Assembly (NCBI RefSeq): GCF_014696065.1
Contig: NZ_JACJPL010000026.1
Span: 310,001 to 374,000, forward strand
DNA length: 64,000 bases
Direction of reading: 5' to 3'
Source: Leptolyngbya sp. FACHB-261
GTDB lineage: Bacteria > Cyanobacteriota > Cyanobacteriia > FACHB-261
Part shown: piece after piece, positions 1-64,000 of the stretch
Numbering within the stretch: position 1 is the first letter of the stretch
How the letters are laid out: the number at the start of each line of letters is the position of its first letter
The notes under the pieces: model-generated
Databases searched by the model: none
The model's input: the letters and a program-made list of their open reading frames with translations, nothing else
Told to the model about the DNA's origin: nothing
Made by a program: the position numbers and the translations under genes

Positions 1-194
1 TGATCGCACACAAAGACCTGCAAGGGATAGAACGGCTCCATCCCATTCAGTTGCTCAAACTTCAAAATGCTATTACAGGGCGGCGACATCCCCAGATCAA
101 CCATCGTGTGCTTTAGCGGCGTCTCACAGAAGCGGCAGCAACCCCGGGTAGTTACAGCTTGCGCTTCTTGCAGTTTTTCGGTTAGTGCGGTCAT
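1..194 (-). CDS. SAM-dependent C-methyltransferase, N-terminal part (cut by window edge)
   Basis: Only the first ~64 codons lie in the window. Starting at the ATG at 194, the peptide has a CCRFC cysteine cluster, then VDLGMSPPCNS and a YPLQVFVCD stretch. This is the layout of the putative zinc-binding domain that opens class I SAM C-methyltransferases of deoxysugar pathways (the Methyltransf_13/14 group). By family the enzyme would act on a nucleotide-linked keto-sugar, which fits the epimerase and RfbF-like genes just upstream. The start lies inside the 3' end of the epimerase frame, a 71-nt same-strand overlap in another frame, so translation may be coupled. The catalytic Rossmann domain is outside the window. 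Confidence 0.8.
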   Translation of the reverse strand, partial: MTALTEKLQEAQAVTTRGCCRFCETPLKHTMVDLGMSPPCNSILKFEQLNGMEPFYPLQVFVCD

Positions 195-1227
195 AGCTGA
201 CGTAGCTCCTCCAACGCAGGGTATTATCAATCCGGTTCGTGCTGATCAGCTGTTTGATGTGATCAATGCGCTTGTAGTACGGTCCCTCGAAGTCCTCAAC
301 CCGGAGGCTAACCTGCTGGTAGGCCTCGTATAACTGTTTTGCTCCCAAACGCGCATTCCATTGCGGTTGAAAGCTGGGCAAAACCCGTGAGATTTTGCTG
401 AAATCTACTCGATAGCAGCGCTTGTCAGGTCCACCATCTTCGGCATATTCGATTTGGCAACCTGGCACTGTTTCACGCGCAATTTCAGCTAGATCTCGAA
501 TTTGGTAGTTTTCCTCACTGCTGCCGACGTTAAAAGCCTGATTGTGTACCAGTTCCTGCGAGGCCTGCAGCACTGCAACAAAGGCTCTGGTGATGTCCTC
601 AATATGAACAATGGGTCGCCAGGGAGAGCCATCACTCTTGATATAGACACGTCCTGTAGTCGCAGCCCAAGCTACTAGATTGTTGAGTACCAGATCAAAG
701 CGCAGGCGTGGCGATACTCCATAGGCAGTTGCATTGCGTAGGAAGGTGGGGCTGAAGCTATCGTCAGCCAGCTTCGCGACATCCTGCTCCACCAGCACTT
801 TGGAATAACCGTAGGGAGTGACTGGATTGAACTCAGCCTCCTCTGTTACTTTATCTTCGCCTGCTGCTCCATAGGTGCTACAGGAAGACGAGAACAGAAA
901 GCGTGGAACCCCCGCTGCTTTTGCCAGTTCAGCAAGACGAACTGAGGCTAGATGGTTAATCTCGTAAGTGAGTTTTGCATCCAAATTACCCAGAGGATCA
1001 TTAGATAAACCGGCCAGGTGCAGAACTGCATCAAAACCTTCTAGATCTTCAACTTCAACATCTCGAAGATCTTTAGTGATTTGAGGGATCTCAGGAGCGG
1101 AGTTACCAAAGGTGCAAAGTTCAAACAGGTTACTATCTAGCCCAACAACCTCATATCCTGCTGCCAACAGCATAGGTACCATTGCTGTGCCGATGTAGCC
1201 CTGGTGTCCTGTTACCAATAGTCGCAT
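124..1227 (-). CDS. NAD-dependent epimerase/dehydratase (extended SDR)
   Basis: Nucleotide-sugar epimerase or dehydratase. The N-terminal GHQGYIG (residues ~7-13) is the GxxGxxG NAD-binding loop, SSSCSTYG carries the active-site Ser/Thr, and YGYSK gives the catalytic YxxxK near residues 139-143. About 366 aa. I prefer the ATG at 1227 because GGGAGG lies 9 nt before it; the ATG at 1236 touches that same GGAGG and has no spacing. The start lies inside the 3' end of the rfbF-like gene (77-nt overlap), and the last ~24 residues overlap the next gene's start and look unlike the family, so the tail is read-through between tightly packed genes. The substrate is probably a CDP- or GDP-linked sugar; which one cannot be told from sequence. 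Confidence 0.88.
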   Translation of the reverse strand: MRLLVTGHQGYIGTAMVPMLLAAGYEVVGLDSNLFELCTFGNSAPEIPQITKDLRDVEVEDLEGFDAVLHLAGLSNDPLGNLDAKLTYEINHLASVRLAELAKAAGVPRFLFSSSCSTYGAAGEDKVTEEAEFNPVTPYGYSKVLVEQDVAKLADDSFSPTFLRNATAYGVSPRLRFDLVLNNLVAWAATTGRVYIKSDGSPWRPIVHIEDITRAFVAVLQASQELVHNQAFNVGSSEENYQIRDLAEIARETVPGCQIEYAEDGGPDKRCYRVDFSKISRVLPSFQPQWNARLGAKQLYEAYQQVSLRVEDFEGPYYKRIDHIKQLISTNRIDNTLRWRSYVSYDRTNRKTARSASCNYPGLLPLL

Positions 1228-2008
1228 TCTGTTCATCCTCCCAAATTTTCCATGGTGCTTTGTTGCTTTGCCACAGTGCTTCTAGGGCACGCTTGTCCCG
1301 TAGAGTATCCATGCACTGCCAGAAAGAAGTGTGTTGATAGGCCATTAGTTGACCATCTTCTGCAAGTCGCTCTAGGGGCTCTTTCTCCCAGGTTGTTTCA
1401 TCGCCATCGATGTAGTTGAATACTTCTGGCTCTAGTACAAAGAAGCCGCCATTGATCCAACCCTCACGGGTTTGGGGTTTCTCAGAGAACTCCATCACCT
1501 GACCACTGCCCCGCACTTCTAAATAGCCAAAACGAGTGGGAGGATGAACGACGGTGAGAGTCGCTAATTTGCCATGGGAGCGATGGAAAGCTAATAACTC
1601 CTGCAAATTAACATCTGAAACCCCATCGCCGTAGGTCAGCATAAAGGTTTCGTTGCCTAGGTGAGGGGCGAGCCGTCTAATGCGTCCCCCAGTCATACTT
1701 TGAATGCCGGTGTCCACCAGCTCAATTTGCCAATCAGGGCGATAGCCACCGTGGGTTTTAATTTCCCCTGTTTGCAACTTAATGGTGAGATTACTATTCA
1801 GCGAACAATAATCGGCCATGTATTTCTTGATGACTTCGCCTTTGTAGCCCAAAGCCACAGCAAAGTCTTTGAGACCATAGTGGGCGTAGTGCCTCATGAT
1901 ATGCCAGAGAATTGGCTGGCCCCCGACTTCCACCATTGGCTTGGGCTTGACTTCAGTTTCCTCAGACAGGCGAGTGCCTAGCCCTCCGGCAAGTATGGCT
2001 ACTTTCAT
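1151..2008 (-). CDS. rfbF: Glucose-1-phosphate cytidylyltransferase-like sugar nucleotidyltransferase
   Basis: Makes a nucleotide-sugar, classically CDP-glucose from CTP and glucose-1-phosphate, for O-antigen or surface polysaccharide. Visible are the N-terminal nucleotidyltransferase signature GGLGTRL (residues 8-14), the KPKPMVEVGG stretch, TYGDGVSD as the metal-binding Asp segment, the EFSEKP and NGGFFV motifs, and the FWQCMDTLRDK ending typical of RfbF. The family usually ends shortly after the APWKIW-like motif (~257 aa); here the frame runs on to 285 aa because no stop occurs before the epimerase has started. The extra ~28 residues are probably not functional. It is co-directional with the GT2 gene (35-bp gap) and the epimerase. 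Confidence 0.87.
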   Translation of the reverse strand: MKVAILAGGLGTRLSEETEVKPKPMVEVGGQPILWHIMRHYAHYGLKDFAVALGYKGEVIKKYMADYCSLNSNLTIKLQTGEIKTHGGYRPDWQIELVDTGIQSMTGGRIRRLAPHLGNETFMLTYGDGVSDVNLQELLAFHRSHGKLATLTVVHPPTRFGYLEVRGSGQVMEFSEKPQTREGWINGGFFVLEPEVFNYIDGDETTWEKEPLERLAEDGQLMAYQHTSFWQCMDTLRDKRALEALWQSNKAPWKIWEDEQNATIGNRTPGLHRHSNGTYAVGSRI

Positions 2009-2043
2009 ACAGTGACTTTCCCAAAATAAGTGAATAATTGTCG

Positions 2044-2973
2044 CTACTGCCGCCCGAATGAAAGCCTTGGCAGCAGACTAATCGCACGGGATAAATCCCC
2101 AACCATACCGCCTAAACGGGTGAGAACTCCTGGCGAAATCAATAGGCGCTGCAAAACCTGCTTGTAGCAACGCATTTGCTCCAGAAAGTTAAGCTCAGTG
2201 CGCTGAATAGCTCGGCAATATTCGAAATAACGTCGCCATCTCGGCAGTACAATTTTGCCTTTGTTTTTAGGGTCAAACCAATTGGCTAGCGCTGTATCAG
2301 TCACATTTGCCCTCTGAGAGTTTTGCTTGTGAACTCGGCGCAAAAATAGATATTCAGGAACTTCAAAAAACTCGCCCCGTAGTGCTAGTTCCGCCAGTAG
2401 AACTCGATCTGCGTGAGGATAATTGCCCAGCAGCAGGGTTTCCTTGAGAGCGCTGGTACGAATTAAACCGAAGGCTTGAGTTGCATGATACCAACCGTAG
2501 GTTTCTAGGAGTTGATAGAACCGCTCATGGGGTTTGTCAGAGCGAATATTTAGGTTCTCGGTGTAAACCCCTTGATACTTGCCGTTCTCGTCAATCGTAT
2601 GCGCTCTGGGATAACAAAGAACGACTGATGGCTCGCGCCTCAAAACCTCAACGCAGAGATCAAGATACTCTGGCGCACAAATGTCATCGTAAGCAACCCA
2701 CTTGAAATATTCACCGCTTGACAACTCGAATGAGCGGTTAAAATTCCAGGCTGCGCCTAAATTTTGTTCACTACGATAATACTTAATTCGTTGATCTTTT
2801 TCGGTATATTCCCGACAGATCGCCTCAGTTGAATCCGTTGATGCATTGTCTGAAATAACTAGCTCAAAATCCTGAAATGTTTGAGCCAAGATCGCGTCTA
2901 AAGCTTCCCTGAGATAGCGCTCACCATTGTACACAGGCATGCCAAGGCTAACACAAGGTCTACCGCAACTCAT
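2044..2973 (-). CDS. Glycosyltransferase family 2
   Basis: GT-A fold glycosyltransferase of about 309 aa. The N-terminus shows SLGMPVYNGERYL, then VISDNASTDST with the nucleotide-sugar-binding Asp, LGAAWNFN and a VAYDD motif at the DxD position near residue 115. No membrane segments are evident, so it is probably cytoplasmic or peripheral. As first gene of the minus-strand run it lies 35 bp ahead of rfbF, which points to assembly of a lipopolysaccharide or exopolysaccharide repeat unit. Acceptor and donor cannot be inferred. The ATG at 2973 has only a weak upstream Shine-Dalgarno; the conserved domain begins within the first 10 residues, so the start cannot be much later. Confidence 0.88.
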   Translation of the reverse strand: MSCGRPCVSLGMPVYNGERYLREALDAILAQTFQDFELVISDNASTDSTEAICREYTEKDQRIKYYRSEQNLGAAWNFNRSFELSSGEYFKWVAYDDICAPEYLDLCVEVLRREPSVVLCYPRAHTIDENGKYQGVYTENLNIRSDKPHERFYQLLETYGWYHATQAFGLIRTSALKETLLLGNYPHADRVLLAELALRGEFFEVPEYLFLRRVHKQNSQRANVTDTALANWFDPKNKGKIVLPRWRRYFEYCRAIQRTELNFLEQMRCYKQVLQRLLISPGVLTRLGGMVGDLSRAISLLPRLSFGRQ

Positions 2974-3762
2974 TTGAATTCCTACCTCTTCTACTAAGGA
3001 TGTAAATGCTGGAGATGGCCCAAATTCTTCTTAAAGCTGGCTGAAACTTGGTGCTGTTTTCAGTAGCTTAAAATCTCACCGAGGGCTGCTAGAGAATGCC
3101 AGAGAACTGATAGAAAGTTACTATCTATCGGCCTATTCCTATACCTAATGGTGCAAATAGGAGGCAAATCAAACTTCCCCAGCACAGCTTGTTGCAGGCT
3201 AAGAACTAAGGAGCCGAGAATGATGGCTCGTTTAGTATTGCGGGGATGAACACAGCTAGTCTGTGCAAATGACGAATTTCAACGTCAAAGCACCCTAGCG
3301 AGTAGTTGCAGGCTAGCCACAGAAATTTAGAAGAACTGAGGTATTGAGACTGAATGTTGAGCAGTCTCAGCATCGCTCGAAGGCGAAGATTTTAACCTAG
3401 AGAATAGCTTGACAAAAGGTGTTGAGATCCTGAACTTGCCTATCTCAGGCTGCTCAAACACAGCTGTTGATCTGGGGGGGCTGGGAGGTGTTGAGATCCA
3501 TGAAACTACCGATCTCACGACCGCTGAACGCGGTTATCAATCTGAGTGTAACTGCTGTCGTAACTACTGGGGAAAACACTGAGGAAACCCTTAGAAGAAT
3601 AGTGCCATACCTCTTTGGGCAGATGCCAGCACTTCATAGGAACTTGACGGAATTCAAATTCTTGCTCTTAACAATGTGAAGAACTAGCTAATGCAGCCGT
3701 AAGGTTGCACAGAAAACGCTGGATAGGGTATTCTGAGTGACCTTTACAATCCTTTACAAGAA
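2974..3762. other. Intergenic stretch without a convincing gene
   Basis: About 790 bp between the sugar cluster and the large P-loop gene. The only open frames are short and lack family resemblance or good ribosome-binding sites. The upstream region of the GT2 operon should lie near 2975-3150. An imperfect duplication with small hairpins occupies 3417-3543 and is listed separately. Confidence 0.6.
3417..3543. repeat. Imperfect tandem duplication of ~58 bp with hairpins
   Basis: Two copies (about 3417-3474 and 3486-3543) each begin GGTGTTGAGATCC and end in a TGATCTG or CAATCTG block. The second copy contains TGAGATC ... GATCTCA (7-bp arms) and ACCGC ... GCGGT stems. The first has a shorter TGAGA ... 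TCTCA pair. One plus-strand frame stays open through both copies (stop near 3358 to the stop near 3592) but has no start codon, so this may be a decayed coding repeat or a structured non-coding element. Confidence 0.45.
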
Positions 3763-6627
3763 TCAGAGGTTGGCTACCAGGGATTGCTGCAACTCTAAAC
3801 TGAGCAAACCAGGCGAGCGCTGTTCCGCGGCCAGCATGGCTTGAGCTGCCTTACGAGCCTCTCGGTGTAGGCCAGGGTGAGACAGTGCAAGCACCAGGTG
3901 ACCGTCGTACTCCGGCAACCGATGCTTGCGTCGGTACATAATCTCTCGATGCCAGCGGCTCACAATGGCTTGGCAATACTCAAACACAAGCGCAGGTTCA
4001 TCCCAGAGAGCGTTCAGGGCAGCAGTGACCAGAGGTCGATACTGCCGGTGCCAGTCGTTAAGGATCCGAAGCGCACGCTGACGCCGGAGGGGTGTATCAG
4101 TCGGAATCGCTAAAGCTGGAGCCCTGAGCACAAGCGGTAAATTCTTGTCCCAAACACTCAGCATTGCTATGGCTAACTCTTGCGCCTCCGCAGTTGTTCC
4201 AGCGATTTCTAGACAAACTACCAGCACTTGAGGGTCAGTTCGAGTCCAATCGCGGATTCGCTCTAGGGCAAACTCTTGTGCCGACTCACCCAATAACTTC
4301 AGACAACGACAGAGCACAGCTCGATCTTGCCGACTGCTAAGTAACTGTTTAGCCTCATCCTGAGCAGCTTCCCCCAGGAGATCTAAACAACGGCAGAGGA
4401 CGACACTGTCCTGGCTGGAGCGCAGTAATTGTCTAGCTTCATCTCGGGCGTCGCCTAACAAATCCAGGCAGCAGCAGAGGACAAAGGGATGGGTGGCAGG
4501 ATCTGCCAATAACTGTCTGGCACTATCCAGGGCGGTTTCACCCAGTAAATCCAGGCAACGACACAGGACAAAGGGATGGGTGGCAGGATCTGTTAATAGT
4601 TGCTTGGCCTCCAGTAAAGCTGTTTTCCCTAACAGATCTAGACAGCGGCAAAGGACATCGGGTCGCATTGCTGGGTCTGCTAGTAATTGTCTGGCTCGGT
4701 CTTGGGCAGTTTCACCCAGTAAATCTAGGCAACGACACAGGACAGTTGGATGGGTCGTCACATCTGCTAGCAATTGTCTGGCTCGGTCTTGGGCTGCTTC
4801 TCCCAGCAAATCTAGGCAACGGCAGAGCACGGCAGGGTGAATTGTTGTGTCTGCCAACCAAGTTTGGGCCAAGGCTTGAGCTTGCTGGTTGCCTAACCCT
4901 TGCAGTAAGGGCAGCAGAATATTGCGATCGCGGCAACCGGCTTGATAAAGCTGTGTTAGCAGCTCGACTTTCTGTTCAAGCTCTTCGTAGTTGTGTTGGA
5001 CCCAGCTCCAGACTGCGCTCCAAAGCTGTGCATTGACAGGCGCAAGCGGTGCTGCTGCCCGTAACAGCTCTAGTCTCTGGGCTGGTGTCAGAGCCAGTCT
5101 TTCATTCACAATCAGCCTCAGATAAGCGCCATGACCATTGCTTGAGGCCAAAAGCTGCTGAATGTAAGCAATGGCTTGCGATTGGCTAATTAAATCGGGA
5201 TGAGTGCGCACAAAGCCGCTCAGGGCGTGAGAACTCGAAAAACTGCTGCCACGCTTGATCATCAAGTCAAGCGTGGCTCTCCTCCAGGTATCGGTGCCAA
5301 TCGGGCGTGGCCCTAAAAGACCTTGCTGCCCGGCTAAGATCAACCCTTCTGCTAGAGACTGATGCTGAAATCGGACGGCATCGTATTCCGGCTCAAAGCA
5401 AAGAAGTGGTGCCAAAAGTGACCAGGCTAGAGCACTCAGAGGTTCCTGCAGGGATCTTGAGGGACCGCTTAGGGCTGCGTGGTAGTCCGCCAATAACCGA
5501 AATGAGTGGTAGGAGATGTGCCGTCCCACCTCTCGAATGGCTGCTGCATCGCTGATTGCCTCAGCCAAGTCCGGCAGAATGGTCCGTATGCGCCTGACTC
5601 GGTCAGCCAAAATCTCTAAGAATGCTCTTTCTAGGTCTTGGGCTGTGAAGTCTTGGGCTGCTGGGTCTTGGGCTGCATTAGCTACGGGTCGTCCTGCGGC
5701 CAGCACCCACAGGAGGTGAACCAAGTTGGGGGCGACTAGAGGAGCTGTCGTTAAGGTTCGGGCCGCTCTTGCCCAAGTGGGAACCAGCTCAGCAGCTTTT
5801 TGCACAATAGCAACCCAGTCTGCTGAGGATTCTGCAGTAAACAGGCCTGAACTTGCGCTGACCTTCGCTTGCAAAGCAGGCGGTAACTGACGGCCAGCCA
5901 CAACCAAGCCTAAGTCTGTTCGTCGGCGCAACCCTTGCTGCAAGCGACGAACGTCCTCGTTTTCAAGTTTTTGGATGTTATCCACCAGCAAGAATTGGGG
6001 GGCTTCGCCTTTGGTCAATTCAGCCAGCCCAAACCGTAGCAGTCGCTCTGGATCTTGCACCCACCACACCTTGTACCCCTGCTCGTAGAGGTCTAGGGCT
6101 AAGCGGCGCAGAGCTACAGTTTTACCGCTACCCGTTGGGCCGAGAATTGCTGCGGCTGGGCAGTTGTGATGACCGGCGTTGAGAACTTGGTGTAACAGCT
6201 CTGAACTGAAACTACGACGGATATCCCAGCCTCGAAAACACCCTAGCCAGCCAGCTTGATGTTGGGCGGCATAAAACTTTTCTGGCGTGATGCGTTGAGC
6301 TTCTGGATCTTCACCCCGCTTGGTGGCGGCTTCAAGGGCTTGGCGTTGGTAAGCTTCTTCACGCTGCCACAGGCTCTGTCCAACTGGATAGGCTCCTTCC
6401 GGCAAAAACTCCCGAAAAAACAAGAGCCCATCCAAGATCTCGCGTAAATGCCCAAAACCCTGTTCTTCGTGCTCAAGGTAGCTAATGATGTCAATGGCTC
6501 TTTGTTCCTGACTAACCGCCTGCCTACGGCGATACCAGACCTCAATGTTCAGCCGAAATAGAATTTCTTCAAATTGCCCTGGTGGGAGCTGGATCAGCTG
6601 AGCGTAGAGTTCTTCTCGAAAAGCCAT
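3763..6627 (-). CDS. STAND-like P-loop NTPase with effector-associated N-terminus and Cys-rich repeat tail
   Basis: A 954-aa protein with three visible parts. Residues ~1-75 (FREELYAQL, QFEEILFRL, RAIDIISYLE) resemble the small helical effector-associated domains that recruit effectors in bacterial NTP-dependent conflict systems. Residues ~155-330 hold a P-loop ATPase: Walker A GPTGSGKT at 163-170, Walker B FLLVDN at 212-217 and a possible sensor stretch LGLVVAGRQ. Residues ~590-800 are eight tandem helical repeats of 27-30 aa with core VLCRCLDLLG, likely a HEAT/TPR-like superhelix for ligand sensing. By family logic the repeats sense, the NTPase oligomerises and the N-terminus recruits a partner; this is inference. 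It stands alone, with GAGG 6 nt before the ATG. No matching effector gene is adjacent. Confidence 0.75.
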   Translation of the reverse strand: MAFREELYAQLIQLPPGQFEEILFRLNIEVWYRRRQAVSQEQRAIDIISYLEHEEQGFGHLREILDGLLFFREFLPEGAYPVGQSLWQREEAYQRQALEAATKRGEDPEAQRITPEKFYAAQHQAGWLGCFRGWDIRRSFSSELLHQVLNAGHHNCPAAAILGPTGSGKTVALRRLALDLYEQGYKVWWVQDPERLLRFGLAELTKGEAPQFLLVDNIQKLENEDVRRLQQGLRRRTDLGLVVAGRQLPPALQAKVSASSGLFTAESSADWVAIVQKAAELVPTWARAARTLTTAPLVAPNLVHLLWVLAAGRPVANAAQDPAAQDFTAQDLERAFLEILADRVRRIRTILPDLAEAISDAAAIREVGRHISYHSFRLLADYHAALSGPSRSLQEPLSALAWSLLAPLLCFEPEYDAVRFQHQSLAEGLILAGQQGLLGPRPIGTDTWRRATLDLMIKRGSSFSSSHALSGFVRTHPDLISQSQAIAYIQQLLASSNGHGAYLRLIVNERLALTPAQRLELLRAAAPLAPVNAQLWSAVWSWVQHNYEELEQKVELLTQLYQAGCRDRNILLPLLQGLGNQQAQALAQTWLADTTIHPAVLCRCLDLLGEAAQDRARQLLADVTTHPTVLCRCLDLLGETAQDRARQLLADPAMRPDVLCRCLDLLGKTALLEAKQLLTDPATHPFVLCRCLDLLGETALDSARQLLADPATHPFVLCCCLDLLGDARDEARQLLRSSQDSVVLCRCLDLLGEAAQDEAKQLLSSRQDRAVLCRCLKLLGESAQEFALERIRDWTRTDPQVLVVCLEIAGTTAEAQELAIAMLSVWDKNLPLVLRAPALAIPTDTPLRRQRALRILNDWHRQYRPLVTAALNALWDEPALVFEYCQAIVSRWHREIMYRRKHRLPEYDGHLVLALSHPGLHREARKAAQAMLAAEQRSPGLLSLELQQSLVANL

Positions 6628-7079
6628 TCCAACCTCGATATGAAGGATTTAATCTCTGCGAGCCAAACCATCGCCTGGCTAATAAGAACCGGGCACTTAA
6701 CCAGCTAGATCCAGACGATCTGAAGTGATTCAGGAAAAGCAACCGACGAACTGACCAAAGTTTTGTCCCTTGCCTAAACCTTGGTCTCGTACACTTGCAC
6801 CCAGCCCACCTGCCTCTGAGTGCTTCCCCCACGCGCACATATTATGGCTCACTGACATAGCGGTGTAAAGAAATCAATCTGTTCTGTAGGTGATACGAGT
6901 TTGGTTAGGCCGTGAGCATGGAGAACTGTTTGCGCTGCTGGCTTTGTCTCGTCTGAGAACAATTTCCTGATGCGTCAATAGTCAGCCCAGCCTGCTTGAG
7001 TGGTTAACGTCTACAGCTTGCGTCAATTCAATAGAGCAGAACCAATATTGAAAAGCTTCTCTTAAAATTTTTAAAGCTG
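6628..7079. other. Intergenic stretch; nothing recognised
   Basis: About 450 bp upstream of the large P-loop gene and downstream of the DUF433 remnant. Small frames here have no family resemblance. Any partner toxin once following the DUF433 antitoxin would lie here, but I could not recognise DUF5615/PIN motifs. Confidence 0.5.
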
Positions 7080-7405
7080 TCATGCCTTGCTCTGCTTCTG
7101 GATTTGAGCAACCTTTAACTTTTGATAGAGCGGATTCTTCTGAGAGGCTGTTGCAAGTTCTCAAACTCTGCTTCTCCTCCTTCTAATTACTTGTCAATCA
7201 ATTCATGATTAGCAAGGTAAAAAGCAATGTCGACGTAGACCCGTTCTAGTAAAATTAATGGAAAGTTTTGGGCGATGCTTTCAGGAGATTCACCGTTTAA
7301 AAAGCCATAGACAATTGAGTCAAGAGATACGCGAGTTCTTCCTATCCAACGTCCTTTATCTCGTTGCTCAACATATTGCTTTGTCAGGATTGGTGCTGTC
7401 ATCAA
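7080..7405 (-). pseudogene. Decayed DUF433 antitoxin gene
   Basis: The intact part (7187-7405) encodes a DUF433 N-terminus: TKQYVEQRDKGRWIG, then RVSLDSIVYGFLNGESPE and ERVYVDIAFYLANHELIDK. DUF433 proteins normally continue with a Tyr-Leu-Glu-rich helix, but a TAA follows IDK. Reading past it in frame gives LEGGEAEFENLQQ, and after a shift of frame near 7140 the sequence continues ASQKNPLYQKLKV to a TGA at 7080-7082, which is the expected C-terminus. So one nonsense change and one frameshift separate it from an intact ~108-aa antitoxin. By family it would pair with a DUF5615 PIN-like toxin; none is recognisable next to it. An intact pair exists at 45868-46427. Confidence 0.8.
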
Positions 7406-7480
7406 ACCAATAGCTGCTCTTTAATCAAATGCTCTTTAATCAACAGAGTAATACCAGCTCACTTTTGAGCTATCCATTCG

Positions 7481-7600
7481 ACCCCTTCCAACCTCCCCTT
7501 GCCAAGGGGCGGAGCCGTAGGCGGTGGGGTTTTGGTGGGCTCTCAGTGAGAGAATTGGGATTACACAGACTTCCCTCTAGTCCGCCAAGTAGGGGCTTTG
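7481..7600. repeat. Palindromic dispersed repeat (MITE/REP-like)
   Basis: Contains CCCCTTG-C-CAAGGGG (7495-7509) followed by GGAGCCGTAGGCGGTGGGG and a CTCTCA-GT-GAGAG hairpin. Sequence of this style (CCCCTTGCCAAGGGG, then a G-rich tail) is common as a short non-coding interspersed repeat in cyanobacteria. It has no ORF. Assignment rests on resemblance; the window holds no second copy. Confidence 0.4.
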
Positions 7601-7601
7601 C

Positions 7602-7937
7602 TCAGAAAACTTGAGGGCTAGAGCATTTATTGGAGTTCTGCACGGCTCGTAACAGGTTAGGCGAGAGGCTATAAAGTGCGATAGTTGGCCCGCCACCTTC
7701 AGAGTGGACAGTGACTTTGCGAACCAAATCACGAGCTTCGAGGCTGAGTAATAAGGGGCGGAGTTCTGAGGTTTCCAGATGGCTGTCACGGTTGAGCAGG
7801 TTGAGGGGAACGCGGGACAAGGCACCATTGGGTTCGATGTAGTTAGCGATCACGAGCAGAATCAGCTTGAGCGGTGCAGCCAAATTGAGACTGCGGACAA
7901 TGTGGTCCCAGAGAGCGAGTCGAAGCGTGGGGCTCAT
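7602..7937 (-). CDS. Module copy 1, ORF B: small winged-helix-like DNA-binding protein
   Basis: A 111-aa protein I cannot name. It is clearly paralogous to the product of 40180-40503: both share RLALWD(H/Y)IVR, LKLILLVIANYIE.NGA.SRV, LLLSLEA..LV.KV and LYSLSP.LLR. The central segment (helix LKLILLVIANYI, then NLLNRDSHLE and LRPLLLSLEARDLV) has the rhythm of a winged helix-turn-helix in the style of HTH_36/replication-initiator wHTH domains, followed by a short beta wing. It is the last gene of module copy 1, downstream of the 21-bp palindrome array. The reading frame stays open upstream through that array, but no start codon is available there and copy 2 has a stop 13 nt before its ATG, so the ATG at 7937 is the likely start. 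Confidence 0.65.
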   Translation of the reverse strand: MSPTLRLALWDHIVRSLNLAAPLKLILLVIANYIEPNGALSRVPLNLLNRDSHLETSELRPLLLSLEARDLVRKVTVHSEGGGPTIALYSLSPNLLRAVQNSNKCSSPQVF

Positions 7938-8030
7938 GAGTTTGAGAGTAGAAGGATCGTGTAAACTGCGGCATTCTGACTCTGGGACTGGTAAATCGGG
8001 CCGAGGCGGAGCGTTGATGGGGTCAACTAG

Positions 8031-8261
8031 TCCATTGATGGAGTGAATGGGTCCGTTGACGGAGTCTAGAGGTCGATTAACGGGGTCAGCGAGTCCGTTA
8101 ACGGGGTGAATAAGTCGGTCGATGGAGTGAATGGGTCCGTTATCGGAGTGAAACGGTTGGTTAATGGAGTGAATGGGTCCATCAATGGACTGAATGGGTC
8201 CGTTAACGGGGTCATTTAGTCCGTTAATGGAGTCTTCGGGTCCATCAATGCGGTTTGGAAG
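8031..8261. repeat. Module copy 1 palindrome array (11 units of exactly 21 bp)
   Basis: Units begin at 8031, 8052, 8073, 8094, 8115, 8136, 8157, 8178, 8199, 8220 and 8241, with no drift. Each opens with a variant of the perfect 12-bp palindrome TCCGTTAACGGA (also TCCATTGATGGA, TCCGTTGACGGA, TCCATCAATGGA), usually followed by GTGAATGGG. The substitutions mostly preserve dyad symmetry, as expected of dimer-binding sites. A 21-bp period puts every site on the same DNA face. The array lies between ORF A and ORF B; copy 2 has an equivalent array with a different palindrome. Confidence 0.9.
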
Positions 8262-8319
8262 GTGGATTTACGGATGGCATCTAGCAATGGGGCCCTGCAT
8301 GCAGTCGATGGGCAAGGCA

Positions 8320-8691
8320 TCAACGGGTGCCTTGGGTAACAGCGTTCTTAGCGTTGCGCAGTTGGGTATGTCGCTGTCGCCAAAGCTGCCGCCAATAGCT
8401 CAGCACGTCTTCGGGGTAGGCATAGCGCTGGATTTCGGTTTTGATCACCTCGCCAATCCAGTCGAGCAGATGCAGGTCGTTGCAGGCTTGAATGGTCAGG
8501 GCACAGGCGGCAAGCCACTGGTTGAATTTGCGATAGCTGAGGAACTGCCCGCCTCGGTCGGCACGATGGACAAACAGCACATGCAGCCAGTGTTCGATGC
8601 GGCAAATCAGCGATTCGGAAATGCCTAAGAAACGGGCAACTTGAGACAAGGGAATGCAAAGCTGCGGCTGCAACACCTGGGTGAGGTGCAT
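8320..8691 (-). CDS. Module copy 1, ORF A: small HTH-like protein
   Basis: A 123-aa protein of unknown family, paralogous to the product of 40894-41250: MHLTQVLQPQLC, QVARFLGI.(E/K)S, CRIEHW.HVLFVHRAD.GGQF.SYRKF and Y.EDVL.YWR.LW are shared. The segment at residues ~16-36 (LSQVARFLGISESLICRIEHW) reads as a helix-turn-helix: helix, SES turn, recognition helix. The ATG at 8691 is preceded by GGAG with an 8-nt spacer, and the same GGAGTCCTT context recurs in copy 2. It follows the structured leader and precedes the palindrome array. A role in binding the array is inference. Confidence 0.7.
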   Translation of the reverse strand: MHLTQVLQPQLCIPLSQVARFLGISESLICRIEHWLHVLFVHRADRGGQFLSYRKFNQWLAACALTIQACNDLHLLDWIGEVIKTEIQRYAYPEDVLSYWRQLWRQRHTQLRNAKNAVTQGTR

Positions 8692-9090
8692 GGGAAGGAC
8701 TCCAAAAATTTGAGGGCAATAGAGCCTTTGACCCTATTCAGGGTCGAGAAAGGCAGGTGTTAAACTGCCCCCTAGCCGCCGGGTTGTTGCTTGCAACCCG
8801 ACGGTTAGTTCCCCAGAGTTTGTATAAGACCCTGGGGGACGCCTAGGGGGCCAGTTACCTGTGTGGAAAGGCACCAGGGACTCCCTATTGGAGTCAAGTA
8901 GGCAGCGCAAAAAAGTTTCTTGTATCGCAACTAACCCAGTGAAGTAAGCACCAAGACTCAGCTTCAACCTAATTCCAACTCCACTGAATCTCTTTCTACC
9001 CAGTTAAAAAACGGCAGCCATGCTGGGACGAATATCTCAGCTCAGGATGAAACCTGAAACGAGATTTGTTTATCCGGTGATTAAGAGCCT
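8692..9090 (-). repeat. Conserved module leader, copy 1 (paired with 41251-41645)
   Basis: About 400 bp upstream of ORF A that aligns along its whole length with the region upstream of the copy-2 ORF A. Near-identical blocks include the GGACTCCAAAA start context, TAAACTGCCCCCTAGCCGCC, GTTAGTTCCCCAGAGTTTG, AAGACCCTGGGGGACGCC, AAGTAAGCACCAA and GCTGAAACGAGAT-like text at the distal end. It has no long ORF. Conservation of non-coding sequence at this level, equal to or above the coding parts, argues for function. The 94-nt Y-shaped core is listed separately. Confidence 0.75.
8763..8856 (-). ncRNA. Y-shaped structured element, copy 1
   Basis: Nested inverted repeats make a three-way junction: outer stem AACTG+CCCCCTAG (8763-8775) with CTAGGGGG and CAGTT (8843-8850, 8852-8856, one bulged base); arm 1 CCGCCGGGTTG (8776-8786) with CAACCCGACGG (8794-8804), 7-nt loop, one mismatch; arm 2 CCCCAG (8811-8816) with CTGGGG (8832-8837). 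Copy 2 folds identically over 94 nt, with a G-C pair changed to A-T (8781/8799 versus 41341/41359). It could be a transcribed leader RNA of ORF A or a DNA cruciform; strand is assigned from ORF A. Confidence 0.6.
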
Positions 9091-9256
9091 CGCTTCCCGA
9101 AGCCTTTCACCTAAGCAAACAGTAGGGAATTTCTGGGCCTGCTCTCATCACACCCCATCTATTCGCTAGAGTTTAGTTTGACCTCAGCCAGGCTTGTGAA
9201 ATTACACGGCCAGACGAGGGAGGAATGCCTCAACCTCGAAACTTATCAACACAAAT

Positions 9257-9426
9257 GTACTGAATCTGAAAGTATGCGGAACGAGTCTACCTATTTAGCT
9301 GAATTGGTACATTATGCGGCAAGATTCTGCCTATCTATCTGATTTAGGGTGTTATACAGAAATCATCTGCCTAATCACCACTATAGGGGCGTTATATGGA
9401 AACTTTCAGTCCAATAATAGTTATGT
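9257..9426. repeat. Four-unit ~40-bp repeat element R1 at cassette-array edge
   Basis: Four degenerate units of about 40 bp with core TATGCGGAAAGTTTCTGCCT; in the best units GCAGAAAGTTTCTGC is a near-perfect palindrome. The block ends CCAATAATAGTTATG, immediately before the first cassette gene. Related blocks occur at 10266-10435, ending in a consensus GTTAGAC, and at 52141-52290. No spacer-like unique segments, so this is not a CRISPR array. Confidence 0.7.
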
Positions 9427-9438
9427 GGCGAGGGCACG

Positions 9439-9876
9439 TTGCCGATCAGCGTCCATGACAACTGGGTCTACGCCCAAGCGGTCGATCACGATCGCCGTCG
9501 CATCGTGCTGTACACGGTCTACCCGCATGCGACGCCGTCGGAGTACACCGACGTGGTATTCGAGGGTGTCGTCACCCACCATTTCGAGCAGCAGAACGTC
9601 GGAGGCGGCGACCCCTATCCCTCGAACGTCCTATTCGACGTGGAGGAGTCGGACCCGACGTTCATCCTCGGGTCGTACTCGGACCTTCTCGCGCGGACGA
9701 AGAATTACGGCTGGCCGGTCCAGGCGTATGACGACTTGCAGGACCTCGTGAATCGCCTGACGGCGGGTGGCGCCAAATGCTTCGAAGTGCATGGCACCGT
9801 TGGGATTCATGGCTTTGTGTTCGCAATGTCTATGACGTTCCGCGAGCGGCCCGGCCGAGCGGAGGTCGCCGCATAA
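9439..9876 (+). CDS. G+C-rich orphan cassette gene, function unknown
   Basis: A 145-aa protein that I do not recognise. It has VHDNWVYAQAVDHDRRRIVLYTVYPH near the start, a FDVEESDPTFILGSY central stretch and a GGAKCFEVHGTVGIHGFVFAMSM C-terminal part; no signal peptide or membrane segment. Its codons are strikingly G/C-ended (GTC, CTC, GCG, ACG) against the mixed usage of neighbours, which indicates foreign origin. The start is a TTG at 9439, with GAGGG about 8 nt upstream. It sits between the R1 repeat and an attC-like site (9871-9970), as expected for a captured gene cassette. Confidence 0.65.
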   Translation: MPISVHDNWVYAQAVDHDRRRIVLYTVYPHATPSEYTDVVFEGVVTHHFEQQNVGGGDPYPSNVLFDVEESDPTFILGSYSDLLARTKNYGWPVQAYDDLQDLVNRLTAGGAKCFEVHGTVGIHGFVFAMSMTFRERPGRAEVAA

Positions 9877-9970
9877 CCAGCCGTTGCAGCAGACCGGGCG
9901 GGCGTCACGGTCCTCATCATTCGAAAGTACGTCGGTGCCCGCTCGGCCGCTGAACGTCGGTCCGTTGGGC
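9871..9970 (+). mobile_element. attC-like site 1
   Basis: The 3' end carries GTTGGGC (9964-9970), matching the GTTRRRY R' consensus, and the 5' end GCATAAC is an imperfect R''. The arms ACCGGGCGGGC and GCCCGCTCGG pair with one wobble. It directly follows the stop of the preceding ORF (overlap with the TAA), typical of cassettes. Confidence 0.55.
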
Positions 9971-10265
9971 TACTCAGACTACGGGTGGGAACATAATCTA
10001 GAGCTTGTCCGCTGTAATTTGAGAAGGTATTGCTGGTTTAACCGTGTAGGTTTCGTTGAGTTGCTCGTTCACGCCCCAAGCAATCAATTGCAACGAATCC
10101 ATAAGTAGAACCACAGACAAATCCCAATTACTCAGTCCACCGTTGATTCAATCCACAAAATCACTTAATCAGGCAAAAGGGCACGCCACCATCTTGAGAA
10201 CAAATCAGTCAAGGAGAATATAACGTCTCTTAAACCCTTGCTGACCAATGTGTCCAGAAGCGGGT
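9971..10265. other. Gene-poor cassette interval
   Basis: About 300 bp between attC-like site 1 and repeat R2. The only notable frame is a 34-aa minus-strand peptide (9998-10102, MDSLQLIAWGV...), too short and without a clear family, so not called as a gene. Confidence 0.4.
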
Positions 10266-10435
10266 GTATTGAATCTAAAAATATGCAGAAAGATCCTGCC
10301 TATTTGACTGAATCGGCATATTATGTGGAAAGTTTCTGCCTATCTACCTGATTTGGGGCGTTAGACAGAAAGTTTCTGCATAATCACCTGCACGGGGGTG
10401 TTATACACAAACGTTCCCTCTAATAATAGTTAGAC
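10266..10435. repeat. Four-unit ~40-bp repeat element R2 ending in an R'-type box
   Basis: Aligns with R1 over its whole length (shared TGAATCT start, four ~40-bp units, AATAATAGTTA end). Two units carry GAAAGTTTCTGC palindromic cores. The last seven bases, GTTAGAC (10429-10435), match the attC R' consensus exactly, so the element may itself be the recombination end of the preceding cassette. Confidence 0.65.
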
Positions 10436-10465
10436 CTCACTATCCGTACAAGGGAGAGCTCGTCT

Positions 10466-10756
10466 GTGATTTTTGCCGAGTTGGACTATTCGGGCCACTA
10501 CGCAGATTTCCACCGCGAACTGGAGGTATTCTTGCCCCAGCACTTCTTGCAAGTGGAGTCTGGAATTCAGGCGGACTTCTGGTTTTGAATTCATGACGGC
10601 GCAGACAAGGTGGCAATCGATACGTTCACATCCATGAAGCACCAGGTGAAGTCGGCATCACCAGGGCAGCATGTGCAGAGTGTGATTGAAGCCTTGCGTG
10701 CCAAGTACAAAGTAAGGGTGTACAACTCACCGGAACTCGAGGGGCATGAAGATTAG
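10466..10756 (+). pseudogene. Cassette gene remnant with in-frame stop
   Basis: A 97-codon frame from GTG 10466 (AGGGAGAG just upstream) to TAG 10756, interrupted by TGA at 10586-10588. Before the stop it reads AELDYSGHYADFHRELEVF and VESGIQADFWF; after it IHDGADKVAIDTF, MKHQVKSASPGQHVQSV and VRVYNSPELEGHED. The frame is kept and composition is coding-like on both sides, so a Trp codon (TGG) probably became TGA. The family is not recognised; size and position suggest a small cassette-borne protein. It is followed 12 bp later by attC site 2. A sequencing error could also explain it. Confidence 0.65.
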
Positions 10757-10767
10757 TAGCCTGTTCA

Positions 10768-10832
10768 GCTCAACGTCGCCGGCCGACTTGGACGCCGGCG
10801 TCCTGAGGTGCCGGTCAACTCCGACGTTAGAC
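10768..10832 (+). mobile_element. attC site 2
   Basis: R''-type box GCTCAAC (10768-10774) and R' box GTTAGAC (10826-10832) match RYYYAAC and GTTRRRY. AACGTCG and CGACGTT form a perfect 7-bp outer stem, and CCGGC/GCCGG segments continue it. Length 65 nt, in the usual attC range. Confidence 0.65.
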
Positions 10833-10929
10833 AGACAAAACAACTCTATTTGAGGTGCTGCTTTCATTCATTTTTTCCTACCTCATAAAGCAGTTGAGTT
10901 AAGATTGTGGAAAAATTCTTGGCATCGTA

Positions 10930-11879
10930 ATGACCAAGTTACCTAAACGTACTAAGTCTCAGAGGATTGGTGTAAGTGCTGCTGATCTCCTGAGTTCTGT
11001 TTTTGCCGAATTTTGCAACATTATCCCCATTCCTCAAGATAGAGATTTCGGCATTGACTTCATTTGTGAAATCATGCAGGGAGAACACCCAACTGGAAGG
11101 TTGTTTAACATTCAATGTAAAGGGAAAGAAGAAGCCAACGTAGAAGGGAACTCAATCACACTTCCCATCAAAGTAACAACTCTCAATCATTGGCTGCTTC
11201 AGCCAAATCCAACATTCTTGATTATTGTTGATTGTCAAAACAGCGTGTTTTATTGGTCTTTTCCTCAAGATTTCCTCAGTTCACTTAATAAGAACTGGCA
11301 AAAACAACAAACAGTTTCAATTCCAGTTCCTCTTGAAAACCATTTTGAGCAAGATGTAAACGCCTTACCTATCCAGTTAGTTTCAATAGTTAATTCACAG
11401 GCATCTGCTGCTCCTCAGAATGGTGATTACCTTGGAACATTGTCACTTGCTGATGCTGTAAATAGGGCTATCGATTATGGATTATATGTACTGAGGGCAC
11501 CTTTCCAGCGTCCTTTTCAGTATATTGGAATGCCTATCGCAGATGCAGCAAGAGCAGTCAGCAGTAAACCCAATGAAGTGGGCAATATTATCATCGACTC
11601 TGAGCAAGCTCATATGCTTTTGGAAGCAGAAGGAATTTTATTAGTTATGTAGATGTTGAACTAAAAAAGACTGCTCCTTGGAGCCAGAGCCGCCCGTTTG
11701 ATTCCGTGGCAATCTTGGGAGTATTTAGTATTAACCCATCCGAGTTAGAACTAGCCCGCAAACAGACACACTTTCATACCTACTACGACCACAAGAGAAA
11801 GTTAAAGATTGGTGTATCTTGTCAGTATGAGGGCGCACCGCTATCTGTAGGATTTAGCAGTAAGTATTACAGAGCGTGA
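10930..11879 (+). pseudogene. DUF4365-type nuclease-like cassette gene, frameshifted
   Basis: The first frame (10930-11652, 240 aa) has the DUF4365 layout of the PD-(D/E)xK-like superfamily: an Arg/Lys-rich start, then RDFGIDFICEI and FNIQCKGKEE, i.e. D-x(n)-(D/E) followed by Q-x-K, and a LLQPNPTFLIIVD strand. It stops at 11652, but the sequence stays coding in the -1 frame for ~75 more codons (YVDVELKKTAPW, VFSINPSELELARKQTHF, GFSSKYYRA) to TGA 11877-11879. The slip is in or near GGAATTTTATTAGTTATG (~11632-11649), an A/T run that could be a mutation, a sequencing error or a programmed slip. Full product ~315 aa. DUF4365 genes are frequent in integrons and defence islands. Confidence 0.75.
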
Positions 11880-11908
11880 AGTGAGTTTCAAGGTTGGGGG
11901 TTGGTGCT

Positions 11909-11995
11909 GTCTAACAATTGCGGTGCAACGGATTGAAGGAAGCCGCTTGTGCTGAGTTAAAGGGGATCGGCAACCGCTGACCGCAACCGTTGGGC
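11909..11995 (+). mobile_element. attC site 3
   Basis: Begins GTCTAACAATTGCGG (R'' box GTCTAAC at 11909-11915), the classic attC opening, and ends CCGTTGGGC with R' box GTTGGGC at 11989-11995. The arms AATTGCGG and CCGCAACC pair. Length 87 nt, lying 30 bp after the DUF4365 remnant. Confidence 0.8.
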
Positions 11996-12070
11996 AGGAA
12001 CAGTTCGGGGTTAAACAGCGTCTCTGAAGAAGAGAGTGTCCTTACCGATCAATACACTCTAAGGAATGCT

Positions 12071-12721
12071 GTGATTATGCGACGACCAACTCAACGCCTT
12101 TCTATTATTAGTTTTGGGTTTCTTCTAATTTTTTCTGCTGCGAGTGCAGTATTTGTTCATTACGTTTCTCCTCTTAGAGATGCTAATTTTCAACCTAATA
12201 GCGCCAATGCTGGTTCATTGATACCTTGGTTACGGGAAGTACATGAAGACACTTGGTTGCATGGTGCTTCGGTGTTGGCAGGATTGCTTGCTATGAATCT
12301 GGTGCTTATTTTTCGGCAGTGGAGCCAAGCAGAAACTCCCCATTCTGCTTCCCGATCACAGAATGTACTGAGCAAGATTGCAGGCTTCTTATTTTTTGCG
12401 AGATGGATTGCTATCGGAAGCACCCTATTTAGCGCACTGTGGCTAGTGGTTGTTCAGCACTATGGCTCTCGCTCCTACGCTCCGAGCAGTTTAGAAACGC
12501 TTACAATAGCGGCTCTACTAGCAATCAATTTCACATTTATTTTCTGGCTGCGGAGCCAATTGGAAAGCCCCGGCAGACAAACCTCCTGGTATCAGGGAGT
12601 ATCAAGAAAAATTGCACAAGTTCTCCTGTTAGCTTATTGGATTGGAATTGGAGCCACCTTATTTAGGGGGGTTCAGTTGTTATTTATTGGTCATTTGCTT
12701 GTGGAGTGGTTAGTAGATTAA
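12071..12721 (+). CDS. Cassette-borne membrane protein
   Basis: About 216 aa with roughly six hydrophobic segments arranged as two related halves. Each half has a (L/I)A.NL.(L/F)IF(R/W) segment followed by a short polar loop and a K-I-A...LL(F/A)...IGIG.TLF segment, so the protein is probably an internal duplication of a three-helix unit. Inner-membrane location is expected; function unknown. An ORF reaches back to 11990, but that would start inside attC site 3. GTG 12071 has AAGGA at ~6 nt; ATG 12077 is the alternative. It is followed 18 bp later by attC site 4. Confidence 0.7.
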   Translation: MIMRRPTQRLSIISFGFLLIFSAASAVFVHYVSPLRDANFQPNSANAGSLIPWLREVHEDTWLHGASVLAGLLAMNLVLIFRQWSQAETPHSASRSQNVLSKIAGFLFFARWIAIGSTLFSALWLVVVQHYGSRSYAPSSLETLTIAALLAINFTFIFWLRSQLESPGRQTSWYQGVSRKIAQVLLLAYWIGIGATLFRGVQLLFIGHLLVEWLVD

Positions 12722-12739
12722 AAACTCTCACCTACAATT

Positions 12740-12825
12740 GTCTAACAATTCGCTTGGAGCGGACTGACGAAAGATCTTGGTACATGGCGACGGTCGTTTG
12801 CAGCCGCTCAAGCAAACCGTTAGAC
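12740..12825 (+). mobile_element. attC site 4 (textbook form)
   Basis: R'' GTCTAAC (12740-12746) and R' GTTAGAC (12819-12825) are perfect complements. The inner arms CTTGGAGCGGACTG and CAGCCGCTCAAG pair over 12 bp, leaving an extra G and an extra A unpaired on one side, which are the extrahelical bases that integrases use for strand choice. Length 86 nt. Confidence 0.92.
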
Positions 12826-13173
12826 TATAGATTGCGAGATTTGAGGATGAATGTTTTCGCTTGAGTTGCATATACATTAAGCGACTAACACTTAAAGAGT
12901 AATCAGAGATAATAGCCTATGATTTTTATGGCACAAATTGCTGTTTAAGGAGACAGAACTTGTGGAAGTAACGACAGCAAAAATTTTAGTTGATCTCTAA
13001 TTTTATTTGCCTTTGTTGTGAAAGTATGAAAGTAGGTCAGGCTACTGCTGCAATGCCCCAAGAGAATCTACGGAACTTTGATACGAGTTCTCATTTTGCT
13101 CCCGAGTAGGGCTTGCCAAACGTCGAGCTTTGCCCTATTGTTTCTGTTCAGTCCAGTCTTGAAGCGCCGCCGA

Positions 13174-13351
13174 GGGCTGTTAGCACCAACCCCTGGCGAC
13201 TGACCTCTAGGTTGGTTTACGCCAGCCCAAAGGCTACGACGGAGTTTAGCACTCCGTTGCGGTTAACCCCATGCAAAGCGGGTCAGGTGGGGGCCTAAGA
13301 GAGGGAGCGAAGGGGCAATCTTCACAGGTTGCCCCTCAAAACCTATTGAGG
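13174..13351 (+). ncRNA. Structured 5' leader candidate before a 73-aa gene
   Basis: Several complementary blocks in series: GGGCTG (13174-13179) with CAGCCC (13223-13228), enclosing ACCAACC (13185-13191) with GGTTGGT (13210-13216); a competing CTGGCG (13193-13198) with CGCCAG (13220-13225) would make a pseudoknot; ACGGAGT/ACTCCGT (13239-13257); GGGGCAA/TTGCCCC (13312-13335); and CCTCAA/TTGAGG (13334-13351). The last stem covers GAGG, the Shine-Dalgarno of the gene at 13362, and shares two bases with the previous stem, so a switch is possible. No known riboswitch class recognised. The preceding 12826-13173 is otherwise featureless. Confidence 0.45.
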
Positions 13352-13361
13352 ATTTTCCGCC

Positions 13362-13583
13362 ATGACTCAATCGTCTACCCCCGTATTTAGCGACAGCGAT
13401 CTGAACATTTTAAAGGTACTAATGCAACGCTATAGCCTCTCAGTCGTTGTCGCAGCCCTGAATCGAATCTGCTTCGGGCAAGCAGAACAAGCAGTGGCTC
13501 AACAACGGAACCGAGAGACCATTCGCGCGTGGCGCGAGGATGTCAGCATCTTGAACAAAACCGTAGTTCAACTTAATCATTAG
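13362..13583 (+). CDS. Small hypothetical protein
   Basis: A 73-aa soluble protein of unknown family. It starts MTQSSTPVFSDSDLNIL, then has a predicted amphipathic helix pair (KVLMQRYSLSVVVAALNRIC and QAEQAVAQQRNRETIRAWREDV). The ATG at 13362 has GAGG 10 nt upstream, inside a small hairpin of the structured leader. There is no operon partner; it lies between the cassette array and the large hybrid kinase. Possibly a helical regulator or adaptor, but nothing in the sequence settles this. Confidence 0.5.
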   Translation: MTQSSTPVFSDSDLNILKVLMQRYSLSVVVAALNRICFGQAEQAVAQQRNRETIRAWREDVSILNKTVVQLNH

Positions 13584-14036
13584 GCCAGTTAAACCTATCC
13601 AGCTTGAGGGGAGCAAGAGCCTGGCTCCCCCTGATTTATTGAGTTTGACTGAGAGAGATTGAGGCATTGAGGGCTAGAGCTTCTGCGCCTTGACCAACTG
13701 GCTCGAAGTTTAGTAAAGAAAAATAAAAATATCTGATTAGCAACTTGCATTGGCTTGGCTGCAAACGGCCTTGCTTCGAATGTGCAAGGCAAAGTATCAC
13801 GATAATTTAATACTTCCAGCAGCTTTTGGGGCACGACCAGAGGGTACTGAAAAAACAGTGGAATTCCTTGGAGGCTCCCCTGGAGCTTGTTAGCTAGTTG
13901 ACTGGCAATTCTACCTTCGGGGGGTTGGTTATGAGGCTTACAACAGCTTGCCTAGTGACAGTAGCCATGTGGTTCTTGCTACTTCGCAGCCGGTAGCCCT
14001 ACCGGGTTTTGCAACAGTTCCCTTTTCGACGCTGGA
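13584..14036. other. Intergenic stretch upstream of hybrid kinase
   Basis: About 450 bp; contains the upstream region of the kinase at 14037 but no ORF with family resemblance. A GGTAGCCCTACC inverted repeat lies at ~13994-14005 (half-sites GGTAG and CTACC), shortly before the start codon. Confidence 0.4.
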
Positions 14037-17000
14037 ATGACCTACAAAGATATACCCCAACGACTGCTAGCTTACGGTGTTGCAGTCTTGGCTGTGGCAG
14101 TTGCCCTGCTGTTCATGCTGCTGCTAGATCCTTGGTTCAGCATGACCAGAACGCCGTTTCTGCTCTTCTTCGGCGCAGTCATGGTCAGTGCTTGGCATGG
14201 AGGGGTAGGGCCAGGTTTATTAGCCACTGCTTTGTCTGCGTTAGCCAGCAATTACTTTCTGCTGGCTTCAGGCTGGATGCCAGATGCCCACAACAGCGTG
14301 CATCTCATGCTATTTGGGGCACAAGGGGGACTGATCAGCTTTCTGTGTGAAGCGCTGCTCGCCTCAAACCGGCGGTCAAAGCAGAGCTTGCGCCGGTTGC
14401 GAGAGAGCGAGGGAAGATTCAATCGCTTGGTGGAGGCAAATATCGTTGGTGTGATTACAGCTGACACCTTGGGTGCCATCACCGAAGCCAACGACGCCTT
14501 CTTGCAGATGTTGGGCTACAGCCGCGAGGATCTATTAGCAGGACGCTTGCGTTGGGATAACATCACCCCACCCGAGCAACACCAGCAGGATCAGCAACTC
14601 AAAGCAGAGCTTTTGGCTTCTGGCTCTTCGCAGGTGGTTGAGAAAGAATACATCCACAAAGCAGGACATCGCGTTCCTGTGCTCCTAGGGGGTGCCCTGT
14701 TAGAAGATGGCCATCAACAAAACGCCATTTGCTTTGTTCTCGACCTAACCGAACGCAAGCGGCTGCAAGCAGAGCATGAGCAATTGCTACTGCGAGAGCA
14801 GAGCGCTCGGACCGAAGTAGAGGTGGCCCAACAGCAAGTCAGCAAGATCTTGGAAAGCATGACTGACGCCTTCATTGCCCTAGATCTCGACTGGCGAGTC
14901 ACCTATGCCAACCGGGAGGCGGCTCGAATCAACAACAAACCGGCAGCGGACTTAATTGGACTAAACCAGTGGGAAGAGTGGCCCGCAACCCAGGCGTCAC
15001 GCTTTGAAGAGGAGTATCGCCGAGCCTTAACCGAAGGCGTCAGTGTCCACTTCGAGGCGTTCTACGAACCCATGAACCTCTGGCTAGAGGTTCATGCCTA
15101 TCCCTTTGAGAGCGGCCTCGGTATTTTCTTCCGCGATGTTAGTGAGCGCAAGCGCACCGAAGAGTTTTTGCGCGAAAGCGAGGAACGGAAGCGTCTGGCT
15201 CTTGCTGCTTCGCACATGGGGGAATGGGAATGGGATGCGGCGACCGACCAGCTCTGGTTCTCGGAGCGGGTGAATGCCATTTTCGATCTGTCACCGAATG
15301 AACCACTGACCTTTACCCGCTTTCTGGAGGTGGTGCACGAAGACGACCGCGAACGGGTACGTAGCGAAGTGGAGCGGGTGATCGCTGAAGACTTAGACTA
15401 CGACGTTCAATACCGAACTGTTTGGCGTGATGGCAGCATTCACTGGGTAGCAGTGAAGGGACGGGCTTTCTACAATCAGCATCAGCAACCTATCTGCATG
15501 CTGGGCATCGCGCAGGACATCACCGAGCGCAAGTGGGTAGAAGCCAGCTACGCTCAGCTATTGGAGCGCGAGCAGGCGGCTCGGACGGAGGCTGAAGAAG
15601 CGAGAGAGCAAGTCTCCAATATTTTAGAAAGCATCACGGATGGCTTCATAGCCTTCGACCGCGACTGGCGCTTTACTTATCTGAACCATGAAGGTGCTAG
15701 AACCCTGAACCATTCGCCCGAAGAGTTGCTAGGCAAGAATCTCTGGCACGAGTTGCCAGAGCTAGCCAATACCAGCTTTGGCCAGCTGTACCAACGGGCT
15801 GTGGCCGAAGGCATACCGCTTGAACTGGAGGACTATTACCCACCCTTTGACGCCTGGTTTTCGGTTCGGGCTTACCCTTCGCAGTCTGGCCTAGCCCTCT
15901 ACTTCCGCAACATCAACGAGCGCAAGCAAGTCCAGGAAGCGCTGCGCATCAGCTGGGAACGCCTCGACCTAGTGTTGCAGTCTTCTGCGCTGGGGCTGTG
16001 GTACTGCGATTTACCCTTCGACAAGCTGGTGTGGAATGACAAATGCAAGGCACACTTTGGCCTGAGTCCAGACGCCGAAGTCGATATCGATCTGTTCTAT
16101 GAGCTCTTGCATCCCGAGGATCGCGAACCCACCAGGCAGGCAATTGAGCAATCGATTGAGCAGCACCAGGGTTATGACATCGACTATCGCACCGTTGCCC
16201 CCGATGGGCAGATGCGTTGGATTCGTGCTATTGGACGTACTTTCTACAATGCAGCAGGCAAGCCGATTCGCTTCGATGGCATCACCATCGACACGACCGA
16301 GCGCAAACAGAGCGAGGAGGCACTGCGCGAGAGCGAACAACATCTGAGACTGGCTCTCCAGACCGGCAGACTGGGATCGTGGCAGGTCGATTTTCCCTCA
16401 GGGAAGCTGACTGTCTCGGAGCAGTGCAAGGCAAATTTTGGCTTGCCTGCGGATGCTGAGATCTTGAACAACAGCCTGTTTTACGCGCTTCATCCAGAGG
16501 ATCGGCCCCGCCTCCAAGCGGCGGTTCAGCAAGCGGTGAGACAGCAGACCGATTATGAGGGCGAGTATCGCAACCTCTGGCCCGATGGCAGTACCCACTG
16601 GATTCTGGTGCGAGGGCGGAGTTTGTACAACGCCAACGGGGTGCCTATGCGCATGCTAGGCGTGACCATGGACATCACCGCCCGTAAGCAGGCCGAACAA
16701 GAACGGGCACAACTGCTGGAGCGCGAGCAAGCAGCCCGAGCCGAAGCCGAGAAAGCCAACCGCGTCAAGGACGAGTTTCTGGCTACGCTTTCCCACGAAC
16801 TGCGCACCCCGCTCAACGGCATTTTGGGCTGGTCACAGATGTTACGTCGAGGCACGTTGAATACCGCCACAACCGAGCGGGCATTGGAAACTATCGAGCG
16901 CAACGCCAGAGCCCAGGTGCAGCTGATTGATGACCTCTTGGATATCTCGCGCATCATTCGAGGCCAATTGCGCTTGGAGATGCAGCCTTGTGAACTGGTG

Positions 17001-17918
17001 CCTTTGATCAGCACCTCAATTGATGCCCTGCGTCCTGGTGCAGAGGCTAAAGGCATCCAGGTAGAGAGTCTGCTAGACCCGACCGTGGGTACTGTTGCCG
17101 GTGATGCCAACCGTCTGCAACAGGTGCTCTGGAATCTGCTGTCTAACGCGCTCAAGTTCACACCGGGCGGAGGACGGGTGCAAGTGACCCTAGTCCGTGT
17201 CGGCAGTCAAGCTGAGATCAGGGTCAGCGACACCGGCAAAGGGATCAATCCTGAGTTTCTGCCCTACGTTTTTGAGCGATTCCGGCAAGCTGACAGCTCC
17301 ATTACCAGGGCACATGGCGGTCTAGGCTTGGGGCTCGCCATTGTGCGTCACCTCGTAGAGCTACATGGTGGCTCGGTGGCCGTTGAGAGTCCAGGCGAGG
17401 GACAGGGAGCGACCTTCAGTGTCAGGCTGCCTCTGCTGCTGGCGAAAGCTGCTATTGAGGTGCCAAGAGACGAAACCCCGCTCAGTTCTCGGCCCGTCAA
17501 TAACAATTCCCCAGATCTAGAAGACCTAAAAATTCTGGTCGTGGACGACGAAGCCGACGCACGGGAACTGCTGATCGCGGTTTTACAGGCAGCCGGGGCT
17601 CAAGTCAAAGCGGTTAGCTCTGCCAGTGAAGCCCTAAGCGTTCTACCCAAGTTTCAACCCCATGTCTTGGTCAGCGATATTGGTATGCCAGATGAGGACG
17701 GCTACAGGCTCATCCAGCGCCTGAGAAGCCTGAGCGCAGAGCAAGGGGGCAAAATACCTGCGGTAGCCCTCACTGCCTATGCCAGAGAGCAAGACCGTAG
17801 ACAGGCTCTGTCAGCCGGTTTTCAAACCCACTTGTCCAAGCCTATTGATCCAGCAGATCTAGTGGTGGTGGTTGCCAGTCTGGCTGGACGCAGGCGAATC
17901 GGTGAGCCTAGCAATTAG
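14037..17918 (+). CDS. Hybrid sensor histidine kinase: DUF4118, six PAS, HisKA, HATPase, REC
   Basis: A 1293-aa membrane sensor. Residues ~10-110 form a DUF4118/KdpD-like bundle (RLLAYGVAVLAVAVALL, LLFFGAVMVSAWHGG, GPGLLATALSAL). Six PAS modules follow (~130-245, 275-375, 385-505, 525-630, 640-765, 770-890). HisKA has SHELRTPLNG with the phospho-acceptor His near residue 920; the HATPase N box NLLSNALKF is near 1035 and G boxes at DTGKGI and GGLGLGLAIV; the C-terminal receiver has acidic VVDDEADARE near 1170 and phospho-Asp in SDIGMPDEDG near 1215. The ligand is unknown. It is monocistronic, with no output gene adjacent. A shorter paralogue with the same ends lies at 59456-62233. Confidence 0.93.
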   Translation: MTYKDIPQRLLAYGVAVLAVAVALLFMLLLDPWFSMTRTPFLLFFGAVMVSAWHGGVGPGLLATALSALASNYFLLASGWMPDAHNSVHLMLFGAQGGLISFLCEALLASNRRSKQSLRRLRESEGRFNRLVEANIVGVITADTLGAITEANDAFLQMLGYSREDLLAGRLRWDNITPPEQHQQDQQLKAELLASGSSQVVEKEYIHKAGHRVPVLLGGALLEDGHQQNAICFVLDLTERKRLQAEHEQLLLREQSARTEVEVAQQQVSKILESMTDAFIALDLDWRVTYANREAARINNKPAADLIGLNQWEEWPATQASRFEEEYRRALTEGVSVHFEAFYEPMNLWLEVHAYPFESGLGIFFRDVSERKRTEEFLRESEERKRLALAASHMGEWEWDAATDQLWFSERVNAIFDLSPNEPLTFTRFLEVVHEDDRERVRSEVERVIAEDLDYDVQYRTVWRDGSIHWVAVKGRAFYNQHQQPICMLGIAQDITERKWVEASYAQLLEREQAARTEAEEAREQVSNILESITDGFIAFDRDWRFTYLNHEGARTLNHSPEELLGKNLWHELPELANTSFGQLYQRAVAEGIPLELEDYYPPFDAWFSVRAYPSQSGLALYFRNINERKQVQEALRISWERLDLVLQSSALGLWYCDLPFDKLVWNDKCKAHFGLSPDAEVDIDLFYELLHPEDREPTRQAIEQSIEQHQGYDIDYRTVAPDGQMRWIRAIGRTFYNAAGKPIRFDGITIDTTERKQSEEALRESEQHLRLALQTGRLGSWQVDFPSGKLTVSEQCKANFGLPADAEILNNSLFYALHPEDRPRLQAAVQQAVRQQTDYEGEYRNLWPDGSTHWILVRGRSLYNANGVPMRMLGVTMDITARKQAEQERAQLLEREQAARAEAEKANRVKDEFLATLSHELRTPLNGILGWSQMLRRGTLNTATTERALETIERNARAQVQLIDDLLDISRIIRGQLRLEMQPCELVPLISTSIDALRPGAEAKGIQVESLLDPTVGTVAGDANRLQQVLWNLLSNALKFTPGGGRVQVTLVRVGSQAEIRVSDTGKGINPEFLPYVFERFRQADSSITRAHGGLGLGLAIVRHLVELHGGSVAVESPGEGQGATFSVRLPLLLAKAAIEVPRDETPLSSRPVNNNSPDLEDLKILVVDDEADARELLIAVLQAAGAQVKAVSSASEALSVLPKFQPHVLVSDIGMPDEDGYRLIQRLRSLSAEQGGKIPAVALTAYAREQDRRQALSAGFQTHLSKPIDPADLVVVVASLAGRRRIGEPSN

Positions 17919-17997
17919 AGCCTAGCAACTAGTTCAACAACTCCAATTTGGCCTTCGATTTCTGCGCTACCAGCCCCATTTCTAGGCCACCAGACCG

Positions 17998-18174
17998 CTA
18001 GCTGAACTTCTTACGAGCCTGGTCATAGACTTCAATTGTGATCTGGGTTTGGCCTTGCTCGCGTGCCAGTTGCTCAATCTTGCGGCGAGCCGCTGGTCGT
18101 ACAAAAAAAGGAATCTCCTTGAGTTTGGCTTCGGCTTCAGGAGTCCAAACTACGGCGTCTTGGGAATCACTCAT
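17998..18174 (-). CDS. PCP-reductase-domain protein
   Basis: A ~58-aa protein matching the PCP_red domain found at the C-terminus of the ChlB subunit of light-independent protochlorophyllide reductase and as free-standing cyanobacterial proteins. The core W-TPEAEAKLKEIPFFVRPAARRK-I-E-LAREQG-QIT-EV is present over nearly the whole length. The free-standing form has no established role; association with pigment metabolism is by homology only. The frame extends upstream to a TTG at 18240, but the domain begins within ten residues of the ATG at 18174, which I take as the start. Confidence 0.7.
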   Translation of the reverse strand: MSDSQDAVVWTPEAEAKLKEIPFFVRPAARRKIEQLAREQGQTQITIEVYDQARKKFS

Positions 18175-18392
18175 TAGGGCTGCATAGTTCACGATCCGAC
18201 TGCTGATCATAGCGGTTCCCAAGCGTTGCAAAAGTCGCAAAAGCAGGCTCTGCTTGCGCCCATCTGCTTCCTTGCTGGCCCTGATCTGGCCTCTAGCAGG
18301 TCAGTAGGAGCAGTAGAAGTAGATATCACACAAGCCCCACCCCCTGAAGGAGGCACGGTGGGCTCCCGTTAATTGACCCATTGATTAACCCG

Positions 18393-18668
18393 TTAATTAG
18401 ATTGCTCGGTGCTGGCTGAACGCAGGTGCTGGATGCCATTGAGCGCGAATTTAACTAAAAAGCGTCGCTCCACCTGGTCAGCATTCTGCCAGCCTCGATA
18501 CATCTCCTGCATACGGTCGTTGCTGCAGCGAAGCGTGATCTGCTCGGCCCAAGCTAAGAGATTATTCTCAGCATTAATCAAGAGATCTTCCTGCACTGGA
18601 TCGCCCCAGCGCTGCTGCCATTCGCGCAGAGCTTGCAGATATGCTTGCTGTTCGAGCGAATAGTTCAT
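18393..18668 (-). CDS. Small hypothetical protein
   Basis: A 91-aa soluble, helix-rich protein starting MNYSLEQQAYLQALREW with QRWGDPVQEDLLINAENNLLAWAEQI and a VERRFLVKFALNGIQHL stretch near the end. No known domain recognised; the aromatic and charge pattern suggests a four-helix fold. The ATG at 18668 has GGAG about 9 nt upstream; the longer frame would need a GTG at 18704. It lies between the PCP-reductase gene and the MarR gene on the same strand but with gaps of over 200 bp, so it is probably separately transcribed. Confidence 0.55.
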   Translation of the reverse strand: MNYSLEQQAYLQALREWQQRWGDPVQEDLLINAENNLLAWAEQITLRCSNDRMQEMYRGWQNADQVERRFLVKFALNGIQHLRSASTEQSN

Positions 18669-18885
18669 GTCCTTGGCTCCAGGCTCAGCCGATAGATGCT
18701 GCACTCTAGGGTTGGCTGGTTAGATCCTAGTGCCCATTCGCTGGTTGGGAACGCTACCAAACGGCTTTAATGCAGGCTTAAAGCAACATGACAGCGATGA
18801 CACAGCGGCGACACTGAGATAATACTGCGGGGCAATCGGGACCAAGAGGCCTTATACCATGCCGCTTGCAGAACCAAGTCGAGAC

Positions 18886-19410
18886 TTATTCTGAGCAGGA
18901 GAATTGCTCCCGTAAGCGCTCTAAACCCGCCCGCAGTTGCTCCAGCTCTTCTAAACTGAGACGACCAAAGCGCTCTTTGAGATAGGCAACGTGCAGAGGA
19001 AAGACTTCTGCAAATACTCGTTCTCCCTCTGCGGTGAGCACAATCCGGAAGCAGCGACGGTTATCAGCAGGAACTTCGCGGCGGACCAGCCCCTTCTCTT
19101 CTAAGCGGTCGACAATGCCGGTCAGCGTCCCCTTAGTCACCAAGGTTCTCTCAGCCAGCTTGTTCATGGTCATACCCTCTGTATTGCCTAGGGTAGCAAC
19201 CACGTCGAACTGGGGTGAGGTCAGCCCTAACTGACGGACGTGAGCAACAGTGCAATTAGCGAAAGCCTGATAGGTTCGGACCAACTCCCGCATAGTCGGG
19301 ATGAACGGTTCTTCAGCTGCGGCTTGAGCTGCACTTTGGTCAATAATCTCTGAATCTTGTATGGTGTCTTCTACAGTTTTCATGACGGGTTCTCTAGGAT
19401 TAGGACTCAT
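18886..19410 (-). CDS. MarR-family transcriptional regulator
   Basis: 174 aa. The central winged-helix domain is clear: LTSPQFDVVATLG, MTMNKLAERTLVTKGTLTGIVDRLEEKGLVRR (recognition helix and wing) and DNRRCFRIVLTAEG. An unusual N-terminal acidic extension of ~40 residues precedes it. MarR proteins act as dimers that release DNA on binding a small ligand or on oxidation. The start may be MSPNP at 19410 or MKTVED at 19383. The upstream region holds a TTATG-ttag-CATAA dyad (19568-19581) that could be its operator. The nearest divergent gene encodes a TPR protein. Confidence 0.88.
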   Translation of the reverse strand: MSPNPREPVMKTVEDTIQDSEIIDQSAAQAAAEEPFIPTMRELVRTYQAFANCTVAHVRQLGLTSPQFDVVATLGNTEGMTMNKLAERTLVTKGTLTGIVDRLEEKGLVRREVPADNRRCFRIVLTAEGERVFAEVFPLHVAYLKERFGRLSLEELEQLRAGLERLREQFSCSE

Positions 19411-19567
19411 ACTTCATCATATTGATGCTTGGTAGAACTGATTCTGGAGATACAGTCTTAGTTCAAACCGAGCCTAAGTACGACCTCACACTATCTCAGC
19501 GGCTTGAAGGATACAGCTAGCTATAACCCACGAACCCCTGGCCTAAGCGGTGAATATCGAACTTCCC

Positions 19568-19581
19568 TTATGTTAGCATAA
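19568..19581. promoter_or_regulatory. Possible operator dyad between MarR and TPR genes
   Basis: TTATG-ttag-CATAA is a perfect 5-bp inverted repeat in the ~300-bp divergent region (19411-19710). MarR dimers typically bind short A/T-rich dyads of this sort near their own promoter. Otherwise the region shows nothing notable. Confidence 0.3.
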
Positions 19582-19710
19582 ATACTGTTCGCGTCAAAAC
19601 TGTCTGACTTTCTGATACCTAAGATGCTGCTGCCCCTCAGTAAAGCAGCCTAGACTTTGGGCAGGGCAGCCAGATGTGTCCTAACAGGCTATTAGTACGT
19701 TCCCCAGTAC

Positions 19711-20208
19711 GTGATTGACTGGCTCATGCAATTCAGTCCCCTCATTCAAAGATACGAGGCAGACCTAGCTCGGCGCCAATTGCGCGGTGATCGCATCGGT
19801 CAGGCAATGGTCCTGTATCTGCTTGGGCAAGCCTATGCTGAGCAGCAGGCTTGGGACGAGGCAATCGAGTGCTACCGAACTAGCCAGCTCCTCTGTCAGA
19901 ATTTGGGCGATCGTCAGGGAGAAGGGCTGGCCTTGCATAGCCTGGGAGTGGCTTATGCCAAGCAGGGTTGTTGGTCAGAGGCCGGTCAGAGCTTTGAAGA
20001 TAGCCTAGCGATTCAGCGAGAATTAAAGGACCCTGACAGTGAATGGCTGAATCTGGTGAATCTGGGCAAAGTCTACCTACAGCAGGGTCTGCCCGCCAAG
20101 GCCATAAGCTGCTGGCAAGCGGCTCTCCTGCTTCTACCCCCGGATACCCTGGAGCATCAACAGGTCAGTCATTGGATTGCAGCGGTAGATAGCGGCAACA
20201 AATCCTAA
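19711..20208 (+). CDS. TPR protein
   Basis: 165 aa made almost entirely of tetratricopeptide repeats: QAMVLYLLGQAYAEQQAWDEAIECY, GEGLALHSLGVAYAKQGCWSEAGQSFEDSL and EWLNLVNLGKVYLQQGLPAKAISCWQAAL show the TPR W-LG-Y-A-F-A-P pattern three times. It is a small protein-protein interaction scaffold with no enzymatic motif. The frame begins at GTG 19711; an in-frame ATG at 19726 is an alternative. The neighbouring downstream gene at 20295 is co-directional with an 86-bp gap, so co-transcription is possible. Confidence 0.72.
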   Translation: MIDWLMQFSPLIQRYEADLARRQLRGDRIGQAMVLYLLGQAYAEQQAWDEAIECYRTSQLLCQNLGDRQGEGLALHSLGVAYAKQGCWSEAGQSFEDSLAIQRELKDPDSEWLNLVNLGKVYLQQGLPAKAISCWQAALLLLPPDTLEHQQVSHWIAAVDSGNKS

Positions 20209-20294
20209 ATTTAGAGCCACGGGACAGATGGCTTTGGCCCAAGGCTGTGGCACTGGTAGAGATAGCGCGATAATTCCTGCCGCGGCCTGCCCCT

Positions 20295-20735
20295 ATGCAA
20301 AACTCAGTCAGCCTCAAATTCAAAATACTGTCAACCCTAACCGTTGCCATCGGTGCCGGCATCACGGGCTGGAGCCTAACCAAAACTCTACGTCCTTCTG
20401 ATCTTCAAGCGGCGCTCCAGGGCGAGCGGCCTGCCTTGGAAGCGGTGCTGGCCAATGGTGTGATTGGCACCACTTCGTTACTAGGGGGAACTGTTTTGAC
20501 AGCGCTGGCCTTGGGCAGTCTACACGGTCTTACTCATCCACCAGAGTTGTATAAGCCTGAAGCCACCGTGCAGCCATTCGATTTGGGCATTACTGATCTC
20601 GAATGGGCTCAACTAGCGGGGACTAGTCAGGAAGCCTCTGATTTCTTCCTTTGCTTGCGCAGAAGAGGAATCCGTCCCGATCTAGCCTTGAGCTGGGCTT
20701 TGTCAGTCGCGACTGGAGAGGCTAGTCAAGACTAA
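20295..20735 (+). CDS. Hypothetical protein with two hydrophobic segments
   Basis: 146 aa of unknown family. Residues ~10-28 (ILSTLTVAIGAGITGWSL) and ~50-72 (NGVIGTTSLLGGTVLTALALG) look like membrane helices separated by a short polar loop (RPSDLQAALQGERPALEAV). The C-terminal half is soluble (DLGITDLEWAQLAG, FFLCLRRRGIRPDLALSWALS). It follows the TPR gene on the same strand. No function is suggested by motifs; a small inner-membrane or thylakoid protein is the most that can be said. Confidence 0.55.
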   Translation: MQNSVSLKFKILSTLTVAIGAGITGWSLTKTLRPSDLQAALQGERPALEAVLANGVIGTTSLLGGTVLTALALGSLHGLTHPPELYKPEATVQPFDLGITDLEWAQLAGTSQEASDFFLCLRRRGIRPDLALSWALSVATGEASQD

Positions 20736-20859
20736 TTCAGAGGCTCATGCTCAGACCCATTCCCAGACTAATTGCGATCTCCAACCTTCACTGCTTCTGA
20801 ATTAGCCACAAGTCTGGTTCCATAGATTAGCTGGACGTGCAGAATTTGAGGGGCCTACC

Positions 20860-21618
20860 ATGAACCGAAGGTTGGGGTTGGTAATTGCGATTGCGCTGAT
20901 GAGTGGCGGTTGCAGTACGGTCTGGGCCTCCCGCGCTCGGCCAACAGCAATCGAGGCGAGGATTTCTGCGCCAGCTGCTCCAGCCGCAAATCAGGTGCCA
21001 CCTGAGGTCAGGCGGTTGCGAGCCAAGATTATTATTCCTGCTACTGACCCGCAAGCCCGTCTAAAAGCGATGGTCCCAGGTGTTCGCTCCGGTCGGGTTG
21101 ATCCCTTCGCACCGATTCCCGGTCAGCCAATCCCTAGGCAGCAACCGGTCCAAGCCGTGGAAGCCACCCAAGTAGCAGCCGGTACAATCAGTAGCCTGCC
21201 ACCGATTCCACCGCCCCCGCCACTGCTACCTGCGGCTCCATCGTCCCCAGCGCCGCTAGGTGCCCCAAGGGTGGGCGCGGTGGCAATTCCCAGAACAGCT
21301 GTGCCTGTTCCTCCCCCTATCCAGTCGCCGCTTCAGCCGCCGGTTCAAGCGCCAAGCCGTCTGTCTTCAGGCATCCTAGTGACGGGGATTATGCAATTGG
21401 CCTCCAATGAACTGTCCGCCCTGATCAAGGCCCCTCAGGAGGCAATGACTCAGGTGAAGCTAGGCGACCGGCTGTACGGTGGCAAAGTAACAGTCAAAGG
21501 CTTTGATCTCAGTGGTCCCGTGCCTATTGTGACCTTTGAGGAGGCGGGGGTTGTCGTGCGTCGTGGCGTCGGGCAACAAGCAGAGGGAGCTGCGCCAGCA
21601 ACCGTGGCAGATCGCTAA
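20860..21618 (+). CDS. Proline-rich lipoprotein with PilP-like features
   Basis: 252 aa. The N-terminus has a hydrophobic signal ending in a lipobox-like MSGGC (Cys ~18), suggesting a lipid-anchored envelope protein. A GRVDPFAPI motif near residue 77 is followed by a ~100-aa Pro/Ala-rich linker and a compact C-terminal domain (LVTGIMQLASNELSALIKAP, VKLGDRLYGGKVTVKGFD, GVVVRRGV). The order DPFxP, Pro linker and small beta domain resembles PilP-type secretin-associated proteins, but similarity is weak and no pilus genes are nearby. A terminator-like hairpin follows at 21661. Confidence 0.5.
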   Translation: MNRRLGLVIAIALMSGGCSTVWASRARPTAIEARISAPAAPAANQVPPEVRRLRAKIIIPATDPQARLKAMVPGVRSGRVDPFAPIPGQPIPRQQPVQAVEATQVAAGTISSLPPIPPPPPLLPAAPSSPAPLGAPRVGAVAIPRTAVPVPPPIQSPLQPPVQAPSRLSSGILVTGIMQLASNELSALIKAPQEAMTQVKLGDRLYGGKVTVKGFDLSGPVPIVTFEEAGVVVRRGVGQQAEGAAPATVADR

Positions 21619-21660
21619 GTAGATCTCCTTAAAATTGACTCTCAGTAATTGACTCTCAAT

Positions 21661-21736
21661 AGGGTCGAAGCGTTCGGACGGTAGCTCTCAGCCTGTTGAG
21701 TTCTTGCCCAAAGGCTTCGACCCTGCTTCTGTTTTT
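21661..21736 (+). terminator. Terminator-like hairpin
   Basis: AGGGTCGAAGC (21661-21671) and GCTTCGACCCT (21714-21724) are perfect 11-bp arms, followed within six bases by GTTTTTT. The 42-nt loop is long for a classical terminator. It lies between the convergent lipoprotein gene and response regulator operon. Confidence 0.5.
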
Positions 21737-21888
21737 TACGGCAATAATTAAGCAGATCGCCTGCTTTTCTTGCGCTCTTCTTACCAAACTCAAAGTCTAA
21801 AGAACGTTTCAAAATTGGCAGAACCATTGGTCGCTAAAGCTGTGAACCAATAGGGTCTCATTCAGTATTTAGAGACAAACGGGTGCAT

Positions 21889-22551
21889 TCAAAATAGCAG
21901 CAACTTGCGCCGCACCCCTTCCATACAGACAGCAACACGGGAGTTGGTGCTGTTCTCGTCGATTAGGTCTACGTCCAGTTTTTCTTTGAGACGTTGTACA
22001 TAATTCTGGGCCGTTTTTTTGCTGACATGCAGCCGGTCAGCAATGGCCTGATCAGTCAAGCAATCTTTGCACAGCAACACTAGCACTTCTAGTTCCCGCT
22101 CAGTGAGGCGAGTCATGCGCCGCAGTTCTTTGGGCACACGCAGCTCGCCGTTGAGCGCGCTACGAGCTCCTTCTAGAAAGAGCGTACGGCGCTCCATTTT
22201 GTTGACCGCAGCAAAACCGCCTGCATGGTTGCTAATACGTTCTACTAAGGGGGCAAGCAACAGGGGTTCGCTGGAGTACACCATCACGTTCAGGCTAGGG
22301 TACTGCTCGAAAATGCGCCTGAGCAGGTCAAGGCCAGGTTCGGCTGACTGCTCGCCACTCGTTTGGCCAAAGAGCAGATCGACCACGACTAGGTCAGCGG
22401 TTTCCAGCGTTAGCCAATCCAGGGCCTGTTCCGGTGTTTCGAGCTTGATGCAACGGGCCTGCGCTTCCAACCGTTGCAACCAATCACAGTTGTTTTGGGC
22501 AACCTCTGGGTGGTCTTCAACGACTAAAAAACGGGGTTGAGCAACGGTCAT
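21889..22551 (-). CDS. NarL/LuxR-type response regulator
   Basis: 220 aa. An N-terminal receiver (RFLVVEDHPEVAQ with the acidic pair; ADLVVVDLLFG with the phospho-Asp near residue 57) is joined to a C-terminal LuxR/GerE HTH (LTERELEVLVLLCKDCLTDQAIADRLHVSKKTAQNYVQRLKEKL). It is the last gene of a minus-strand operon after the CHASE2 kinase (23019) and FHA gene (22573), with gaps of 8 and 21 bp, so it is almost certainly the output of that kinase. The operon is back-to-back with exported curlin-like genes, which are plausible targets. Confidence 0.92.
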   Translation of the reverse strand: MTVAQPRFLVVEDHPEVAQNNCDWLQRLEAQARCIKLETPEQALDWLTLETADLVVVDLLFGQTSGEQSAEPGLDLLRRIFEQYPSLNVMVYSSEPLLLAPLVERISNHAGGFAAVNKMERRTLFLEGARSALNGELRVPKELRRMTRLTERELEVLVLLCKDCLTDQAIADRLHVSKKTAQNYVQRLKEKLDVDLIDENSTNSRVAVCMEGVRRKLLLF

Positions 22552-22572
22552 GGATGGAGTGAAACAGTAATT

Positions 22573-23010
22573 TTAGTTGAGTGGTGGCGAGTCTTGAGCC
22601 AGAGGCGACAGAGACGAATGCCCAACGGTCGTGCCATCAAGTTGGGGCTGACCAGTAGTAGTCGGGGGGGTTACCCGGTAATAAGTGAGCTTGGCATCTG
22701 GACCCAAAACCACCACATCCCCTGCTTGCAAGTCGCAGGAGCTAACCCTTTGGTTCCGCACCATCAAGCCATTGGCGCTGGGACGGCCCTCCAAGTCACC
22801 ATCGATCAGCCGATAGCGATATTGGCCCCGCTCGGCTTCCGGCAGCCTCAACAGCAGAGCATGTTGGCGCGAGACAAACTGCGACCGCACTTGGATATCA
22901 CTTGAGGGGTCGCGGCCCAAAGTGTACTTAGCCCTTTGGAGCAAAAATTCGCGGCTGCCTGCCGAATCTTCCACGATCAGGAGGTGCTTCTGCGGTGCAG
23001 CGTTGGCCAT
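22573..23010 (-). CDS. FHA-domain protein
   Basis: 145 aa. A single forkhead-associated domain: YTLGRDPSSDIQV (the GR and first Ser), VSRQHALLLRL (the S-x-x-H phosphothreonine-binding signature) and ANGLMVRNQRV (the N-G-x-x-V turn), then a low-complexity Pro/Ser tail. FHA domains bind phosphothreonine peptides, so this protein probably links Ser/Thr phosphorylation to the two-component pathway encoded around it. Its N-terminal KHLLIVEDS is only superficially receiver-like. It is encoded between the CHASE2 kinase and the response regulator, 8 bp after the kinase. Confidence 0.9.
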   Translation of the reverse strand: MANAAPQKHLLIVEDSAGSREFLLQRAKYTLGRDPSSDIQVRSQFVSRQHALLLRLPEAERGQYRYRLIDGDLEGRPSANGLMVRNQRVSSCDLQAGDVVVLGPDAKLTYYRVTPPTTTGQPQLDGTTVGHSSLSPLAQDSPPLN

Positions 23011-23018
23011 AGGAACCT

Positions 23019-25037
23019 TTAGGTCGAGGCGTCCAGCCGCAGGGTCCAGATCAGCTCCGTACGCATACCGCCTCCAGCTAGGGGTAAGCGGCGCCAGAAG
23101 CCATCCGGCAACTCAGCAGCTATGGTGTTCATCACCTTAGTACCATAGCCGCTTCGCGACGGTTTGCCGACCGCAACACTGCCGTCATTATCAATAGTCA
23201 GAGTGCAGCGGCTGCCTTTTTGCTGCAAACTCACGAGAACCTGGGTAGCGCTGCCATGCGGCGCCTGGGCATGGCGGATTACATTGGTGATGCTCTCACG
23301 GAAAAACCGGAAGATGTCTTCGCGGGCGTCGATCCAGGCGCTATCTGAGGGCGGCTCCCGGAGGGGCTGTAGTTCTTGAATGACCTGCAGGCTTAGCTCG
23401 CCTGAATCTACAAGCTTTTGCAGCTCTGCCTGAATGCCTCGATGTAGGCCCTCGCGCAGCTCCGGTGTAACGCCCAATTTGGTTGCCAAATTACGGGCGT
23501 TGTTCAGTTCGTTGCGGATGCCCCGACCGATGCGCTCCAACTTGTCCAGGATTGGATTCACCTCTAGGTTGGGGTGATCTAATTGCAAGGTTTCGACCAG
23601 ATCCATCACCAGTTTGAGATCCTGGAGCTGCCGGTCATGGATATCAGTGGCAACTCGGTAGAGCAGTTTACGGGCTTGGTAGCGCACGGCTTCCCGCTCT
23701 GCTAATTGCAACCGTTCGAGTTCACGTTGCTGCGCCTGCATTTGCTGCCGTTGCTGCCAGAGCAGTAGACACAGCGCCACACTCAGGCCGGTGCCAATCC
23801 AGGCCAAGACGGGTAGCGCCATCGGCACGAACAGGCCTTGCCTAAAGGCGACTAGACCAAGGCCAAAGTAGCCGAGACCTAGGGCAGCGCTGAGCCAACT
23901 GCCGCGCCAGGGCTGCCAGCCGCCTTTGTCCCGGCTAGACATAACCAGCCCAGCCACTAGCAAGGCTCCTACCAGGGTGATCAAAGCTTGTAGGCTAGCG
24001 GGAACGGTTTGATAGGCTGAGTCAGTGAGCAGGGTCGCCAGCAGGTTTGCCTCCACCTCTAGCGCAGGCATCGCTGTTCCAAAGGGAGTCTGTAGAGGGA
24101 AGGCCTCTGGGTAGCCACCGCTAAAGCCAACCAGTACGATCTTGCCCTGCACTCGCTGCGTCAGCTCGGGCTGAGCGGGTCCCACACACTGATCACCCGG
24201 CACCGGCGGACAGATCGCTTCAATGGCAATGCTGGCAAAGCTGCCGGTTGGCCCCCAAAAGTTCAGGCGCACCCCAAGCGGCTCAGCTTTAAACGGCGTC
24301 TGTCCGAACTTGGCCTGCCCGAACTTAGCCTGTTTAAACTTAGTGAGAGCTAGAGCCGCCGCCGAGGCAAACGATTGTCGTTGGAGGTTGTCGTTGCGAA
24401 TGAAGGTGCCAGTGACCTGGGTGGAGCGAACTGTGTTATCCCCATCCGGCGTCAGGGCGACAAATCCCTGCACTGCTTCCGGCGGCACTTGATACTGGGC
24501 TGCGGCGGTAAAAGGCAGAAAGTGGTTGTAAATGGGCAGTTCTGAGTCGGGCAAACTGTAGGTTCGACTCGCATAAGCGGCCAAAACCAGTTGGTCGCCA
24601 TGAGTGCTAACCACCTGTCGCAGCGGCGTATCGAGGTCTTCGTTACCGACTGATTGCGGAAATACGAAGCCACTGGGCAGGTTTAGGACAACAACTTGAG
24701 CCCCAGCCCCCAGGAGGCGCTGTGTCAGGCGGGCGTAGCTAGCTCGGTCTGGAAAGAAATCAGGACCGGCCTGAGTCGCAGTGGCAACTTGAGCGGGGGA
24801 GGCTTGAACTGGGGCTTGAGACTGAACAGTCTTCTGGCCGTCAATACTAACCAGGACTAACTCGGTGGGGGGCGTTTGGGGACCGCGCAGGCGCATTAGG
24901 GCATCCTGGAGACCCAACTCCCAAAAGCGAACTGGGGTCAATGGCAGAAGCAGGCCAAACACCAGTCCCCAACCGAGGCCCAAGCCAAGCGCGACAGTCT
25001 GTTGCGGGGGACGGCGAACGAAGGCCAGGTAATCCAT
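23019..25037 (-). CDS. CHASE2-domain sensor histidine kinase
   Basis: 672 aa. One N-terminal membrane helix (~14-36) leads to an extracytoplasmic CHASE2 domain (~45-345: DALMRLRGP, PTELVLVSIDG, LNLPSGF, GKIVLVGFS), then three membrane helices (~350-430), a coiled coil and a DHp of the NarL-partner type with YRVATDIHDRQLQDLK (His near residue 466) and a HATPase (ESITNVIRHAQ, TIDNDGSV, SGYGTKVMN). It senses an unknown extracellular signal and should phosphorylate the NarL-like regulator two genes downstream. The secreted-protein gene just upstream (25048-25410) has a 10-bp gap and may be part of signal input. Confidence 0.92.
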   Translation of the reverse strand: MDYLAFVRRPPQQTVALGLGLGWGLVFGLLLPLTPVRFWELGLQDALMRLRGPQTPPTELVLVSIDGQKTVQSQAPVQASPAQVATATQAGPDFFPDRASYARLTQRLLGAGAQVVVLNLPSGFVFPQSVGNEDLDTPLRQVVSTHGDQLVLAAYASRTYSLPDSELPIYNHFLPFTAAAQYQVPPEAVQGFVALTPDGDNTVRSTQVTGTFIRNDNLQRQSFASAAALALTKFKQAKFGQAKFGQTPFKAEPLGVRLNFWGPTGSFASIAIEAICPPVPGDQCVGPAQPELTQRVQGKIVLVGFSGGYPEAFPLQTPFGTAMPALEVEANLLATLLTDSAYQTVPASLQALITLVGALLVAGLVMSSRDKGGWQPWRGSWLSAALGLGYFGLGLVAFRQGLFVPMALPVLAWIGTGLSVALCLLLWQQRQQMQAQQRELERLQLAEREAVRYQARKLLYRVATDIHDRQLQDLKLVMDLVETLQLDHPNLEVNPILDKLERIGRGIRNELNNARNLATKLGVTPELREGLHRGIQAELQKLVDSGELSLQVIQELQPLREPPSDSAWIDAREDIFRFFRESITNVIRHAQAPHGSATQVLVSLQQKGSRCTLTIDNDGSVAVGKPSRSGYGTKVMNTIAAELPDGFWRRLPLAGGGMRTELIWTLRLDAST

Positions 25038-25047
25038 CCTGTCGGGC

Positions 25048-25410
25048 CTATTGGGGACGAAGACGATAGTAAATAATTTGGTTCCCCTGGTACAAAGTCA
25101 CCCGCAATTCGTTGCCAGATTGCTCGAAGCGCCAAGTGCCAGAGCCAGTACGGACTGAGCCATTGAGGCCAGTGGCGCTGGCGGTCGCTGACTCGGGTTG
25201 AACTTGCCCCTCTAAGGGGGGGCCTGAGCGCGAACGAACCCGCTTGCCGTCAACTTCTAACCGCAACTCCACCGAACCACCCTGGCCAGAGCCACTGGTG
25301 ATTTGGCCAGAACCGGCCCAGGTCTGTCCAGCTAGGGCAGGCAAACTCAGAACACAACTGATCAGAGCTGCCTGACTCATGATCGCGGCCCACTTTAAAG
25401 AAAATGCCAT
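25048..25410 (-). CDS. Small exported protein heading the CHASE2 operon
   Basis: About 120 aa with a signal peptide (SLKWAAIMSQAALISCVLSLPALA, cleavage near ALAG-Q) and a mature domain of ~90 aa rich in Gly/Ser and beta strands (WAGSGQITSGSGQGG, VELRLEVDGKRVR, GTWRFEQSGNELRVTLYQGN). I do not recognise a family. Expected location is periplasmic or outer surface. Candidate starts are ATG 25410 and ATG 25380; neither has a strong Shine-Dalgarno. It is the first gene of the CHASE2/FHA/regulator operon and is divergent from the curlin-like cluster. Confidence 0.65.
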   Translation of the reverse strand: MAFSLKWAAIMSQAALISCVLSLPALAGQTWAGSGQITSGSGQGGSVELRLEVDGKRVRSRSGPPLEGQVQPESATASATGLNGSVRTGSGTWRFEQSGNELRVTLYQGNQIIYYRLRPQ

Positions 25411-25782
25411 AGACGCTTCAACACACTCACCACACGGGGAACTGAAAGAAAGCCAAACCAATAGGACAAGCTAACAAGTCCAAATTTCAGCCTAGCCGAG
25501 AGGCTCTTCAGCAGGGGTACGCTAAAGCGCAAACTTTGGTGGGCAAACCAGAACGTGAGCTTGAGTCAAAGGGAGCCCCAACGGCATAGGCTCAGTGCCT
25601 ATTCTGAGAACATGCAATCGAAACCGAGGCAATCACAAAGCTCAAACAAGCAGGAACAGCAGTTCACCTCAGCAATTTGCTTAAACCAATTCGCTCAGGT
25701 AATTCGCTTAAATCGCTTGCCCAAGCTGAGTAACCAGATTGCAGTTCGATTGAGACCCAAACTTCAACGGAGACTCTTCACG
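25411..25782. promoter_or_regulatory. Divergent region between CHASE2 operon and curlin-like genes
   Basis: About 370 bp that must contain promoters in both directions. An open frame continues upstream of the first curlin-like gene to 25555, but the predicted signal peptide begins only at 25783, so the extra 76 codons (Q/N/R-rich, unlike an exported N-terminus) are probably leader sequence. Confidence 0.45.
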
Positions 25783-26184
25783 ATGTCTATTCGCTCTTAC
25801 GCTCGTCTTCTGACCCTAGCTGTAGCAACAACCGTGATCGGTCTATCTGCTGGCATTGCTCAGGCCGGTGACGTTGACGGCTCCAGCCAGAGCGCAACAG
25901 CCGTTCAGTCCTCGAATCAGTCCCAGTACACCGAGGGCTATGGCAATACCCAAACCGGTGTGAATGTTCAGAATGTTCTGCAACAACAACAGGGCGTGAA
26001 CGTTGGCCGCAACCGGGGTCCTCGCGTGAACACCCAAAATTCCACCGCTGTTCAGCTCAATCAGCAAGCACAAGAAGCAATCGGCGAGGGTAATGTACAA
26101 ACCAGCGTGAACCAGGCCACGGTCGTTCAGAATCAGCAGCAAATTCGCGCTAACCGTCGCGGTCACCGTCGCATCAACCACTAA
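25783..26184 (+). CDS. Curlin-like exported Q/N-rich protein 1
   Basis: 133 aa. The signal peptide (SYARLLTLAVATTVIGLSAGIAQA, cut near AQA-GD) is followed by repeats of the type N-x-Q-x(4-6)-G-x-G-N-x-Q-T-x-V-N: SQYTEGYGNTQTGVNVQNV, then AIGEGNVQTSVNQATVVQN, about 70 residues apart. The spacing resembles CsgA/CsgB curlin units of functional amyloid, though the full curlin consensus is only partly met. The basic C-terminus (NRRGHRRINH) may promote surface retention. The ATG at 25783 has GGAG ~10 nt upstream. First of four co-directional exported-protein genes. Confidence 0.7.
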   Translation: MSIRSYARLLTLAVATTVIGLSAGIAQAGDVDGSSQSATAVQSSNQSQYTEGYGNTQTGVNVQNVLQQQQGVNVGRNRGPRVNTQNSTAVQLNQQAQEAIGEGNVQTSVNQATVVQNQQQIRANRRGHRRINH

Positions 26185-26209
26185 GTTTGGTTGATTAAAA
26201 AGCCTGCTC

Positions 26210-26246
26210 GGAGGAAGGGCATTCGTCTCCCCTAGTCCCTTCCTCC
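26210..26246 (+). terminator. Intra-operon hairpin
   Basis: GGAGGAAGGG (26210-26219) and CCCTTCCTCC (26237-26246) are perfect 10-bp arms with a 17-nt loop; no strong T-run follows. Probably an attenuator or mRNA-stabilising hairpin between curlin-like genes 1 and 2. Confidence 0.6.
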
Positions 26247-26283
26247 CTTCCTAATGTTTGCTTCTTTCAGGTGAGGAAATCCT

Positions 26284-26763
26284 ATGCAGCATGCTAGGTG
26301 GAAAACCGTTCTAAACAGCCTTTTGGGGGTGGGAGCCCTCAGTTTACTGGCGAATCCCAGTTGGGCTGGACAGATCAATGTTGCCCCGACCATTCAAACT
26401 CAAGTTGGTATTCAAAACGCCAACCAAGTTCAAGTCGGTGGCACCGCACCGCGGGGGGGCATTGACCAGCAGATGAACCAGGGACAATCGGCTCAGCCTG
26501 CTAGAGGCAGCGGCAACCGCGTTCAGACCCAGATCGATCTGCAGAATGCGCAACAGGTTCAGGTGGGCAATCGGCGCACGCAGCAGGGCAATATTCAGCA
26601 GCGTGTGAATCAACGCCAGCAAGCAAATTCGCCCCGCTCTGGTTCTGCTACTGCCTCTGGGGAATATATCCCTGACATCACGGTGGATCCAACCATTCAA
26701 ACTCAGGTCAGGTCGCAAACTGCAACCCAAACCCATGTTCCGGGTCCTGACCTAGCTCGCTAA
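26284..26763 (+). CDS. Curlin-like exported Q/N-rich protein 2
   Basis: 159 aa. A signal peptide (VLNSLLGVGALSLLANPSWA, cut near SWA-GQ) precedes three copies of a motif T-Q-(V/I)-x(2)-Q-(N/T)-A-x-Q-(V/T)-x-V: TIQTQVGIQNANQVQV, RVQTQIDLQNAQQVQV and TIQTQVRSQTATQTHV, separated by Gln/Asn/Arg-rich linkers. The regular Gln ladder suggests stacked beta arches as in curli-type amyloid, but it lacks the classical Gly-Asn positions in all repeats. GTGAGG precedes the ATG at 26284. It lies in a run with the genes at 25783 and 26803. Confidence 0.68.
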   Translation: MQHARWKTVLNSLLGVGALSLLANPSWAGQINVAPTIQTQVGIQNANQVQVGGTAPRGGIDQQMNQGQSAQPARGSGNRVQTQIDLQNAQQVQVGNRRTQQGNIQQRVNQRQQANSPRSGSATASGEYIPDITVDPTIQTQVRSQTATQTHVPGPDLAR

Positions 26764-26802
26764 TTGTTGGCTCATTCTTTCCTTCCTTTGGAGTTGATCA
26801 AG

Positions 26803-27138
26803 ATGAAATTTGCTCACGCATTTGGTGCCACTCTACTGAGTGTGACCTCTCTGATGATGGGCCTGTCTCCTGCTCAAGCGGGTGACAAGATTCAGATCTA
26901 CGCTAACCCTCAGCAAACTGCAGTGCAAAATAGCACTCAGGGCCAAACTGCCGCGGGCAGTGGCGGGGCCAATACCCAAACAGCTGTCAATCAGCAGGGT
27001 ATTCAGCAGAACCAGAGCGTCAATATCTATATCCCCGAAAACTACGACGGCAAGGTTCAAGTTCGGGATGCCAATCGGGGCCGCCAAGGTCATCAAAATC
27101 AGCCTAACCGGGGTAACCGTCGTGGCAACCGTCACTAA
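26803..27138 (+). CDS. Curlin-like exported Q/N-rich protein 3
   Basis: 111 aa with an N-terminal signal (HAFGATLLSVTSLMMGLSPAQA, cut near AQA-GD). The mature part has TAVQNSTQGQTAAGSGGANTQTAVNQQGIQQN, one curlin-like unit, then an Arg/Asn-rich basic tail (GRQGHQNQPNRGNRRGNRH) like that of protein 1. The open frame begins at 26764, but ATG 26803 has GGAG 9 nt upstream and gives a proper signal peptide. Followed by a strong terminator at 27152. Possibly a nucleator or anchoring subunit; that is inference from size and basic tail. Confidence 0.68.
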   Translation: MKFAHAFGATLLSVTSLMMGLSPAQAGDKIQIYANPQQTAVQNSTQGQTAAGSGGANTQTAVNQQGIQQNQSVNIYIPENYDGKVQVRDANRGRQGHQNQPNRGNRRGNRH

Positions 27139-27151
27139 GTTTTAAGGCTTA

Positions 27152-27192
27152 CCCTCCTGCAATCAGGGTCAGTGACATCAGGAGGGTTTTCT
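27152..27192 (+). terminator. Rho-independent terminator
   Basis: CCCTCCTG (27152-27159) and CAGGAGGG (27179-27186) are perfect arms followed by TTTTCTT. Closes the three-gene curlin-like run. Confidence 0.85.
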
Positions 27193-27219
27193 TGCAATCG
27201 TTCATGAGGAGGGAGGCCA

Positions 27220-27837
27220 ATGCGCTCCATCATCGTTATTGGCTTATGTGTGGGGTCCGTCTATCTGTTGCAGCCGTTTGCCGCTCAGGCACAAACGATT
27301 GCTCAAACTTCAGTGCAGACTGACGGTCGGGGCGGAGTGTGGGTAAATAACGGAAGTACGAACGTCCGCGTTCAGAATGGCAGAACGAACGTTCAAATCA
27401 ACCAGAATCAAAACAGTGGCTCGAATACTTACAGCAACTCGTCGAGCAACTCATCCAGCTATCAACGCTCTCGCAATCTTTCCAGCGCATCGAGTTCCAG
27501 CGCTTCTAGCTACCAAGAGTCCAGCCTGTCCCTGGATCGCTATGACTTGCGCCAACCTATTCGTTTAGAAGTGCAAAGTTCAGGCCGTCGTCCTCAAGGA
27601 CGCATCGTGGTGAATGGCCGGACGGTTGCCTATTTGAGCCAACCAACGACTGCGATTTACCTCAATCGTTGGCTGGGCAGTGGTACGCAGCGAATTGATA
27701 TCTTGGGCACAGATAGCCGCTCGGCTCGCAACTCGCTGAATGTCAGAGTAAAAGTTGGCCCAGATACGGTGATTAGCCAGCAGACTCAGGGCAATTATTC
27801 TTTTAGACAGACCCTATGGGTTGATGTGGACAACTAA
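27220..27837 (+). CDS. Exported protein with Ser/Asn-rich linker and C-terminal beta domain
   Basis: 205 aa. The signal peptide (IIVIGLCVGSVYLLQPFAAQA) is followed by TSVQTDGRGGVWVNNGSTNVRVQNGRTNVQIN, a short N-x-x-V-x-V-x-N-G ladder, a Ser-rich low-complexity linker (~70-105) and a compact C-terminal domain (RLEVQSSGRRPQGRIVVNGRTVAYL, RIDILGTDSRSA, LWVDVDN) of about 95 residues. The first part resembles the neighbouring curlin-like proteins; the last may be the folded, surface-attaching part. A very strong GAGGAGGGAGG precedes the ATG. Its stop overlaps the convergent FAD oxidoreductase gene by 4 bp. Confidence 0.65.
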   Translation: MRSIIVIGLCVGSVYLLQPFAAQAQTIAQTSVQTDGRGGVWVNNGSTNVRVQNGRTNVQINQNQNSGSNTYSNSSSNSSSYQRSRNLSSASSSSASSYQESSLSLDRYDLRQPIRLEVQSSGRRPQGRIVVNGRTVAYLSQPTTAIYLNRWLGSGTQRIDILGTDSRSARNSLNVRVKVGPDTVISQQTQGNYSFRQTLWVDVDN

Positions 27838-29039
27838 CGCAAGCCGCCAGCTTGCGCGTAGGACAAGGGCGCTTTGATCAAGTCATTTTCCTTAAAGCGG
27901 CCAAATCGGAATAGCCGCAATTGTGCCACTTGACCATCCCGCTCTCCCAAAATAAAGCGGCTCATCAGATCCCCAACCACAGGGCTGAGTTTGTAACCAT
28001 GACCGCTAAAACCTACGGCGCAATATAGACCAGGTACATGGTCTAAGTGATCCAGGATCGGTTGATAATCGGGTGTGACTCCCCAGATTCCTGAGTAAGT
28101 TTCGACAATCGGAGCCTGTTGGAAGCTAGGACAACGTTGTCCTAGCTTTTTGTATAGGTTTTCGCAAATCTCTGGAAAGATTTGCCCCTGAAATTCATCC
28201 GCATCTTCAAGTGCAAACTGTTGATGATATTTAGGGTTTGAGTTGCCAATGCGAGTGTAGGGCTGGTCTGGATCGGAACGGGAATAGGCAAGGTTTACCA
28301 AGTCAGAAATCACTGGATGATGCTGTGCAAATGCGGTCGGACGCTCAACCACCACCACATGCTCAACCACGGGCTTGACTGGAAACTCCAAACCCAGGTG
28401 CTCCGTGAATTTCTTGGCCCAAGGACCGACACAATCAACTACCGTCCGCGTGACAATGTCACCGGCTGGCGTGCTGACTCCTTGTACCCGACCTTCTAGA
28501 TCCAATTTGATTTCTAGAACTGGTGTTTGCGTGCACAGCTCGACGCCTAGTTCTGCCGCTCGTCGGGCCAAAGCCAGAGTCGTTTGCGGGGGGCTACCGT
28601 AACCAGAATCTGGCTCATGGGCAACAGCGGCAACATCATCAACTGCTAGTTGGGGGACTAGGGCTTGAACTGCTTTTGGGTCAACCAAACTGACATTGAT
28701 GCCCATACGCTGGTGCATGGTGACAATGCGTTCTAGGGTTTCGGTCTCTGATTCTGGTACCAGCACAAAATAGCCACAGGGATTGAAGCCGCTTTCGTGG
28801 CCACCAAATCTTTCCTTAAATTCATGAAAGGTGCGTAAGGATTGTTGGGCCAATTCTGCTAGCACTGGGTGGGTGTAGTGCGTGCGAATAATACCAATCC
28901 CTTTACCGGATGCGCCACTCGCCAGCTCTCGCCGTTCGAGCAGGATGATTTTGCCTGCTTTGCGCTCCGCCAAATGCAACGCGACAGAAGCTCCAATAGA
29001 GCCTCCGCCAACGACCACAATGTCTGCCGTTTCGGTCAT
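27834..29039 (-). CDS. FAD-dependent amine/amino-acid oxidoreductase (DAO family)
   Basis: About 401 aa. The N-terminal DIVVVGGGSIGASVALHLAER is the dinucleotide-binding GxGxxG, LERRELASGASGKGIG is the DAO second motif, and the C-terminal GIWGVTPDYQPILD and GFSGHGYKLSPVVGDL are typical of sarcosine-oxidase beta/PuuB-like enzymes. It would oxidise a secondary amine or N-substituted amino acid with FAD and O2 or another acceptor. Start at ATG 29039, with AGAGG ~8 nt before it; the 29048 GTG start touches that Shine-Dalgarno. It lies 27 bp after the PhyH gene on the same strand and back-to-back with a glutamine-synthetase-like gene, suggesting a shared substrate. Confidence 0.87.
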   Translation of the reverse strand: MTETADIVVVGGGSIGASVALHLAERKAGKIILLERRELASGASGKGIGIIRTHYTHPVLAELAQQSLRTFHEFKERFGGHESGFNPCGYFVLVPESETETLERIVTMHQRMGINVSLVDPKAVQALVPQLAVDDVAAVAHEPDSGYGSPPQTTLALARRAAELGVELCTQTPVLEIKLDLEGRVQGVSTPAGDIVTRTVVDCVGPWAKKFTEHLGLEFPVKPVVEHVVVVERPTAFAQHHPVISDLVNLAYSRSDPDQPYTRIGNSNPKYHQQFALEDADEFQGQIFPEICENLYKKLGQRCPSFQQAPIVETYSGIWGVTPDYQPILDHLDHVPGLYCAVGFSGHGYKLSPVVGDLMSRFILGERDGQVAQLRLFRFGRFKENDLIKAPLSYAQAGGLR

Positions 29040-29066
29040 AGATGTCACCTCTGAATTGAAATGGAG

Positions 29067-29978
29067 CTAGGCTGTTGCGCCAGAAACGTTGAGCAGTGGC
29101 GAGGCAGCTAAAGCGTCCTTGCAATAATTTGCCAGGAAGGGTGTGCGATGGCCATCTTGAGTCCACAGGATTGGGAAAAAGTCTTCGTCCATGTGGGTGC
29201 TGCCAGAGCGCTGATAGCGCCCGTAAATATAGCCAGCTCCAGTGGGTTGAAACTGGGTTTCGGCGCTGAGCAGATGCACGCTTAAGCTGCGCCGTACCCG
29301 ATCAGGGCTGGTATTTTTACCGGAGCCATGCCAGACTCTGCCGTGATGAAAAACGCAGCCGCCTGCTGGAATTTCAACCAGTATGATGTCTGGAGTGCTA
29401 ATGCCAAATTCGGTAGCAGCTACGCGCATTGACGCTCGATAGTCTTGGTTGGGCGCGTGAAATTCAACCATCTGCTGGGAGAGCGGCCAACGGTGTGAGC
29501 CTGGAACGTACTCGATCGTGCCAGCCTCAGCACTGGTGTTGTCTAGAGCAATCCAACAGGTCAGCATTTCCGGTGGATTGAGATAGCCAATGTAAGTCGC
29601 ATCCTGGTGCAAAGACACTTCTTTGGCACCTGATGGCTTCACCCAGAGGCTATCCTGGCCAATTCGGGCACCCCGCCAGCCTGCCAAGGTTGCACTGAGC
29701 CGGGCAATTTCAGCAGAGAGGGCCACACTAGCAATGGTCAGATCACTCTTCCAGGCATTGCATATTTGCCGAGTCGCATTTGGCAGGCTAAGACCGGGAC
29801 GCCAGTGCCATTCATCAGGATAAATTCCGGTTTCGAACTGGCCTGAAAATAAAGGATCAAGTCTATCGACTAATTGAGTAACTTGATCGGCATCAATTAG
29901 TTTCTCAAGAACTAGAAACCCATCTTCTTCGAAACGGTGGATCTGCTCCTGAGTGAGCTGTATTGGCTCGTAAACCAT
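29067..29978 (-). CDS. Phytanoyl-CoA dioxygenase (PhyH) family 2-oxoglutarate oxygenase
   Basis: 303 aa, Fe(II)/2-oxoglutarate-dependent hydroxylase by family. The HxD facial pair is in VSLHQDATYIGY (H124, D126), the distal His in HHGRVWHGSGKN (H217) and a 2-oxoglutarate-binding Arg follows in RVRRSLSVHLL (~229-230). Members hydroxylate small molecules such as ectoine, amino-acid derivatives or halogenation substrates; the target is not visible here. The ATG at 29978 has GGGGG 8 nt upstream. First gene of a two-gene minus-strand operon with the FAD oxidoreductase. Confidence 0.88.
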   Translation of the reverse strand: MVYEPIQLTQEQIHRFEEDGFLVLEKLIDADQVTQLVDRLDPLFSGQFETGIYPDEWHWRPGLSLPNATRQICNAWKSDLTIASVALSAEIARLSATLAGWRGARIGQDSLWVKPSGAKEVSLHQDATYIGYLNPPEMLTCWIALDNTSAEAGTIEYVPGSHRWPLSQQMVEFHAPNQDYRASMRVAATEFGISTPDIILVEIPAGGCVFHHGRVWHGSGKNTSPDRVRRSLSVHLLSAETQFQPTGAGYIYGRYQRSGSTHMDEDFFPILWTQDGHRTPFLANYCKDALAASPLLNVSGATA

Positions 29979-30380
29979 CCCACTGCCCCCTGATTAATAC
30001 CACTTCAAGAACAGCTTCTAAAGCAGGTTATTAACCGCTCTAAAAATCGCTGACCGGAGTAAATGTTCGGTTATTATAACAAGTCGATCTTGACAAAATG
30101 TATCTTTGCCTACCGTTTGCTTCCACCTGAGCCAAGGGTTTCTAAATATTTCTTAAGGATGCTGGAAAAGTTACCGGGGGAGTTATCAAGATTTACCCGT
30201 GGCTTGCCAAAGACCTAACTTGAGAATTCAAGTTGAGAGCCTAGCCAAAAACCTGACTGAGAACTTTGAGAGCAAAAGCTCGTGTTGCCAAGCCGGTGTT
30301 GGTGAGGCGGTGTTGCCAAAAGCGCATGAATGGGTTAACTATTGCTTCAAATAGATTGCTTCAAATAGAAGACTGTAGCT
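29979..30380. promoter_or_regulatory. Divergent promoter region with a 14-bp tandem repeat
   Basis: About 400 bp between the PhyH operon and the solute-binding gene. ATTGCTTCAAATAG occurs twice in tandem (30341-30354 and 30355-30368), ending 12 nt before the ATG at 30381; it could be a regulator site or affect initiation. An A/T-rich promoter-like patch lies around 30068-30095. No ORF of note. Confidence 0.5.
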
Positions 30381-31088
30381 ATGAATTTAAACACCGTCAC
30401 TCCTGGTTGCCTAACCTTTGCAACCTGTAGTTTTGATACGCGTCCGATGGCCTACCTGGACGGTGATGCTCGGCTGGGCTACGAGCCAGATATTGCCCGT
30501 GCCGTCTGTGCGAGATTGGGTCTGAAGCCAGTTTGGATCGATATGCCCTGGGCCGATTTTTATCCGACTCTGGCAGCCAAACAGTGTGATGCGATTTGGT
30601 TTAATCAGGCCATCACCGAAGATCGACTGGCTCGGGCTGATTTCACTAGGCCCTACGGCTTGTTTGACGAGTCGGTAATTGTCAAGCAAGATAGCCCAGT
30701 TCATACACCTCAAGATTTAGCCGGTCTACGCGTTGGAGCCCTGGTTGCCAGTACTAACCAACGCTTGGCAGAGAGCTATGGCGATGTACAAATTGTCACT
30801 TTTCCAGGGAGCGACAACGTTTTAGCAGAGATGTTGGATGCGCTACGGGCCGGTACGATCGACGCCTTGGTTGATGATGAACTGGTGCTGGTTACTGCTG
30901 AACAAGAAGACCCCAGTTTGCGCATTGCCTTTACAGAACCGACGCGAATTCCCTACGGCATCGCCGTGCGTAAGGGCGATGCCGAACTGCTGGAAGCCCT
31001 AAACTATACTTTAGAATCCTTGATTGCAGAAGGCACTCTGCCGCAACTCTGGGCACATTGGATTCCGTATAAAGCCTTTCCCTTCTAG
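30381..31088 (+). CDS. Solute-binding protein family 3 (amino-acid type) without signal peptide
   Basis: 235 aa. The SBP_bac_3 fold is clear: GCLTFATCSFDTRPMAY, LGYEPDIARAVCARLGLKPVWID, WADFYPTLAAKQCDAIW, ADFTRPYGLFDESVIVK, DLAGLRVGALVASTNQ, RAGTIDALVDDE and a C-terminal LIAEGTLPQLWAHW. Periplasmic family members begin with a signal peptide or lipobox; this frame begins at MNLNTVTPGCLT with neither, and no upstream in-frame extension supplies one. It may act in the cytoplasm as a ligand sensor or enzyme-like protein, or be exported by another route. No permease or ATPase genes are adjacent; the GS-like gene follows 135 bp later. Confidence 0.85.
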   Translation: MNLNTVTPGCLTFATCSFDTRPMAYLDGDARLGYEPDIARAVCARLGLKPVWIDMPWADFYPTLAAKQCDAIWFNQAITEDRLARADFTRPYGLFDESVIVKQDSPVHTPQDLAGLRVGALVASTNQRLAESYGDVQIVTFPGSDNVLAEMLDALRAGTIDALVDDELVLVTAEQEDPSLRIAFTEPTRIPYGIAVRKGDAELLEALNYTLESLIAEGTLPQLWAHWIPYKAFPF

Positions 31089-31223
31089 TCTCCGACACAC
31101 ATCTTTGACACATAAGGTTTTGGCGACTCAAGCTACGACGCAGCTAGCATCAAGTAGCTGTTGATACAAAGTCGTCATAACAAGTTTGATTTACTCGTGC
31201 AAAAGCCTTTGGGGGCAGTGGCA

Positions 31224-32723
31224 ATGACTGGAACCTTAGCTCGAAGTGCGGTTCTCAGCGATTTAGAAGTGTATGTTACTGCTGAGGGACGAGCCGAACT
31301 GGTTAAGCAGGTCCGTGCAAAAATCGATGAACTAGGTATTAAATACATTTACTACCAATTTGTCTCGGTCACGGGCCGAATTGTTGGTAAAGGAATTCCA
31401 TCTGACCATTGGGAAGTTACGGCAGAACGTGGCTTCCAATTGGTTTATGGCTCAACAGCTAACCTATTTATTGATCGCCATCGCAACTACATTGGCTATG
31501 GTCCAGAAGCCTCGGAGTTAGTGGGTATTCCGGACCCAGAAACATTTTGCCAGTTGCCTTGGGATAAGCGAGTTGCTCGTGTCTTTTGCGTCTGTTTTCG
31601 AAATCGCGAGGAAAAGGTCAATCCAGGCGGCCATTTAACTTCTGATTGCCGGGGTAACTTAAAAATTATCCACGACCAATTTAAGACTGAGCACAACGGT
31701 TTGCATCTGCGTCACGGTTGTGAACCGGAAATGATGTGGCTGAAGAAAGGGCCAGATGGCAAACCTGCCGGTGGCGCAACCCATCCCTATTGCTATCACA
31801 TCGATCAATTTGAAGAACTGCGTCCAGTCTTCATGCGGGTGATCGAATATTCCCAGGCGATGGGGCTTGACATGATCCAGGGCGATCATGAAGATGCACC
31901 GGGGCAGCTAGAGCTGAATTTCATGTTTGATGATGCCTTACGCACTTGCGACCGGCTCACAACCTATCGCCAAATTTGTGCTCAAGTTGCGCGTGAATTT
32001 AATTTGATTGCCTGTTTTATGACCAAGCCCTTTATGGGCGTTTCTGCTTCGGGTTGTCACCATAATCTGTCATTGTGGCGGGGCGGTAGTGAGGTTCTCA
32101 ATGAGCTACACAATGACCCTTTACCAGGCATGGCGGGTACGTTCAGCTATCTCAAAGGAGGCGAGAATACTTTCTTGCCGGATGGAGAAGTCAAACGCAA
32201 ACCTGGTCCCATTGGCTTAAATTGCATCGGTGGCGTGATTGAGCATTTGGGAGCGCTGACTGCAATTGGTTGCTCAACGGTCAATTCTTACCGTCGCCTC
32301 TGGGACACTGGCTACTGGGCTCCCGTTTATGCGGATTGGGGCTACCAGAATCGTACCTGCGGGCTACGAGTTTCGGCACCGGGTCGCTTTGAATATCGGG
32401 CAGTTGATTCGATGGTTAATCCCTACTTGATGGCATCAGCGCTGTTGAAAGCGTTTGATGATGGCATCAAGCGAAACCTCGATCCAGGAGAACCAGAGGA
32501 GCGCAATATCTACGAGGCGATGGAGGCGGGCAAGCAAGTTAAAAAGCTGCCAATGTCTTTGGGTGAGTCTTTGGAGCGCCTAGCTGCCGATGAGGTGATT
32601 AAATCGGCATTGCCAGAGGAAATGTATCAGGTTTACAACTGGTACAAGCGAGATGAGTGGGAGAAATTTCTGGCTACGGTCACAGATTGGGATACCGAAA
32701 CTTATCTGGATTGTCTGCCTTAA
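31224..32723 (+). CDS. Glutamine-synthetase-family gamma-glutamyl ligase
   Basis: About 499 aa of the GS superfamily, close in layout to GlnT/GlnA-type-III-like and gamma-glutamyl-amine ligases. Visible are the N-terminal beta-grasp part (IKYIYYQFVSVTGRIVGKGIP), GCEPEMMW with the metal-binding Glu, GDHEDAPGQLELNF, the ATP-site KPFMGVSASGCHHNLSLW (family KPx(n)GSGxHxH, here with Ala-Ser-Gly) and NRTCGLRVSAPGRFEYRAVDS, the C-terminal Arg/Glu site. It would couple ATP hydrolysis to glutamylation of ammonia or an amine. The ATG at 31224 has a G-run 9 nt upstream; the frame extends to a TTG at 31161. Nearby FAD oxidase and PhyH genes suggest amine catabolism. Confidence 0.85.
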   Translation: MTGTLARSAVLSDLEVYVTAEGRAELVKQVRAKIDELGIKYIYYQFVSVTGRIVGKGIPSDHWEVTAERGFQLVYGSTANLFIDRHRNYIGYGPEASELVGIPDPETFCQLPWDKRVARVFCVCFRNREEKVNPGGHLTSDCRGNLKIIHDQFKTEHNGLHLRHGCEPEMMWLKKGPDGKPAGGATHPYCYHIDQFEELRPVFMRVIEYSQAMGLDMIQGDHEDAPGQLELNFMFDDALRTCDRLTTYRQICAQVAREFNLIACFMTKPFMGVSASGCHHNLSLWRGGSEVLNELHNDPLPGMAGTFSYLKGGENTFLPDGEVKRKPGPIGLNCIGGVIEHLGALTAIGCSTVNSYRRLWDTGYWAPVYADWGYQNRTCGLRVSAPGRFEYRAVDSMVNPYLMASALLKAFDDGIKRNLDPGEPEERNIYEAMEAGKQVKKLPMSLGESLERLAADEVIKSALPEEMYQVYNWYKRDEWEKFLATVTDWDTETYLDCLP

Positions 32724-32805
32724 TTAGTCCTGCCTTGATCAATCTAGAAAGGGCAGTTTGAAGATTTGAACCTGCCCTCAACACTCAACTAGGTTGTTGA
32801 TTAAA

Positions 32806-32869
32806 CCTCTCTAGAGACACACCTATGAAGAGGACAAGCGGTCTCCTCACAGGTGTACCTCTAGAGAGG
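32806..32869. terminator. Long bidirectional hairpin
   Basis: CCTCTCTAGAG (32806-32816) pairs with CTCTAGAGAGG (32859-32869); ACACCT/AGGTGT and GAGGAC/GTCTCCTC continue the stem inward with small mismatches, leaving a five-base loop. No T-run follows. Placed ~85 bp after the GS-like gene; either a processing/termination structure or a small mobile-repeat remnant. Confidence 0.5.
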
Positions 32870-32966
32870 CGTTGGGCTGTCTCTGTTTCCTTACGGTTGG
32901 AGTATCGCTGGTGAGTAAGCTAGCGAATCACTCAAGCACCTGGCTGAACGGAACGGAGCAAGGCAG

Positions 32967-33512
32967 ATGAATGCGGAAGAACTTAGACAACGCTACGCGG
33001 CGGGCGAGCGAGACTTTAGCGTAGCTGACCTCAGGCAAGCAACGATGGAAGGCATCGATCTCAGTGGGGCTGTCCTGCATGGCGCGATGTTAGACGGGGC
33101 AAATTTGCGGCGGGCAAAGCTCAGGGAGGCTAATTTGAGCGGAGCTGCCCTTAAAGATGCAGATTTGACCCAGGCTGATTTGAGTGGGGCTGATTTGAGC
33201 GATGCCATTCTGGATGGAGCAGTTTTAGAAGGGGCGAACCTTGAGGGTGCGATTTTAGATCAGGCAGATTTGAAGGCGGCTAATCTCGCAAGGGCTGCTC
33301 TGACCCACGCCGATCTGACGGATGCAGATTTGGAGGCGGCAGATTTGAGTGGGGCTGATTTAGAAACTGCCGATTTGCAAGAGGCAAACCTGAGCCAAGC
33401 TGAGTTGGAACGGGCCAATTTGGAAGGAGCCAACTTGAAAGGTGCAAAGCTAGAGGAGGCCAATTTGGATGGCACAGTTTTAGAGGGAGAAGACAGCACC
33501 CTGATAAGTTAA
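32967..33512 (+). CDS. Pentapeptide-repeat protein
   Basis: 181 aa, nearly all A(D/N)LxX pentapeptides: about 30 consecutive units such as ADLTQADLSGADL and ANLEGANLKGAKLEEANL, after a short charged N-terminus (NAEELRQRYAAGERDFS). This folds as a right-handed quadrilateral beta helix of roughly seven to eight coils. No signal peptide or membrane helix is visible, so cytoplasmic. Such proteins are very abundant in cyanobacteria; some mimic DNA, most have no known role. ATG 32967 follows AACGGAGCAAGGCAG. No operon partners. Confidence 0.88.
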   Translation: MNAEELRQRYAAGERDFSVADLRQATMEGIDLSGAVLHGAMLDGANLRRAKLREANLSGAALKDADLTQADLSGADLSDAILDGAVLEGANLEGAILDQADLKAANLARAALTHADLTDADLEAADLSGADLETADLQEANLSQAELERANLEGANLKGAKLEEANLDGTVLEGEDSTLIS

Positions 33513-33668
33513 GTAGAGGCGCACAGATGTTGCCGAATTAACGGTGAGCTAGCTTTCTGATTAAGAGGATAAGTGTTTGCAGAAGCTGAGAGTAAAGCTG
33601 ATCTTACTAAATAGAGAAACAGCTTTACTCTCGACTCCAGAGTATTAATTTAATTAATAACTCGTTAG

Positions 33669-33711
33669 CACAAAATTTCGCATCGCCTTTGAGGCTTTGT
33701 GAAATTTTGTG
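33669..33711. other. Perfect inverted repeat in the 33513-33999 intergenic region
   Basis: CACAAAATTTC (33669-33679) and GAAATTTTGTG (33701-33711) are perfect 11-bp arms; inside lies GCCT-ttg-AGGC. The surrounding ~490 bp holds no gene; a TCTAGCGGCTAAGG segment is repeated in tandem near 33750-33778. The next gene's promoter should lie between 33720 and 33990. Confidence 0.5.
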
Positions 33712-33999
33712 TAGTTGCTGATCGCAATATATTAGACGTGATACAGTTCTAGCGGCTAAGGTCTAGCGGCTAAGGTGTTGAGTAATAAGCCACTCCATTC
33801 CAGTCATTATCTGTGAACTGGTTTGAGTGAGGATAACCATGGCAGGCTCTTACAAAATGTTGGCCATTAGTTTGTAGTTCCTTTTCTTTTCTCTTAATGG
33901 TGTGTCCCCCATCCCTTTAGCAAGGGTTGAGGGAGTGATGTGTTCCTTGATGCGACTTCGTTTCATCTGCTGTATTTAGATCTCTCAAGGAGCAAAACC

Positions 34000-35238
34000 A
34001 TGTGGAATCCCATCAAAGCTGCAAGAACTTTAGTAATCGGCACAGTGCTATCTGCTGCGATTGCGGTAGATGCTTCCACCGCTGAAGCTTTTTCCTTAAT
34101 TCAGAAGGACTTGTTCTTCGGACGTAACATCTCCGGAGGCGGACAGGTCTCTGAAGATGAATTCCAAACCTTCGTAGACAGCGTTATCACGCCTCGCTTC
34201 CCCGCGGGACTGACCATTTTTGATGCTGATGGACAGTTCCTTGACAACACAGGCACCATCATTCAGGAGCCATCAAAAGTGGTCACTCTTTTTGTTGAGG
34301 ATACGCCTTATAGCGAGGCTGAGATCAGCGAAATTGTCGCAGCGTATCTTCAGCAGTTCAACCAGGAAAGCGTCCTCCAAGTAACTAACGAAGACGAATT
34401 TAAAGTTGGTTTTGGTGCGGGTGAAAATCTGATTGAAAATGATCCTATACCAGAATTTATTAGGACAGATTTGTTCTTTGGACAGAATATACCGGGTGAT
34501 GGCGTGGTTTCTGAGGCGCAGTTTCAAGCTTTTGTGGATAGCATCATCACTCCCCGTTTCCCAGCCGGATTAACCATCTTCGATGCGGATGGACAGTTTA
34601 GAGATAGCACTGGCAATATCATTGAAGAATCCTCCAAGGTGGTCAGTCTTTTCCTAGAAGACACTGTAGAAAACGAGACTAGTATTGATCAGATCGTTGA
34701 AGCGTACATCCAGCAGTTCAACCAGGAAAGCGTTTTATTAGCGATCAATGAAGAAATAGCCGTTGGATTTGGCGCCGGTGAAAATTTAATTGACAATGAC
34801 CCTACTCCAGAGTTTATACAGACAGACTTGTTTTTTGGACGGAATATACCGGGTGATGGTGTGGTTTCTGAGGCGCAGTTTCAAGCTTTTGTGGACAGCA
34901 GCATCACTCCCCGTTTTCCAGCTGGATTAACTATCTTTGATGCGGACGGACAGTTCAGAGATAGCACTGGCAATATCATTGAAGAATCCTCCAAGGTGGT
35001 CAGGCTCCTTCTAGAAGACACGGTGGCTAATGAAACTGCCATTGATGAAATTATTGGAGCGTATATTCAACAATTCAATCAGGAGAGTGTATTACTGTCT
35101 GTTGATGAGGATGTAGAGGTTGCCTTCGATGCTGGATCGCCAGCCGAAGCTGTCCCCGAGCCTGCGGCTATCTGGGGATTGCTAGCGTCTGGTGCTATAG
35201 GCGTACTGGTACGTAAGAGGAAATTGAAGACTTCCTGA
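34000..35238 (+). CDS. Secreted PEP-CTERM protein with three DUF3574 domains
   Basis: 412 aa. A signal peptide (AARTLVIGTVLSAAIAVDASTAEA) is followed by three tandem ~118-aa DUF3574-like repeats, each with DLFFG(R/Q)NI, VSE.(E/Q)FQ.FVDS.ITPRFPAGLTIFDADGQF, (I/E)E.SKVV.L and QQFNQESVL. The C-terminus VPEPAAIWGLLASGAIGVLVRKRK is a canonical PEP-CTERM sorting signal: VPEP, hydrophobic helix, basic end. Repeats 2 and 3 are nearly identical in DNA, so the triplication is recent. ATG 34000 has AAGGAG with 7-nt spacing; the frame extends to 33940 without a signal peptide. Exosortase-dependent surface location is inferred. DUF3574 proteins are normally single-domain. Confidence 0.85.
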   Translation: MWNPIKAARTLVIGTVLSAAIAVDASTAEAFSLIQKDLFFGRNISGGGQVSEDEFQTFVDSVITPRFPAGLTIFDADGQFLDNTGTIIQEPSKVVTLFVEDTPYSEAEISEIVAAYLQQFNQESVLQVTNEDEFKVGFGAGENLIENDPIPEFIRTDLFFGQNIPGDGVVSEAQFQAFVDSIITPRFPAGLTIFDADGQFRDSTGNIIEESSKVVSLFLEDTVENETSIDQIVEAYIQQFNQESVLLAINEEIAVGFGAGENLIDNDPTPEFIQTDLFFGRNIPGDGVVSEAQFQAFVDSSITPRFPAGLTIFDADGQFRDSTGNIIEESSKVVRLLLEDTVANETAIDEIIGAYIQQFNQESVLLSVDEDVEVAFDAGSPAEAVPEPAAIWGLLASGAIGVLVRKRKLKTS

Positions 35239-35303
35239 AGCGATTAAAAAGTGGGTCGGGCTCGCCTGTGGCGAAAAGGTTATACCAAAAGCGAGATTAC
35301 TGC

Positions 35304-35933
35304 TTAAGGACTTGCCATACCACGTCGGAATGCGGAGATTACCGCTTGAGTCCGATCGCTCACCCCTAACTTGCTCAAAATTCGATTGATGTGGAACTTC
35401 ACGGTTCCTTCTGTCACTTGCAAGGAGCGGCTAATGTCTTGATTGGATTGCCCTTTCGCCATCAAGCCAAGCACTTCCCGTTCGCGTTCGGTCAGGCTGG
35501 GCGTATCCATTCGCTCCATCAGCTTTACGCCCACAACTGAAGGTATCCACTTTTTTCCAGCATGTACGGCGTGGATCGCCTCAACTAGTTCGCGACAGGG
35601 AACACCTTTGAGCAGGTAGCCTCTGGCTCCAGCATGGAGTCCTCGATAGATATCTTCGTCGCCATCGTAGGTAGTCAAGACAATGATTCGGGCCTCTGGA
35701 AATTCTTCCCGAATCGTGGTGATCGCGGTTACCCCATCCATCTCCGGCATTCGCAGATCCATGAGGGTTACATCTGGCTGATGCGTGCGGAAGCAATCAA
35801 CTGCTTCTTGTCCGGTGCCAGCCTCCGCAACCGATTCCAAACCGGTCTGATGGTTGAGTAATGCAAACAAGCCGGCGCGGACAATCGGATGATCATCCGC
35901 AACTAACACACGGATGGGTTGGGATGAGGTCAT
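35304..35933 (-). CDS. NarL/FixJ-type response regulator
   Basis: 209 aa. The receiver has RVLVADDHPIVRAG (acidic pair), PDVTLMDLRMPEMDG (phospho-Asp near residue 56) and VLTTYDGDEDIYRGLHAGARGYLLKG (Thr and Lys switch residues). The C-terminal LuxR HTH is LTEREREVLGLMAKGQSNQDISRSLQVTEGTVKFHINRILSKLGVSDRTQAV. Its ATG at 35933 overlaps the TGA of the upstream kinase gene (ATGA), so the two are translationally coupled cognates. The frame continues to 36011, but that extension lies inside the kinase gene. Confidence 0.94.
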   Translation of the reverse strand: MTSSQPIRVLVADDHPIVRAGLFALLNHQTGLESVAEAGTGQEAVDCFRTHQPDVTLMDLRMPEMDGVTAITTIREEFPEARIIVLTTYDGDEDIYRGLHAGARGYLLKGVPCRELVEAIHAVHAGKKWIPSVVGVKLMERMDTPSLTEREREVLGLMAKGQSNQDISRSLQVTEGTVKFHINRILSKLGVSDRTQAVISAFRRGMASP

Positions 35934-38900
35934 GCGTTGCCCCCAGTAAGAGCGATTGGGACTTGCACAAAGATTTCCGTGCCGTCTCCGGGATGACTGC
36001 AAATGGAGCATTGAGCGTTGAGCCGTTTTGCTCGCTGCTGCATACTCAGCAAACCAAAGCCACCAGAATCGCTTTGTTGAGAGGGAGCAAAGCCTTTGCC
36101 ATCATCCTGAATCCGCAGCATCAGTTGGTGAGGTTGATAGTGCAGTTCTACTAAGATCATACCCGCCTCAGCATGACGCAGCGTGTTGTTGACGGCCTCT
36201 TGGGTAATGCGAAGCAGGTTCATTCCTACCTCTGGTGATACGGAGTAAGGGATGCCCTGAATGTCCATTTCGGCTTGCAGAGCAGTACCTTTGGTGAATT
36301 GAGCCAGCGATCGCCGCAGCACTGCCACCAAGTCTTGATATTGGGCAGCATCGGGTTGCAATGCCCAAACCGATCGCCGCGCTTCAGCTAAACCTGTTTT
36401 GGCCAATTGGCTAGCATAGCTAATTGCTTGACAGGCTGCGGTTGAGGTATTGGGGTCAAGCACTTTGGCTAGATCAAGTTGAATTGAAATCGCAGTAAAC
36501 GATTGGGCAAGGGTGTCATGAATATCGCGGGCAATACGGTTACGTTCTTCGACAATTGCCGCTTGTTTGGCTTCTTCTGCCAGGTGAGTCAGTTGAATTG
36601 CGAGAGCGGCTTGTTGAGCTAACGCATACAACAACTCGCTTCCTTGTTCTTTAATCGGTTCAGTGTGAGTAAATGCCAGTCCTAAATGACCTAAGAAACT
36701 GCCTCCTGCATATAAAGGAACGCCGATGACCGCTTGATGATCGTGTTGGTGATGATACTCAATTGAGCCTTGCCAAAATAGGTGTGCTTCCTGCTCCAGA
36801 TTGAAGTAGCGAGGTTTGCGGGTTTCCTGAAGAACCTTGACAAATCCAGCGGCATCGACTGGCATCTCCATTGCCAGGGTTGAAACAGGAATATGGTCTT
36901 GCTCAACATGGGCAACCGCCCGTAGAACTTGGCGCTGCTCATCCAATACTGTCAGCATCCCGGCATCAGCACCGAGTTGAGCAATCGCTTCGAGCGTGAT
37001 GTGGCTCAAAAAGGCGGAGAGATCAGGCTGGTCTGCCAAACGTTCTGAGGCACGGGCCAGCGCTTCATTCGCTTTTGCCAATTCAGTTGCGCGTTCTTGG
37101 GCCGCTTTTTCTTGTTCGCGAGCGATCGCAGTTTGTTTGGCTTCTTCGGCCAGTCGAGTGAGTTGAATTGCTAGAGCCGCTTGATTGGCTAGTGCCTGCA
37201 ATAATTCAGTGCCTTGCTCATTCAGTATTTTTTTGTCGGTGAAGGCAAGCCCAAAATGTCCTAAAAACTCATCTCCGATAAAAAGTGGAATAGCAACCCC
37301 AACTAAGTGATTGTGTCGTTTGTGGTGTTCTCCGACCTCCTGCCAAAGTAGGTGAGCATCTTGTTCAAAGTGTGACTCTAAATCAAAGTATCTGAGCTTA
37401 CGAGTTTCACGAATCAACTGGATAAAACCAACCTCGGAAATTGGCATATCAGGCGGAAAATCTGGACTTGCAACCACCTTTCCCTGCTCAACCAGCACGG
37501 CTGTAGAAATTATCTGCCGCTGTTGGTCGTAGATTGTGAGATGTCCACCGTCAGCTTCTAATTGGGCAACGGCTTCTAGCATAATGTGACCCAGAAAGGC
37601 AGCTAGGTCGGGTTGCTCAGCAAGCCGCGATGAGGTGCGAGAGAGAGCTTCATTCGCTTTTGCCAGTTCCGCTGCCCGTTCTTGTTCAGCTTGCAGCAAG
37701 GCATCCTGCACTCGCCGTAGCTCTGTAACATCACAATCAGCTCCTCGATAGCCTGAAAAGTTGCCTTCCAGGTCAAACATAGGAGTGCCGCTAGTCTCAA
37801 AAATCACTTCGTTGCCATCTTTGGCCAGATTGTGATTTTTCAATCTGCTAAAGGATTGGCGTTTAGCTGCAATGTTAGAAAATGTCGTCAATACCTGCGC
37901 TGCTTCGTCACGGGGCATGAAGTCAAACGGGGTTTTACCCAACATTTCGTTAGGGCTGTAGCCTAAAATTTTGGACACCTTTTCATCAACAAAGGTGTAA
38001 ATGCCATTAGCATCGACTTCCCAAGCCCAGTCGCTCATTGTATTGAGCAGGTCTTGAAGTCGCTGCTTGCTTTGTTGCAATTCAGTGTTAATTCGTTCAA
38101 GTTCTGCGGCACGTTTTTGAGCAGCTTGCTCTTGCTCACAGGCGATTGCTGCTTGTTTAGATTCGTCAGCCAAACGGGTTAACTCAAGTGCGAGGGTTAA
38201 TTGCTGGGCGAGGGCAGCCACAGTCTCGCCCACGGCGTTACTAGGGAGGCGATCTTCACGCAAGGCGATCCCTGCGAAGCCGATAACCTCGCCTCGCAGA
38301 CGCAATGGAGCATGCCAGATAATGCAATGTCTGTGTCGTTGATGATAGGCATAAGCTTCTGGAAAGACCTCGTGCAGATTCTCAACTCGGATGCTGGGTG
38401 TCTCGCCACGGGCAAGCGTAGAAAAGATGCCATCAACATCGCTTGAGGAAAATTCAACGTAACGAGACAAGTAGGGATCACTGGCCAGTTCTTCTGGCGA
38501 GAGTAAATGACCGTCCTCGACAACGGCAGCAGGAGCAAATTTCAGACTACCCGGTATCCGCAGCATGACCGCAGCAGCGTCGGCACCAACCGTTTCGGTC
38601 GCCTCAATGAGAAAAGCACTGACTAGTGTTTCCAGCCGCGTATCAGATGCCATCCGTTCAACACTTCGTCGCAGGGTCTCATTGGCTTTTGCCAATTCTG
38701 CTGCCCGCTCGTGAGCGGCTTTTTCTTGCTCACGAGCGATGGCCGCTTCCACCGCCCGGTTGCGAGCTTGGGTAGATAATCGGCTTGCTTGCATGGCTAA
38801 GGCAAGCTGTTTGGCAAGTGCCTCAGACAGTCTGAGCTCTGATTCTGAAAATGGCTGGCTCGCCTCACGATAGATTACCAGCGCACCGTCAGCTTTTCCA

Positions 38901-39544
38901 TCTACTACAAGGGGTTGGTTCATTTCTAGAGGCCAGCCCTGTGAAACCGCAAAGGTATGAAAATCCGGCACAGTGTCAGCACAACGGTGATCAATGATCA
39001 CTGGACGGGTACGGTTGCGGACGGTTGTGCCCTTCAGATGCTCCAACGGTACAGTGAAGCCGTTGGCAAGCCGACGCAGTACCTGATACTGCTGTGGGTC
39101 GAGCAGTTGTAGCTCTAGTGGATTTAATACTCTGCCTTTGCTAAACCAGTAGCGCAAATAGACTACTTCGTCCTGGTTGTGCTCGTAGTAACCGCAACTC
39201 GTTGTCTTAAAGGTTCGCGCTACGATCGTGAGCACCGCAGGAATAAAGTCTTCAAAGTTATTTAGGGAGCCGAGGGTATCGATCGTCTGCTGCAATGCTT
39301 TGCTAGATATGGCTAGTTCGGCGGCGCGTTCTTGAGCAACTTTTTCTTGTTGGCGAGCGCTTGCTTCTCTACGAGCAGTTTCGCAAACGGCAATTTTTGC
39401 ATCTGCTGCCTCCTGTGTTGCTGTCGCTAGCTGCCTGTGCAGTTGCGCTTGTTCCTGCTGCAACTGGATCAATTGCGCTCGCAGGTGTTCATTCTCTTGC
39501 TGGAGAGCAGAGACCTGCTGAGCCAAATCGATGGGAGGTGCCAT
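35930..39544 (-). CDS. Multi-GAF/PAS soluble sensor kinase (NarL-partner type)
   Basis: 1204 aa with no membrane helices. An N-terminal coiled coil (~5-75) is followed by GAF domains at ~100-260, 295-455, 660-805 and 855-1000, with a PAS domain (~495-625) between the second and third. GAF3 and GAF4 are close duplicates (P-Y-x-GxxFLGHLGLAF pattern, LLxALAxQAALAIQLT). The kinase core is HisKA_3 (RNRIARDIHDTLAQSFTAI, His near residue 1006) plus HATPase (RITQEAVNNTLRHA, DDGKGF, GGFGLLSMQQRA). None of the GAFs shows an obvious bilin-binding Cys-His. Ligand unknown. Cognate regulator overlaps its stop. Confidence 0.92.
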   Translation of the reverse strand: MAPPIDLAQQVSALQQENEHLRAQLIQLQQEQAQLHRQLATATQEAADAKIAVCETARREASARQQEKVAQERAAELAISSKALQQTIDTLGSLNNFEDFIPAVLTIVARTFKTTSCGYYEHNQDEVVYLRYWFSKGRVLNPLELQLLDPQQYQVLRRLANGFTVPLEHLKGTTVRNRTRPVIIDHRCADTVPDFHTFAVSQGWPLEMNQPLVVDGKADGALVIYREASQPFSESELRLSEALAKQLALAMQASRLSTQARNRAVEAAIAREQEKAAHERAAELAKANETLRRSVERMASDTRLETLVSAFLIEATETVGADAAAVMLRIPGSLKFAPAAVVEDGHLLSPEELASDPYLSRYVEFSSSDVDGIFSTLARGETPSIRVENLHEVFPEAYAYHQRHRHCIIWHAPLRLRGEVIGFAGIALREDRLPSNAVGETVAALAQQLTLALELTRLADESKQAAIACEQEQAAQKRAAELERINTELQQSKQRLQDLLNTMSDWAWEVDANGIYTFVDEKVSKILGYSPNEMLGKTPFDFMPRDEAAQVLTTFSNIAAKRQSFSRLKNHNLAKDGNEVIFETSGTPMFDLEGNFSGYRGADCDVTELRRVQDALLQAEQERAAELAKANEALSRTSSRLAEQPDLAAFLGHIMLEAVAQLEADGGHLTIYDQQRQIISTAVLVEQGKVVASPDFPPDMPISEVGFIQLIRETRKLRYFDLESHFEQDAHLLWQEVGEHHKRHNHLVGVAIPLFIGDEFLGHFGLAFTDKKILNEQGTELLQALANQAALAIQLTRLAEEAKQTAIAREQEKAAQERATELAKANEALARASERLADQPDLSAFLSHITLEAIAQLGADAGMLTVLDEQRQVLRAVAHVEQDHIPVSTLAMEMPVDAAGFVKVLQETRKPRYFNLEQEAHLFWQGSIEYHHQHDHQAVIGVPLYAGGSFLGHLGLAFTHTEPIKEQGSELLYALAQQAALAIQLTHLAEEAKQAAIVEERNRIARDIHDTLAQSFTAISIQLDLAKVLDPNTSTAACQAISYASQLAKTGLAEARRSVWALQPDAAQYQDLVAVLRRSLAQFTKGTALQAEMDIQGIPYSVSPEVGMNLLRITQEAVNNTLRHAEAGMILVELHYQPHQLMLRIQDDGKGFAPSQQSDSGGFGLLSMQQRAKRLNAQCSICSHPGDGTEIFVQVPIALTGGNA

Positions 39545-40179
39545 AGTGCCGAAGGAGAGCAGGACCGGTTGCTATTATCGCAATCTTCTCAACCCATTTA
39601 ACTGAAAACGATGGTTAAACGATCACTGGCAGGCATTTGTTCAGCAAAACCTATCGCAACTTCAGCCGCGTCCCAAATTTTAGTTGAGGTCTTGCCTTTA
39701 TCTCTAGGTCAAGACGAAAGCAAGCCTCGGTATAGAGACAAATCGGCATAAATCTAAAAGACTAAATAGCAGCGTATGGAGATGCCGATGTCCAAACTAC
39801 TCACACTCCATTGAAAACTAGAAATTAGTAGTGACGAGTAGGGATATTAACCTCTGCCCTATTTTTCTGACCTATTCTAGGGCCATTCTTTTAGTTCCTG
39901 TTCGACAATGCGACCACATTCAAGGGTCTGCATCAGGTTAACTAAGATCTGTAGGTGCAAAATGCTTGTTTAGACATTCGTAGGCGGTATTGGTTGGTTG
40001 CGATGATAATCGGTGCAGTGGGTGGAATCAGCGTCCTCTAAATGCTCACAAGCAAGATTCCGGCGGAGGCTCATTTGTTTGCAGGATTGAGATTGCTGGC
40101 TCAGTCTTGTAGTTTTCAGGAGTGACTAGCGAGAGTTTGTTGCAGGCGAACTAGAAAAGGCTAGGCCAACAGTCTGTGA
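39545..40179. other. Intergenic stretch; nothing firm
   Basis: About 635 bp upstream of the GAF kinase and downstream of module copy 2. A plus-strand frame near 39985-40125 has coding-like text (AMIIGAVGGISVL, then after a stop KIPAEAHLFAGLRLLA), possibly a decayed membrane-protein fragment, too short to assign. Confidence 0.4.
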
Positions 40180-40503
40180 TTATTCTGTCTGTCCTTTAGG
40201 GCTCTGAATGGTGCGAAGCAGGCTAGGAGAAAGGCTGTAGAGCGGAATGATGGAGCCACGGCCTTCTGGATAGACTAGAACTTTGCTCACTAGATTCTGG
40301 GCTTCAAGACTCAGGAGTAAAGACCGCAGCGCTTCGGGTTCTAGGCTGCTGTCGCGGCTGAGCAGGCCAAGTGTGACTCGCGATTGAGCACCGTTGGCTT
40401 CGATATAGTTGGCAATCACGAGCAAAATCAGTTTGAGCTGAGCGGGGAGTTGGAGGCGACGGACGATGTAGTCCCACAGAGCAAGACGAGTTTGGGAGGA
40501 CAT
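40180..40503 (-). CDS. Module copy 2, ORF B: small winged-helix-like protein
   Basis: 107 aa, paralogue of the product of 7602-7937. Identical or similar blocks are RLALWDYIVRRL, LKLILLVIANYIEANGAQSRV, LRSLLLSLEAQNLVSKV and IPLYSLSPSLLR. The order of helices and a short wing between LV.KV and LYSLSP suggests a winged helix. The C-terminal ends of the two copies differ completely. An in-frame TAA only 13 nt before the ATG (40516-40518) fixes the start at 40503, despite a weak Shine-Dalgarno. It lies downstream of the copy-2 palindrome array. Proposed array binding is inference. Confidence 0.65.
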   Translation of the reverse strand: MSSQTRLALWDYIVRRLQLPAQLKLILLVIANYIEANGAQSRVTLGLLSRDSSLEPEALRSLLLSLEAQNLVSKVLVYPEGRGSIIPLYSLSPSLLRTIQSPKGQTE

Positions 40504-40563
40504 GAAGTTTGCAGGTTAAGGACTGGGCTGAGGCAGGAGCTATAAGATTTCCAAATCAGAAGA

Positions 40564-40886
40564 ATGAAACTTTGCTTAGAATTAGCAAAATTTGCTTAAA
40601 ATTAGCGAACTTTCGGTCTCGATTAACGAACTTTCGGTCCCGATTAGACAAACTTTGCTCCGAACGATTCATTTTTCTAATCTGAGTAGCAAATTTTGCT
40701 TAAAATTAGCGAAGTTTGCTTGGAATTAGCGAAATTTTGGTCTTGAGTAGGGAAGTTTCGGTTGCGAATAGCGAAATTTCGCTACCAGGAGGCAAATTTC
40801 AATCAAGACGATTGACTCTTCCAGCGCGAACAACGAAATTTGGCAAGAGCGGATGAGTTTTTCCCAACCAGGAGCGGAATTTTGGT
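40564..40886. repeat. Module copy 2 palindrome array (~16 units, 20-21 bp period)
   Basis: Units start at 40564, 40584, 40604, 40625, 40646, 40667, 40688, 40708, 40728, 40749, 40770, 40790, 40811, 40832, 40853 and 40873. The core approaches the palindrome AGCGAAATTTCGCT (perfect around 40770-40783; AGCAAAATTTGCT and AGCAAATTTTGCT elsewhere), followed by variable TTAAAATT- or GTCTTG-like linkers. Units 40667, 40811 and 40853 are degenerate. All six frames contain stops, so it is non-coding. Same position as the copy-1 array but an unrelated core sequence. Confidence 0.9.
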
Positions 40887-40893
40887 TCTGTGT

Positions 40894-41250
40894 TCAGGCG
40901 GTTGATTGCTGCGGTTGAAGCTCTCGATAGCGCCGATGCCAGAGATGCCGCCAGTAGACTAGGACGTCTTGGGGATAAGCAAAGCGCTGAACTTCGCTTT
41001 TAATCACGTGTCCCAGCCATTCAAGCAAGCGTAAATCGGTGCAACTGAGGATGGTGCGGGCGCAAGCTTCGCTCCAAGCAGCGAATTTGCGGTAGCTGAT
41101 GAACTGGCCACCCTGGTCGGCACGATGGACAAACAAGACGTGGGTCCAGTGTTCGATGCGGCAGATGCGCGATTTGGGAATGCCCAAGAAACGGGCGACC
41201 TGAAGTAGGGAAATGCAAAGCTGCGGCTGCAACACCTGGGTGAGGTGCAT
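40894..41250 (-). CDS. Module copy 2, ORF A: small HTH-like protein
   Basis: 118 aa, paralogue of the product of 8320-8691, with the same HTH-like segment (LLQVARFLGIPKSRICRIEHW) and the same HVLFVHRADQGGQF and YWRHLW blocks. Within the HTH the turn and recognition-helix residues differ between copies (ISESL versus IPKSR), which is what one expects if each copy reads its own array. The ATG at 41250 has GGAG at 8 nt in the conserved GGAGTCCTT context; the frame extends upstream to 41316 through the leader, but that part is not conserved as protein. Confidence 0.7.
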   Translation of the reverse strand: MHLTQVLQPQLCISLLQVARFLGIPKSRICRIEHWTHVLFVHRADQGGQFISYRKFAAWSEACARTILSCTDLRLLEWLGHVIKSEVQRFAYPQDVLVYWRHLWHRRYRELQPQQSTA

Positions 41251-41645
41251 GGAAAGGACTCCAAAATTTTGAGGGCAATGGGATCCTGTGACCCTCTTCA
41301 GGGCCAAGGAAGGCAAGTGTTAAACTGCCCCCTAGCCGCCAGGTTGTCAGATGCAACCTGGCGGTTAGTTCCCCAGAGTTTGAGTAAGACCCTGGGGGAC
41401 GCCTAGGGGTCCAGTTGCCTGTCATGGAAAGTAACAGGGACTGGATTCCAGAGTCAAGGGGGTAACCGAAAAAAGATCTGTGTGTTGCAGCGAACCGAGC
41501 AAAGTAAGCACCAAAACCTAGCTTCAGTCTCATTTCACTTAACTCAATCTCTTCCTAGCCAGTCAGAAAAACGACGGCTATGCTGGGATGAGTGTCTCAG
41601 CTCAGTTTTGAAAGCTGAAACGAGATTCATTTATCAGGTGATTAA
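41251..41645 (-). repeat. Conserved module leader, copy 2 (paired with 8692-9090)
   Basis: Aligns end to end with the copy-1 leader, including TAAACTGCCCCCTAGCCGCC, GTTAGTTCCCCAGAGTTTG, AAGTAAGCACCAA and a distal GTCTCAGCTCAG...CTGAAACGAGAT hairpin. The similarity fades at about GGTGATTAA (41636-41645 versus 9078-9087). No ORF is conserved within it. Beyond it lies the upstream region of the Ser/Thr kinase gene at 41784. Confidence 0.75.
41323..41416 (-). ncRNA. Y-shaped structured element, copy 2
   Basis: Outer stem AACTG+CCCCCTAG (41323-41335) with CTAGGGG and CAGTT (41403-41409, 41412-41416); arm 1 CCGCCAGGTTG (41336-41346) with CAACCTGGCGG (41354-41364), a perfect 11-bp stem with 7-nt loop; arm 2 CCCCAG (41371-41376) with CTGGGG (41392-41397). 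Spacing is identical to copy 1, with one compensatory pair change and one repaired mismatch in arm 1. Confidence 0.6.
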
Positions 41646-41783
41646 TGGTCAAAAGAAGAGCCAGTCAAAGCTGTACTGGCACCTTTCTTTTGCCCGTCTG
41701 TCGGCTCAACCTCCATCAAACGCGGTGTTTTTGATGCGAAGATCCAACAGCAGCCGTAGTGTTCCGCTCAAAGAGGTTTACCC

Positions 41784-43187
41784 ATGGCTGAGTTCGATGG
41801 CAGTGCTGGCAGTCAGTTCGTCAATCAAATCTTGCACGAGCGCTATCAAATTCAAGCGCTGCTGGGTCGCAAACTCGGACGGCAAACGTTTTTGGCGCTC
41901 GATTTACAAAACCAGTTGCCGGTGGTCATTAAACTCTTACTGTTTAGCCCCGATTTTACCTGGGAGGAGTTGAAATTATTTGAGCGCGAGGCCGAAACCC
42001 TCAAAGCGCTGGACCATCCAGCGATACCCCAATACCTTGATTTTTTCGAGGTAAAAATCGAGTTTGGTAAGGGTTTTGCGCTGGTACAAAGTTACATTGA
42101 GGCCCGTTCGCTCCAACAATGGCTACAGGACGGCTGCCGGTTTAGCGAAGCCGAATTAATGGGCATTGCCAAAGCCTTACTCGACATTTTGGCGTACCTG
42201 CATGGCCTGCAACCGTCTGTGATTCATCGCGACCTTAAACCAAGCAATGTGTTGCTCAAGAACCGCAGTGGCAATAGTCCTGGTGAAGTTTATCTGATTG
42301 ATTTTGGCTCGGTCCAAACAGCTGCTCATGGTGGTACGGTCACCGTGGTTGGCACCTATGGTTATATGCCACCCGAACAATTTGGTGGACGCTCGTTACC
42401 TGCCTCCGATTTGTATGGGGTCGGTATGACCTTGATTTATTTAGCGACCGGTCAACATCCAGCCGACCTGCCTCAGAACGATTTACACGTCGAATTTAAG
42501 CACTTGACCACCCTCAGTGGGTCTTTCAGTCGTTGGCTCGAATGGCTCACAAACCCCAGCCTCACCCAAAGACCGGCCTCAGCACAAGACGCAAGGCTAC
42601 ACTTGCTCCAGCCTCGCCCAGAGCCCAAAATGGCCTCAACCGTCCAAAAAATCCACTTAGGGACAACCACACGTCCTGCCTCCTCTGCGATTTCCCTGGA
42701 GGCCACGCAAACCACGCTGCAACTCAAAGTACCCGCAAAGCAAATTCACTATTTCTCTCCAGTTATGGTGTATACTCCCTCGAATATACTGGGTTGTATG
42801 ATCATAGCCTCAATCTTTGGCTGGGCAATGTCAATGCTTTACATCTATTTTTGGTTTGCCCTTCTTCCCTTGTTTATTCTAGTTTTGATTTTTCTGGAGC
42901 TACAAACTAGACGTCCACCCAAAAATACTAGTGCTAATGTGATATTTCAAAAAAAAGCTCGGGCAGTTATTGTTACGCTCAACCGACTAAAAGAGACTGT
43001 GACTTTTCAAGGAAGACTAATAGGCCTTTCTGTTAGCGCATACAAAATCCTGAACCACTATCTACTCCACTTGAAGTTCTCAGCTTCTAATCAAATGATG
43101 ATCGTCAAAGGCGACCGTCGGGAAATTGAATGGCTCTGCAATGAGTTAAGCGAGTGGGCAGGCATTCAGGTAAAGCCTTGGAAGTAG
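41784..43187 (+). CDS. Serine/threonine protein kinase
   Basis: 467 aa. The kinase domain (~15-275) has ERYQIQALLGRKLGRQTFLA (Gly loop, poorly conserved), VVIKLL (catalytic Lys), FEREAETL (helix C Glu), VIHRDLKPSNVLL (HRDLKxxN), LIDFGSVQ (DFG) and a GTYGYMPPEQF activation-segment end, so it should be active. A ~70-aa linker, two membrane helices (~340-385, CMIIASIFGWAMSMLYIYFWFALLPLFILVLIFL) and a cytoplasmic C-terminal domain (VIVTLNRLKETVTFQGRL) follow. GAGG precedes ATG 41784 by 7 nt. Typical of the PknB-like cyanobacterial group with a C-terminal membrane anchor. Substrates are unknown. Confidence 0.92.
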   Translation: MAEFDGSAGSQFVNQILHERYQIQALLGRKLGRQTFLALDLQNQLPVVIKLLLFSPDFTWEELKLFEREAETLKALDHPAIPQYLDFFEVKIEFGKGFALVQSYIEARSLQQWLQDGCRFSEAELMGIAKALLDILAYLHGLQPSVIHRDLKPSNVLLKNRSGNSPGEVYLIDFGSVQTAAHGGTVTVVGTYGYMPPEQFGGRSLPASDLYGVGMTLIYLATGQHPADLPQNDLHVEFKHLTTLSGSFSRWLEWLTNPSLTQRPASAQDARLHLLQPRPEPKMASTVQKIHLGTTTRPASSAISLEATQTTLQLKVPAKQIHYFSPVMVYTPSNILGCMIIASIFGWAMSMLYIYFWFALLPLFILVLIFLELQTRRPPKNTSANVIFQKKARAVIVTLNRLKETVTFQGRLIGLSVSAYKILNHYLLHLKFSASNQMMIVKGDRREIEWLCNELSEWAGIQVKPWK

Positions 43188-43243
43188 CCTTCTGAAAGGT
43201 ATCATACCTGACCGTTATTTACCCGTAGGGGCGTAGATAGGGT

Positions 43244-43558
43244 TTGAGCCAGGGGATGTCAGATACATTCGTTGAGCAGTATCAAAAGTTTAGTAAATCT
43301 GTTGATCCAGTCTTGCAGTATGTTGTGCAATATCATGCACCAGCTCATGAAGAGTTAGTTTTGCCTAAAGGAACTTGGAAACAGAGTGAATTGCACCAAA
43401 GATGCTGTTCTACGCATGATAATGAGCATATTATGGCTGGTCCAATTGTGGGTCAAGGCCAGCTAATTGGTACAGTCAACTTCGTTCATATTGGTCACTT
43501 ACCTGCATTTAGTCAACTAGACCTGGCTAATCTAGGCGCGGTTTGTACTCAGGATTAA
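43244..43558 (+). pseudogene. Truncated duplicate of the LuxR-type regulator at 47430
   Basis: From about 43255 to 43553 the DNA is nearly identical to 47602-47895, the middle of the LuxR-type regulator. The peptide (SDTFVEQYQKFSKSVDPVLQYVVQYHA..., LPKGTWKQSEL, GPIVGQGQLIGTVNF, HLPAFSQLDLANLGAVC) stops at CTQD, before the HTH, and lacks the first ~55 residues. It is a broken segmental copy with no DNA-binding part. Fourteen or so base changes suggest some age. Confidence 0.85.
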
Positions 43559-43594
43559 TTTCAGCAACATTCCACCGCAGTTTAAATAGACCGA

Positions 43595-43744
43595 ATGTTC
43601 AATTATGGTCAATGGGAGAGTAAAGAGGCATTTGAGGCAATTCTCAAACAACCAGGTTTCAATCCAGATAAGCCGTATTGGGATGGTTTAGCCCGCAATG
43701 AGTTCCATCTGTACAATGTTGTTCATGTAGAGACAGCAGGCTAA
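43595..43744 (+). pseudogene. C-terminal remnant of an antibiotic-biosynthesis-monooxygenase-like gene
   Basis: The frame reads MFNYGQWESKEAFEAIL, PGFNPDKPYWDGLARNEFHLYNVVHVETAG and stops. NYGQWESKEAFEA followed by a YxVVHVE end is the second half of small ABM-domain proteins, whose N-terminal strand is missing here. It directly follows the truncated LuxR copy, so a rearrangement joined two gene fragments. Family assignment is from pattern recall and moderately sure. Confidence 0.55.
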
Positions 43745-43874
43745 CAGCTCCCGTGAACCAGACCGTTTAAAGGTTATTGACTGAGTCCGAAGGCTTTTGT
43801 GGCAGGTTACGGGCAACGTTATGCTGCTTGAGTTATCTGTGAAGACGATGCTTGAAGTTTGTCTGTTAGCGTTC

Positions 43875-43967
43875 AAAGTTAAGCTATCTTGTGGTAATCG
43901 ATGAGGCCGTACTTTTCAGAATGCCGGTAGGGCGATTGCAGCTTCTAGCAGTAAAGTTAAGCTATCT
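43875..43967. repeat. 15-bp direct repeats upstream of AraC gene
   Basis: AAAGTTAAGCTATCT occurs at 43875-43889 and 43953-43967, 78 bp apart, the second ending 25 nt before the ATG at 43993. Spaced direct half-sites are the typical operator form for AraC proteins. Confidence 0.4.
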
Positions 43968-43992
43968 ACTTCCAAATGGGCGATAAGCTTGT

Positions 43993-44880
43993 ATGACTGC
44001 GAGTTCTCACACCATTGACTTCACCCAAGAAGACCATCTCTCCTTGCCCTGCTTACCCCTTGTTTCTAGTTGCCGAGCTGGGTGGAATAAAATTCAATTG
44101 GCTCTCTATCGCCAGCCGTCTTACTGCATTCCTGAACACTACTCTCCCCATCATGTAATTTGCATCAACGCTGGTACTCCCGTTACGCTTCAACAGACCA
44201 TAGATGGGCAATCCCAGACTATTGATTCAGTTCCAGGAGATGTTGGCATCTATCCAGCCAATCGTTGGCAAACATTCTATTGGCATCAAGAGGCTGAATT
44301 TTTACAACTCTATTTGGAGCCGATGCTGCTCAACCAGTTAGGAGCAGAGCTATATGAGAAAGACAGTATTGAATTGATTCCACAACTGACATCGTGTTTT
44401 GACCCATTAATTTATCAGATTGCAATCGCGCTCAAAACCACCTTAGAAACTGGCGGAATCGGTAGTAAACTTTATTCTGATTCGATGGCAAATGCTTTAG
44501 CCGTCCATCTTCTGTATCGATATTCAACACACAAATCCAGTATTCAGCACTACTCAGGAAGATTGTCTCATCAACAGCTAAGACAGGTCATTAATTACAT
44601 TGATGAGCATTTGGATCAGGATTTGAGCTTGGCTGAATTAGCAACCTTAACCCAACTGAGTTCCTATCACTTTGCCCGACTATTTAAGCAATCTACAGGT
44701 ATTGCACCCCACCAGTATCACATTAAATGTCGTGTTGAACGTGCTAAGCAATTACTTTTAGCAAGGCAGTTGAGTATTGCAGAAGTTGCTCAAGTTGTCG
44801 GATTCGCCAGCCAAGGACATCTCAACTATCATTTTAAGCGTGTCACCGGGGTAACTCCTAAAGCCTTTTTGCGCCAGTAG
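43993..44880 (+). CDS. AraC-family transcriptional regulator
   Basis: 295 aa. An N-terminal cupin-like sensing domain (VICINAGTPVTLQQTIDG, GDVGIYPANRWQTFYWHQEAEFLQLYLEP) is followed by the two-HTH AraC DNA-binding domain: YIDEHLDQDLSLAELATLTQLSSYHFARLFKQSTGIAPHQY and VERAKQLLLARQLSIAEVAQVVGFASQGHLNYHFKRVTGVTPKAF. Both recognition helices look intact. The 15-bp direct repeats upstream suggest autoregulation. The next gene (44984, SnoaL-like) is co-directional and a likely target. Inducer unknown. Confidence 0.93.
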   Translation: MTASSHTIDFTQEDHLSLPCLPLVSSCRAGWNKIQLALYRQPSYCIPEHYSPHHVICINAGTPVTLQQTIDGQSQTIDSVPGDVGIYPANRWQTFYWHQEAEFLQLYLEPMLLNQLGAELYEKDSIELIPQLTSCFDPLIYQIAIALKTTLETGGIGSKLYSDSMANALAVHLLYRYSTHKSSIQHYSGRLSHQQLRQVINYIDEHLDQDLSLAELATLTQLSSYHFARLFKQSTGIAPHQYHIKCRVERAKQLLLARQLSIAEVAQVVGFASQGHLNYHFKRVTGVTPKAFLRQ

Positions 44881-44983
44881 CAAGAACTTAGAAAAACAGC
44901 GCAAGAACTTTGAATACAGCCATTCGCTTCATTTTCGATACTGAGTGCAGCATGATAAATCATCTAAATTGAGGTTAATGGCT

Positions 44984-45409
44984 ATGCTTAGCGAGCAAAA
45001 TCAAGCGATTGCCCTTCGCTTTGCCCAAGAGGGATGGGGAACAAATCTGGGTTGGGAGAAAACCTGGGATGAGTTGATGTCCGCTGATGTCATTCATCAC
45101 TTCAACAGCCAAGCAGAGCCGATTGTGGGTTTGGAAGCGAACAAAGCATTCAACGCAAGTTTATTTAGAGGCTTCCCCGATATTAAGCACAGGATAGAAG
45201 ATATCCTTGCTGAAGGTGAGAAAGTAGTGTATCGCACAACACTAGAAGGAACTCATACAGGGGAATTTTTGGGAATTCCCCCTACAGAGAAATCAGTCAA
45301 GATTAATGATTTTACGTTGCTTTGGATTGCCAACAGCAAAATTGTGGAATGGTGGTATGAGTGTAATTTATTAGAAGTCATGAAACAGCTTGGCTTAATG
45401 CCTGAATAG
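44984..45409 (+). CDS. SnoaL-like/ester-cyclase-type protein
   Basis: 141 aa of the NTF2-like superfamily. Motifs are ALRFAQEGWGTNLGWEKTWDELMSADVIHHFN, IVGLEANKAFNASLFRGFPDIKHRIEDILAEGEKVVYRTTLEGTHTGEFLGIPPTEKSVKINDFTLLWIANSKIVEWWYECN; the FPD..H.IED..AEGDKV and THTGEFLGIPPT blocks are those of predicted ester cyclases. Some members are enzymes, most are uncharacterised ligand-binding proteins. ATG 44984 has GAGG 9 nt upstream; ATG 44978 is the alternative. It follows the AraC gene by 100 bp. Confidence 0.85.
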   Translation: MLSEQNQAIALRFAQEGWGTNLGWEKTWDELMSADVIHHFNSQAEPIVGLEANKAFNASLFRGFPDIKHRIEDILAEGEKVVYRTTLEGTHTGEFLGIPPTEKSVKINDFTLLWIANSKIVEWWYECNLLEVMKQLGLMPE

Positions 45410-45519
45410 AAGCATTTGCGGCTCGCGTTTTTGATGGCAGCTGTACTCAAAGGGTATCTGTGGGACGATAGAGCAATCGGTGCGTTAAATTAACGAAGTG
45501 GTTGCTGAGGTTGAAAGCA

Positions 45520-45774
45520 ATGCTTTACAGAGTCATCAAATATTTCAATGCAGGAGCGGCTATTGAGATTTATCGTCGTGCCCGCGACTGTGGTCGTCAA
45601 TTGCCGCCAGGTCTTGAGTACGTAGACAGTTGGTTAGATTTAAACTATTTCCGGTGCTTCCAACTCATGTGAGCGGATGACCGAGCTTTGTTTGAGGTTT
45701 GGATCGAAGCTTGGAGTGATCTCGGTCATTTTGAAATTATCCTAGTGAGGACTTCAGTAGAAGCTGCTCAGTAG
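45520..45774 (+). pseudogene. DUF3303-like gene with in-frame stop
   Basis: An 85-codon frame reading MLYRVIKYFNAGAAIEIYRRARDCGRQLPPGLEYVDSWLDLNYFRCFQLM, then TGA at 45670-45672, then ADDRALFEVWIEAWSDLGHFEIILVRTSVEAAQ to TAG 45774. The layout (Y.VIE.F....YRR.R..GR..P.GL.YV.SWVD..L.RC.QLM..DD..L...W...W.DL..FE..PV.TS.EA) is that of DUF3303 proteins. The codon at the stop position is normally a charged residue, so a point mutation is likely. The open reading on both sides indicates recent loss or a sequencing error. Confidence 0.75.
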
Positions 45775-45867
45775 ATGGCAGATAAGCTCTAAAAGTCTTT
45801 ATCTGTCTACGGGCAGCAAAAGTTCTCGATACAATGCTAAGTAGACCTTTTTCCCTCATGCCAGCTT

Positions 45868-46098
45868 ATGAACTACCGAGACATCATTACAATTGAGCCT
45901 GAGAAACGCGGTGGTAAGCCTTGTGTCCGTGGGCTGCGGATTACAGTCTATGAAGTGCTTGAGTACCTAGCTTCCGAGATGACCGAAGCAGAAATTCTTG
46001 ACGATTTTCCTGATTTAACGCGAGAAGATTTAAAAGCCTGTATTGCTTACGCTGCCGACCGTGAGCGTCGCTTTATGACCGCTCCATTATCCGCATGA
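45868..46098 (+). CDS. DUF433 antitoxin
   Basis: 76 aa. The start MNYRDIITIEPEKRGGKPCVRGLRITVYEVLEYLASEMTEAEILDDFPDLTREDLKACIAYAADRERR is a complete DUF433 domain: the G-K-P-x-x-x-G-x-R-I-T-V-x-x-V strand and the EILxDFPxLTxEDIxACLxYA helix-turn-helix-like part. DUF433 proteins are the antitoxins of VapBC-like pairs with DUF5615 toxins and repress their own operon. It overlaps the toxin gene by 4 bp (ATGA). Possible integron cassette, since an attC-like site follows the toxin. Confidence 0.93.
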   Translation: MNYRDIITIEPEKRGGKPCVRGLRITVYEVLEYLASEMTEAEILDDFPDLTREDLKACIAYAADRERRFMTAPLSA

Positions 46099-46427
46099 AG
46101 TTACTCTTTGACGAAAACTTATCGCCCAAGTTGCCAAACCGTTTGAGTGACCTTTTTCCAAATTCGCTTCACGTCCGAGATGTGGGCATGAAGGCAATGA
46201 CCGATCCAATCGTTTGGGATTATGCAAAGGACAATAGTTTGATGATTGTCTCGAAAGATGCAGATATGCACGACCTAAGCTTAGTATTTGGAAATCCACC
46301 GAAAGTTATTTGGCTTCGCCTTGGGAACTGTTCGACATCACAGGCTGAGAATTCGCTGCGTCAGAATTTTGACGCGATCAAACTATTTTACGAAGATGAG
46401 AGCTTATCACTGCTTGCTCTATCATAA
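46095..46427 (+). CDS. DUF5615 PIN-like toxin
   Basis: 110 aa. MKLLFDENLSPKL carries the first acidic residues of the Mut7-C/PIN-like fold (D-E-N), VRDVGMKAMTDPIVWDYAKDNSLMIVSKDADMHDLS carries the second acidic group (SKDxDF type), and PPKVIWLRLGNCSTSQAENSLR is the standard DUF5615 tail. It is predicted to be a metal-dependent ribonuclease held inactive by the DUF433 protein encoded 4 bp upstream. All catalytic acidic positions seem present, so the pair is probably active. Confidence 0.92.
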   Translation: MKLLFDENLSPKLPNRLSDLFPNSLHVRDVGMKAMTDPIVWDYAKDNSLMIVSKDADMHDLSLVFGNPPKVIWLRLGNCSTSQAENSLRQNFDAIKLFYEDESLSLLALS

Positions 46428-46495
46428 TGCGCCGATGATTTTAGATCTCCTCCAGGTTTTTTGGAATGGAGAAAACATAATGGTTATTTATCGCT

Positions 46496-46584
46496 ACATA
46501 ACAACGCTCATGCACGCCGACCGCCGAGAGTTAATCGGTGATGATCCAAAGATTATCTGCGGCGGTCGATGGGCACCGTTGGCT
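46496..46584 (+). mobile_element. attC-like site 5 after the toxin-antitoxin pair
   Basis: ACATAAC (46496-46502) and GTTGGCT (46578-46584) are imperfect R'' and R' boxes. CAACG/CGTTG outer pairs and a perfect inner stem CGACCGCCG (46518-46526) with CGGCGGTCG (46560-46568) give a folded site of 89 nt. Toxin-antitoxin pairs are common integron cassettes. Confidence 0.5.
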
Positions 46585-46641
46585 TGCTGCTCTACTGGTA
46601 GTGACGAAATCTTGAGATTAAGGCTGAGCCACCACCAGAAA

Positions 46642-47337
46642 TCAGTTGTCTACTTTGATTTGAGCTATTGTATCTTTAGTTTGAGCCAAGAAGGCATCAA
46701 CAAGAGGCCTGCCTAACTGCAACAGTGGCTCCACGATTTCTTTGCTCGCTGTTTCTGGTCCACCTGCGTTGAAAGGTGGTTCAGGTCTGTACTCCATCAT
46801 CAGTTGAGTCATCTTTGCCACCTGTTCACCACAAAGTAGGCCCAGCAACGTTAAGCCAAAATCGATTCCTGATGTGACACCAGCACCTGTCACTCGATTG
46901 CGATCGATGACAACCCGTTGCGGAACGACTTCAACCCCCATCATTGCTAGTTGATCTCGAAATGCCCAATGACAAGTCGCTTTATAGCCTTGTAATAACC
47001 CAGCCGCTGCTAAAATCATCGAACCTGTACACACACTAGTGACATACTGAGCAGAGGTAGCCTGTTGTTGCAGGAAGTGCAAGACTTCAGCATCTTTCAT
47101 GACCTCGACTTGCCCCAGGCCACCACCCGGAACACAAATCACATCTAAAGGTGGACAGTCTGCAAGAGTTACAGTTGGAGTCAGAGTCAGTCCTTCGTTG
47201 CTGACAACTGGAGTCAGAGTCTTCCAGACCAAATGCGCTTGCACATTGGGTGGAAACGCCAGAACTTGATAGGCTCCCATGACATCAAGCTGAATCACAC
47301 CTGGATAAATGAGAAAGCCAATCTTTAGTTGAGTCAT
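46642..47337 (-). CDS. DJ-1/PfpI family protein (isonitrile-hydratase-like)
   Basis: About 231 aa. KIGFLIYPGVIQLDVMGAYQVLAF is the class I glutamine-amidotransferase-like start with the acidic residue, and YVTSVCTGSMILAAAGLLQGYKATCHWAFRD is the nucleophile elbow with the catalytic Cys, as in InhA isonitrile hydratases; VTGAGVTSGIDFGLTLL follows. There is no C-terminal AraC domain, so it is an enzyme rather than a GlxA-type regulator. Start chosen at ATG 47337; the frame extends to a TTG at 47400. It is divergent from the LuxR-type gene at 47430 with a 92-bp gap, so mutual regulation is plausible. Confidence 0.87.
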   Translation of the reverse strand: MTQLKIGFLIYPGVIQLDVMGAYQVLAFPPNVQAHLVWKTLTPVVSNEGLTLTPTVTLADCPPLDVICVPGGGLGQVEVMKDAEVLHFLQQQATSAQYVTSVCTGSMILAAAGLLQGYKATCHWAFRDQLAMMGVEVVPQRVVIDRNRVTGAGVTSGIDFGLTLLGLLCGEQVAKMTQLMMEYRPEPPFNAGGPETASKEIVEPLLQLGRPLVDAFLAQTKDTIAQIKVDN

Positions 47338-47429
47338 GGTTGACAGTTGCTTGAAACTTTTGACTGTGGAACGATTGTAGGAGAAGCCTTCTACCGCCAA
47401 TAGTCCTCAAGTGGGTACACTTTTAACCT

Positions 47430-48146
47430 ATGGCTAATTCCCTTTATCCTCTGTTTCAAACGATTGCTACTGCACCGACTGAACAAGCCTTGCGGATCAG
47501 ATTTATGGATGGCATTAGTGAGTATTTTGGAGTGCAACGCTGGGGGATTTATCTTCTAAACTCAGATAATGGCCTGACTAGCGTTGATGCACAAGGAGTT
47601 TCAGATACATTCGTTGAGCAGTATCAAAAGTTTGGCAAATCTGTTGATCCAGTCTTGCAGTATGTTGTGCAATATCATGCACCAGCTCACGAAGAGCTGG
47701 TTTTGCCTAAGGGAACTTGGAAACAGAGTGAATTGTATCAAAGATGCTGTTCTACCTACGATCACGAGCATATTATGACTGGTCCAATTGTGGGTCAAGG
47801 CCAGCTAATTGGTACAGTCAACTTTGCTCGTATTGGTCACTTACCTGCCTTTAGTCAACTAGACCTGGCTAGTTTAGGCGCAGTTTGCACTCACTTTTCT
47901 GCACGTCTTGCTGAATTGCGAAAACAATCTCTAGTGGTTCCCAACCCATTTTTTAAGCGTCTCACGCCTAGAGAAGTTCAAATTGCCAACCTTGTTGCCA
48001 AAGGGCTGACTAATGCAGAGGTTGGTGCAGAATTGTGGATTACTCAGAATTCTGTTAAACAAGCACTGAAGCGTATGTTTCAGAAATTAGAAGTTTCAGC
48101 TCGCACAGAAATGGTGGCAAAATTGCGTGATATGCTCCAACCATGA
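47430..48146 (+). CDS. LuxR-family regulator with GAF/autoinducer-like sensing domain
   Basis: 238 aa. Residues ~5-165 form a GAF-like sensing domain (ALRIRFMDGISEYFGVQRWGIYLL, EHIMTGPIVGQGQLIGTVNFARIG). Residues ~175-235 are a LuxR/GerE HTH: FKRLTPREVQIANLVAKGLTNAEVGAELWITQNSVKQALKRMFQKLEVSARTEMV. There is no receiver domain, so it probably binds a ligand directly. It is divergent from the DJ-1/PfpI gene, a natural target. A truncated, inactive duplicate of its middle lies 4 kb away at 43244. Confidence 0.9.
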   Translation: MANSLYPLFQTIATAPTEQALRIRFMDGISEYFGVQRWGIYLLNSDNGLTSVDAQGVSDTFVEQYQKFGKSVDPVLQYVVQYHAPAHEELVLPKGTWKQSELYQRCCSTYDHEHIMTGPIVGQGQLIGTVNFARIGHLPAFSQLDLASLGAVCTHFSARLAELRKQSLVVPNPFFKRLTPREVQIANLVAKGLTNAEVGAELWITQNSVKQALKRMFQKLEVSARTEMVAKLRDMLQP

Positions 48147-48313
48147 AAAAATAGTTGAACGGTACTAGTTAATAATCTCGTGCAGAAGTTATTTGTTAGA
48201 AGTTCGAGTTTATTTGCGGGTGACTGGGATCATTAGGCTACTGCGCGCGGCTTCCATATCATCGCAACATTCAATCGGGTAAAATACGAATTGCTCTCTT
48301 ATTCGCTTTCATA

Positions 48314-49021
48314 ATGAAAAATCAAACGCCAGCAATTATTTTCGACCAGAAAACCGCTGCCTCTTATGACCAGAAAACTGACCTTTGGGCTGCAGGACGC
48401 GAAGCTCTCTTTTCGTTTATCCGCCTGATACTCGCTGAACTTCCGGCTGACGCACGCATTCTATGCGTCGGTGTCGGAACCGGAACGGAATTGATTGCTC
48501 TCGCTCAAGCCTTTCCTCAGTGGCAATTCACTGCGGTCGAACCTGCATCCGCAATGCTGGACGTCTGTCGTCAAAAAGCGGAAGCAAGTGGCGTTACATC
48601 ACGCTGTACATTCCACGAAGGCTATTTGGATTCACTACCCGCATCCGACCCATTCGATGCGGCGACTTGCCTTTTAGTCTCTCATTTCTTTACACAACCG
48701 GAAGAGCGGAGCCACTTCTTCCATCAGATCGCTTCTCGTCTTCGCCGCAGTGGATATTTGATCAATTCCGATCTGGTTTTGGGGATGTCTCCTTCGGTTT
48801 ATGAACGCCTTTTTGAAGTTTGGCTGCGGATGCTCCAAGGTTCTGGCTGGACTGAAGAAGACATTGAGAAGATGCGCGCCGCTTACGGTCGTGATGTTGC
48901 TGCTTTGTCAGCACCTGAGATTGAATCAATCATCGCAGCGGGGGGCTTCGACACGCCGGTGTTGTTCTTCCAAACTCTGTTTATTCGTGCTTGGTTTTCA
49001 AGACGCACATCGCCTGATTAG
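48314..49021 (+). CDS. Class I SAM-dependent methyltransferase
   Basis: 235 aa. The Rossmann motifs are LPADARILCVGVGTGTELIALAQAFPQWQFTAVEPASAMLDVCRQ (motif I G-x-G-x-G-T and the acidic post-I residue), FDAATCLLVSHFF (motif IV) and SHFFHQIASRLRRSGYLINSDL (post-motif V). The substrate is unknown; the fold is like small-molecule or ubiquinone-type methyltransferases. It stands alone downstream of the LuxR gene and is followed by an attC-like structure at 49045-49149, so it may be cassette-borne. Confidence 0.87.
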   Translation: MKNQTPAIIFDQKTAASYDQKTDLWAAGREALFSFIRLILAELPADARILCVGVGTGTELIALAQAFPQWQFTAVEPASAMLDVCRQKAEASGVTSRCTFHEGYLDSLPASDPFDAATCLLVSHFFTQPEERSHFFHQIASRLRRSGYLINSDLVLGMSPSVYERLFEVWLRMLQGSGWTEEDIEKMRAAYGRDVAALSAPEIESIIAAGGFDTPVLFFQTLFIRAWFSRRTSPD

Positions 49022-49044
49022 AAGCCAGTGCGCTTAAATCATAA

Positions 49045-49149
49045 GCCTAACAATCCGCTTGTGAACCCACTGTATAAAGATGGTTGAGTTCGAAAAATCG
49101 CTAGCGGCAGATGAAGCTGGCTGCTATGCGCTTCAGTTGTAAGTTAGGG
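49045..49149 (+). mobile_element. attC-like site 6 (degenerate)
   Basis: GCCTAACAATCCGCTTG (from 49045) is a good R'' half in the usual attC style. The distal end CAGTTGTAAGTTAGGG has GTTAGGG, one base off GTTRRRY. CCTAAC/GTTAGG pair; the inner arms match poorly. Confidence 0.4.
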
Positions 49150-49168
49150 GTTGTTTAGAAGTATCCGC

Positions 49169-49726
49169 ATGACTTCAGAAATTATTCTTATTGGTCCGAT
49201 TGGTGCTGGCAAATCTACTATCGGAGGACTTCTATCCCATAGGTTGGGGCTTCCGCAATGCTCGATGGATAAGCTGAGGTGGAGCTACTACAAAGAGATT
49301 GGATACGACGAAGATTTAGCAGAGCATATACGGAAAACTGAGGGATTCTGGGAGATCAATCAGTATTGGCAGCCCTTTGAAGCCTATGCAGTTGAAAGGT
49401 TGTTGCAGGAACACAATCAATGTGTCATCGATTTTGGGGCTGGACATTCTGTGTACGAAGACGTTGACCTATTTCAAAGAGTTCAACGAGCCTTGGCTCC
49501 ATATCCCAACGTTATTCTCTTACTTCCATCTCCAGATTTGGATGAGTCGATACGGATTCTCAATGAACGCAATGAGTATGTATTTGATGGCAAGCCAAAT
49601 GTCAATGAACACTTGGTAAGACATTCCTCAAATTATGAGCTTGCAAAGTTCACGGTATATACCAAGAACAAGAGACCTGAGGAAAGTTGCGATGAAATTC
49701 TAAATCTAATGGGAAATAGTGTATGA
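49169..49726 (+). CDS. Small P-loop kinase-like protein
   Basis: 185 aa. IILIGPIGAGKSTIGGLLSHRLGLPQCSMDKLRWSYYKEIGY begins with a Walker A GPIGAGKST and continues like shikimate/adenylate-type kinases, with D-K-L-R in the substrate-entry position and CVIDFGAGHSVYED near residue 90, then VILLLPSPDLDESIRILNERN. It is probably an ATP-dependent small-molecule or nucleotide kinase; the substrate is not evident. Start at ATG 49169; the frame reaches back to a TTG at 49151. It sits between two weak attC-like structures. Confidence 0.75.
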   Translation: MTSEIILIGPIGAGKSTIGGLLSHRLGLPQCSMDKLRWSYYKEIGYDEDLAEHIRKTEGFWEINQYWQPFEAYAVERLLQEHNQCVIDFGAGHSVYEDVDLFQRVQRALAPYPNVILLLPSPDLDESIRILNERNEYVFDGKPNVNEHLVRHSSNYELAKFTVYTKNKRPEESCDEILNLMGNSV

Positions 49727-49740
49727 ATGGTTCAATAAGC

Positions 49741-49786
49741 CTCTCACTAGAGCTTTCCGGTTACTCAGTACAGCATTTAGTGAGAG
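49741..49786. other. Inverted repeat after the P-loop kinase gene
   Basis: CTCTCACTA (49741-49749) and TAGTGAGAG (49778-49786) are perfect 9-bp arms with a 28-nt loop. No T-run; possibly a degenerate recombination or termination structure. Confidence 0.4.
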
Positions 49787-49874
49787 AAAATGCATCAATA
49801 CTTCCATGCCGCTTTATAGCTGTGACGAAATAAATGAATAATCACTGAGTGCCAACCTAAACGAGCAAGAATTA

Positions 49875-50441
49875 TTACAGTCGAACAGGCTCAAACTCAT
49901 TGATAGAGATGACTTTTGCATAAACCGCTGCTAGTGCCGCCATAAAAGCCGCATGAACTTCAGCAGCTTCAACTATTTTACCCTGATGTTCCAGGTCTCG
50001 TGTTGCACAAGCATCTTCAATGACTGTGCACTGCAACCCAAAATCGAATGCAGCGCGGCTTGTAGCATCAATGCACATATGACTCATTGCACCACAAATC
50101 ACCACTTCTTCAACCTTAGAGTCTTTGAGGTACTCCAGTAAATCGGTTTCTCTAAAACTGTTAGGAAAATGTTTCACAATAACGGTTTCCTCTTGTTGAG
50201 GAGCTACACTTTCGTGGATTCTAGCTCCTTCTGTGTCCGGCAAGAAAAATGTTGCTCCCGGCTGCTTCGAGATGTGTTGGATATGAAAGATCGGAGATTG
50301 TTTATCTCGAAACTTCTGTAAAAGCTTCTGGGCGTTTTCTGCAGCCTGTTCTACGCCAACTAGTTCTAAATTTCCCCTGGGGAAATAATCATTTTGAATG
50401 TCAACGACAACTAAGCCCTGTTTTAGGTCAGATCCGTTCAT
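49875..50441 (-). CDS. Cysteine hydrolase (isochorismatase family)
   Basis: 188 aa. The catalytic Asp is in GLVVVDIQNDYFP (residue ~14), Lys in VKHFPNSFRETDL, and Cys in VEEVVICGAMSHMCIDATSRAAFDFG, the complete D-K-C triad of isochorismatase-like amidohydrolases (nicotinamidase/carbamoylase group). ATG 50441 has AAGGGA 8 nt upstream; the longer frame to 50612 runs into the divergent regulator. It is divergent from an HxlR gene at 50606, and pairs of HxlR with hydrolase genes are a common arrangement in which the regulator controls its neighbour. Substrate unknown. Confidence 0.9.
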   Translation of the reverse strand: MNGSDLKQGLVVVDIQNDYFPRGNLELVGVEQAAENAQKLLQKFRDKQSPIFHIQHISKQPGATFFLPDTEGARIHESVAPQQEETVIVKHFPNSFRETDLLEYLKDSKVEEVVICGAMSHMCIDATSRAAFDFGLQCTVIEDACATRDLEHQGKIVEAAEVHAAFMAALAAVYAKVISINEFEPVRL

Positions 50442-50605
50442 AAATTCGTCCCTTGTTACCTTTTTGTGTTCGCACTTCCAGCAAAGCTTGCTGACTGCTC
50501 TATCTGGCTGCTTCGATAGCATGAGTATGAGCGAAGCAAGCCAGTATTTCAAGTACGTACAATATAGTTGGGAACTATCAAAAAGTATCGTTGGAACCAG
50601 ACTCA

Positions 50606-50980
50606 ATGCCACACAAGCAATACATGTGTCCGGTAGAAGCCCTTGTCGATGTCATTGGGGGAAAGTGGAAGATGCCAATTCTCACTCTCTTGTTTCAAGG
50701 CACCAAACGCTATGGAGAACTTAGACAGCATCTGACTGGAGTGACTGAGCGGATGCTAACCATGCAGTTACGAGAACTGGAACAGTCTGGAATCGTTCAG
50801 AGAAAAGTGTATGCCGAGGTTCCTATAAAAGTAGAATGTTCCCTAACTGACCTGGGCCTAAGCTTAAAACCTGTTTTACAGGTCATGCTGGGGTGGAGCG
50901 AGCAGTACTTGTGTGTGATTGAGCAGAAAGCGGTTTGGTGGGAGGAAGTCAGTAACTCTTCAATCAACCCAACCGACTAA
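50606..50980 (+). CDS. HxlR-family transcriptional regulator
   Basis: 124 aa. MCPVEALVDVIGGKWKMPILTLLFQGTKRYGELRQHLTGVTERMLTMQLRELEQSGIVQRKVYAEVPIKVECSLTDLGLSLKPVL contains the family hallmarks: the redox-type N-terminal Cys, GGKWK, the YGELR...VT.RMLT.QLREL recognition helix and the wing R.VY.EVP..VEYSLT.LG. ATG 50606 is preferred over TTG 50591. The 165-bp divergent gap with the isochorismatase-family gene includes the self-complementary GTACGTAC (50553-50560), a plausible half-site pair for this dimeric regulator. Confidence 0.92.
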   Translation: MPHKQYMCPVEALVDVIGGKWKMPILTLLFQGTKRYGELRQHLTGVTERMLTMQLRELEQSGIVQRKVYAEVPIKVECSLTDLGLSLKPVLQVMLGWSEQYLCVIEQKAVWWEEVSNSSINPTD

Positions 50981-50988
50981 ACCACTAG

Positions 50989-51073
50989 GCTAGCGTTGCG
51001 GTAGAGCGGACAGCTTGGAGATCTTAATGCTTAGTTTAAAGTTGTTGGCTGTCGCTCAACTTTGCTGTTAGAA
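50989..51073 (+). mobile_element. attC-like site 7 (degenerate)
   Basis: GAGCGGACAGC (51004-51014) and GCTGTCGCTC (51049-51058) pair with one extra base bulged on the left, the extrahelical pattern of attC. The distal GTTAGAA (51067-51073) is one base off the R' box. The 5' GGCTAGC is a poor R''. It starts 9 bp after the HxlR stop. Confidence 0.45.
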
Positions 51074-51161
51074 CACCTCAATCGGTGCCGTGTCAAACTA
51101 ACGCCTTTCTATATTCTACTTATATTCGCGTGGTTTCTCATGAGCGGTTGAACAGAAGAAG

Positions 51162-51338
51162 ATGGATAAAAACCCTATAGAACTTAGAAGGAAGAGATAC
51201 TTTAAGCTCAACTCACAAATTGCTCAGCTGAATAATGCACGACTGCGTTCTTTGCTTGACGATAATCAGTACGCAAAACTACAGCTACTACTCAAAGGGA
51301 CGGGGTTTCTTTCTGGTGCTGAATCTCAGGACGGATAG
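51162..51338 (+). CDS. Short ORF, possible N-terminal remnant
   Basis: 58 codons: MDKNPIELRRKRYFKLNSQIAQLNNARLRSLLDD is coding-like and resembles the start of larger cassette-borne kinase-like proteins (helix with L-N-A-R-L-R-x-L-L), but the frame ends after GFLSGAESQDG with no continuation found in other frames. It may be a truncated gene or a real small protein. GAAGAAG precedes the ATG. Low certainty. Confidence 0.35.
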   Translation: MDKNPIELRRKRYFKLNSQIAQLNNARLRSLLDDNQYAKLQLLLKGTGFLSGAESQDG

Positions 51339-51490
51339 TGACATCATTTGCTGCTGTGGTGTGTTCGAGCAATCCGCTGGCACCCGACCGCTAAGAAGTT
51401 ATTTATTGAGAGGGAAAAGTTATCCTTGGTGAGTGAAGCGGAACGTTGTGCCTTTGCGTGCAGCGTTTCGGCGTGCGAAACTGTGGAACT

Positions 51491-51958
51491 ATGGATAAGG
51501 CGACACTTAACCTGCTCAATGCAGCGGATGACCCACAAGAATCCGAAGCACCCAAAGGTTTTGATTATGTGAAAGAGATAGAGGCCGTAGAACGCATCAA
51601 ACCAGAACTGGAAAGAATTGTTGGCCGCCTATTTGTCTTGGACGAAAACGTTCAAGACGCGTCTTTCTTTACAGAGTTATCTATTCGCCAGTCAGAACTT
51701 GAGTATATGGCAGGCATCGGTAATGTCATTCTCACGGTGCTGGCAATTCGATTTTCAGCATTTGGCAAACTATTTACTGTTTGGTCAAACTCGACAAAGG
51801 AGAAAGTAAATAGAAATTTGATAGACGAAGTGGTTGCCACCCTTCAAGATCATGGTTATGTTTACGTAGATGCCGATGCCTTGCAAGAGTCATACACTGG
51901 TTCTCACACCGATTTTAAAGATACAACATGGTGGCTTAGGTTCTTCGATTACATCTGA
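51491..51958 (+). CDS. Hypothetical cassette-type protein
   Basis: 155 aa, soluble, unknown family. MDKATLNLLNAADDPQESEAP is followed by FDYVKEIEAVERIKPELERIVGRLFVLDENVQDASFFTELSI, a helical part around LEYMAGIGNVILTVLAIRFSAFGKLFTVW, and a C-terminal VVATLQDHGYVYVDADALQESYTG...TWWLRFFDYI. It is followed 10 bp later by a weak attC-like structure (51968-52075), consistent with a gene cassette. The frame begins at 51446, but the ATG at 51491 gives the plausible protein start. Confidence 0.6.
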   Translation: MDKATLNLLNAADDPQESEAPKGFDYVKEIEAVERIKPELERIVGRLFVLDENVQDASFFTELSIRQSELEYMAGIGNVILTVLAIRFSAFGKLFTVWSNSTKEKVNRNLIDEVVATLQDHGYVYVDADALQESYTGSHTDFKDTTWWLRFFDYI

Positions 51959-51967
51959 GCTACAGCT

Positions 51968-52075
51968 AATTAACAAAGGCACGACAAGACGCTGCATCTG
52001 ACTGCCTACGGCCCTGCGTTTCACTCGTTTCTCACTTCACTTCGGGCTTCCAGTGGGTGAGCCTAGTCGTTAGTT
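51968..52075 (+). mobile_element. attC-like site 8 (very degenerate)
   Basis: AATTAAC (51968-51974) stands at the R'' position and GTTAGTT (52069-52075) at the R' position. ACGAC/GTCGT inner arms pair. Box matches are imperfect on both ends; position after a short orphan ORF and before repeat R3 is the main support. Confidence 0.3.
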
Positions 52076-52140
52076 AGTGTAAGTGTGCAAGGCTGCGGTT
52101 GCCCTCCTCAACTTTCGAGCGGCAGCCTACTTGTGTGAAA

Positions 52141-52290
52141 ATATACTGAAGAATTCTACCTGTCTACTTAAACTCGCATACTCTGTGGAAAGGTTCTGCC
52201 TGTCTGTTCAACCAGAGAGATGTGCAGAAAATGCCTATCTATTCATCGGATTTGGGATGATGGACGGAAAGTTTCCGTCCAATAAGTTTT
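52141..52290. repeat. ~40-bp-unit repeat element R3
   Basis: A third, more diverged member of the R1/R2 family: units carry GTGGAAAGGTTCTGCCTGTCT, GCAGAAAATGCCTATCTATTC and GGACGGAAAGTTTCCGTCC, ending CCAATAAGTTTTAG. GGACGGAAAGTTTCCGTCC is a perfect palindrome around the central G. As with R1 and R2, it abuts an attC-like site and precedes a plus-strand gene. Confidence 0.6.
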
Positions 52291-52335
52291 AGCCTAGTCT
52301 TCGCGAAAAAAGTCTCACGTACAAGAGGTGATGAA

Positions 52336-53304
52336 ATGCTACAGATTGCTTTGGCTCAGAATCTTCTTGCCTGCATTCGATTTTCTCAATGCTTAGGCTT
52401 AGCTACTAAACTCACATTTGGTAAATCTAGCTTGGGCCTCTCAGCAACTCTCGTATTGTTAGAGTTATGCAGTTGCCCTGTGGCTATGGGACAGCAGGTG
52501 GATACGAGTAAATTCGACAGCTTTGCAGACTGGTGTTTGCATCAAGAACGTCTTGCTGATTCAGCTAAGAAAACGGTTATGAGGGTATTACAGGAAGTAG
52601 CTACATCTGACTGCAATAAAGCCAACGAAATCCTCTCAAGTCGTACAGATTTAGATCTCTCTGGCAACAATATTCCTAATGCAGCCGGACCAATCTCAAA
52701 TCTTGAGCCGTTACAGGTGCTGACTAACCTCACCACTCTTGACCTCTCACACAATCCAGTTCTTGATCTTAGACCATTGCAGACCTTGGTTAATTTAAAA
52801 TCACTTAGGCTTTGGTATACCCCGATCAGCAACCTCACTCCTTTGCAGTCACTAACGAACCTTGTTTTTCTTGAAATTATCAGCAGTGAAGTAAGCGATG
52901 TTCGTCCTCTGAGTTCACTAACTCAGCTATCTCATTTAATAATAGGCGAGAGTAAAATTGTGGATATTAGTTCGCTAAACTCCCTCACTCGTCTTAGGAT
53001 ATTATACCTTCCCGACAATCAAATTAGTGACCTAACTGCTCTACAATCACTGACAAATCTTGAAGGACTCAGCCTTGGGGTCAATAAAATTACTGATGTG
53101 AGGCCACTACAATCTCTGACTCGTCTCACGTATCTAACGCTTGGTGACAATCAGATTACTGATGTTAGCTCCCTACGGTCTCTAATTAATTTAGATGAAC
53201 TGCATCTTTGTCGAAATCCAATTACTAACATCGGCTCTTTGCAACCCTCAGCAAGTAGAACAAAAATCTTCTTTGGAAGAGACTGTCCACCAGCTGGTGT
53301 CTAA
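52336..53304 (+). CDS. Exported leucine-rich-repeat protein
   Basis: 322 aa. An N-terminal hydrophobic segment (LGLSATLVLLELCSCPVAMG) suggests export. After a ~60-aa cap come about eight 22-aa LRRs of the internalin type (L-x-x-L-T-N-L-x-x-L-x-L-x-x-N-x-I-x-D-x-x-x), e.g. LQVLTNLTTLDLSHNPVLDL and LQSLTRLTYLTLGDNQITDV, and a short end with two Cys. Likely a periplasmic or surface recognition protein; ligand unknown. GAGG lies 8 nt before ATG 52336. It directly follows the R3 repeat. Confidence 0.85.
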   Translation: MLQIALAQNLLACIRFSQCLGLATKLTFGKSSLGLSATLVLLELCSCPVAMGQQVDTSKFDSFADWCLHQERLADSAKKTVMRVLQEVATSDCNKANEILSSRTDLDLSGNNIPNAAGPISNLEPLQVLTNLTTLDLSHNPVLDLRPLQTLVNLKSLRLWYTPISNLTPLQSLTNLVFLEIISSEVSDVRPLSSLTQLSHLIIGESKIVDISSLNSLTRLRILYLPDNQISDLTALQSLTNLEGLSLGVNKITDVRPLQSLTRLTYLTLGDNQITDVSSLRSLINLDELHLCRNPITNIGSLQPSASRTKIFFGRDCPPAGV

Positions 53305-53569
53305 ACATCAAAATTACGACGAGTGTAGTTGATTTTACGCTATTTGAGGAGACAACGAAGGGGCCATTACTTAGCTACCTGACACCAAGGCCTCGAATGG
53401 CGTGAATTCACACATAATTTGTGATCCTTCTCTTACGAACGTTAGTTCCGCGACCGCGGTACACTTTTATAGACTTGTCTGGGGAATTCGCCATCTTGGT
53501 CTCTTCCTCCAGTTAGCTCAATCGTTGGGCAGCTTGATACTCAACTTGATCTCAATCAATAGAGCCAAT

Positions 53570-54511
53570 ATGATTCACCTAAGTTCTTCCGACAGCCCTA
53601 TGGTCAGCGACCGCTGGCCAAGCTTGCATTTTCAAGACTGGAAAGAAACCTACGCGACGCTCCATATGTGGACGCAGATCGTCGGTAAAATCAGGCTTGT
53701 CCAGATGCCCTGGATCAACCACTCCTGGCACACGACCCTATACGTTACCTCCCGCGGTCTTACCACATCGCCCATTCCGGATGGCACTCGAACTTTTCAA
53801 ATTTACTTCGATTTCATCGACCACAAGCTTTTCATCCAGACTAGTGATGGTGAGCTTAGAACAATGGCGCTTGAGCCACGCTCGGTTGCAGACTTCTACG
53901 AAGAGTTGTTTGCTAAATTGGCCGAACTAAATCTCAAGGTGAAGATTCACACAACGCCCAATGAAGTTGCAAACCCTATCCCATTTGAGAAAGACTTCGA
54001 GCACAAAGCCTATGACGCTGATTATGCCAATCGGTTGTGGCGCGCCCTAGTGCAGGCTGACCGAGTGTTTAATCAGTTCCGGGCTCGTTTCACTGGCAAA
54101 TGCAGCCCAGTGCATTTCTTTTGGGGAAGCTTCGATCTAGCTGTCACCCGCTTTTCTGGGAGACGAGCACCCGAACACCCTGGCGGCGTCCCTCATCTTC
54201 CAGATTGGGTCGCACGCGAAGCCTACTCTCACGAAGTGAGTAGCTGCGGATTTTGGCCGGGAAGTGAGCAGATGCCCCTGCCAGTGTTTTATTCCTATGC
54301 GTATCCTGCACCAGAAGGATTCAGTACGTCGCGGGTGGGTCCGAGTGCAGCAAGCTACAATTCGGAGCTAGGAGAATTTATCCTTCCTTACGATGAGGTT
54401 CGGCAATCAGCTTCCCCAGATGAGGCATTGCTTGAGTTCCTACAAACCACCTATGAAGCTGCTGCTGACTCTGGTAAGTGGGATCGTTCAGAACTGGAAC
54501 GGGCGGAGTAG
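53570..54511 (+). CDS. DUF5996 family protein
   Basis: 313 aa. WPSLHFQDWKETYATLHMWTQIVGKIRL, PWINHSWHTTLYVTSRGLTTSPIP, FQIYFDFIDHKLFIQTSDG and VHFFWGSFDLAVTRFSGRRAPEHPGG are the conserved blocks of DUF5996. Several His/Asp/Trp residues in W.NHSWH and HFFWGSFD are invariant-looking and could form an active site, but the family has no described function. Cytoplasmic, no signal. ATG 53570 is the first Met before the domain; the frame extends to 53402. Monocistronic. Confidence 0.85.
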   Translation: MIHLSSSDSPMVSDRWPSLHFQDWKETYATLHMWTQIVGKIRLVQMPWINHSWHTTLYVTSRGLTTSPIPDGTRTFQIYFDFIDHKLFIQTSDGELRTMALEPRSVADFYEELFAKLAELNLKVKIHTTPNEVANPIPFEKDFEHKAYDADYANRLWRALVQADRVFNQFRARFTGKCSPVHFFWGSFDLAVTRFSGRRAPEHPGGVPHLPDWVAREAYSHEVSSCGFWPGSEQMPLPVFYSYAYPAPEGFSTSRVGPSAASYNSELGEFILPYDEVRQSASPDEALLEFLQTTYEAAADSGKWDRSELERAE

Positions 54512-54575
54512 CCATAGGCCAGCCATCTGACACAGCCACCTGACCAACCTCTTTATTGGAGCCGTTTAAAAGCTT

Positions 54576-55121
54576 ATGCAATGGCTGAATGAACCTGCTC
54601 ATTGGTCAAGTTCCAGCAATCAAATTATTGTCAATACCTCGCCAAAGACTGACTTTTGGCGTGTCACCCACTATGGTTTCATTCGTGATAACGGGCATTT
54701 CTACTTCGAGCAGGTAGACACAGATTTTGTGGTGGAAGTAGAGATACTGGGTAGATACAAAGATCTGTACGATCAAGCAGGGATTATGATCCGTTCTGAT
54801 CAGAATCACTGGATTAAAACAGGCATAGAGTATGTTGAGGGGATACAGCATCTGAGCGCTGTTGTCACTCATGACTACTCAGACTGGTCTGTAACTCCAC
54901 TTCTGACACCACCTCCCTCTCTCCGTCTACGAGTTGAGCGCCGAAAAGAAGCCATCCACATTTCATATGTAGATGCAAACTCAAAATACGCTCTGTTCCG
55001 ATTGGCTTATTTCCCGACCGAACAGGAAGTTCAAGTTGGGATTATGTGTGCCTCACCAGAGGGAGATGGCTATGAAGCCATTTTTGATAATTATCAGTTG
55101 ACCAAGCAACCTGCGGTCTAA
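54576..55121 (+). CDS. DUF1349 family protein
   Basis: 181 aa with the DUF1349/YesU-like jelly-roll pattern: MQWLNEPAHWSSSSNQIIVNTSPKTDFWRVTHYGFIRDNGHFYF, FVVEVEILGRYKDLYDQAGIMIRSDQNHWIKTGIEYVEGIQHLSAVVTHDYSDWS, and LRVERRKEAIHISYV...VGIMCASPEGDGYEAIFDNYQ. Family members resemble laminin-G/glucanase folds and some bind carbohydrate; no activity is established. No signal peptide, so cytoplasmic. It follows the DUF5996 gene by 64 bp and may be co-transcribed with it. Confidence 0.87.
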   Translation: MQWLNEPAHWSSSSNQIIVNTSPKTDFWRVTHYGFIRDNGHFYFEQVDTDFVVEVEILGRYKDLYDQAGIMIRSDQNHWIKTGIEYVEGIQHLSAVVTHDYSDWSVTPLLTPPPSLRLRVERRKEAIHISYVDANSKYALFRLAYFPTEQEVQVGIMCASPEGDGYEAIFDNYQLTKQPAV

Positions 55122-55182
55122 CCATTGCACTGGAGTATGTAAAAAAATCTAGTGGTAAACGCTGCTGCCCTACGATTTGAGG

Positions 55183-55776
55183 TCAGCGCCCGCCATACGC
55201 TTGTCGGTACGGTCTACCAAAATTTTCAATTAGGCGATCAACCACGCCTAGGTTCATTACCTGTCCATTGTCGAGGCTAGGACCCTTTGCAACTTCGGCA
55301 CGATAGGCTATAAGCGCTGCTCGGTTCTGCTTTAGAAACGCAATTGTTGCATTGACATAAGCATCCCAAGCATCTGAGTAAGGTTTAAATTCTGGCGGCA
55401 CCCCTTCTGGGCTGGAGAAGGACTGTTCAAAGAAGGAAATAGCTGATTCGTAGTTGTTGTCATAGGCAAACATTTGGCCTGCATGAAATGCCAAAATTTC
55501 ACGCTCGTTGCCACGCAGGTTGGTGTTGGTGTTCAGGTAACTTACAATCAACCCAGCCGCCTGACAATAACATTCCATCTTAGATAAGCGGCGCCATCCC
55601 TGATTGGGTGTTTGGTCAAAAGCATCGTAACCCAGTGAAAGACTGCTTTGCTCCTCATCCAAAGCTGTTCTGCAAGCAGCTTTGGATGGAGGTAAGACTT
55701 CAGCAACGCTTTTTTGAGGAATCGAACTACTGCTAACTAGCAGGCAGCAGCATGTCCAGATGATTTGCTTTTTCAT
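55183..55776 (-). CDS. Exported hypothetical protein
   Basis: 197 aa. The signal region KKQIIWTCCCLLVSSSSIPQKSVAE (possible lipobox-like CCC) precedes a Cys-containing soluble domain with ACRTALDEEQSSLSLGYDAFDQTPNQGWRRLSKMECYCQAAGLIVSYL and a helix pair resembling a TPR (REILAFHAGQMFAYDNNYESAISFFEQSF, AWDAYVNATIAFLKQNRAALIAYRAEVA). Probably periplasmic, with a helical repeat fold. It is encoded 2 bp after the anti-sigma-like gene on the same strand, so it may be part of that signalling operon. Confidence 0.65.
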   Translation of the reverse strand: MKKQIIWTCCCLLVSSSSIPQKSVAEVLPPSKAACRTALDEEQSSLSLGYDAFDQTPNQGWRRLSKMECYCQAAGLIVSYLNTNTNLRGNEREILAFHAGQMFAYDNNYESAISFFEQSFSSPEGVPPEFKPYSDAWDAYVNATIAFLKQNRAALIAYRAEVAKGPSLDNGQVMNLGVVDRLIENFGRPYRQAYGGR

Positions 55777-55778
55777 AA

Positions 55779-56942
55779 TTACTTCGACCGTAAGCTGCGA
55801 GCGATTGCCACTAATTCCTCTTCACTCATGCCTTTAGGGGTGACGACTTGAAACAATATGTCCCCTTCTCGCCACTGAACCTGACGAAAATTGGTGTCTT
55901 GAATCCATTGCATTCCTTGTATTACTCCATTCGGTGAAGTAATGTCTTTCCAAGTTCCTTCTACATATTCCCCTGTAATCTCGCCAATTTGAATCGGTTT
56001 AGTTTTTGCACTGGCTCCAATCGGGCTTCCACTAGCCAGAGCAGGATCATCATCAAAAAGTGGTTTTTTTGCCCACATGATAGAAAACTGGGTCTCATCG
56101 TTCTCTGTAGCAGGGGAAGTCAACACAATGGGCCCAACAACGGGGGAGCCACCATTAAGTCGTTGTTGTGTAACTATAAACTGACTATCTGTTTGAGGGT
56201 TTTTATAATTTGACGATACAACTTCGGGAAAAGGTGAAACAATCTCCTTAAGCTCAAAGCCATCTGGAACAAACGTAGGTTCTCTCAACGCAAAACCCCG
56301 CTCAGCCTCCATTTCACTGATAGTATTCGTCGTCCGCATTTGCTTTTCAGTCGCCTGCAGCTCATCTTCAGCCAGGGGGGAAGGTTGGTTCTCCTCTGAC
56401 ATGTCTTGTTGACCGACTTGATCGCTCCTTGTATGTTGAAAGACTTGGATAAACTCTAATGCCAATGTTCGCAAAGAAGGAGTAGAAATTGTGACAACCG
56501 ACGTAATGACCAGTAGTGCCAAACTAACTAGAGAGACCTGCCGAACAGAACGAAATGGTTGAGTAAGCTTCATAGGCTTGCGCCTATTTTTAGATGGGTT
56601 TAAAAATTGTGGGTTTGAAGATGATTGGCTTGTCGGTAAAACTTCGGTGTGGGTCTGTTTTACTTCAGGTTGAGTGAGATGTTCATGGTTAACAGCAGAG
56701 CTTGTTTGGGAAGTGAGTAAGGTCTGCCGTTGCAATAATTCTGCCTCCAAGTTGGCAGCAAAGTTGGGGTCAGGTTGTATCGCGTTGATTTGGGTAACTA
56801 GCTTGCTCACCAACTCTGTCTTAAAGGGAGATAAATCGTCTGATACGGGTATCGATTGCCCGTTCTGTTGGGCTGTGAGAAATAGATCCAACTCCTCAGC
56901 CTGCTGGTTTTCGTCATTGGCTTGATAGTGATTAGATTTCAT
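55779..56942 (-). CDS. Anti-sigma-factor-like membrane protein (DUF4367 C-terminus)
   Basis: 387 aa. The N-terminal ~115 residues are cytoplasmic and polar (AEELDLFLTAQQNGQ, TELVSKLVTQIN, NFAANLEAELLQRQ), in the place of an anti-sigma domain. One membrane helix lies at ~133-155 (SLVSLALLVITSVVTI). The outer part (~200-385: GFALREPTFVPDGFELKEI, QIGEITGEYVEGTW, QVQWREGDILFQVVTPKGMSEEELVAIARSL) matches DUF4367. Its ATG overlaps the sigma-factor stop (ATGA), a strong sign that it binds the sigma factor encoded upstream. No zinc-binding HxxxCxxC is present, so it is not a ZAS type. Confidence 0.82.
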   Translation of the reverse strand: MKSNHYQANDENQQAEELDLFLTAQQNGQSIPVSDDLSPFKTELVSKLVTQINAIQPDPNFAANLEAELLQRQTLLTSQTSSAVNHEHLTQPEVKQTHTEVLPTSQSSSNPQFLNPSKNRRKPMKLTQPFRSVRQVSLVSLALLVITSVVTISTPSLRTLALEFIQVFQHTRSDQVGQQDMSEENQPSPLAEDELQATEKQMRTTNTISEMEAERGFALREPTFVPDGFELKEIVSPFPEVVSSNYKNPQTDSQFIVTQQRLNGGSPVVGPIVLTSPATENDETQFSIMWAKKPLFDDDPALASGSPIGASAKTKPIQIGEITGEYVEGTWKDITSPNGVIQGMQWIQDTNFRQVQWREGDILFQVVTPKGMSEEELVAIARSLRSK

Positions 56943-57481
56943 GATCTCTCTCCTACGGTGGGAGATAAATAAGTTCGCAAGTCGTCTAGAGCGCGACTGA
57001 CTAACATTCTGAAGGCAGCTTCACTTTTACCCATCATCTGAGCTGCTTCAGCTACACTGAACCCACCAAACATTCGTAGTGCGATTGCTTCAGCCCGGTC
57101 GGGTGTTAGCCGATTCAGAGCTTGGGCAATCTGCTGTAGAAACAACTGGCGATCGAGCACGTCCTCGGCACTCGGAGTCGAGTGAGCAATGTCTTCCGCC
57201 ATCTCAAGGGGCAGAGTAGGCCGCTTACGACGGAAGTGATCGGCTAACTTCCGCCTAGCAATCGACGTCAACCAAGCGGCAAACTTGCCCTGGTTCTGAT
57301 ACCTATTTAGAGATTCTTGCGCAGCCAGGAAAGTTTGAGCGGTAAGGTCTTGAGCATCATGGGTATTTCCAACTCTTGCCATTTGATAGCGATAGATAGG
57401 GTTGAGGTAGCGTCGGTAAAGTTCTGCAAACGCGGCAGGATCGCGCTGTGCGTCCTGTACCAACACTTCGTCTGGTTTCAT
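56939..57481 (-). CDS. ECF-type RNA polymerase sigma factor
   Basis: 180 aa. Region 2: FAELYRRYLNPIYRYQMARVGNTHDAQDLTAQTFLAAQESLNRYQNQGKFAAWLTSIARRKLADHFRRKRP. Region 4: LNRLTPDRAEAIALRMFGGFSVAEAAQMMGKSEAAFRMLVSRALDDLRTYL. The MKPDEV start at 57481 fits the usual short ECF N-terminus; the frame extends to 57664. Translationally coupled to the anti-sigma-like gene. The target promoters are unknown, but such units often control envelope or stress genes and autoregulate from their own upstream region. Confidence 0.93.
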   Translation of the reverse strand: MKPDEVLVQDAQRDPAAFAELYRRYLNPIYRYQMARVGNTHDAQDLTAQTFLAAQESLNRYQNQGKFAAWLTSIARRKLADHFRRKRPTLPLEMAEDIAHSTPSAEDVLDRQLFLQQIAQALNRLTPDRAEAIALRMFGGFSVAEAAQMMGKSEAAFRMLVSRALDDLRTYLSPTVGERS

Positions 57482-57682
57482 TGTTGCGACTTCTAGATGC
57501 GACCGATTAGCCTCACTGTTTGAGGCTCTCTCTCTAGAAGAACTCGATTGCGGCTCTTTCATCCAGTTTTTTCGGCCTAGGTGCGAGGTGTCTAACGCAC
57601 CCCTCTGTTGATCTATCGCTTCAGGGGACCATTTTGTAACAGGGAATCCCCAAAGATTTAGCAAGGCTTCCAGATCCCTGGA

Positions 57683-58192
57683 TCAAGCAGCTAAATTTTT
57701 CAGTTGAAATTTGAGCGTGACGACAATAGTTGTAGTATTTTCACTGTTCGTCAAGTTGTCCGCGATTCGGCGGGCAATCTTTTCATAGAGACAGTAATTC
57801 AACACATCTTCACGGTTAAGGATGGCTTGGTAAGTCTTTTCGAAATCGAGAATTCTGACACGTTGCAGACATAAGAATACAATGGGCTGTAATATCTCGG
57901 CAGAGACTTTAGGGCAGCTCTTAGAGGCGCGATTTACAGCAATCCTCGTGATAGAAGCTAGAGGCAACTTAGCCCAGCATTTAAATGCTTTGCTGAAGGC
58001 CAGAGACAGCCGCTCCTGGAACGGGGGGGACAGAACAAGTTTTTTGGAGGCGCTGAGACCCATAAGCACGGTGGTTAGAGGATTCCGCAACTCGTGGACA
58101 ATAGCCGCGACAAATTCGCCAATCGCAGCTAGCCGTTCCTGCTCAACGAGTTTGTCTTGGGCCGCGTGAAGTTCTGCGGTGCGTAAAGCCAC
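57683..58192 (-). pseudogene. Broken histidine kinase fused to an unrelated small-domain tail
   Basis: The first third is a DHp segment (LRTAELHAAQDKLVEQERLAAIGEFVAAIVHELRNPLTTVLMGLSAS, His near residue 33). It loses kinase similarity after PPFQERLSLAF and has no ATPase domain. The last third (DFEKTYQAILNREDVLNYCLYEKIARRIADNL, VTLKFQLKNLAA) is coding-like and resembles a small cyanobacterial protein rather than a kinase. A TAG just before the start shows that the kinase N-terminus is also lost. Best read as a chimeric pseudogene left by deletions. Confidence 0.6.
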
Positions 58193-58343
58193 CTCGGCTT
58201 TTATAGCCTAATAGGTCCAGTGGAGCTGTCAGCTTGACCCTGACCATCATTGCCAATGCGCTACGGGTGGGAGAGCCTCTGTTGATTGCCTGAAGCGATT
58301 TTGATAATGTGGCAACTCACCCTTGTTTTTTGAGAATTGTATT

Positions 58344-59321
58344 ATGACCTCAAATTCTCACCCCGATTCCACAATCAAGCTCTATGACCTTCATCCTCCC
58401 CTAGACGACTTTCGGACAGAGGTTTTGCAGGGGCTACAGAAACCACAAAAAGCAATCCCAGCTAAATTCCTCTATGACAAACGAGGAGCCGAGCTATTCG
58501 ATGCCATCTGCACTTTAGAAGAGTATTATCTGACTCGCACAGAGATAGCAATTCTCGAAGATAGGGCGACAGAAATTGCTGAGCTTGTAGGAAACGGAAT
58601 TCTAATCGAATTTGGCAGTGGCAGTAGCCAGAAGGTGCGAATTCTTTTAGACGCAATGCCCTATGCGACAACCTATGTCGCTCTGGACATCTCTAGGCAA
58701 CATCTCTTGGAATCCTGTGCTAGCCTGGCCGAAGCGCACCCAGGGTTAGAGGTAATTGCCATCTGTGCTGATTACACCCAACCTTTGGATTTGCCAGAGA
58801 TTTTGTCGATCAAAGACAAACATAGAGTTGCTTTCTTCCCAGGTTCCTCTATTGGCAACCTGGAACCCAAGGAGGTCGTTCAATTTCTCAAAAATACAGC
58901 AGCGCTTCTTCAATCTAACGGCAGTCTATTGATTGGCGTGGATTTGAAGAAGAGCAAGGATATTCTGGAGCCAGCTTACGACGATTCTCAGGGAATTTCG
59001 GCTGCTTTTGCCTTGAATTTGCTGACTCGAATCAACCGAGAATTGGGAGCTGATTTCGATCTGGAGCAGTTTGGCTACCGAGCTTTCTACAACCCAGTAG
59101 GCCGGATCGAGATGTACATCGTGAGTCTTAAGAATCAAGTGGTACACCTAGATGGAGTTGAGATCCCCTTCCGTCAGGATGAAACGCTACGAACTGAACA
59201 TTCTTACAAATACACGGTTCCTGAATTCCAAGCTCTCGCTACTTTGGCAGGCTTCCAGCCTAAATGTGTGTGGACTGACCCACAACAACTGTTCAGCCTA
59301 CATTACCTGCGCCTGCTCTAA
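58344..59321 (+). CDS. EgtD-like L-histidine N-alpha-methyltransferase
   Basis: 325 aa of the DUF2260/EgtD fold. Conserved blocks: GLQKPQKAIPAKFLYDKRGAELFDAICTLEEYYLTRTEIAIL, ILIEFGSGSSQKVRILLDA (SAM motif), YVALDISRQHL, FFPGSSIGNLEP, GVDLKKSKDILEPAYDD (EgtD-type DxxK), FNLNLLTRINRELG-like ALNLLTRINRELGADFDLEQFGYRAFYN, and a C-terminal HSYKYTVPEFQALATLAGF. EgtD trimethylates histidine to hercynine on the way to ergothioneine. An EgtB-type partner is not within the window. ATG 58344; no clear operon. Strict EgtD function versus a related N-methyltransferase is not proven. Confidence 0.85.
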   Translation: MTSNSHPDSTIKLYDLHPPLDDFRTEVLQGLQKPQKAIPAKFLYDKRGAELFDAICTLEEYYLTRTEIAILEDRATEIAELVGNGILIEFGSGSSQKVRILLDAMPYATTYVALDISRQHLLESCASLAEAHPGLEVIAICADYTQPLDLPEILSIKDKHRVAFFPGSSIGNLEPKEVVQFLKNTAALLQSNGSLLIGVDLKKSKDILEPAYDDSQGISAAFALNLLTRINRELGADFDLEQFGYRAFYNPVGRIEMYIVSLKNQVVHLDGVEIPFRQDETLRTEHSYKYTVPEFQALATLAGFQPKCVWTDPQQLFSLHYLRLL

Positions 59322-59455
59322 TTCTGAGAAAAACACAATAGAGCCCTGCACCGATCTTCAGAAGTTGGCGGAAAGCAAACCTTAATCGCTTGGCCAATTG
59401 CATTTGCACTATTCTGACCTGTTTTGGGTCCGTTTATGAGCATACTTAGGGCTTC

Positions 59456-62233
59456 CTACAAGCGGTTGACTAGATTAGCCACCACTGTGACAAACTCGGC
59501 TGGCTCGACTGGCTTCGGAACGTGGGACTGAAACCCTGAAGATAAGGCTCTAATCCGGTCTTCAGTCCGAGCGTAGGCTGTCAAGGCGATTGCAGGAATT
59601 CTTCCCCCCTGATCCGGAGCCAAGGCTCGGACTTGGTGAATGAGCAGGTAGCCATCTTCGTTCGGCATGCCAATATCGCTAACCAAAACATCAGGTCTTT
59701 GCTCAGAGGGGAATTGAGTGATCATAGCCAGGGCCTCTCTGGCTGATGCTGCCGTCATGACCTCGGCTCCGCTCTGCTTGAGAAGAGTGGTTAGCATCTC
59801 GCGGGCGTCTGCTTCATCATCGACAATCAAAACTTTTAAGCCATCCAATCTAGGCGGCTCAGGTAGAAGGGGTGCTTCATTGACAGTGGGGTGTACCCGC
59901 TCGACGTCTGTTGATTTTGGACGAAAGATTGTGATCGGCAGATTGACCATAAAGGTAGCCCCTTTGCCCTCGCCCGCACTAGCTGCCTGAACACTGCCGC
60001 CGTGCAGCTCTACTAGGTGACGAACAATTGCCAGACCCAGCCCTAAGCCACTGTGCACTCTGGTCGTCGTACTATCGGCTTGCTGCAAGCGCTCAAAAAC
60101 ATAAGGCAAAAACTCTGGCGTAATTCCTTGTCCCGTATCACTGACCGTTACTTCGACGTGGGAATTGATGCGTTCTAACCGGACTTGAACTCGTCCCCCT
60201 TTCGGGGTGAACTTAACTGCATTGGAGAGCAAATTCCAAAATACTTGCTGGAGGCGATCGGGGTCTCCAGAAATGGGTCCGGCTGCGGGATCTAGAAGAC
60301 TTTGAATGCGAATGTTTTTGGCTTTGGCAGCGGGACGAATAGAGTCAATCGCTGTCTCAAGAACTGTGACTAAGACAACGGGCCGCACATCTAACCGGAG
60401 CTTACCAGTAATGATGCGGGAGACATCTAGTAGATCATTGATTAGCTGATTCTGCGCTCTGGCATTGCGTTCAATCGTCTCTAAGGCACGATTCATTGTG
60501 TCTTGATCAAGCTGTTTGGAACGTAGCATGGTTGCCCATCCCAACATGGCATTGAGGGGAGTTCGCAATTCGTGGGAGACAGTGGCTAAAAACTCGTCTT
60601 TTAGCCGATTGGCTCTAGATAACTCCTCGGCTTGTTGGCGCAGCAATACCTCAACTTTCTTACTTTCGGTCAAGTCGAGAACAAAGCAGACCCAAGCTAG
60701 TTGATCACTTTCGAGCTGAGCAGCTCCTAGCAGGATGGGAACCCGAGTGCCGTCTTTGCGAATGTATTCTTTCTCAAAGGGGGCACAGCTTCCAGAGACA
60801 GCGAGTTCTTGTAAAACTTGCTCATCTTGCTGTTGATACTCCGGTGGAGTCATCTCAGCCCAGTTCAGGGTTCCATTTTGCAAGTCCTCACGGGTGTAAC
60901 CCACCAACTTGAGAAATGCATCATTGGCTTCCCTAATGGAACCACTGGGATCAGCCAGAATTACACCAATAATGTTAGATTCAACCAATCGACTAAACCG
61001 GGCTTCGCTTTTCTTCAAGGCAATCTGTTGGACTCTCAAATCTGCTGCGAGGGCTTCGGCCTGCCGTCGTGCAGTCACCTGCTCAGTGACTTCAAAGCCA
61101 AAGGTAATTACCCCCTCTACAACCCCGTTGATGTCGTACATGGGTTGATAGACAAAGTTGAAAAAACCTTCCTCAACAGTTCCATTGCCATGTCGATCCA
61201 ATTGAGCAGCTACTTCGTTGCCCCTGAAAGGCTGCCCGGTTGTAAATACATCGTTGAGGATTTCAAAAAAGCCTTGTCCTGCCAGTTCAGGAAAGGCTTG
61301 CCGAGCCGTGCGTCCAATTAGTTGGCGATTGCCCACCAGCTGAGAATAGAGAGGATTGGCGAACTCGAAGATGTGCTCAGGTCCGTGACCGATACAAATA
61401 AAGGCTGGAGCTTGTAGCAAGAGTGAATAGAGACGATTTTGCTGAACTTCCGCTTCTGCTCGGGCGGCTTGTTCGCGGACGAGTAACTGGTTACGTTCGG
61501 TTTCTGCTTGCTGGCGACGGGTTATATCCATCACCATAGCCAGCACACCTAGAAATTGCCCTGACTCACTAAAAATGGAACTGATTGAGACAACAGCCCA
61601 TAGCTCTGTCCCATCTTTTCTACGAAATTGCCAATCATATTGAGCCCGGATACCCTGCGTCCCCTGCTCTAGGCTTTGTTGTGCTTCCAACCGGGCAGTT
61701 TGATCAATAAAGTCAAAGATCGAGCGATTTTGTACTTCTTCAAGGCTGTAACCGAGCATCTGAACCATCTGTAGATTGACGTAATCTGTCCGTCCATCCG
61801 CATAAATCACCCAGATGCCCTCGTTAGCAGTATCAACTAGGCGACGATAGCGCTCCTCACTGCTCTGCAGTTTTGCTAAGGCTCGCTCAACGCGCTGTTT
61901 AGCAACATGCAAAGCATTTGACAGGACACTAATTAGGGCTCCCTCCAGCAGAAATAAACTTAACCGAGAGCCATTGACTAAGCTCAGGGACAACGAGTAA
62001 ATAGGAGGTAAGAAGAAATAAGTGCTAATCAAACCTGACAAAGCCGTCGCAAGTAGCCCAGGCCCTAAACCGCCATACCAGGCACTGACCATAACAGCGC
62101 CAAAGAACAACAGAAAAGGACTCTGCGTCATGGCAAGTAGCGGGTCCAGCAGTAGCATCAGTATTGTCGCGAGAACAACACTGAGGACAGCCGTGCCATA
62201 GCGCAGCAGTTGAGAACGTCTTACATTCAGCAT
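59456..62233 (-). CDS. Hybrid sensor histidine kinase: DUF4118, three PAS, HisKA, HATPase, REC
   Basis: 925 aa. Its membrane part (LLRYGTAVLSVVLATILMLLLDPLLA, FLLFFGAVMVSAWYGGLGPGLLATALSGL) and kinase/receiver ends are close to those of the 1293-aa protein at 14037, so the two are paralogues; here only three PAS modules (~125-250, 265-385, 405-525) remain. HisKA SHELRTPLNAMLGWATM has its His near 554, HATPase N box NLLSNAVKF, G boxes DTGQGI and GLGLGLAIV, and a C-terminal receiver with IVDDEADARE and SDIGMPNEDG (Asp near 853). It is convergent with the EgtD-like gene. Signal unknown. Confidence 0.93.
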   Translation of the reverse strand: MLNVRRSQLLRYGTAVLSVVLATILMLLLDPLLAMTQSPFLLFFGAVMVSAWYGGLGPGLLATALSGLISTYFFLPPIYSLSLSLVNGSRLSLFLLEGALISVLSNALHVAKQRVERALAKLQSSEERYRRLVDTANEGIWVIYADGRTDYVNLQMVQMLGYSLEEVQNRSIFDFIDQTARLEAQQSLEQGTQGIRAQYDWQFRRKDGTELWAVVSISSIFSESGQFLGVLAMVMDITRRQQAETERNQLLVREQAARAEAEVQQNRLYSLLLQAPAFICIGHGPEHIFEFANPLYSQLVGNRQLIGRTARQAFPELAGQGFFEILNDVFTTGQPFRGNEVAAQLDRHGNGTVEEGFFNFVYQPMYDINGVVEGVITFGFEVTEQVTARRQAEALAADLRVQQIALKKSEARFSRLVESNIIGVILADPSGSIREANDAFLKLVGYTREDLQNGTLNWAEMTPPEYQQQDEQVLQELAVSGSCAPFEKEYIRKDGTRVPILLGAAQLESDQLAWVCFVLDLTESKKVEVLLRQQAEELSRANRLKDEFLATVSHELRTPLNAMLGWATMLRSKQLDQDTMNRALETIERNARAQNQLINDLLDVSRIITGKLRLDVRPVVLVTVLETAIDSIRPAAKAKNIRIQSLLDPAAGPISGDPDRLQQVFWNLLSNAVKFTPKGGRVQVRLERINSHVEVTVSDTGQGITPEFLPYVFERLQQADSTTTRVHSGLGLGLAIVRHLVELHGGSVQAASAGEGKGATFMVNLPITIFRPKSTDVERVHPTVNEAPLLPEPPRLDGLKVLIVDDEADAREMLTTLLKQSGAEVMTAASAREALAMITQFPSEQRPDVLVSDIGMPNEDGYLLIHQVRALAPDQGGRIPAIALTAYARTEDRIRALSSGFQSHVPKPVEPAEFVTVVANLVNRL

Positions 62234-62940
62234 TCAATTGTCTTAAATAGGGTCATTAGAAATGGCTGCACTAGGAGACCCTCCAAAACTGTATCACGAG
62301 GCTGAACTGAGGCTGAAGGGACGGGTGCCCTGATGGCTGCATGTGTTTGTTCTGGGGGGAGGGCTATGTCTGGGTATCGGCCTCATCCTCGATGGCTACA
62401 AAATGACGACTAGAACTTGTAAGTCAGATCAATGGATTGCAAGGTAGTTGGTGAATTGGCTGCGGGATTGTAATTAGAACTGGCCCCAATGGTAGCTTGA
62501 AGAGGAACGCAGCTTTTAGCCCTTCACCTAAACTTTCTACCCAGATAGCTTAATTCTCGATGGGCTAGGCTGGTTTAGGAGTGCCAGTCCAGCCAGTCAT
62601 AAGGGGGTTGAACCTCCTCTTTGGGGAGGTTCCTAAGCTTCACCAATCATCTCAGCTATTGATCTAGATACTTTTCTAGATGCTCTTCTAAAGAATTTAC
62701 TAAGCTCATCTGAGCAAAATAACCATAGATTAACTATTTATTTGATTCGCGTATTTAGGCAGTCAGATTTGTTCTGAGGGTGTGCTCTCGAGGAGATAGC
62801 CTGAAGTCCCTGCCTACAATGACTGCCAAGTGTACTCATCGTCCTACAGCGGGCGGTCAATAATATTTAGTAGCCTGAGTTGAATAGAGCCAAATGACAC
62901 TAGACGAAGTATGTCTGGCGAACTGAAACTAGACAATAGC
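62234..62940. other. Intergenic stretch with one hairpin
   Basis: About 700 bp between the hybrid kinase (its upstream side) and the phosphoesterase. GAACCTCC (62610-62617) and GGAGGTTC (62625-62632) form a short-loop 8-bp hairpin without T-run. No ORF with recognisable features. Confidence 0.45.
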
Positions 62941-63405
62941 TCACACGGCTAGCTCAACAATCTGGGCACGCACCTCTGTGCCGTCTATGTGCAAATGAGC
63001 GACTGAAATAGGCAACTTGAATCTTCTGGGACCTGCACTGCCTGGATTGAGAAACAGGATGCCTCCCTGCTCTTCTAGACGTGGTTTGTGAGAATGCCCA
63101 GTAATGACAACTCGAACGTTAGCCGTTTGAGATCCTAGCTTCAGCTCCTGACCAATATGCAGAATGTGGACTGCAACTTTTTCGACTTCGACCGTCTCCC
63201 GCTCAGGAATTAACTCCGCCCATGCCTCTCGATCGTTATTGCCGCGCACTGCAATTACAGGGGCAATTGCTCTCAAGCCTTCGAGCACCTCTGGCTTACC
63301 AATGTCACCAGCATGGAGAATGAGATCCGAGGCTTTCAATGCCTCGATCGCTTCAGGACGTAAAAGACCATGCGTGTCAGAGATGACGCCAACCTGCGTT
63401 CCCAC
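62941..63405 (-). CDS. YfcE/MJ0936-type metallophosphoesterase
   Basis: 154 aa. QVGVISDTHGLLRPEAIEAL (D-x-H metal ligands), DLILHAGDIGKPEVLEGL (GD-x-G), VRGNNDREAW (GN-D), VHILHIGQEL (altered H motif), VVITGHSHKPRLEEQGG (GHSHxP) and FLNPGSAGPRR complete the calcineurin-like metal site of small bacterial phosphodiesterases. Cytoplasmic. GTG 63405 with AGGA 8 nt upstream is chosen; the frame runs to 63651, but the extension overlaps the divergent gene at 63548 and lacks family similarity. Natural substrate in cyanobacteria unknown. Confidence 0.9.
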   Translation of the reverse strand: MGTQVGVISDTHGLLRPEAIEALKASDLILHAGDIGKPEVLEGLRAIAPVIAVRGNNDREAWAELIPERETVEVEKVAVHILHIGQELKLGSQTANVRVVITGHSHKPRLEEQGGILFLNPGSAGPRRFKLPISVAHLHIDGTEVRAQIVELAV

Positions 63406-63547
63406 CTTGCTTTTCCTATTTTCTAGCCTGCATCTTCTAGTTTGCAAGATTTTTAGAAACCTGGCAGAAATCTGGAACCCGATGCATCCAAATCGACAAC
63501 TGCTCCGTACTGTTGCCTGAAATCTCACTGATTGCGGCTGGACAGCG

Positions 63548-64000
63548 ATGAACAAAGCAAAACAGACTCTACTCAATCTCTTTCTCGGTGTTATTACCTG
63601 TTTGTTGGTGGTTGGTGTTTCAACTCCATCCCTAAGCACAATCACCTCCAACCTCTCTAACTCATCAATCCAGAACGGAGATGCAAAAACTTTCAGTGCG
63701 TCCCAATCGGCTCAACCTGCACTAGTTCAGAACCCAATCAATCAGTATTTGATGTCTGATTTGCAGGAAGCAGAATCGGTTCTCATGGCTCAAAGCATGC
63801 CCACCAGAAACCTGCAACGCTATGCCGTAATTCTGACCAAAAACAATGTTGTACCGGCTGCTCCATCTACTTCTGCAACTGGTGTAGTTGGGGCTGTATT
63901 GGTGGGAGAACGGCTGGTAGTTCGGGGAGACTTCGGCGGCCTATCCAGTGCATTGCGTGATTACACCACGGATCCAGTCAATCCGCCCAACCCCAAAATC
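63548..64000 (+). CDS. Exported CHRD-domain protein, N-terminal part (cut by window edge)
   Basis: The first 151 codons. A signal peptide or membrane anchor (TLLNLFLGVITCLLVVGVSTPSLS) is followed by a ~65-aa Ser/Gln-rich segment and the opening of a CHRD-type beta domain: RNLQRYAVILTKNNVVPAAPSTSATGVVGAVLVGERLVVRGDFGGLSSALRDYTTDPVNPPNPKI. The VxLTxxNxVPxxxS...TG and G-x-F-x-x-L-S-S...D pattern is that of CHRD domains, which are extracellular with no agreed biochemical role. Divergent from the phosphoesterase gene with a 142-bp gap. The C-terminus is outside the window. Confidence 0.75.
   Translation, partial: MNKAKQTLLNLFLGVITCLLVVGVSTPSLSTITSNLSNSSIQNGDAKTFSASQSAQPALVQNPINQYLMSDLQEAESVLMAQSMPTRNLQRYAVILTKNNVVPAAPSTSATGVVGAVLVGERLVVRGDFGGLSSALRDYTTDPVNPPNPKI

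Follow-up and report, generated by a model that had tools for sequence, protein, structure and literature searches.

The two-armed (Y) inverted repeat of 94 nt that precedes a small open reading frame (ORF A) in the window, that is, the whole 64,000-nt stretch of the Leptolyngbya sp. FACHB-261 genome analysed here (contig NZ_JACJPL010000026.1, positions 310,001 to 374,000), is one copy of an apparently undescribed regulatory leader of filamentous cyanobacteria. Taken as a whole, the element is read as a cis-regulatory attenuator leader of a small ORF in which a counter-transcript from the opposite strand takes part, and we give this reading a probability of about one half. The position, the orientation, the covariation, the sense promoter, the strand asymmetry and, in part of the copies, a terminator-like hairpin (P5) were computed and are described below. 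For the copies located in the window, which belong to group Ia and type C, the claim goes no further than a structured leader ahead of the small ORF, since they are without a sense terminator.

Three copies of the element in the window

The two-armed fold and its second copy, both proposed in a first-pass annotation of this DNA, are real. Copy 1 folds on the plus strand with a minimum free energy (MFE) of -57.5 kcal/mol (z -6.69), which none of 200 shuffled sequences equalled, and the minus strand is nearly as stable (-56.1, z -6.83), meaning that copy 1 itself has hardly any strand preference. The alignment of copies 1 and 2 (Table 1) contains both of the differences that had been reported between them: in arm 1 a G-C pair is replaced by A-T (CGGGTTG/CAACCCG in one copy, CAGGTTG/CAACCTG in the other), and a C.A mismatch becomes C-G. 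The fold had been called identical in both leaders, but the outer stem (P1) is not: copy 2 has an internal loop there and copy 1 a single bulge. The outer 13-bp stem was also ruled out as the defining feature, being kept only in 15 closely similar copies (U01-U15). In the full set of 47 copies that precede an ORF A, it is the two arms (P2 and P3) and an adjacent third hairpin (P4) that are conserved. In the two Ia copies of the window, for which a terminator was found on neither strand, a closed P1 and P4 would be mutually exclusive and may be their switch.

Table 1. Features of the element and its surroundings in the window, by position and, where assigned, strand.
Feature	Position	Strand	Remarks
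ORF B, copy 1	7602-7937	-	winged-helix-like small protein
21-nt tandem repeats between ORF A and ORF B	8012-8254	-	unit sequence copy-specific
ORF A, copy 1	8320-8691	-	123 aa, 47 paralogues in genome
Copy 1, extra small hairpin	8730-8745	-	GACCC/GGGTC, between P4 and ORF A, kept in U01-U15
Copy 1, hairpin P4	8752-8769		GGCAG-loop-CTGCC, competes with P1
Copy 1, two-armed (Y) element	8763-8856		outer stem P1 = 8763-8775 + 8844-8856
Copy 1, hairpin P3	8776-8806		arm 1 of the first-pass annotation; apical loop free
Copy 1, hairpin P2	8808-8840		arm 2 of the first-pass annotation
Copy 1, -10-like TGCCTT	8868-8873	-	18 nt from -35, weak match
Copy 1, -35-like TTGACT	8892-8897	-	fixed place in the 14 Ia copies listed, of 15
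Copy 3, promoter-like TTGCCA - 17 nt - TATTGT	13113-13141	+
Copy 3, P2-P3-P4 core	13158-13263	+	covariance model only, E 5e-18
ORF C, behind copy 3	13362-13583	+	73 aa
ORF B, copy 2	40180-40503	-
ORF A, copy 2	40894-41250	-
Copy 2 of Y element	41323-41416		MFE -57.1, z -7.68
Copy 2, -35-like TTGACT	41452-41457	-	-10-like TACTTT at 41428-41433; from alignment and sequence

A 168-nt repeat at 9256-9423 and 10265-10432 of the window has 17 matches in the genome and is accompanied by attC-like motifs (sites beginning TGTCTAAC at 11908 and 12739, and a hairpin ending GTTAGAC near 10790). We take the repeat and these motifs to be probably an integron cassette array directly beside copy 1. Within the cassette-like stretch a DUF4365 protein is encoded at 10930-11652 (+). 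Fragments with matches to the integron integrase family that stay below its cut-off, one of them with a stop, are present at C5:14704-14904, C26:205088-205252 and C26:213833-213958 of genome G000, and the first of them is separated from an ORF A unit by about 0.5 kb. Further along the window, 3763-6627 (-) encodes a 954-aa protein with a match to the nSTAND NTPases and with 87-nt internal repeats.

Copy number, spread and downstream ORF families

BLAST detected the element at 18 places in the window's genome, and a covariance model built on 47 leaders (R1) detected it at at least 74 places at E <=0.01, comprising all 47 leaders of ORF A plus 27 further places, copy 3 among them; as 150 of 1814 candidates were scored, 74 is a lower bound. 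A second model (R2), built on these 74 copies plus nine copies from Symploca (83 in total), was used for a class-wide search in which 10 candidates per genome were scored, and at E 1e-4 it placed copies in at least 92 of 388 genomes of the class and in at least 68 of the 334 good ones. In a second search of 13 genomes, seven had matches, with 23, 21, 20, 14, 12, 10 and 6 copies; in one genome, 21 copies share a single contig. The search across cyanobacterial genomes that the first-pass annotation had proposed as a check extends the element far beyond two copies. At the gathering cut-off, none of the 4227 families of Rfam 15 matched the window or any of 14 loci, relaxed Rfam searches with two leaders gave only matches at chance level, and a literature search retrieved no published description of this element. 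A shortened copy was seen at L023 12672-12746, where P2 and the P4 side are kept, P3 is lost and none of the ORFs described next follows.

Five families of small ORFs lie behind the element: A (HTH-like start, 115-130 aa), B (winged-helix-like), C (73 aa), D (63-75 aa) and E (68-130 aa). When the family profiles were searched in six frames over 1.3 kb on either side of 103 copies (74 from the own genome, 29 from other genomes), 93 copies had a member of A-E, no recognised ORF was present at the other 10, and all family matches (133/133) were located downstream and on the same strand. Behind the copies of the own genome, A was found 47 times, B and C nine times each, D five times and E once, with no member in three cases; behind those of other genomes, E was found 22 times and no member in seven cases. 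Since the profiles were partly built from the same 103 copies, 25 copies fetched later and unseen by the profiles served as an independent set, and 23 of these have family E, every one downstream in sense. Whether the element always precedes ORF A had been named in the first-pass annotation as a point to check: all 47 ORF A copies of this genome have it, but it precedes four other ORF families as well. A leader serving a gene on the other side was ruled out, no common gene being seen there by eye.

In 36 of the 47 ORF A units B follows behind A, in many of them with 21-nt tandem repeats in between; the unit of this repeat (7 codons) differs from copy to copy, and by eye similar 7-residue repeats occur near some elements of other genomes. 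Relatives of ORF A in other filamentous cyanobacteria had an R2 match in 9 of 79 cases, all from Symploca, and 70 were without one. For ORF E on plasmids (13 Nostocales plasmid records), no element was detected at any of the four loci searched. On plasmid D of Trichormus variabilis (L230 1619-1918), an E-family gene without the element is flanked by parG and a replication-related gene.

None of the A-E proteins tested scored above the cut-off in Pfam or NCBIfam, none had a convincing match in PHROGs or PADLOC, and none had a meaningful match to a replication initiator, a hit at E 0.35 being seen for one B copy. The AF2 model of ORF A reached a pLDDT of 91 and had no clear match in the PDB, neither the top Foldseek hit (E 0.39) nor the top VIA hit (Z 6.3) being informative, and the model of ORF C was weak and consisted of two helices. 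Weak matches to regulators were obtained for a relative of B only, and a relative of B matched BurrH at 1.1e-5, with no individual stretch passing.

A mobile element or virus was also considered and rejected. The sharp, constant ends required of a mobile element are absent, as the end of similarity varies from pair to pair, and ORF A, like the E-type leader and its exact pattern, had no match in plasmids, phages or viral contigs.

Covariation, promoters and strand asymmetry

Along the ORF strand, the conserved order is P2, P3 and P4, with CTAACC and GGCTA as linkers and, in P4, a loop close to TTTAACA. In a structure-free alignment of 47 copies, 91.7% of the cells of P2 and P3 are paired, against 79.1% in shuffled alignments, and 17 of 23 pairs have changed on both sides; the covariation score is 0.468 against 0.242 for shuffles, a value reached by 0 of 500 shuffles, and structures slid along the alignment pair at 26-47%. 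For the 83 copies, in an alignment fitted to the first model, 90.0% of the cells are paired against 75.1% when shuffled, with changes on both sides in 19 of 23 pairs. One of five covariation measures, further pair types, was not above shuffles, 486 of 500 (47 copies) and 114 of 500 (83 copies) reaching its value. Further covariation in homologues, on which the first-pass annotation had made its reading depend, thus holds over both 47 and 83 copies.

Among the 15 closest copies (Ia), the core stems diverge by 0.00-0.03, codon positions 1, 2 and 3 of ORF A by 0.14, 0.11 and 0.35, the upstream flanks by 0.4-0.6 and the P3 loop by about 0.4 in its 10-nt bin. That the core stems vary less than the first two codon positions points to purifying selection. 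A neutral dispersed repeat, or a functionless leftover of duplication, would fit the high copy number and the loops drifting like the flanks but not these conserved stems or their compensatory changes; already disfavoured, it is highly improbable. The P3 loop differs by 0.67 among U01-U09, against 0.27 at four-fold sites. Diversifying selection on the loops, as for kissing-loop addresses, was dropped as an explanation because the flanking DNA itself differs by 0.4-0.6, so that free drift accounts for the divergence of the P3 loop.

A sigma70-like promoter is present at a fixed distance from the core, its -35 hexamer lying about 45-54 nt before it in Ia, Ib, B, C and D and mostly 80-90 nt before it in II and E. 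Scored as a match to the consensus with weights chosen by the analyst, the sense promoter exceeds shuffled sequences in all seven groups (score/shuffled: Ia 7.81/5.90, Ib 7.42/6.24, II 6.74/6.15, B 7.66/6.22, C 7.44/6.39, D 6.86/6.07, E 7.15/6.13). The 25 new copies gave 7.38/6.28 in sense and 6.25/6.28 in antisense. At the place of the -35-like hexamer of copy 1, divergence is 0.11, against 0.3-0.6 around it, and a stricter promoter scan did not accept the promoter of this copy. As in cis-regulatory leaders, the element thus has a conserved position and orientation before an ORF, compensatory changes in its stems and a promoter-like match upstream.

Downstream of the core, P5, a hairpin rich in G and C with a T tract after it, is found in 21 of 28 E, 12 of 23 II and 6 of 13 Ib copies, against 4%, 3% and 14%, respectively, in shuffled sequences and 1, 2 and 0 cases on the other strand. 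In the new copies it occurs in 9 of 24, the other strand having it in 3 of 24 and shuffled sequences in 4%. No sense terminator was found in Ia (0/15), B (0/5), C (0/9) or D (0/5). According to the sequence, the 5' arm of P5 (UAGCC) is able to pair alternatively with GGCUA behind P3, so that the two predicted folds would exclude each other.

The strands of P2 are not equivalent. On the ORF strand, 73 A.C cells were counted against 7 G.U cells (48 copies less than 80% alike), another count giving 59 against 4, and the new copies had 47 against 5. The base of P3 has the opposite lean, to sense (31 G.U against 7 A.C), the top of P3 is even, and P4 is without strand bias (80 A.C against 75 G.U). 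By energy, the strand opposite the ORF folds better in 79 of 83 and in 28 of 29 copies; it is also the better one by z in 45 of 48 copies and by MFE in 24 of 25 new copies. In antisense, P2 followed by a T tract resembles a terminator in 19 of 23 II, 15 of 29 E and 10 of 24 new copies, and such an end is seen in none of 15 Ia, 5 B and 5 D copies and in one of 9 C copies. Scores for an antisense promoter stayed at the level of shuffled sequences in both scans made for it, and again among the new copies.

Three other explanations are affected by this asymmetry. A leader acting in sense only, as a riboswitch or a protein-bound leader in which P2-P3-P4 recognise a ligand or protein and control P5 or the access of ribosomes without any antisense RNA, would agree with the strict sense polarity and the sense promoter, with the linkers CTAACC and GGCTA and the P4 loop TTTAACA kept beside drifting apical loops, and with the terminator-like P5 in E and II. 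As in riboswitch-type attenuators, the core of the element is conserved and the part that follows varies, being terminator-like in some groups only. However, the excess of A.C over G.U in P2 of the ORF strand is the reverse of what is expected for a stem of a sense RNA and, like the lack of an Rfam match, sets the element apart from such attenuators, and a single ligand for five unrelated families in up to 74 copies would be unusual; we consider a sense-only leader rather unlikely.

If the strand opposite the ORF carried a noncoding RNA gene of its own, acting on targets elsewhere and having the small ORF as a mere neighbour, this would explain why that strand folds better and why P2 has a terminator-like end in II and part of E. 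Such a gene is quite improbable, given that promoter scores on that strand are not above shuffles, that by eye no conserved gene exists on its downstream side, and that five ORF families are held on one side only.

The asymmetry of P2 also fits single-stranded template DNA, so that a DNA element acting as a single (template) strand, such as a site for replication or strand exchange or a transposon or integron-type site, keeps a small share of probability. Integron attC sites carry the paired end core sites RYYYAAC and GTTRRRY and, like the element under this explanation, are strand-specific folded DNA; attC-like repeats adjoin copy 1, several Ia copies adjoin attC-like repeats and integrase fragments, and the many dispersed copies would be in agreement. 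In contrast to attC, the element consists of two separate hairpins behind a promoter, and no core sites were seen by eye at its ends. The fixed promoter spacing, the polarity towards small ORFs in 133 of 133 cases, the similarity between copies that stops at varying places without sharp ends and the lack of a relative in the plasmids, phages and viral contigs searched all argue against a single-stranded DNA element, which we regard as improbable.

Proposed mechanism and known systems

The polarity, the promoter and P5 argue for a leader of the small ORF, and the asymmetry of P2 indicates additional selection on a single strand of the opposite sense; an antisense RNA against the leader would account for both. 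A counter-transcript is proposed because the opposite strand has the better-paired P2 and P3. In the attenuator with a counter-transcript that we favour, a sigma70-like promoter would drive a 5' leader with hairpins P2, P3 and P4, which is presumably transcribed ahead of a small ORF from any of the five unrelated families, and the leader would act as the attenuator of this ORF. In E-type and II leaders, P5 as an intrinsic terminator and the UAGCC-GGCUA pairing would represent stop and read-through, the RNA probably switching between these folds. The putative antisense RNA, transcribed from the opposite strand, would take part in this control with P2 as its terminator, and in such a cis-encoded sense/antisense pair the loops may drift freely, matching the loop drift observed. 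Among the three possibilities raised in the first-pass annotation, a leader RNA and an unusual attenuator are therefore the ones favoured, and a DNA structure for replication or strand exchange received no positive support.

Attenuator leaders controlled by antisense RNA are known from the plasmids pT181 and Inc18/pIP501. The order of parts in E and II resembles theirs, with a sigma70-like promoter in sense, hairpins whose complement forms better stems, a terminator-like end on the opposite strand near the sense promoter and, in part of the copies, a terminator-like hairpin in sense before the ORF. Unlike these, the element is present on many contigs of one genome, precedes small ORFs of several unrelated kinds where the plasmids have one rep gene, and lacks a detectable antisense promoter, and as no replication initiator was found among the A-E proteins tested, it was not filed as a member of the pT181/Inc18 type. 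A cyanobacterial arrangement of a related kind is described for plasmid pSYSA of Synechocystis 6803, where the abundant antisense RNA asRNA1, with three predicted stem-loops, is directed against the ssr7036 mRNA of a 64-aa protein (PMC9978351). There, asRNA1 covers the coding sequence and not a leader and belongs to plasmid copy control (PMC9978351). The likeness concerns the cyanobacterial host and the kind of arrangement. That a counter-transcript attenuator of the plasmid copy-control type has turned into a reusable chromosomal part of multicellular cyanobacteria, with up to 74 copies per genome and at least five small-protein families, is a tentative and rather doubtful extension of our reading.

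With copies in at least 92 of 388 genomes, tens of them in several genomes, and no match in Rfam, the element would rank among the more abundant undescribed leaders of cyanobacteria. It offers a way into five small-protein families (A-E) that the libraries used here leave unnamed, and if the counter-transcript is real, a plasmid-style control would have been turned into a general chromosomal device.

What the first reader, a model, noticed from the sequence alone, without database searches (positions are those of the whole stretch)
40180..41645. Second copy of the module, next to a Ser/Thr kinase gene
Copy 2 has the same architecture with a different palindrome and with changes in the turn/recognition helix of ORF A (ISESL versus IPKSR). 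Two paralogous modules within 33 kb argue that the unit is mobile or amplifies, and that diverging array/protein pairs avoid cross-talk.
Basis: partly seen in the sequence, partly recalled or inferred. Interest (0 to 1): 0.8.

Follow-up and report, generated by a model that had tools for sequence, protein, structure and literature searches.

The report
Many-copy cyanobacterial RNA with hypervariable loops
The "second copy" is one of 47 copies, in a single genome, of a two-gene unit led by a previously uncatalogued folded RNA; the same RNA occurs about 75 times in that genome and in many other cyanobacteria, and its two hairpin loops differ from copy to copy as if each copy carried its own private address, probably for control by an RNA made from the opposite strand.

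Summary
Window 40180-41645 (minus strand) is promoter, structured leader RNA, ORF A (118 aa), 21-bp repeat array, ORF B (107 aa). The genome has 47 ORF A copies and 46 ORF B places, all directly downstream of the same ~100-nt leader RNA, which occurs 75 times; the others precede B alone or small families D, E and F. The RNA is a three-way junction with strong covariation, is absent from Rfam, and was found in 71 of 291 class-level genomes, where it usually precedes F behind a terminator. Stems are near-invariant, but the P1 and P2 loops are hypervariable, changing faster than synonymous sites; no same-genome pair of those sampled shares both loops. The opposite strand carries an extended -10 box (TGNTANNNT) in 95 of 100 copies. 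I infer a cis-antisense-controlled leader, related in principle to ColE1, IncFII or pT181 copy control, replicated into many orthogonal channels; no transcript was tested. Module edges vary, so no transposon ends were found. B is predicted to be a winged helix; A has no recognisable fold relative.

The parts
41452..41457 (-). sense promoter -35 (TTGACT)
   Evidence: sequence; upstream promoter scan, type-1 group mean z 2.4 against dinucleotide shuffles
41428..41433 (-). sense promoter -10 (TACTTT), 18-bp spacer
   Evidence: sequence
41311..41411 (-). leader RNA core (P0 closing helix, hairpins P1 and P2, 3' P3 region)
   Evidence: CM R1 91.7 bits; covariation; folds as the same three-way junction, z -5.2
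41371..41398 (-). hairpin P1; loop CUUA-CUC-AA at 41380-41388, NNN hypervariable
41336..41364 (-). hairpin P2; 7-nt hypervariable loop CAUCUGA at 41347-41353
41318..41326 (+). putative antisense promoter, extended -10 TGTTAAACT
   Evidence: TGNTANNNT in 95 of 100 copies, sense ANNNTA in 100 of 100
40894..41250 (-). ORF A, 118 aa, HTH-like N-terminal part, no known family
   Evidence: AlphaFold2 pLDDT 92; no PDB fold match with E below 0.001
40560..40860 (-). array of ~21-bp units, optional part of the module
   Evidence: array DNA like this found only in L001, L002, L003 modules
40180..40503 (-). ORF B, 107 aa, predicted winged-helix protein
   Evidence: AlphaFold2 pLDDT 82; Foldseek best hits MarR and ArsR/SmtB types, E about 1e-3
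8751..8851 (-). leader RNA of copy 1 (P1 NNN = UAC, P2 loop CAAGCAA)
8758..8766 (+). putative antisense extended -10 of copy 1, TGTTAAACT
   Evidence: sequence
8320..8691 (-). ORF A of copy 1
7940..8319 (-). A-B interval of copy 1 holding its 21-bp array
7602..7937 (-). ORF B of copy 1
13155..13258 (+). third copy of the leader RNA in the window
   Evidence: CM R1 48.6 bits
13362..13583 (+). ORF D (73 aa), another small-protein family behind the same leader RNA

Best explanation
The module is one of about 75 cassettes in this genome that begin with the same structured leader RNA and then encode small proteins (A+B, B alone, D, E or F). SHOWN by sequence: the RNA is real (covariation), multicopy, widespread in cyanobacteria and absent from Rfam; its two hairpins have rigid stems and hypervariable loops; the opposite strand carries a conserved extended -10 motif pointing into the hairpins; A and B always follow the RNA. 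INFERRED: an antisense RNA starts just past that -10, is complementary to both hairpins, and contacts the nascent leader by loop-loop (kissing) pairing. Binding would favour termination or closed translation before the downstream ORF, as in plasmid copy-control and attenuation systems. Because the antisense is made from the same DNA, any loop mutation stays matched to its own partner but escapes the partners of the other copies, so paralogous cassettes drift to unique loop pairs and each is regulated by its own dosage. INFERRED: B is a DNA-binding winged-helix protein, A a nucleic-acid-binding protein; the optional 21-bp (two helical turns) array looks like an operator or iteron-like multisite for one of them.
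For: Covariation: 199 double-change cells against 81 +/- 9 shuffled and at most 67 when slid; 20 of 24 pairs with changes on both sides; window copies fold as the model, z -5.2 and -5.8, antisense strand z -7.1. 75 RNA places in the genome; A 47/47 and B 46/46 lie downstream of one on the same strand. Hypervariable loops: in five close disjoint pairs loop positions differ at 37/57 against 33/226 four-fold sites, Fisher p 2e-13 (data); 0 of 2635 same-genome pairs, and 0 of 96 near-identical pairs, share both loops. Opposite-strand TGNTANNNT in 95/100, ANNNTA in 100/100, one copy (L237) an exact TATAAT. Sense promoters upstream, group mean z 1.4-2.8. In other genomes a strong terminator hairpin plus T-run directly follows the RNA and precedes the small ORF (at least 19 of 27 by scan). 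B winged helix. Precedent: pSYSA of Synechocystis is controlled by an abundant cis-antisense RNA over a small ORF, compared by its authors with ColE1 RNAI/RNAII (PMC9978351).
Against: No transcript evidence for either strand. The antisense motif has no clear -35 and could be conserved as RNA sequence (the P3 region) rather than as a promoter. A clean antisense terminator is seen in only some copies. In this genome most sense P4 hairpins lack a good T-run, so control there would have to be translational or a leaky terminator. The five pairs in the Fisher test were picked by hand as close pairs with little synonymous divergence, their loop differences were counted by eye, and recombination between copies could distort the synonymous yardstick. 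The near-identical pairs are not independent. No target or ligand search can exclude a trans partner.
Confidence: 0.5

Rival explanations
1. Trans-acting guide RNA: the P1 NNN and P2 N7 loops are guides, in the manner of bridge RNA or an sRNA seed, that direct protein A or B, or the RNA itself, to different DNA or mRNA targets.
For: Mostly 7-nt P2 loop with free sequence, and P1 loop of the form Y-U-NNN-A in many copies; the RNA sits next to nucleic-acid-binding-like proteins.
Against: Loop 6-mers or their complements do not match the module's own upstream or downstream DNA more than shuffled assignments (p 0.17-0.89); the RNA precedes at least four unrelated small families, not one effector; A has no nuclease or recombinase family match or significant fold match.
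Confidence: 0.13
2. Ligand-sensing leader (riboswitch-like) with peripheral hairpins whose loops are simply unconstrained.
For: Conserved junction sequences (CUAACC, GGCU) and leader plus terminator plus small ORF in other genomes; the Downstream-peptide/glnA motifs of cyanobacteria have the same placement before short ORFs (PMC2864571).
Against: Loops change faster than four-fold sites; no Rfam riboswitch matches even at loose thresholds; the opposite-strand -10 pattern would be unexplained.
Confidence: 0.17
3. One reading: a mobile array/protein module in which each ORF A recognises its own palindromic array.
For: Arrays differ between module groups and are two-turn periodic; A has an HTH-like N-terminus; copies are numerous.
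Against: Arrays are missing from most modules; identical A helices go with unrelated arrays and one array family goes with diverged A helices; no fixed element ends; A homologues not found on plasmids, phages or viral contigs.
Confidence: 0.08
4. Selfish or addiction cassette: a type I toxin-antitoxin-like unit in which the antisense RNA silences a small toxic protein and cassettes spread because they resist loss.
For: Antisense-over-leader layout, small ORFs, many paralogues and decayed copies (L028, L046, L047).
Against: The proteins are not short hydrophobic peptides and match no PADLOC model; B is winged-helix.
Confidence: 0.12

Closest known systems
pSYSA ssr7036/asRNA1 copy control, Synechocystis 6803 (PMC9978351)
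   Same: Cyanobacterial; small ORF with an overlapping abundant cis-antisense RNA; compared by its authors with ColE1 kissing stem-loops
   Different: A single plasmid locus; its antisense overlaps the coding sequence rather than a leader; Ssr7036 has no similarity to A, B, D, E or F and R1 finds nothing at that locus
ColE1 RNAI/RNAII and IncFII CopA/CopT antisense control (general knowledge)
   Same: Hairpins with short loops whose sequence sets specificity, made from opposite strands of the same DNA; loop changes create new incompatibility groups
   Different: Here inferred, chromosomal, in dozens of paralogues per genome, on a conserved three-way junction
pT181-type antisense attenuation (general knowledge)
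   Same: Leader hairpins followed by a terminator before the ORF
   Different: Terminator strong in other genomes, weak in this one; antisense not shown
Downstream-peptide and glnA motifs (Rfam RF01704, RF01739; PMC2864571)
   Same: Structured 5' leaders of short cyanobacterial ORFs of unknown function (Downstream-peptide)
   Different: No match to those models; two hypervariable loops and an opposite-strand promoter-like motif
Winged-helix regulators of the MarR or ArsR/SmtB type
   Same: Predicted fold of ORF B
   Different: No Pfam or NCBIfam membership at the curated cut-off

Membership tests
Any Rfam 15 family | Covariance-model score at or above the gathering threshold in the leader region | tested here: not met
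   no match at the RNA positions
Cis-antisense-controlled leader (ColE1/IncFII/pT181 type) | Conserved stem-loops in the leader with variable recognition loops | tested here: met
Cis-antisense-controlled leader (ColE1/IncFII/pT181 type) | Promoter on the opposite strand directed through the loops | tested here: inconclusive
   TGNTANNNT in 95 of 100 copies but no -35 and no transcript data
Cis-antisense-controlled leader (ColE1/IncFII/pT181 type) | An antisense transcript that represses the downstream ORF | not testable with these tools
   needs RNA-seq, TSS mapping and reporters
pT181-type attenuator | Intrinsic terminator between leader and ORF | tested here: inconclusive
   at least 19 of 27 copies in other genomes, 13 of 73 by a permissive scan here
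Transposon or insertion sequence | Constant element ends or target-site duplications | tested here: not met
   edges of homology vary from copy to copy
Known defence system (PADLOC) | Match of A, B, D, E or F to a PADLOC model | tested here: not met
Iteron-controlled replicon | 17-22-bp direct repeats next to a Rep gene that binds them | tested here: inconclusive
   21-bp arrays present in some modules; A and B match no Rep family; PHROG replication-initiation hit of B only E 0.35
Winged-helix proteins (fold) | Fold match of ORF B | tested here: met
   E 6e-4, prob 1.00, TM about 0.55

The most novel reading that the evidence does not exclude
A previously undescribed, chromosomally amplified family of structured RNAs in cyanobacteria in which a combinatorial two-loop code (variable NNN in P1, N7 in P2) gives each of more than 70 paralogous cassettes its own private regulatory channel; possibly the loops are actively diversified, or also read other partners in trans, a mode with no known counterpart.
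Probability: 0.3. Interest if true: 0.9.

Novelty: new variant of a known kind. Interest (0 to 1): 0.78.

Why it matters
A structured RNA that is absent from Rfam but present in about a quarter of sampled cyanobacterial-class genomes, in tens of copies in some, is a sizeable gap in the RNA catalogue. Its loops offer a natural library of recognition sequences that appear to have evolved not to cross-react, which makes the evolution of antisense specificity and incompatibility directly testable inside one chromosome. It also ties five undescribed small-protein families (A, B, D, E, F) to one regulatory element, and gives a lead for orthogonal RNA regulators in cyanobacteria.

Tried and rejected
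Known domains for A, B, D, E, F: Pfam, NCBIfam and PADLOC gave no accepted hit, and PHROGs none for A and B. Solved-structure sequence search gave only chance hits for A and a weak winged-helix hit for B. Plasmids, phages and viral contigs for A, and viral contigs for B: none. F exists on Nostocales plasmids but without the RNA. Loop complementarity to own flanks: none beyond chance. Pairing of P1 loop with P2 loop inside one RNA: checked by eye on many copies, no consistent complementarity. Alternative pairing of the P2 3' strand with the terminator 5' arm: suggestive, but the variable position did not covary (by eye). Arrays as coding heptads (21 bp = 7 codons): open frames in some modules only (L005, L006), not shared. 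Literature searches found no description of the RNA.

Full report
1. What is at the coordinates. Read on the minus strand, window 41645-40180 holds, in order: a conserved upstream region with a sigma-70-like promoter (TTGACT, 18 bp, TACTTT), a structured leader, ORF A (118 aa from ATG 41250), an array of about 21-bp units, and ORF B (107 aa). Copy 1 at 9087-7602 has the same order.

2. Copy number. The window lies in a 6.95-Mb genome of 36 contigs. ORF A occurs 47 times and ORF B at 46 places (the last two rows counted as one). Two A subfamilies exist: L001-L028, which includes both window copies, and L029-L047. A few copies are decayed (L028, L046, L047). Array DNA like that of copy 2 occurs only at L001, L002 and L003; related or different arrays occur in other first-subfamily modules, and many modules have none.

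3. The leader is a structured RNA. Alignment of 47 leaders shows a closing helix, two hairpins P1 and P2, and a 3' element. On a structure of 24 pairs, 85.1% of cells pair (44-48% when slid by one column), 20 pairs have changes on both sides, and 199 cells are double changes against 81 +/- 9 in shuffles. The window copies fold into this junction with z -5.2 and -5.8. A covariance model finds 75 places in the genome, nine leaders upstream of A in Symploca at E below 1e-4, and hits in 71 of 291 class-level genomes, 42 of 130 genera (the number of scored candidates per genome was capped there). Rfam has no match at these positions.

4. The RNA is a shared leader. All 47 A and all 46 B places lie downstream of an RNA on the same strand; 36 B follow an A. 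The remaining RNAs in this genome precede B alone, family D (for example the third window copy, RNA 13155-13258 and ORF D 13362-13583), family E, or one F. In other genomes the RNA mostly precedes F (about 70-90 aa) behind a strong intrinsic terminator. None of A, B, D, E, F matches a curated family. B is predicted to be a winged helix. A is confidently modelled (pLDDT 92) but has no significant fold relative.

5. Hypervariable loops. The P1 loop reads CUUA-NNN-AA in type 1 and Y-U-NNN-A in many other genomes; the P2 loop is usually 7 nt of free sequence. In five close, disjoint pairs the loops differ at 37 of 57 positions while four-fold sites of ORF A differ at 33 of 226 (Fisher p 2e-13; pairs chosen by me for low synonymous divergence, loop differences counted by eye). 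No same-genome pair among 2635 shares both loops, including 96 pairs with at most five differences elsewhere (these pairs are not independent). L024/L026 differ in the P1 loop but share the P2 loop, and so do L037/L045; L001/L002 and L208/L210 show the converse; L181/L235 have different P1 loops in an otherwise nearly identical RNA. Loop 6-mers do not match the module's own flanks beyond chance.

6. The opposite strand. In 95 of 100 aligned copies the opposite strand reads TGNTANNNT just outside P2, and in 100 of 100 the -10-like TANNNT remains; one copy has TATAAT exactly (L237). The varying positions are those that vary most in -10 boxes (general knowledge). A transcript from there would run through P2 and P1. 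Antisense terminators are recognisable in only some copies.

7. Mechanism. The combination of rigid stems, unique loops per copy, an opposite-strand extended -10 and, elsewhere, a terminator before the ORF is best explained by cis-antisense control with loop-loop recognition. A cis-encoded antisense stays complementary to its own leader whatever the loop sequence, so paralogues can diverge freely and are selected to diverge if cross-talk is harmful. This is inference; no transcript was measured. Precedent in cyanobacteria exists for one plasmid locus (PMC9978351), which is unrelated in sequence.

8. Amplification is confirmed. A mobile unit with ends is not: the edges of homology differ for each pair of copies. 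Array/ORF A cognate pairing is not supported, because arrays are optional and do not track the A helix. The cross-talk idea is nevertheless right in spirit, but it fits the RNA loops rather than the arrays.

9. Limits. No relative closer than class level is held, so insertion polymorphism could not be tested. The function of A, B, D, E and F is unknown; A is called nucleic-acid-binding only from its HTH-like start and its context.

Noticed in passing
window 13155-13583 +: Third copy of the leader RNA, followed by small ORF D (73 aa), a family with at least nine RNA-led copies in the genome.
   Followed up: partly
L209:501-2045: An RNA-led family-E cassette (RNA 501-603) lies a few hundred bases before what looks like a CRISPR array (repeats of CRISPR-DR5 type from 1282 to 2045, just under the Rfam threshold).
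   Followed up: no
L029-L047, between leader RNA and ORF A: Interspersed inverted-repeat unit GGTAAGGGCGAGGCAACCTCGCCCCTACCCACGACCGCA repeatedly inserted in second-subfamily leaders.
   Followed up: no
L239:1619-1918 (Trichormus variabilis ATCC 29413 plasmid D): An F-family protein sits between ParG and replication genes on a plasmid, without the leader RNA.
   Followed up: partly
L071, L072, L075, L077, L081, L092, L129, upstream of ORF A: In other cyanobacteria a different small conserved ORF (motif like PWCIIRxLPN...VARFRRRxDAxxHLxIL) often precedes ORF A instead of the RNA.
   Followed up: no
window 9430-10150: G+C-rich-looking stretch with an ORF (9439-9876, starts at TTG) unlike its surroundings, directly upstream of copy 1; may be foreign DNA.
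   Followed up: no
L223 (G000:C20:56178-56255): Degenerate RNA copy matched by the model on both strands, a nearly palindromic remnant.
   Followed up: no
L079-L147 (Symploca sp. SIO2E9 and SIO3C6 contigs): ORF A is also greatly amplified in these Symploca assemblies, mostly without a detectable leader RNA.
   Followed up: partly
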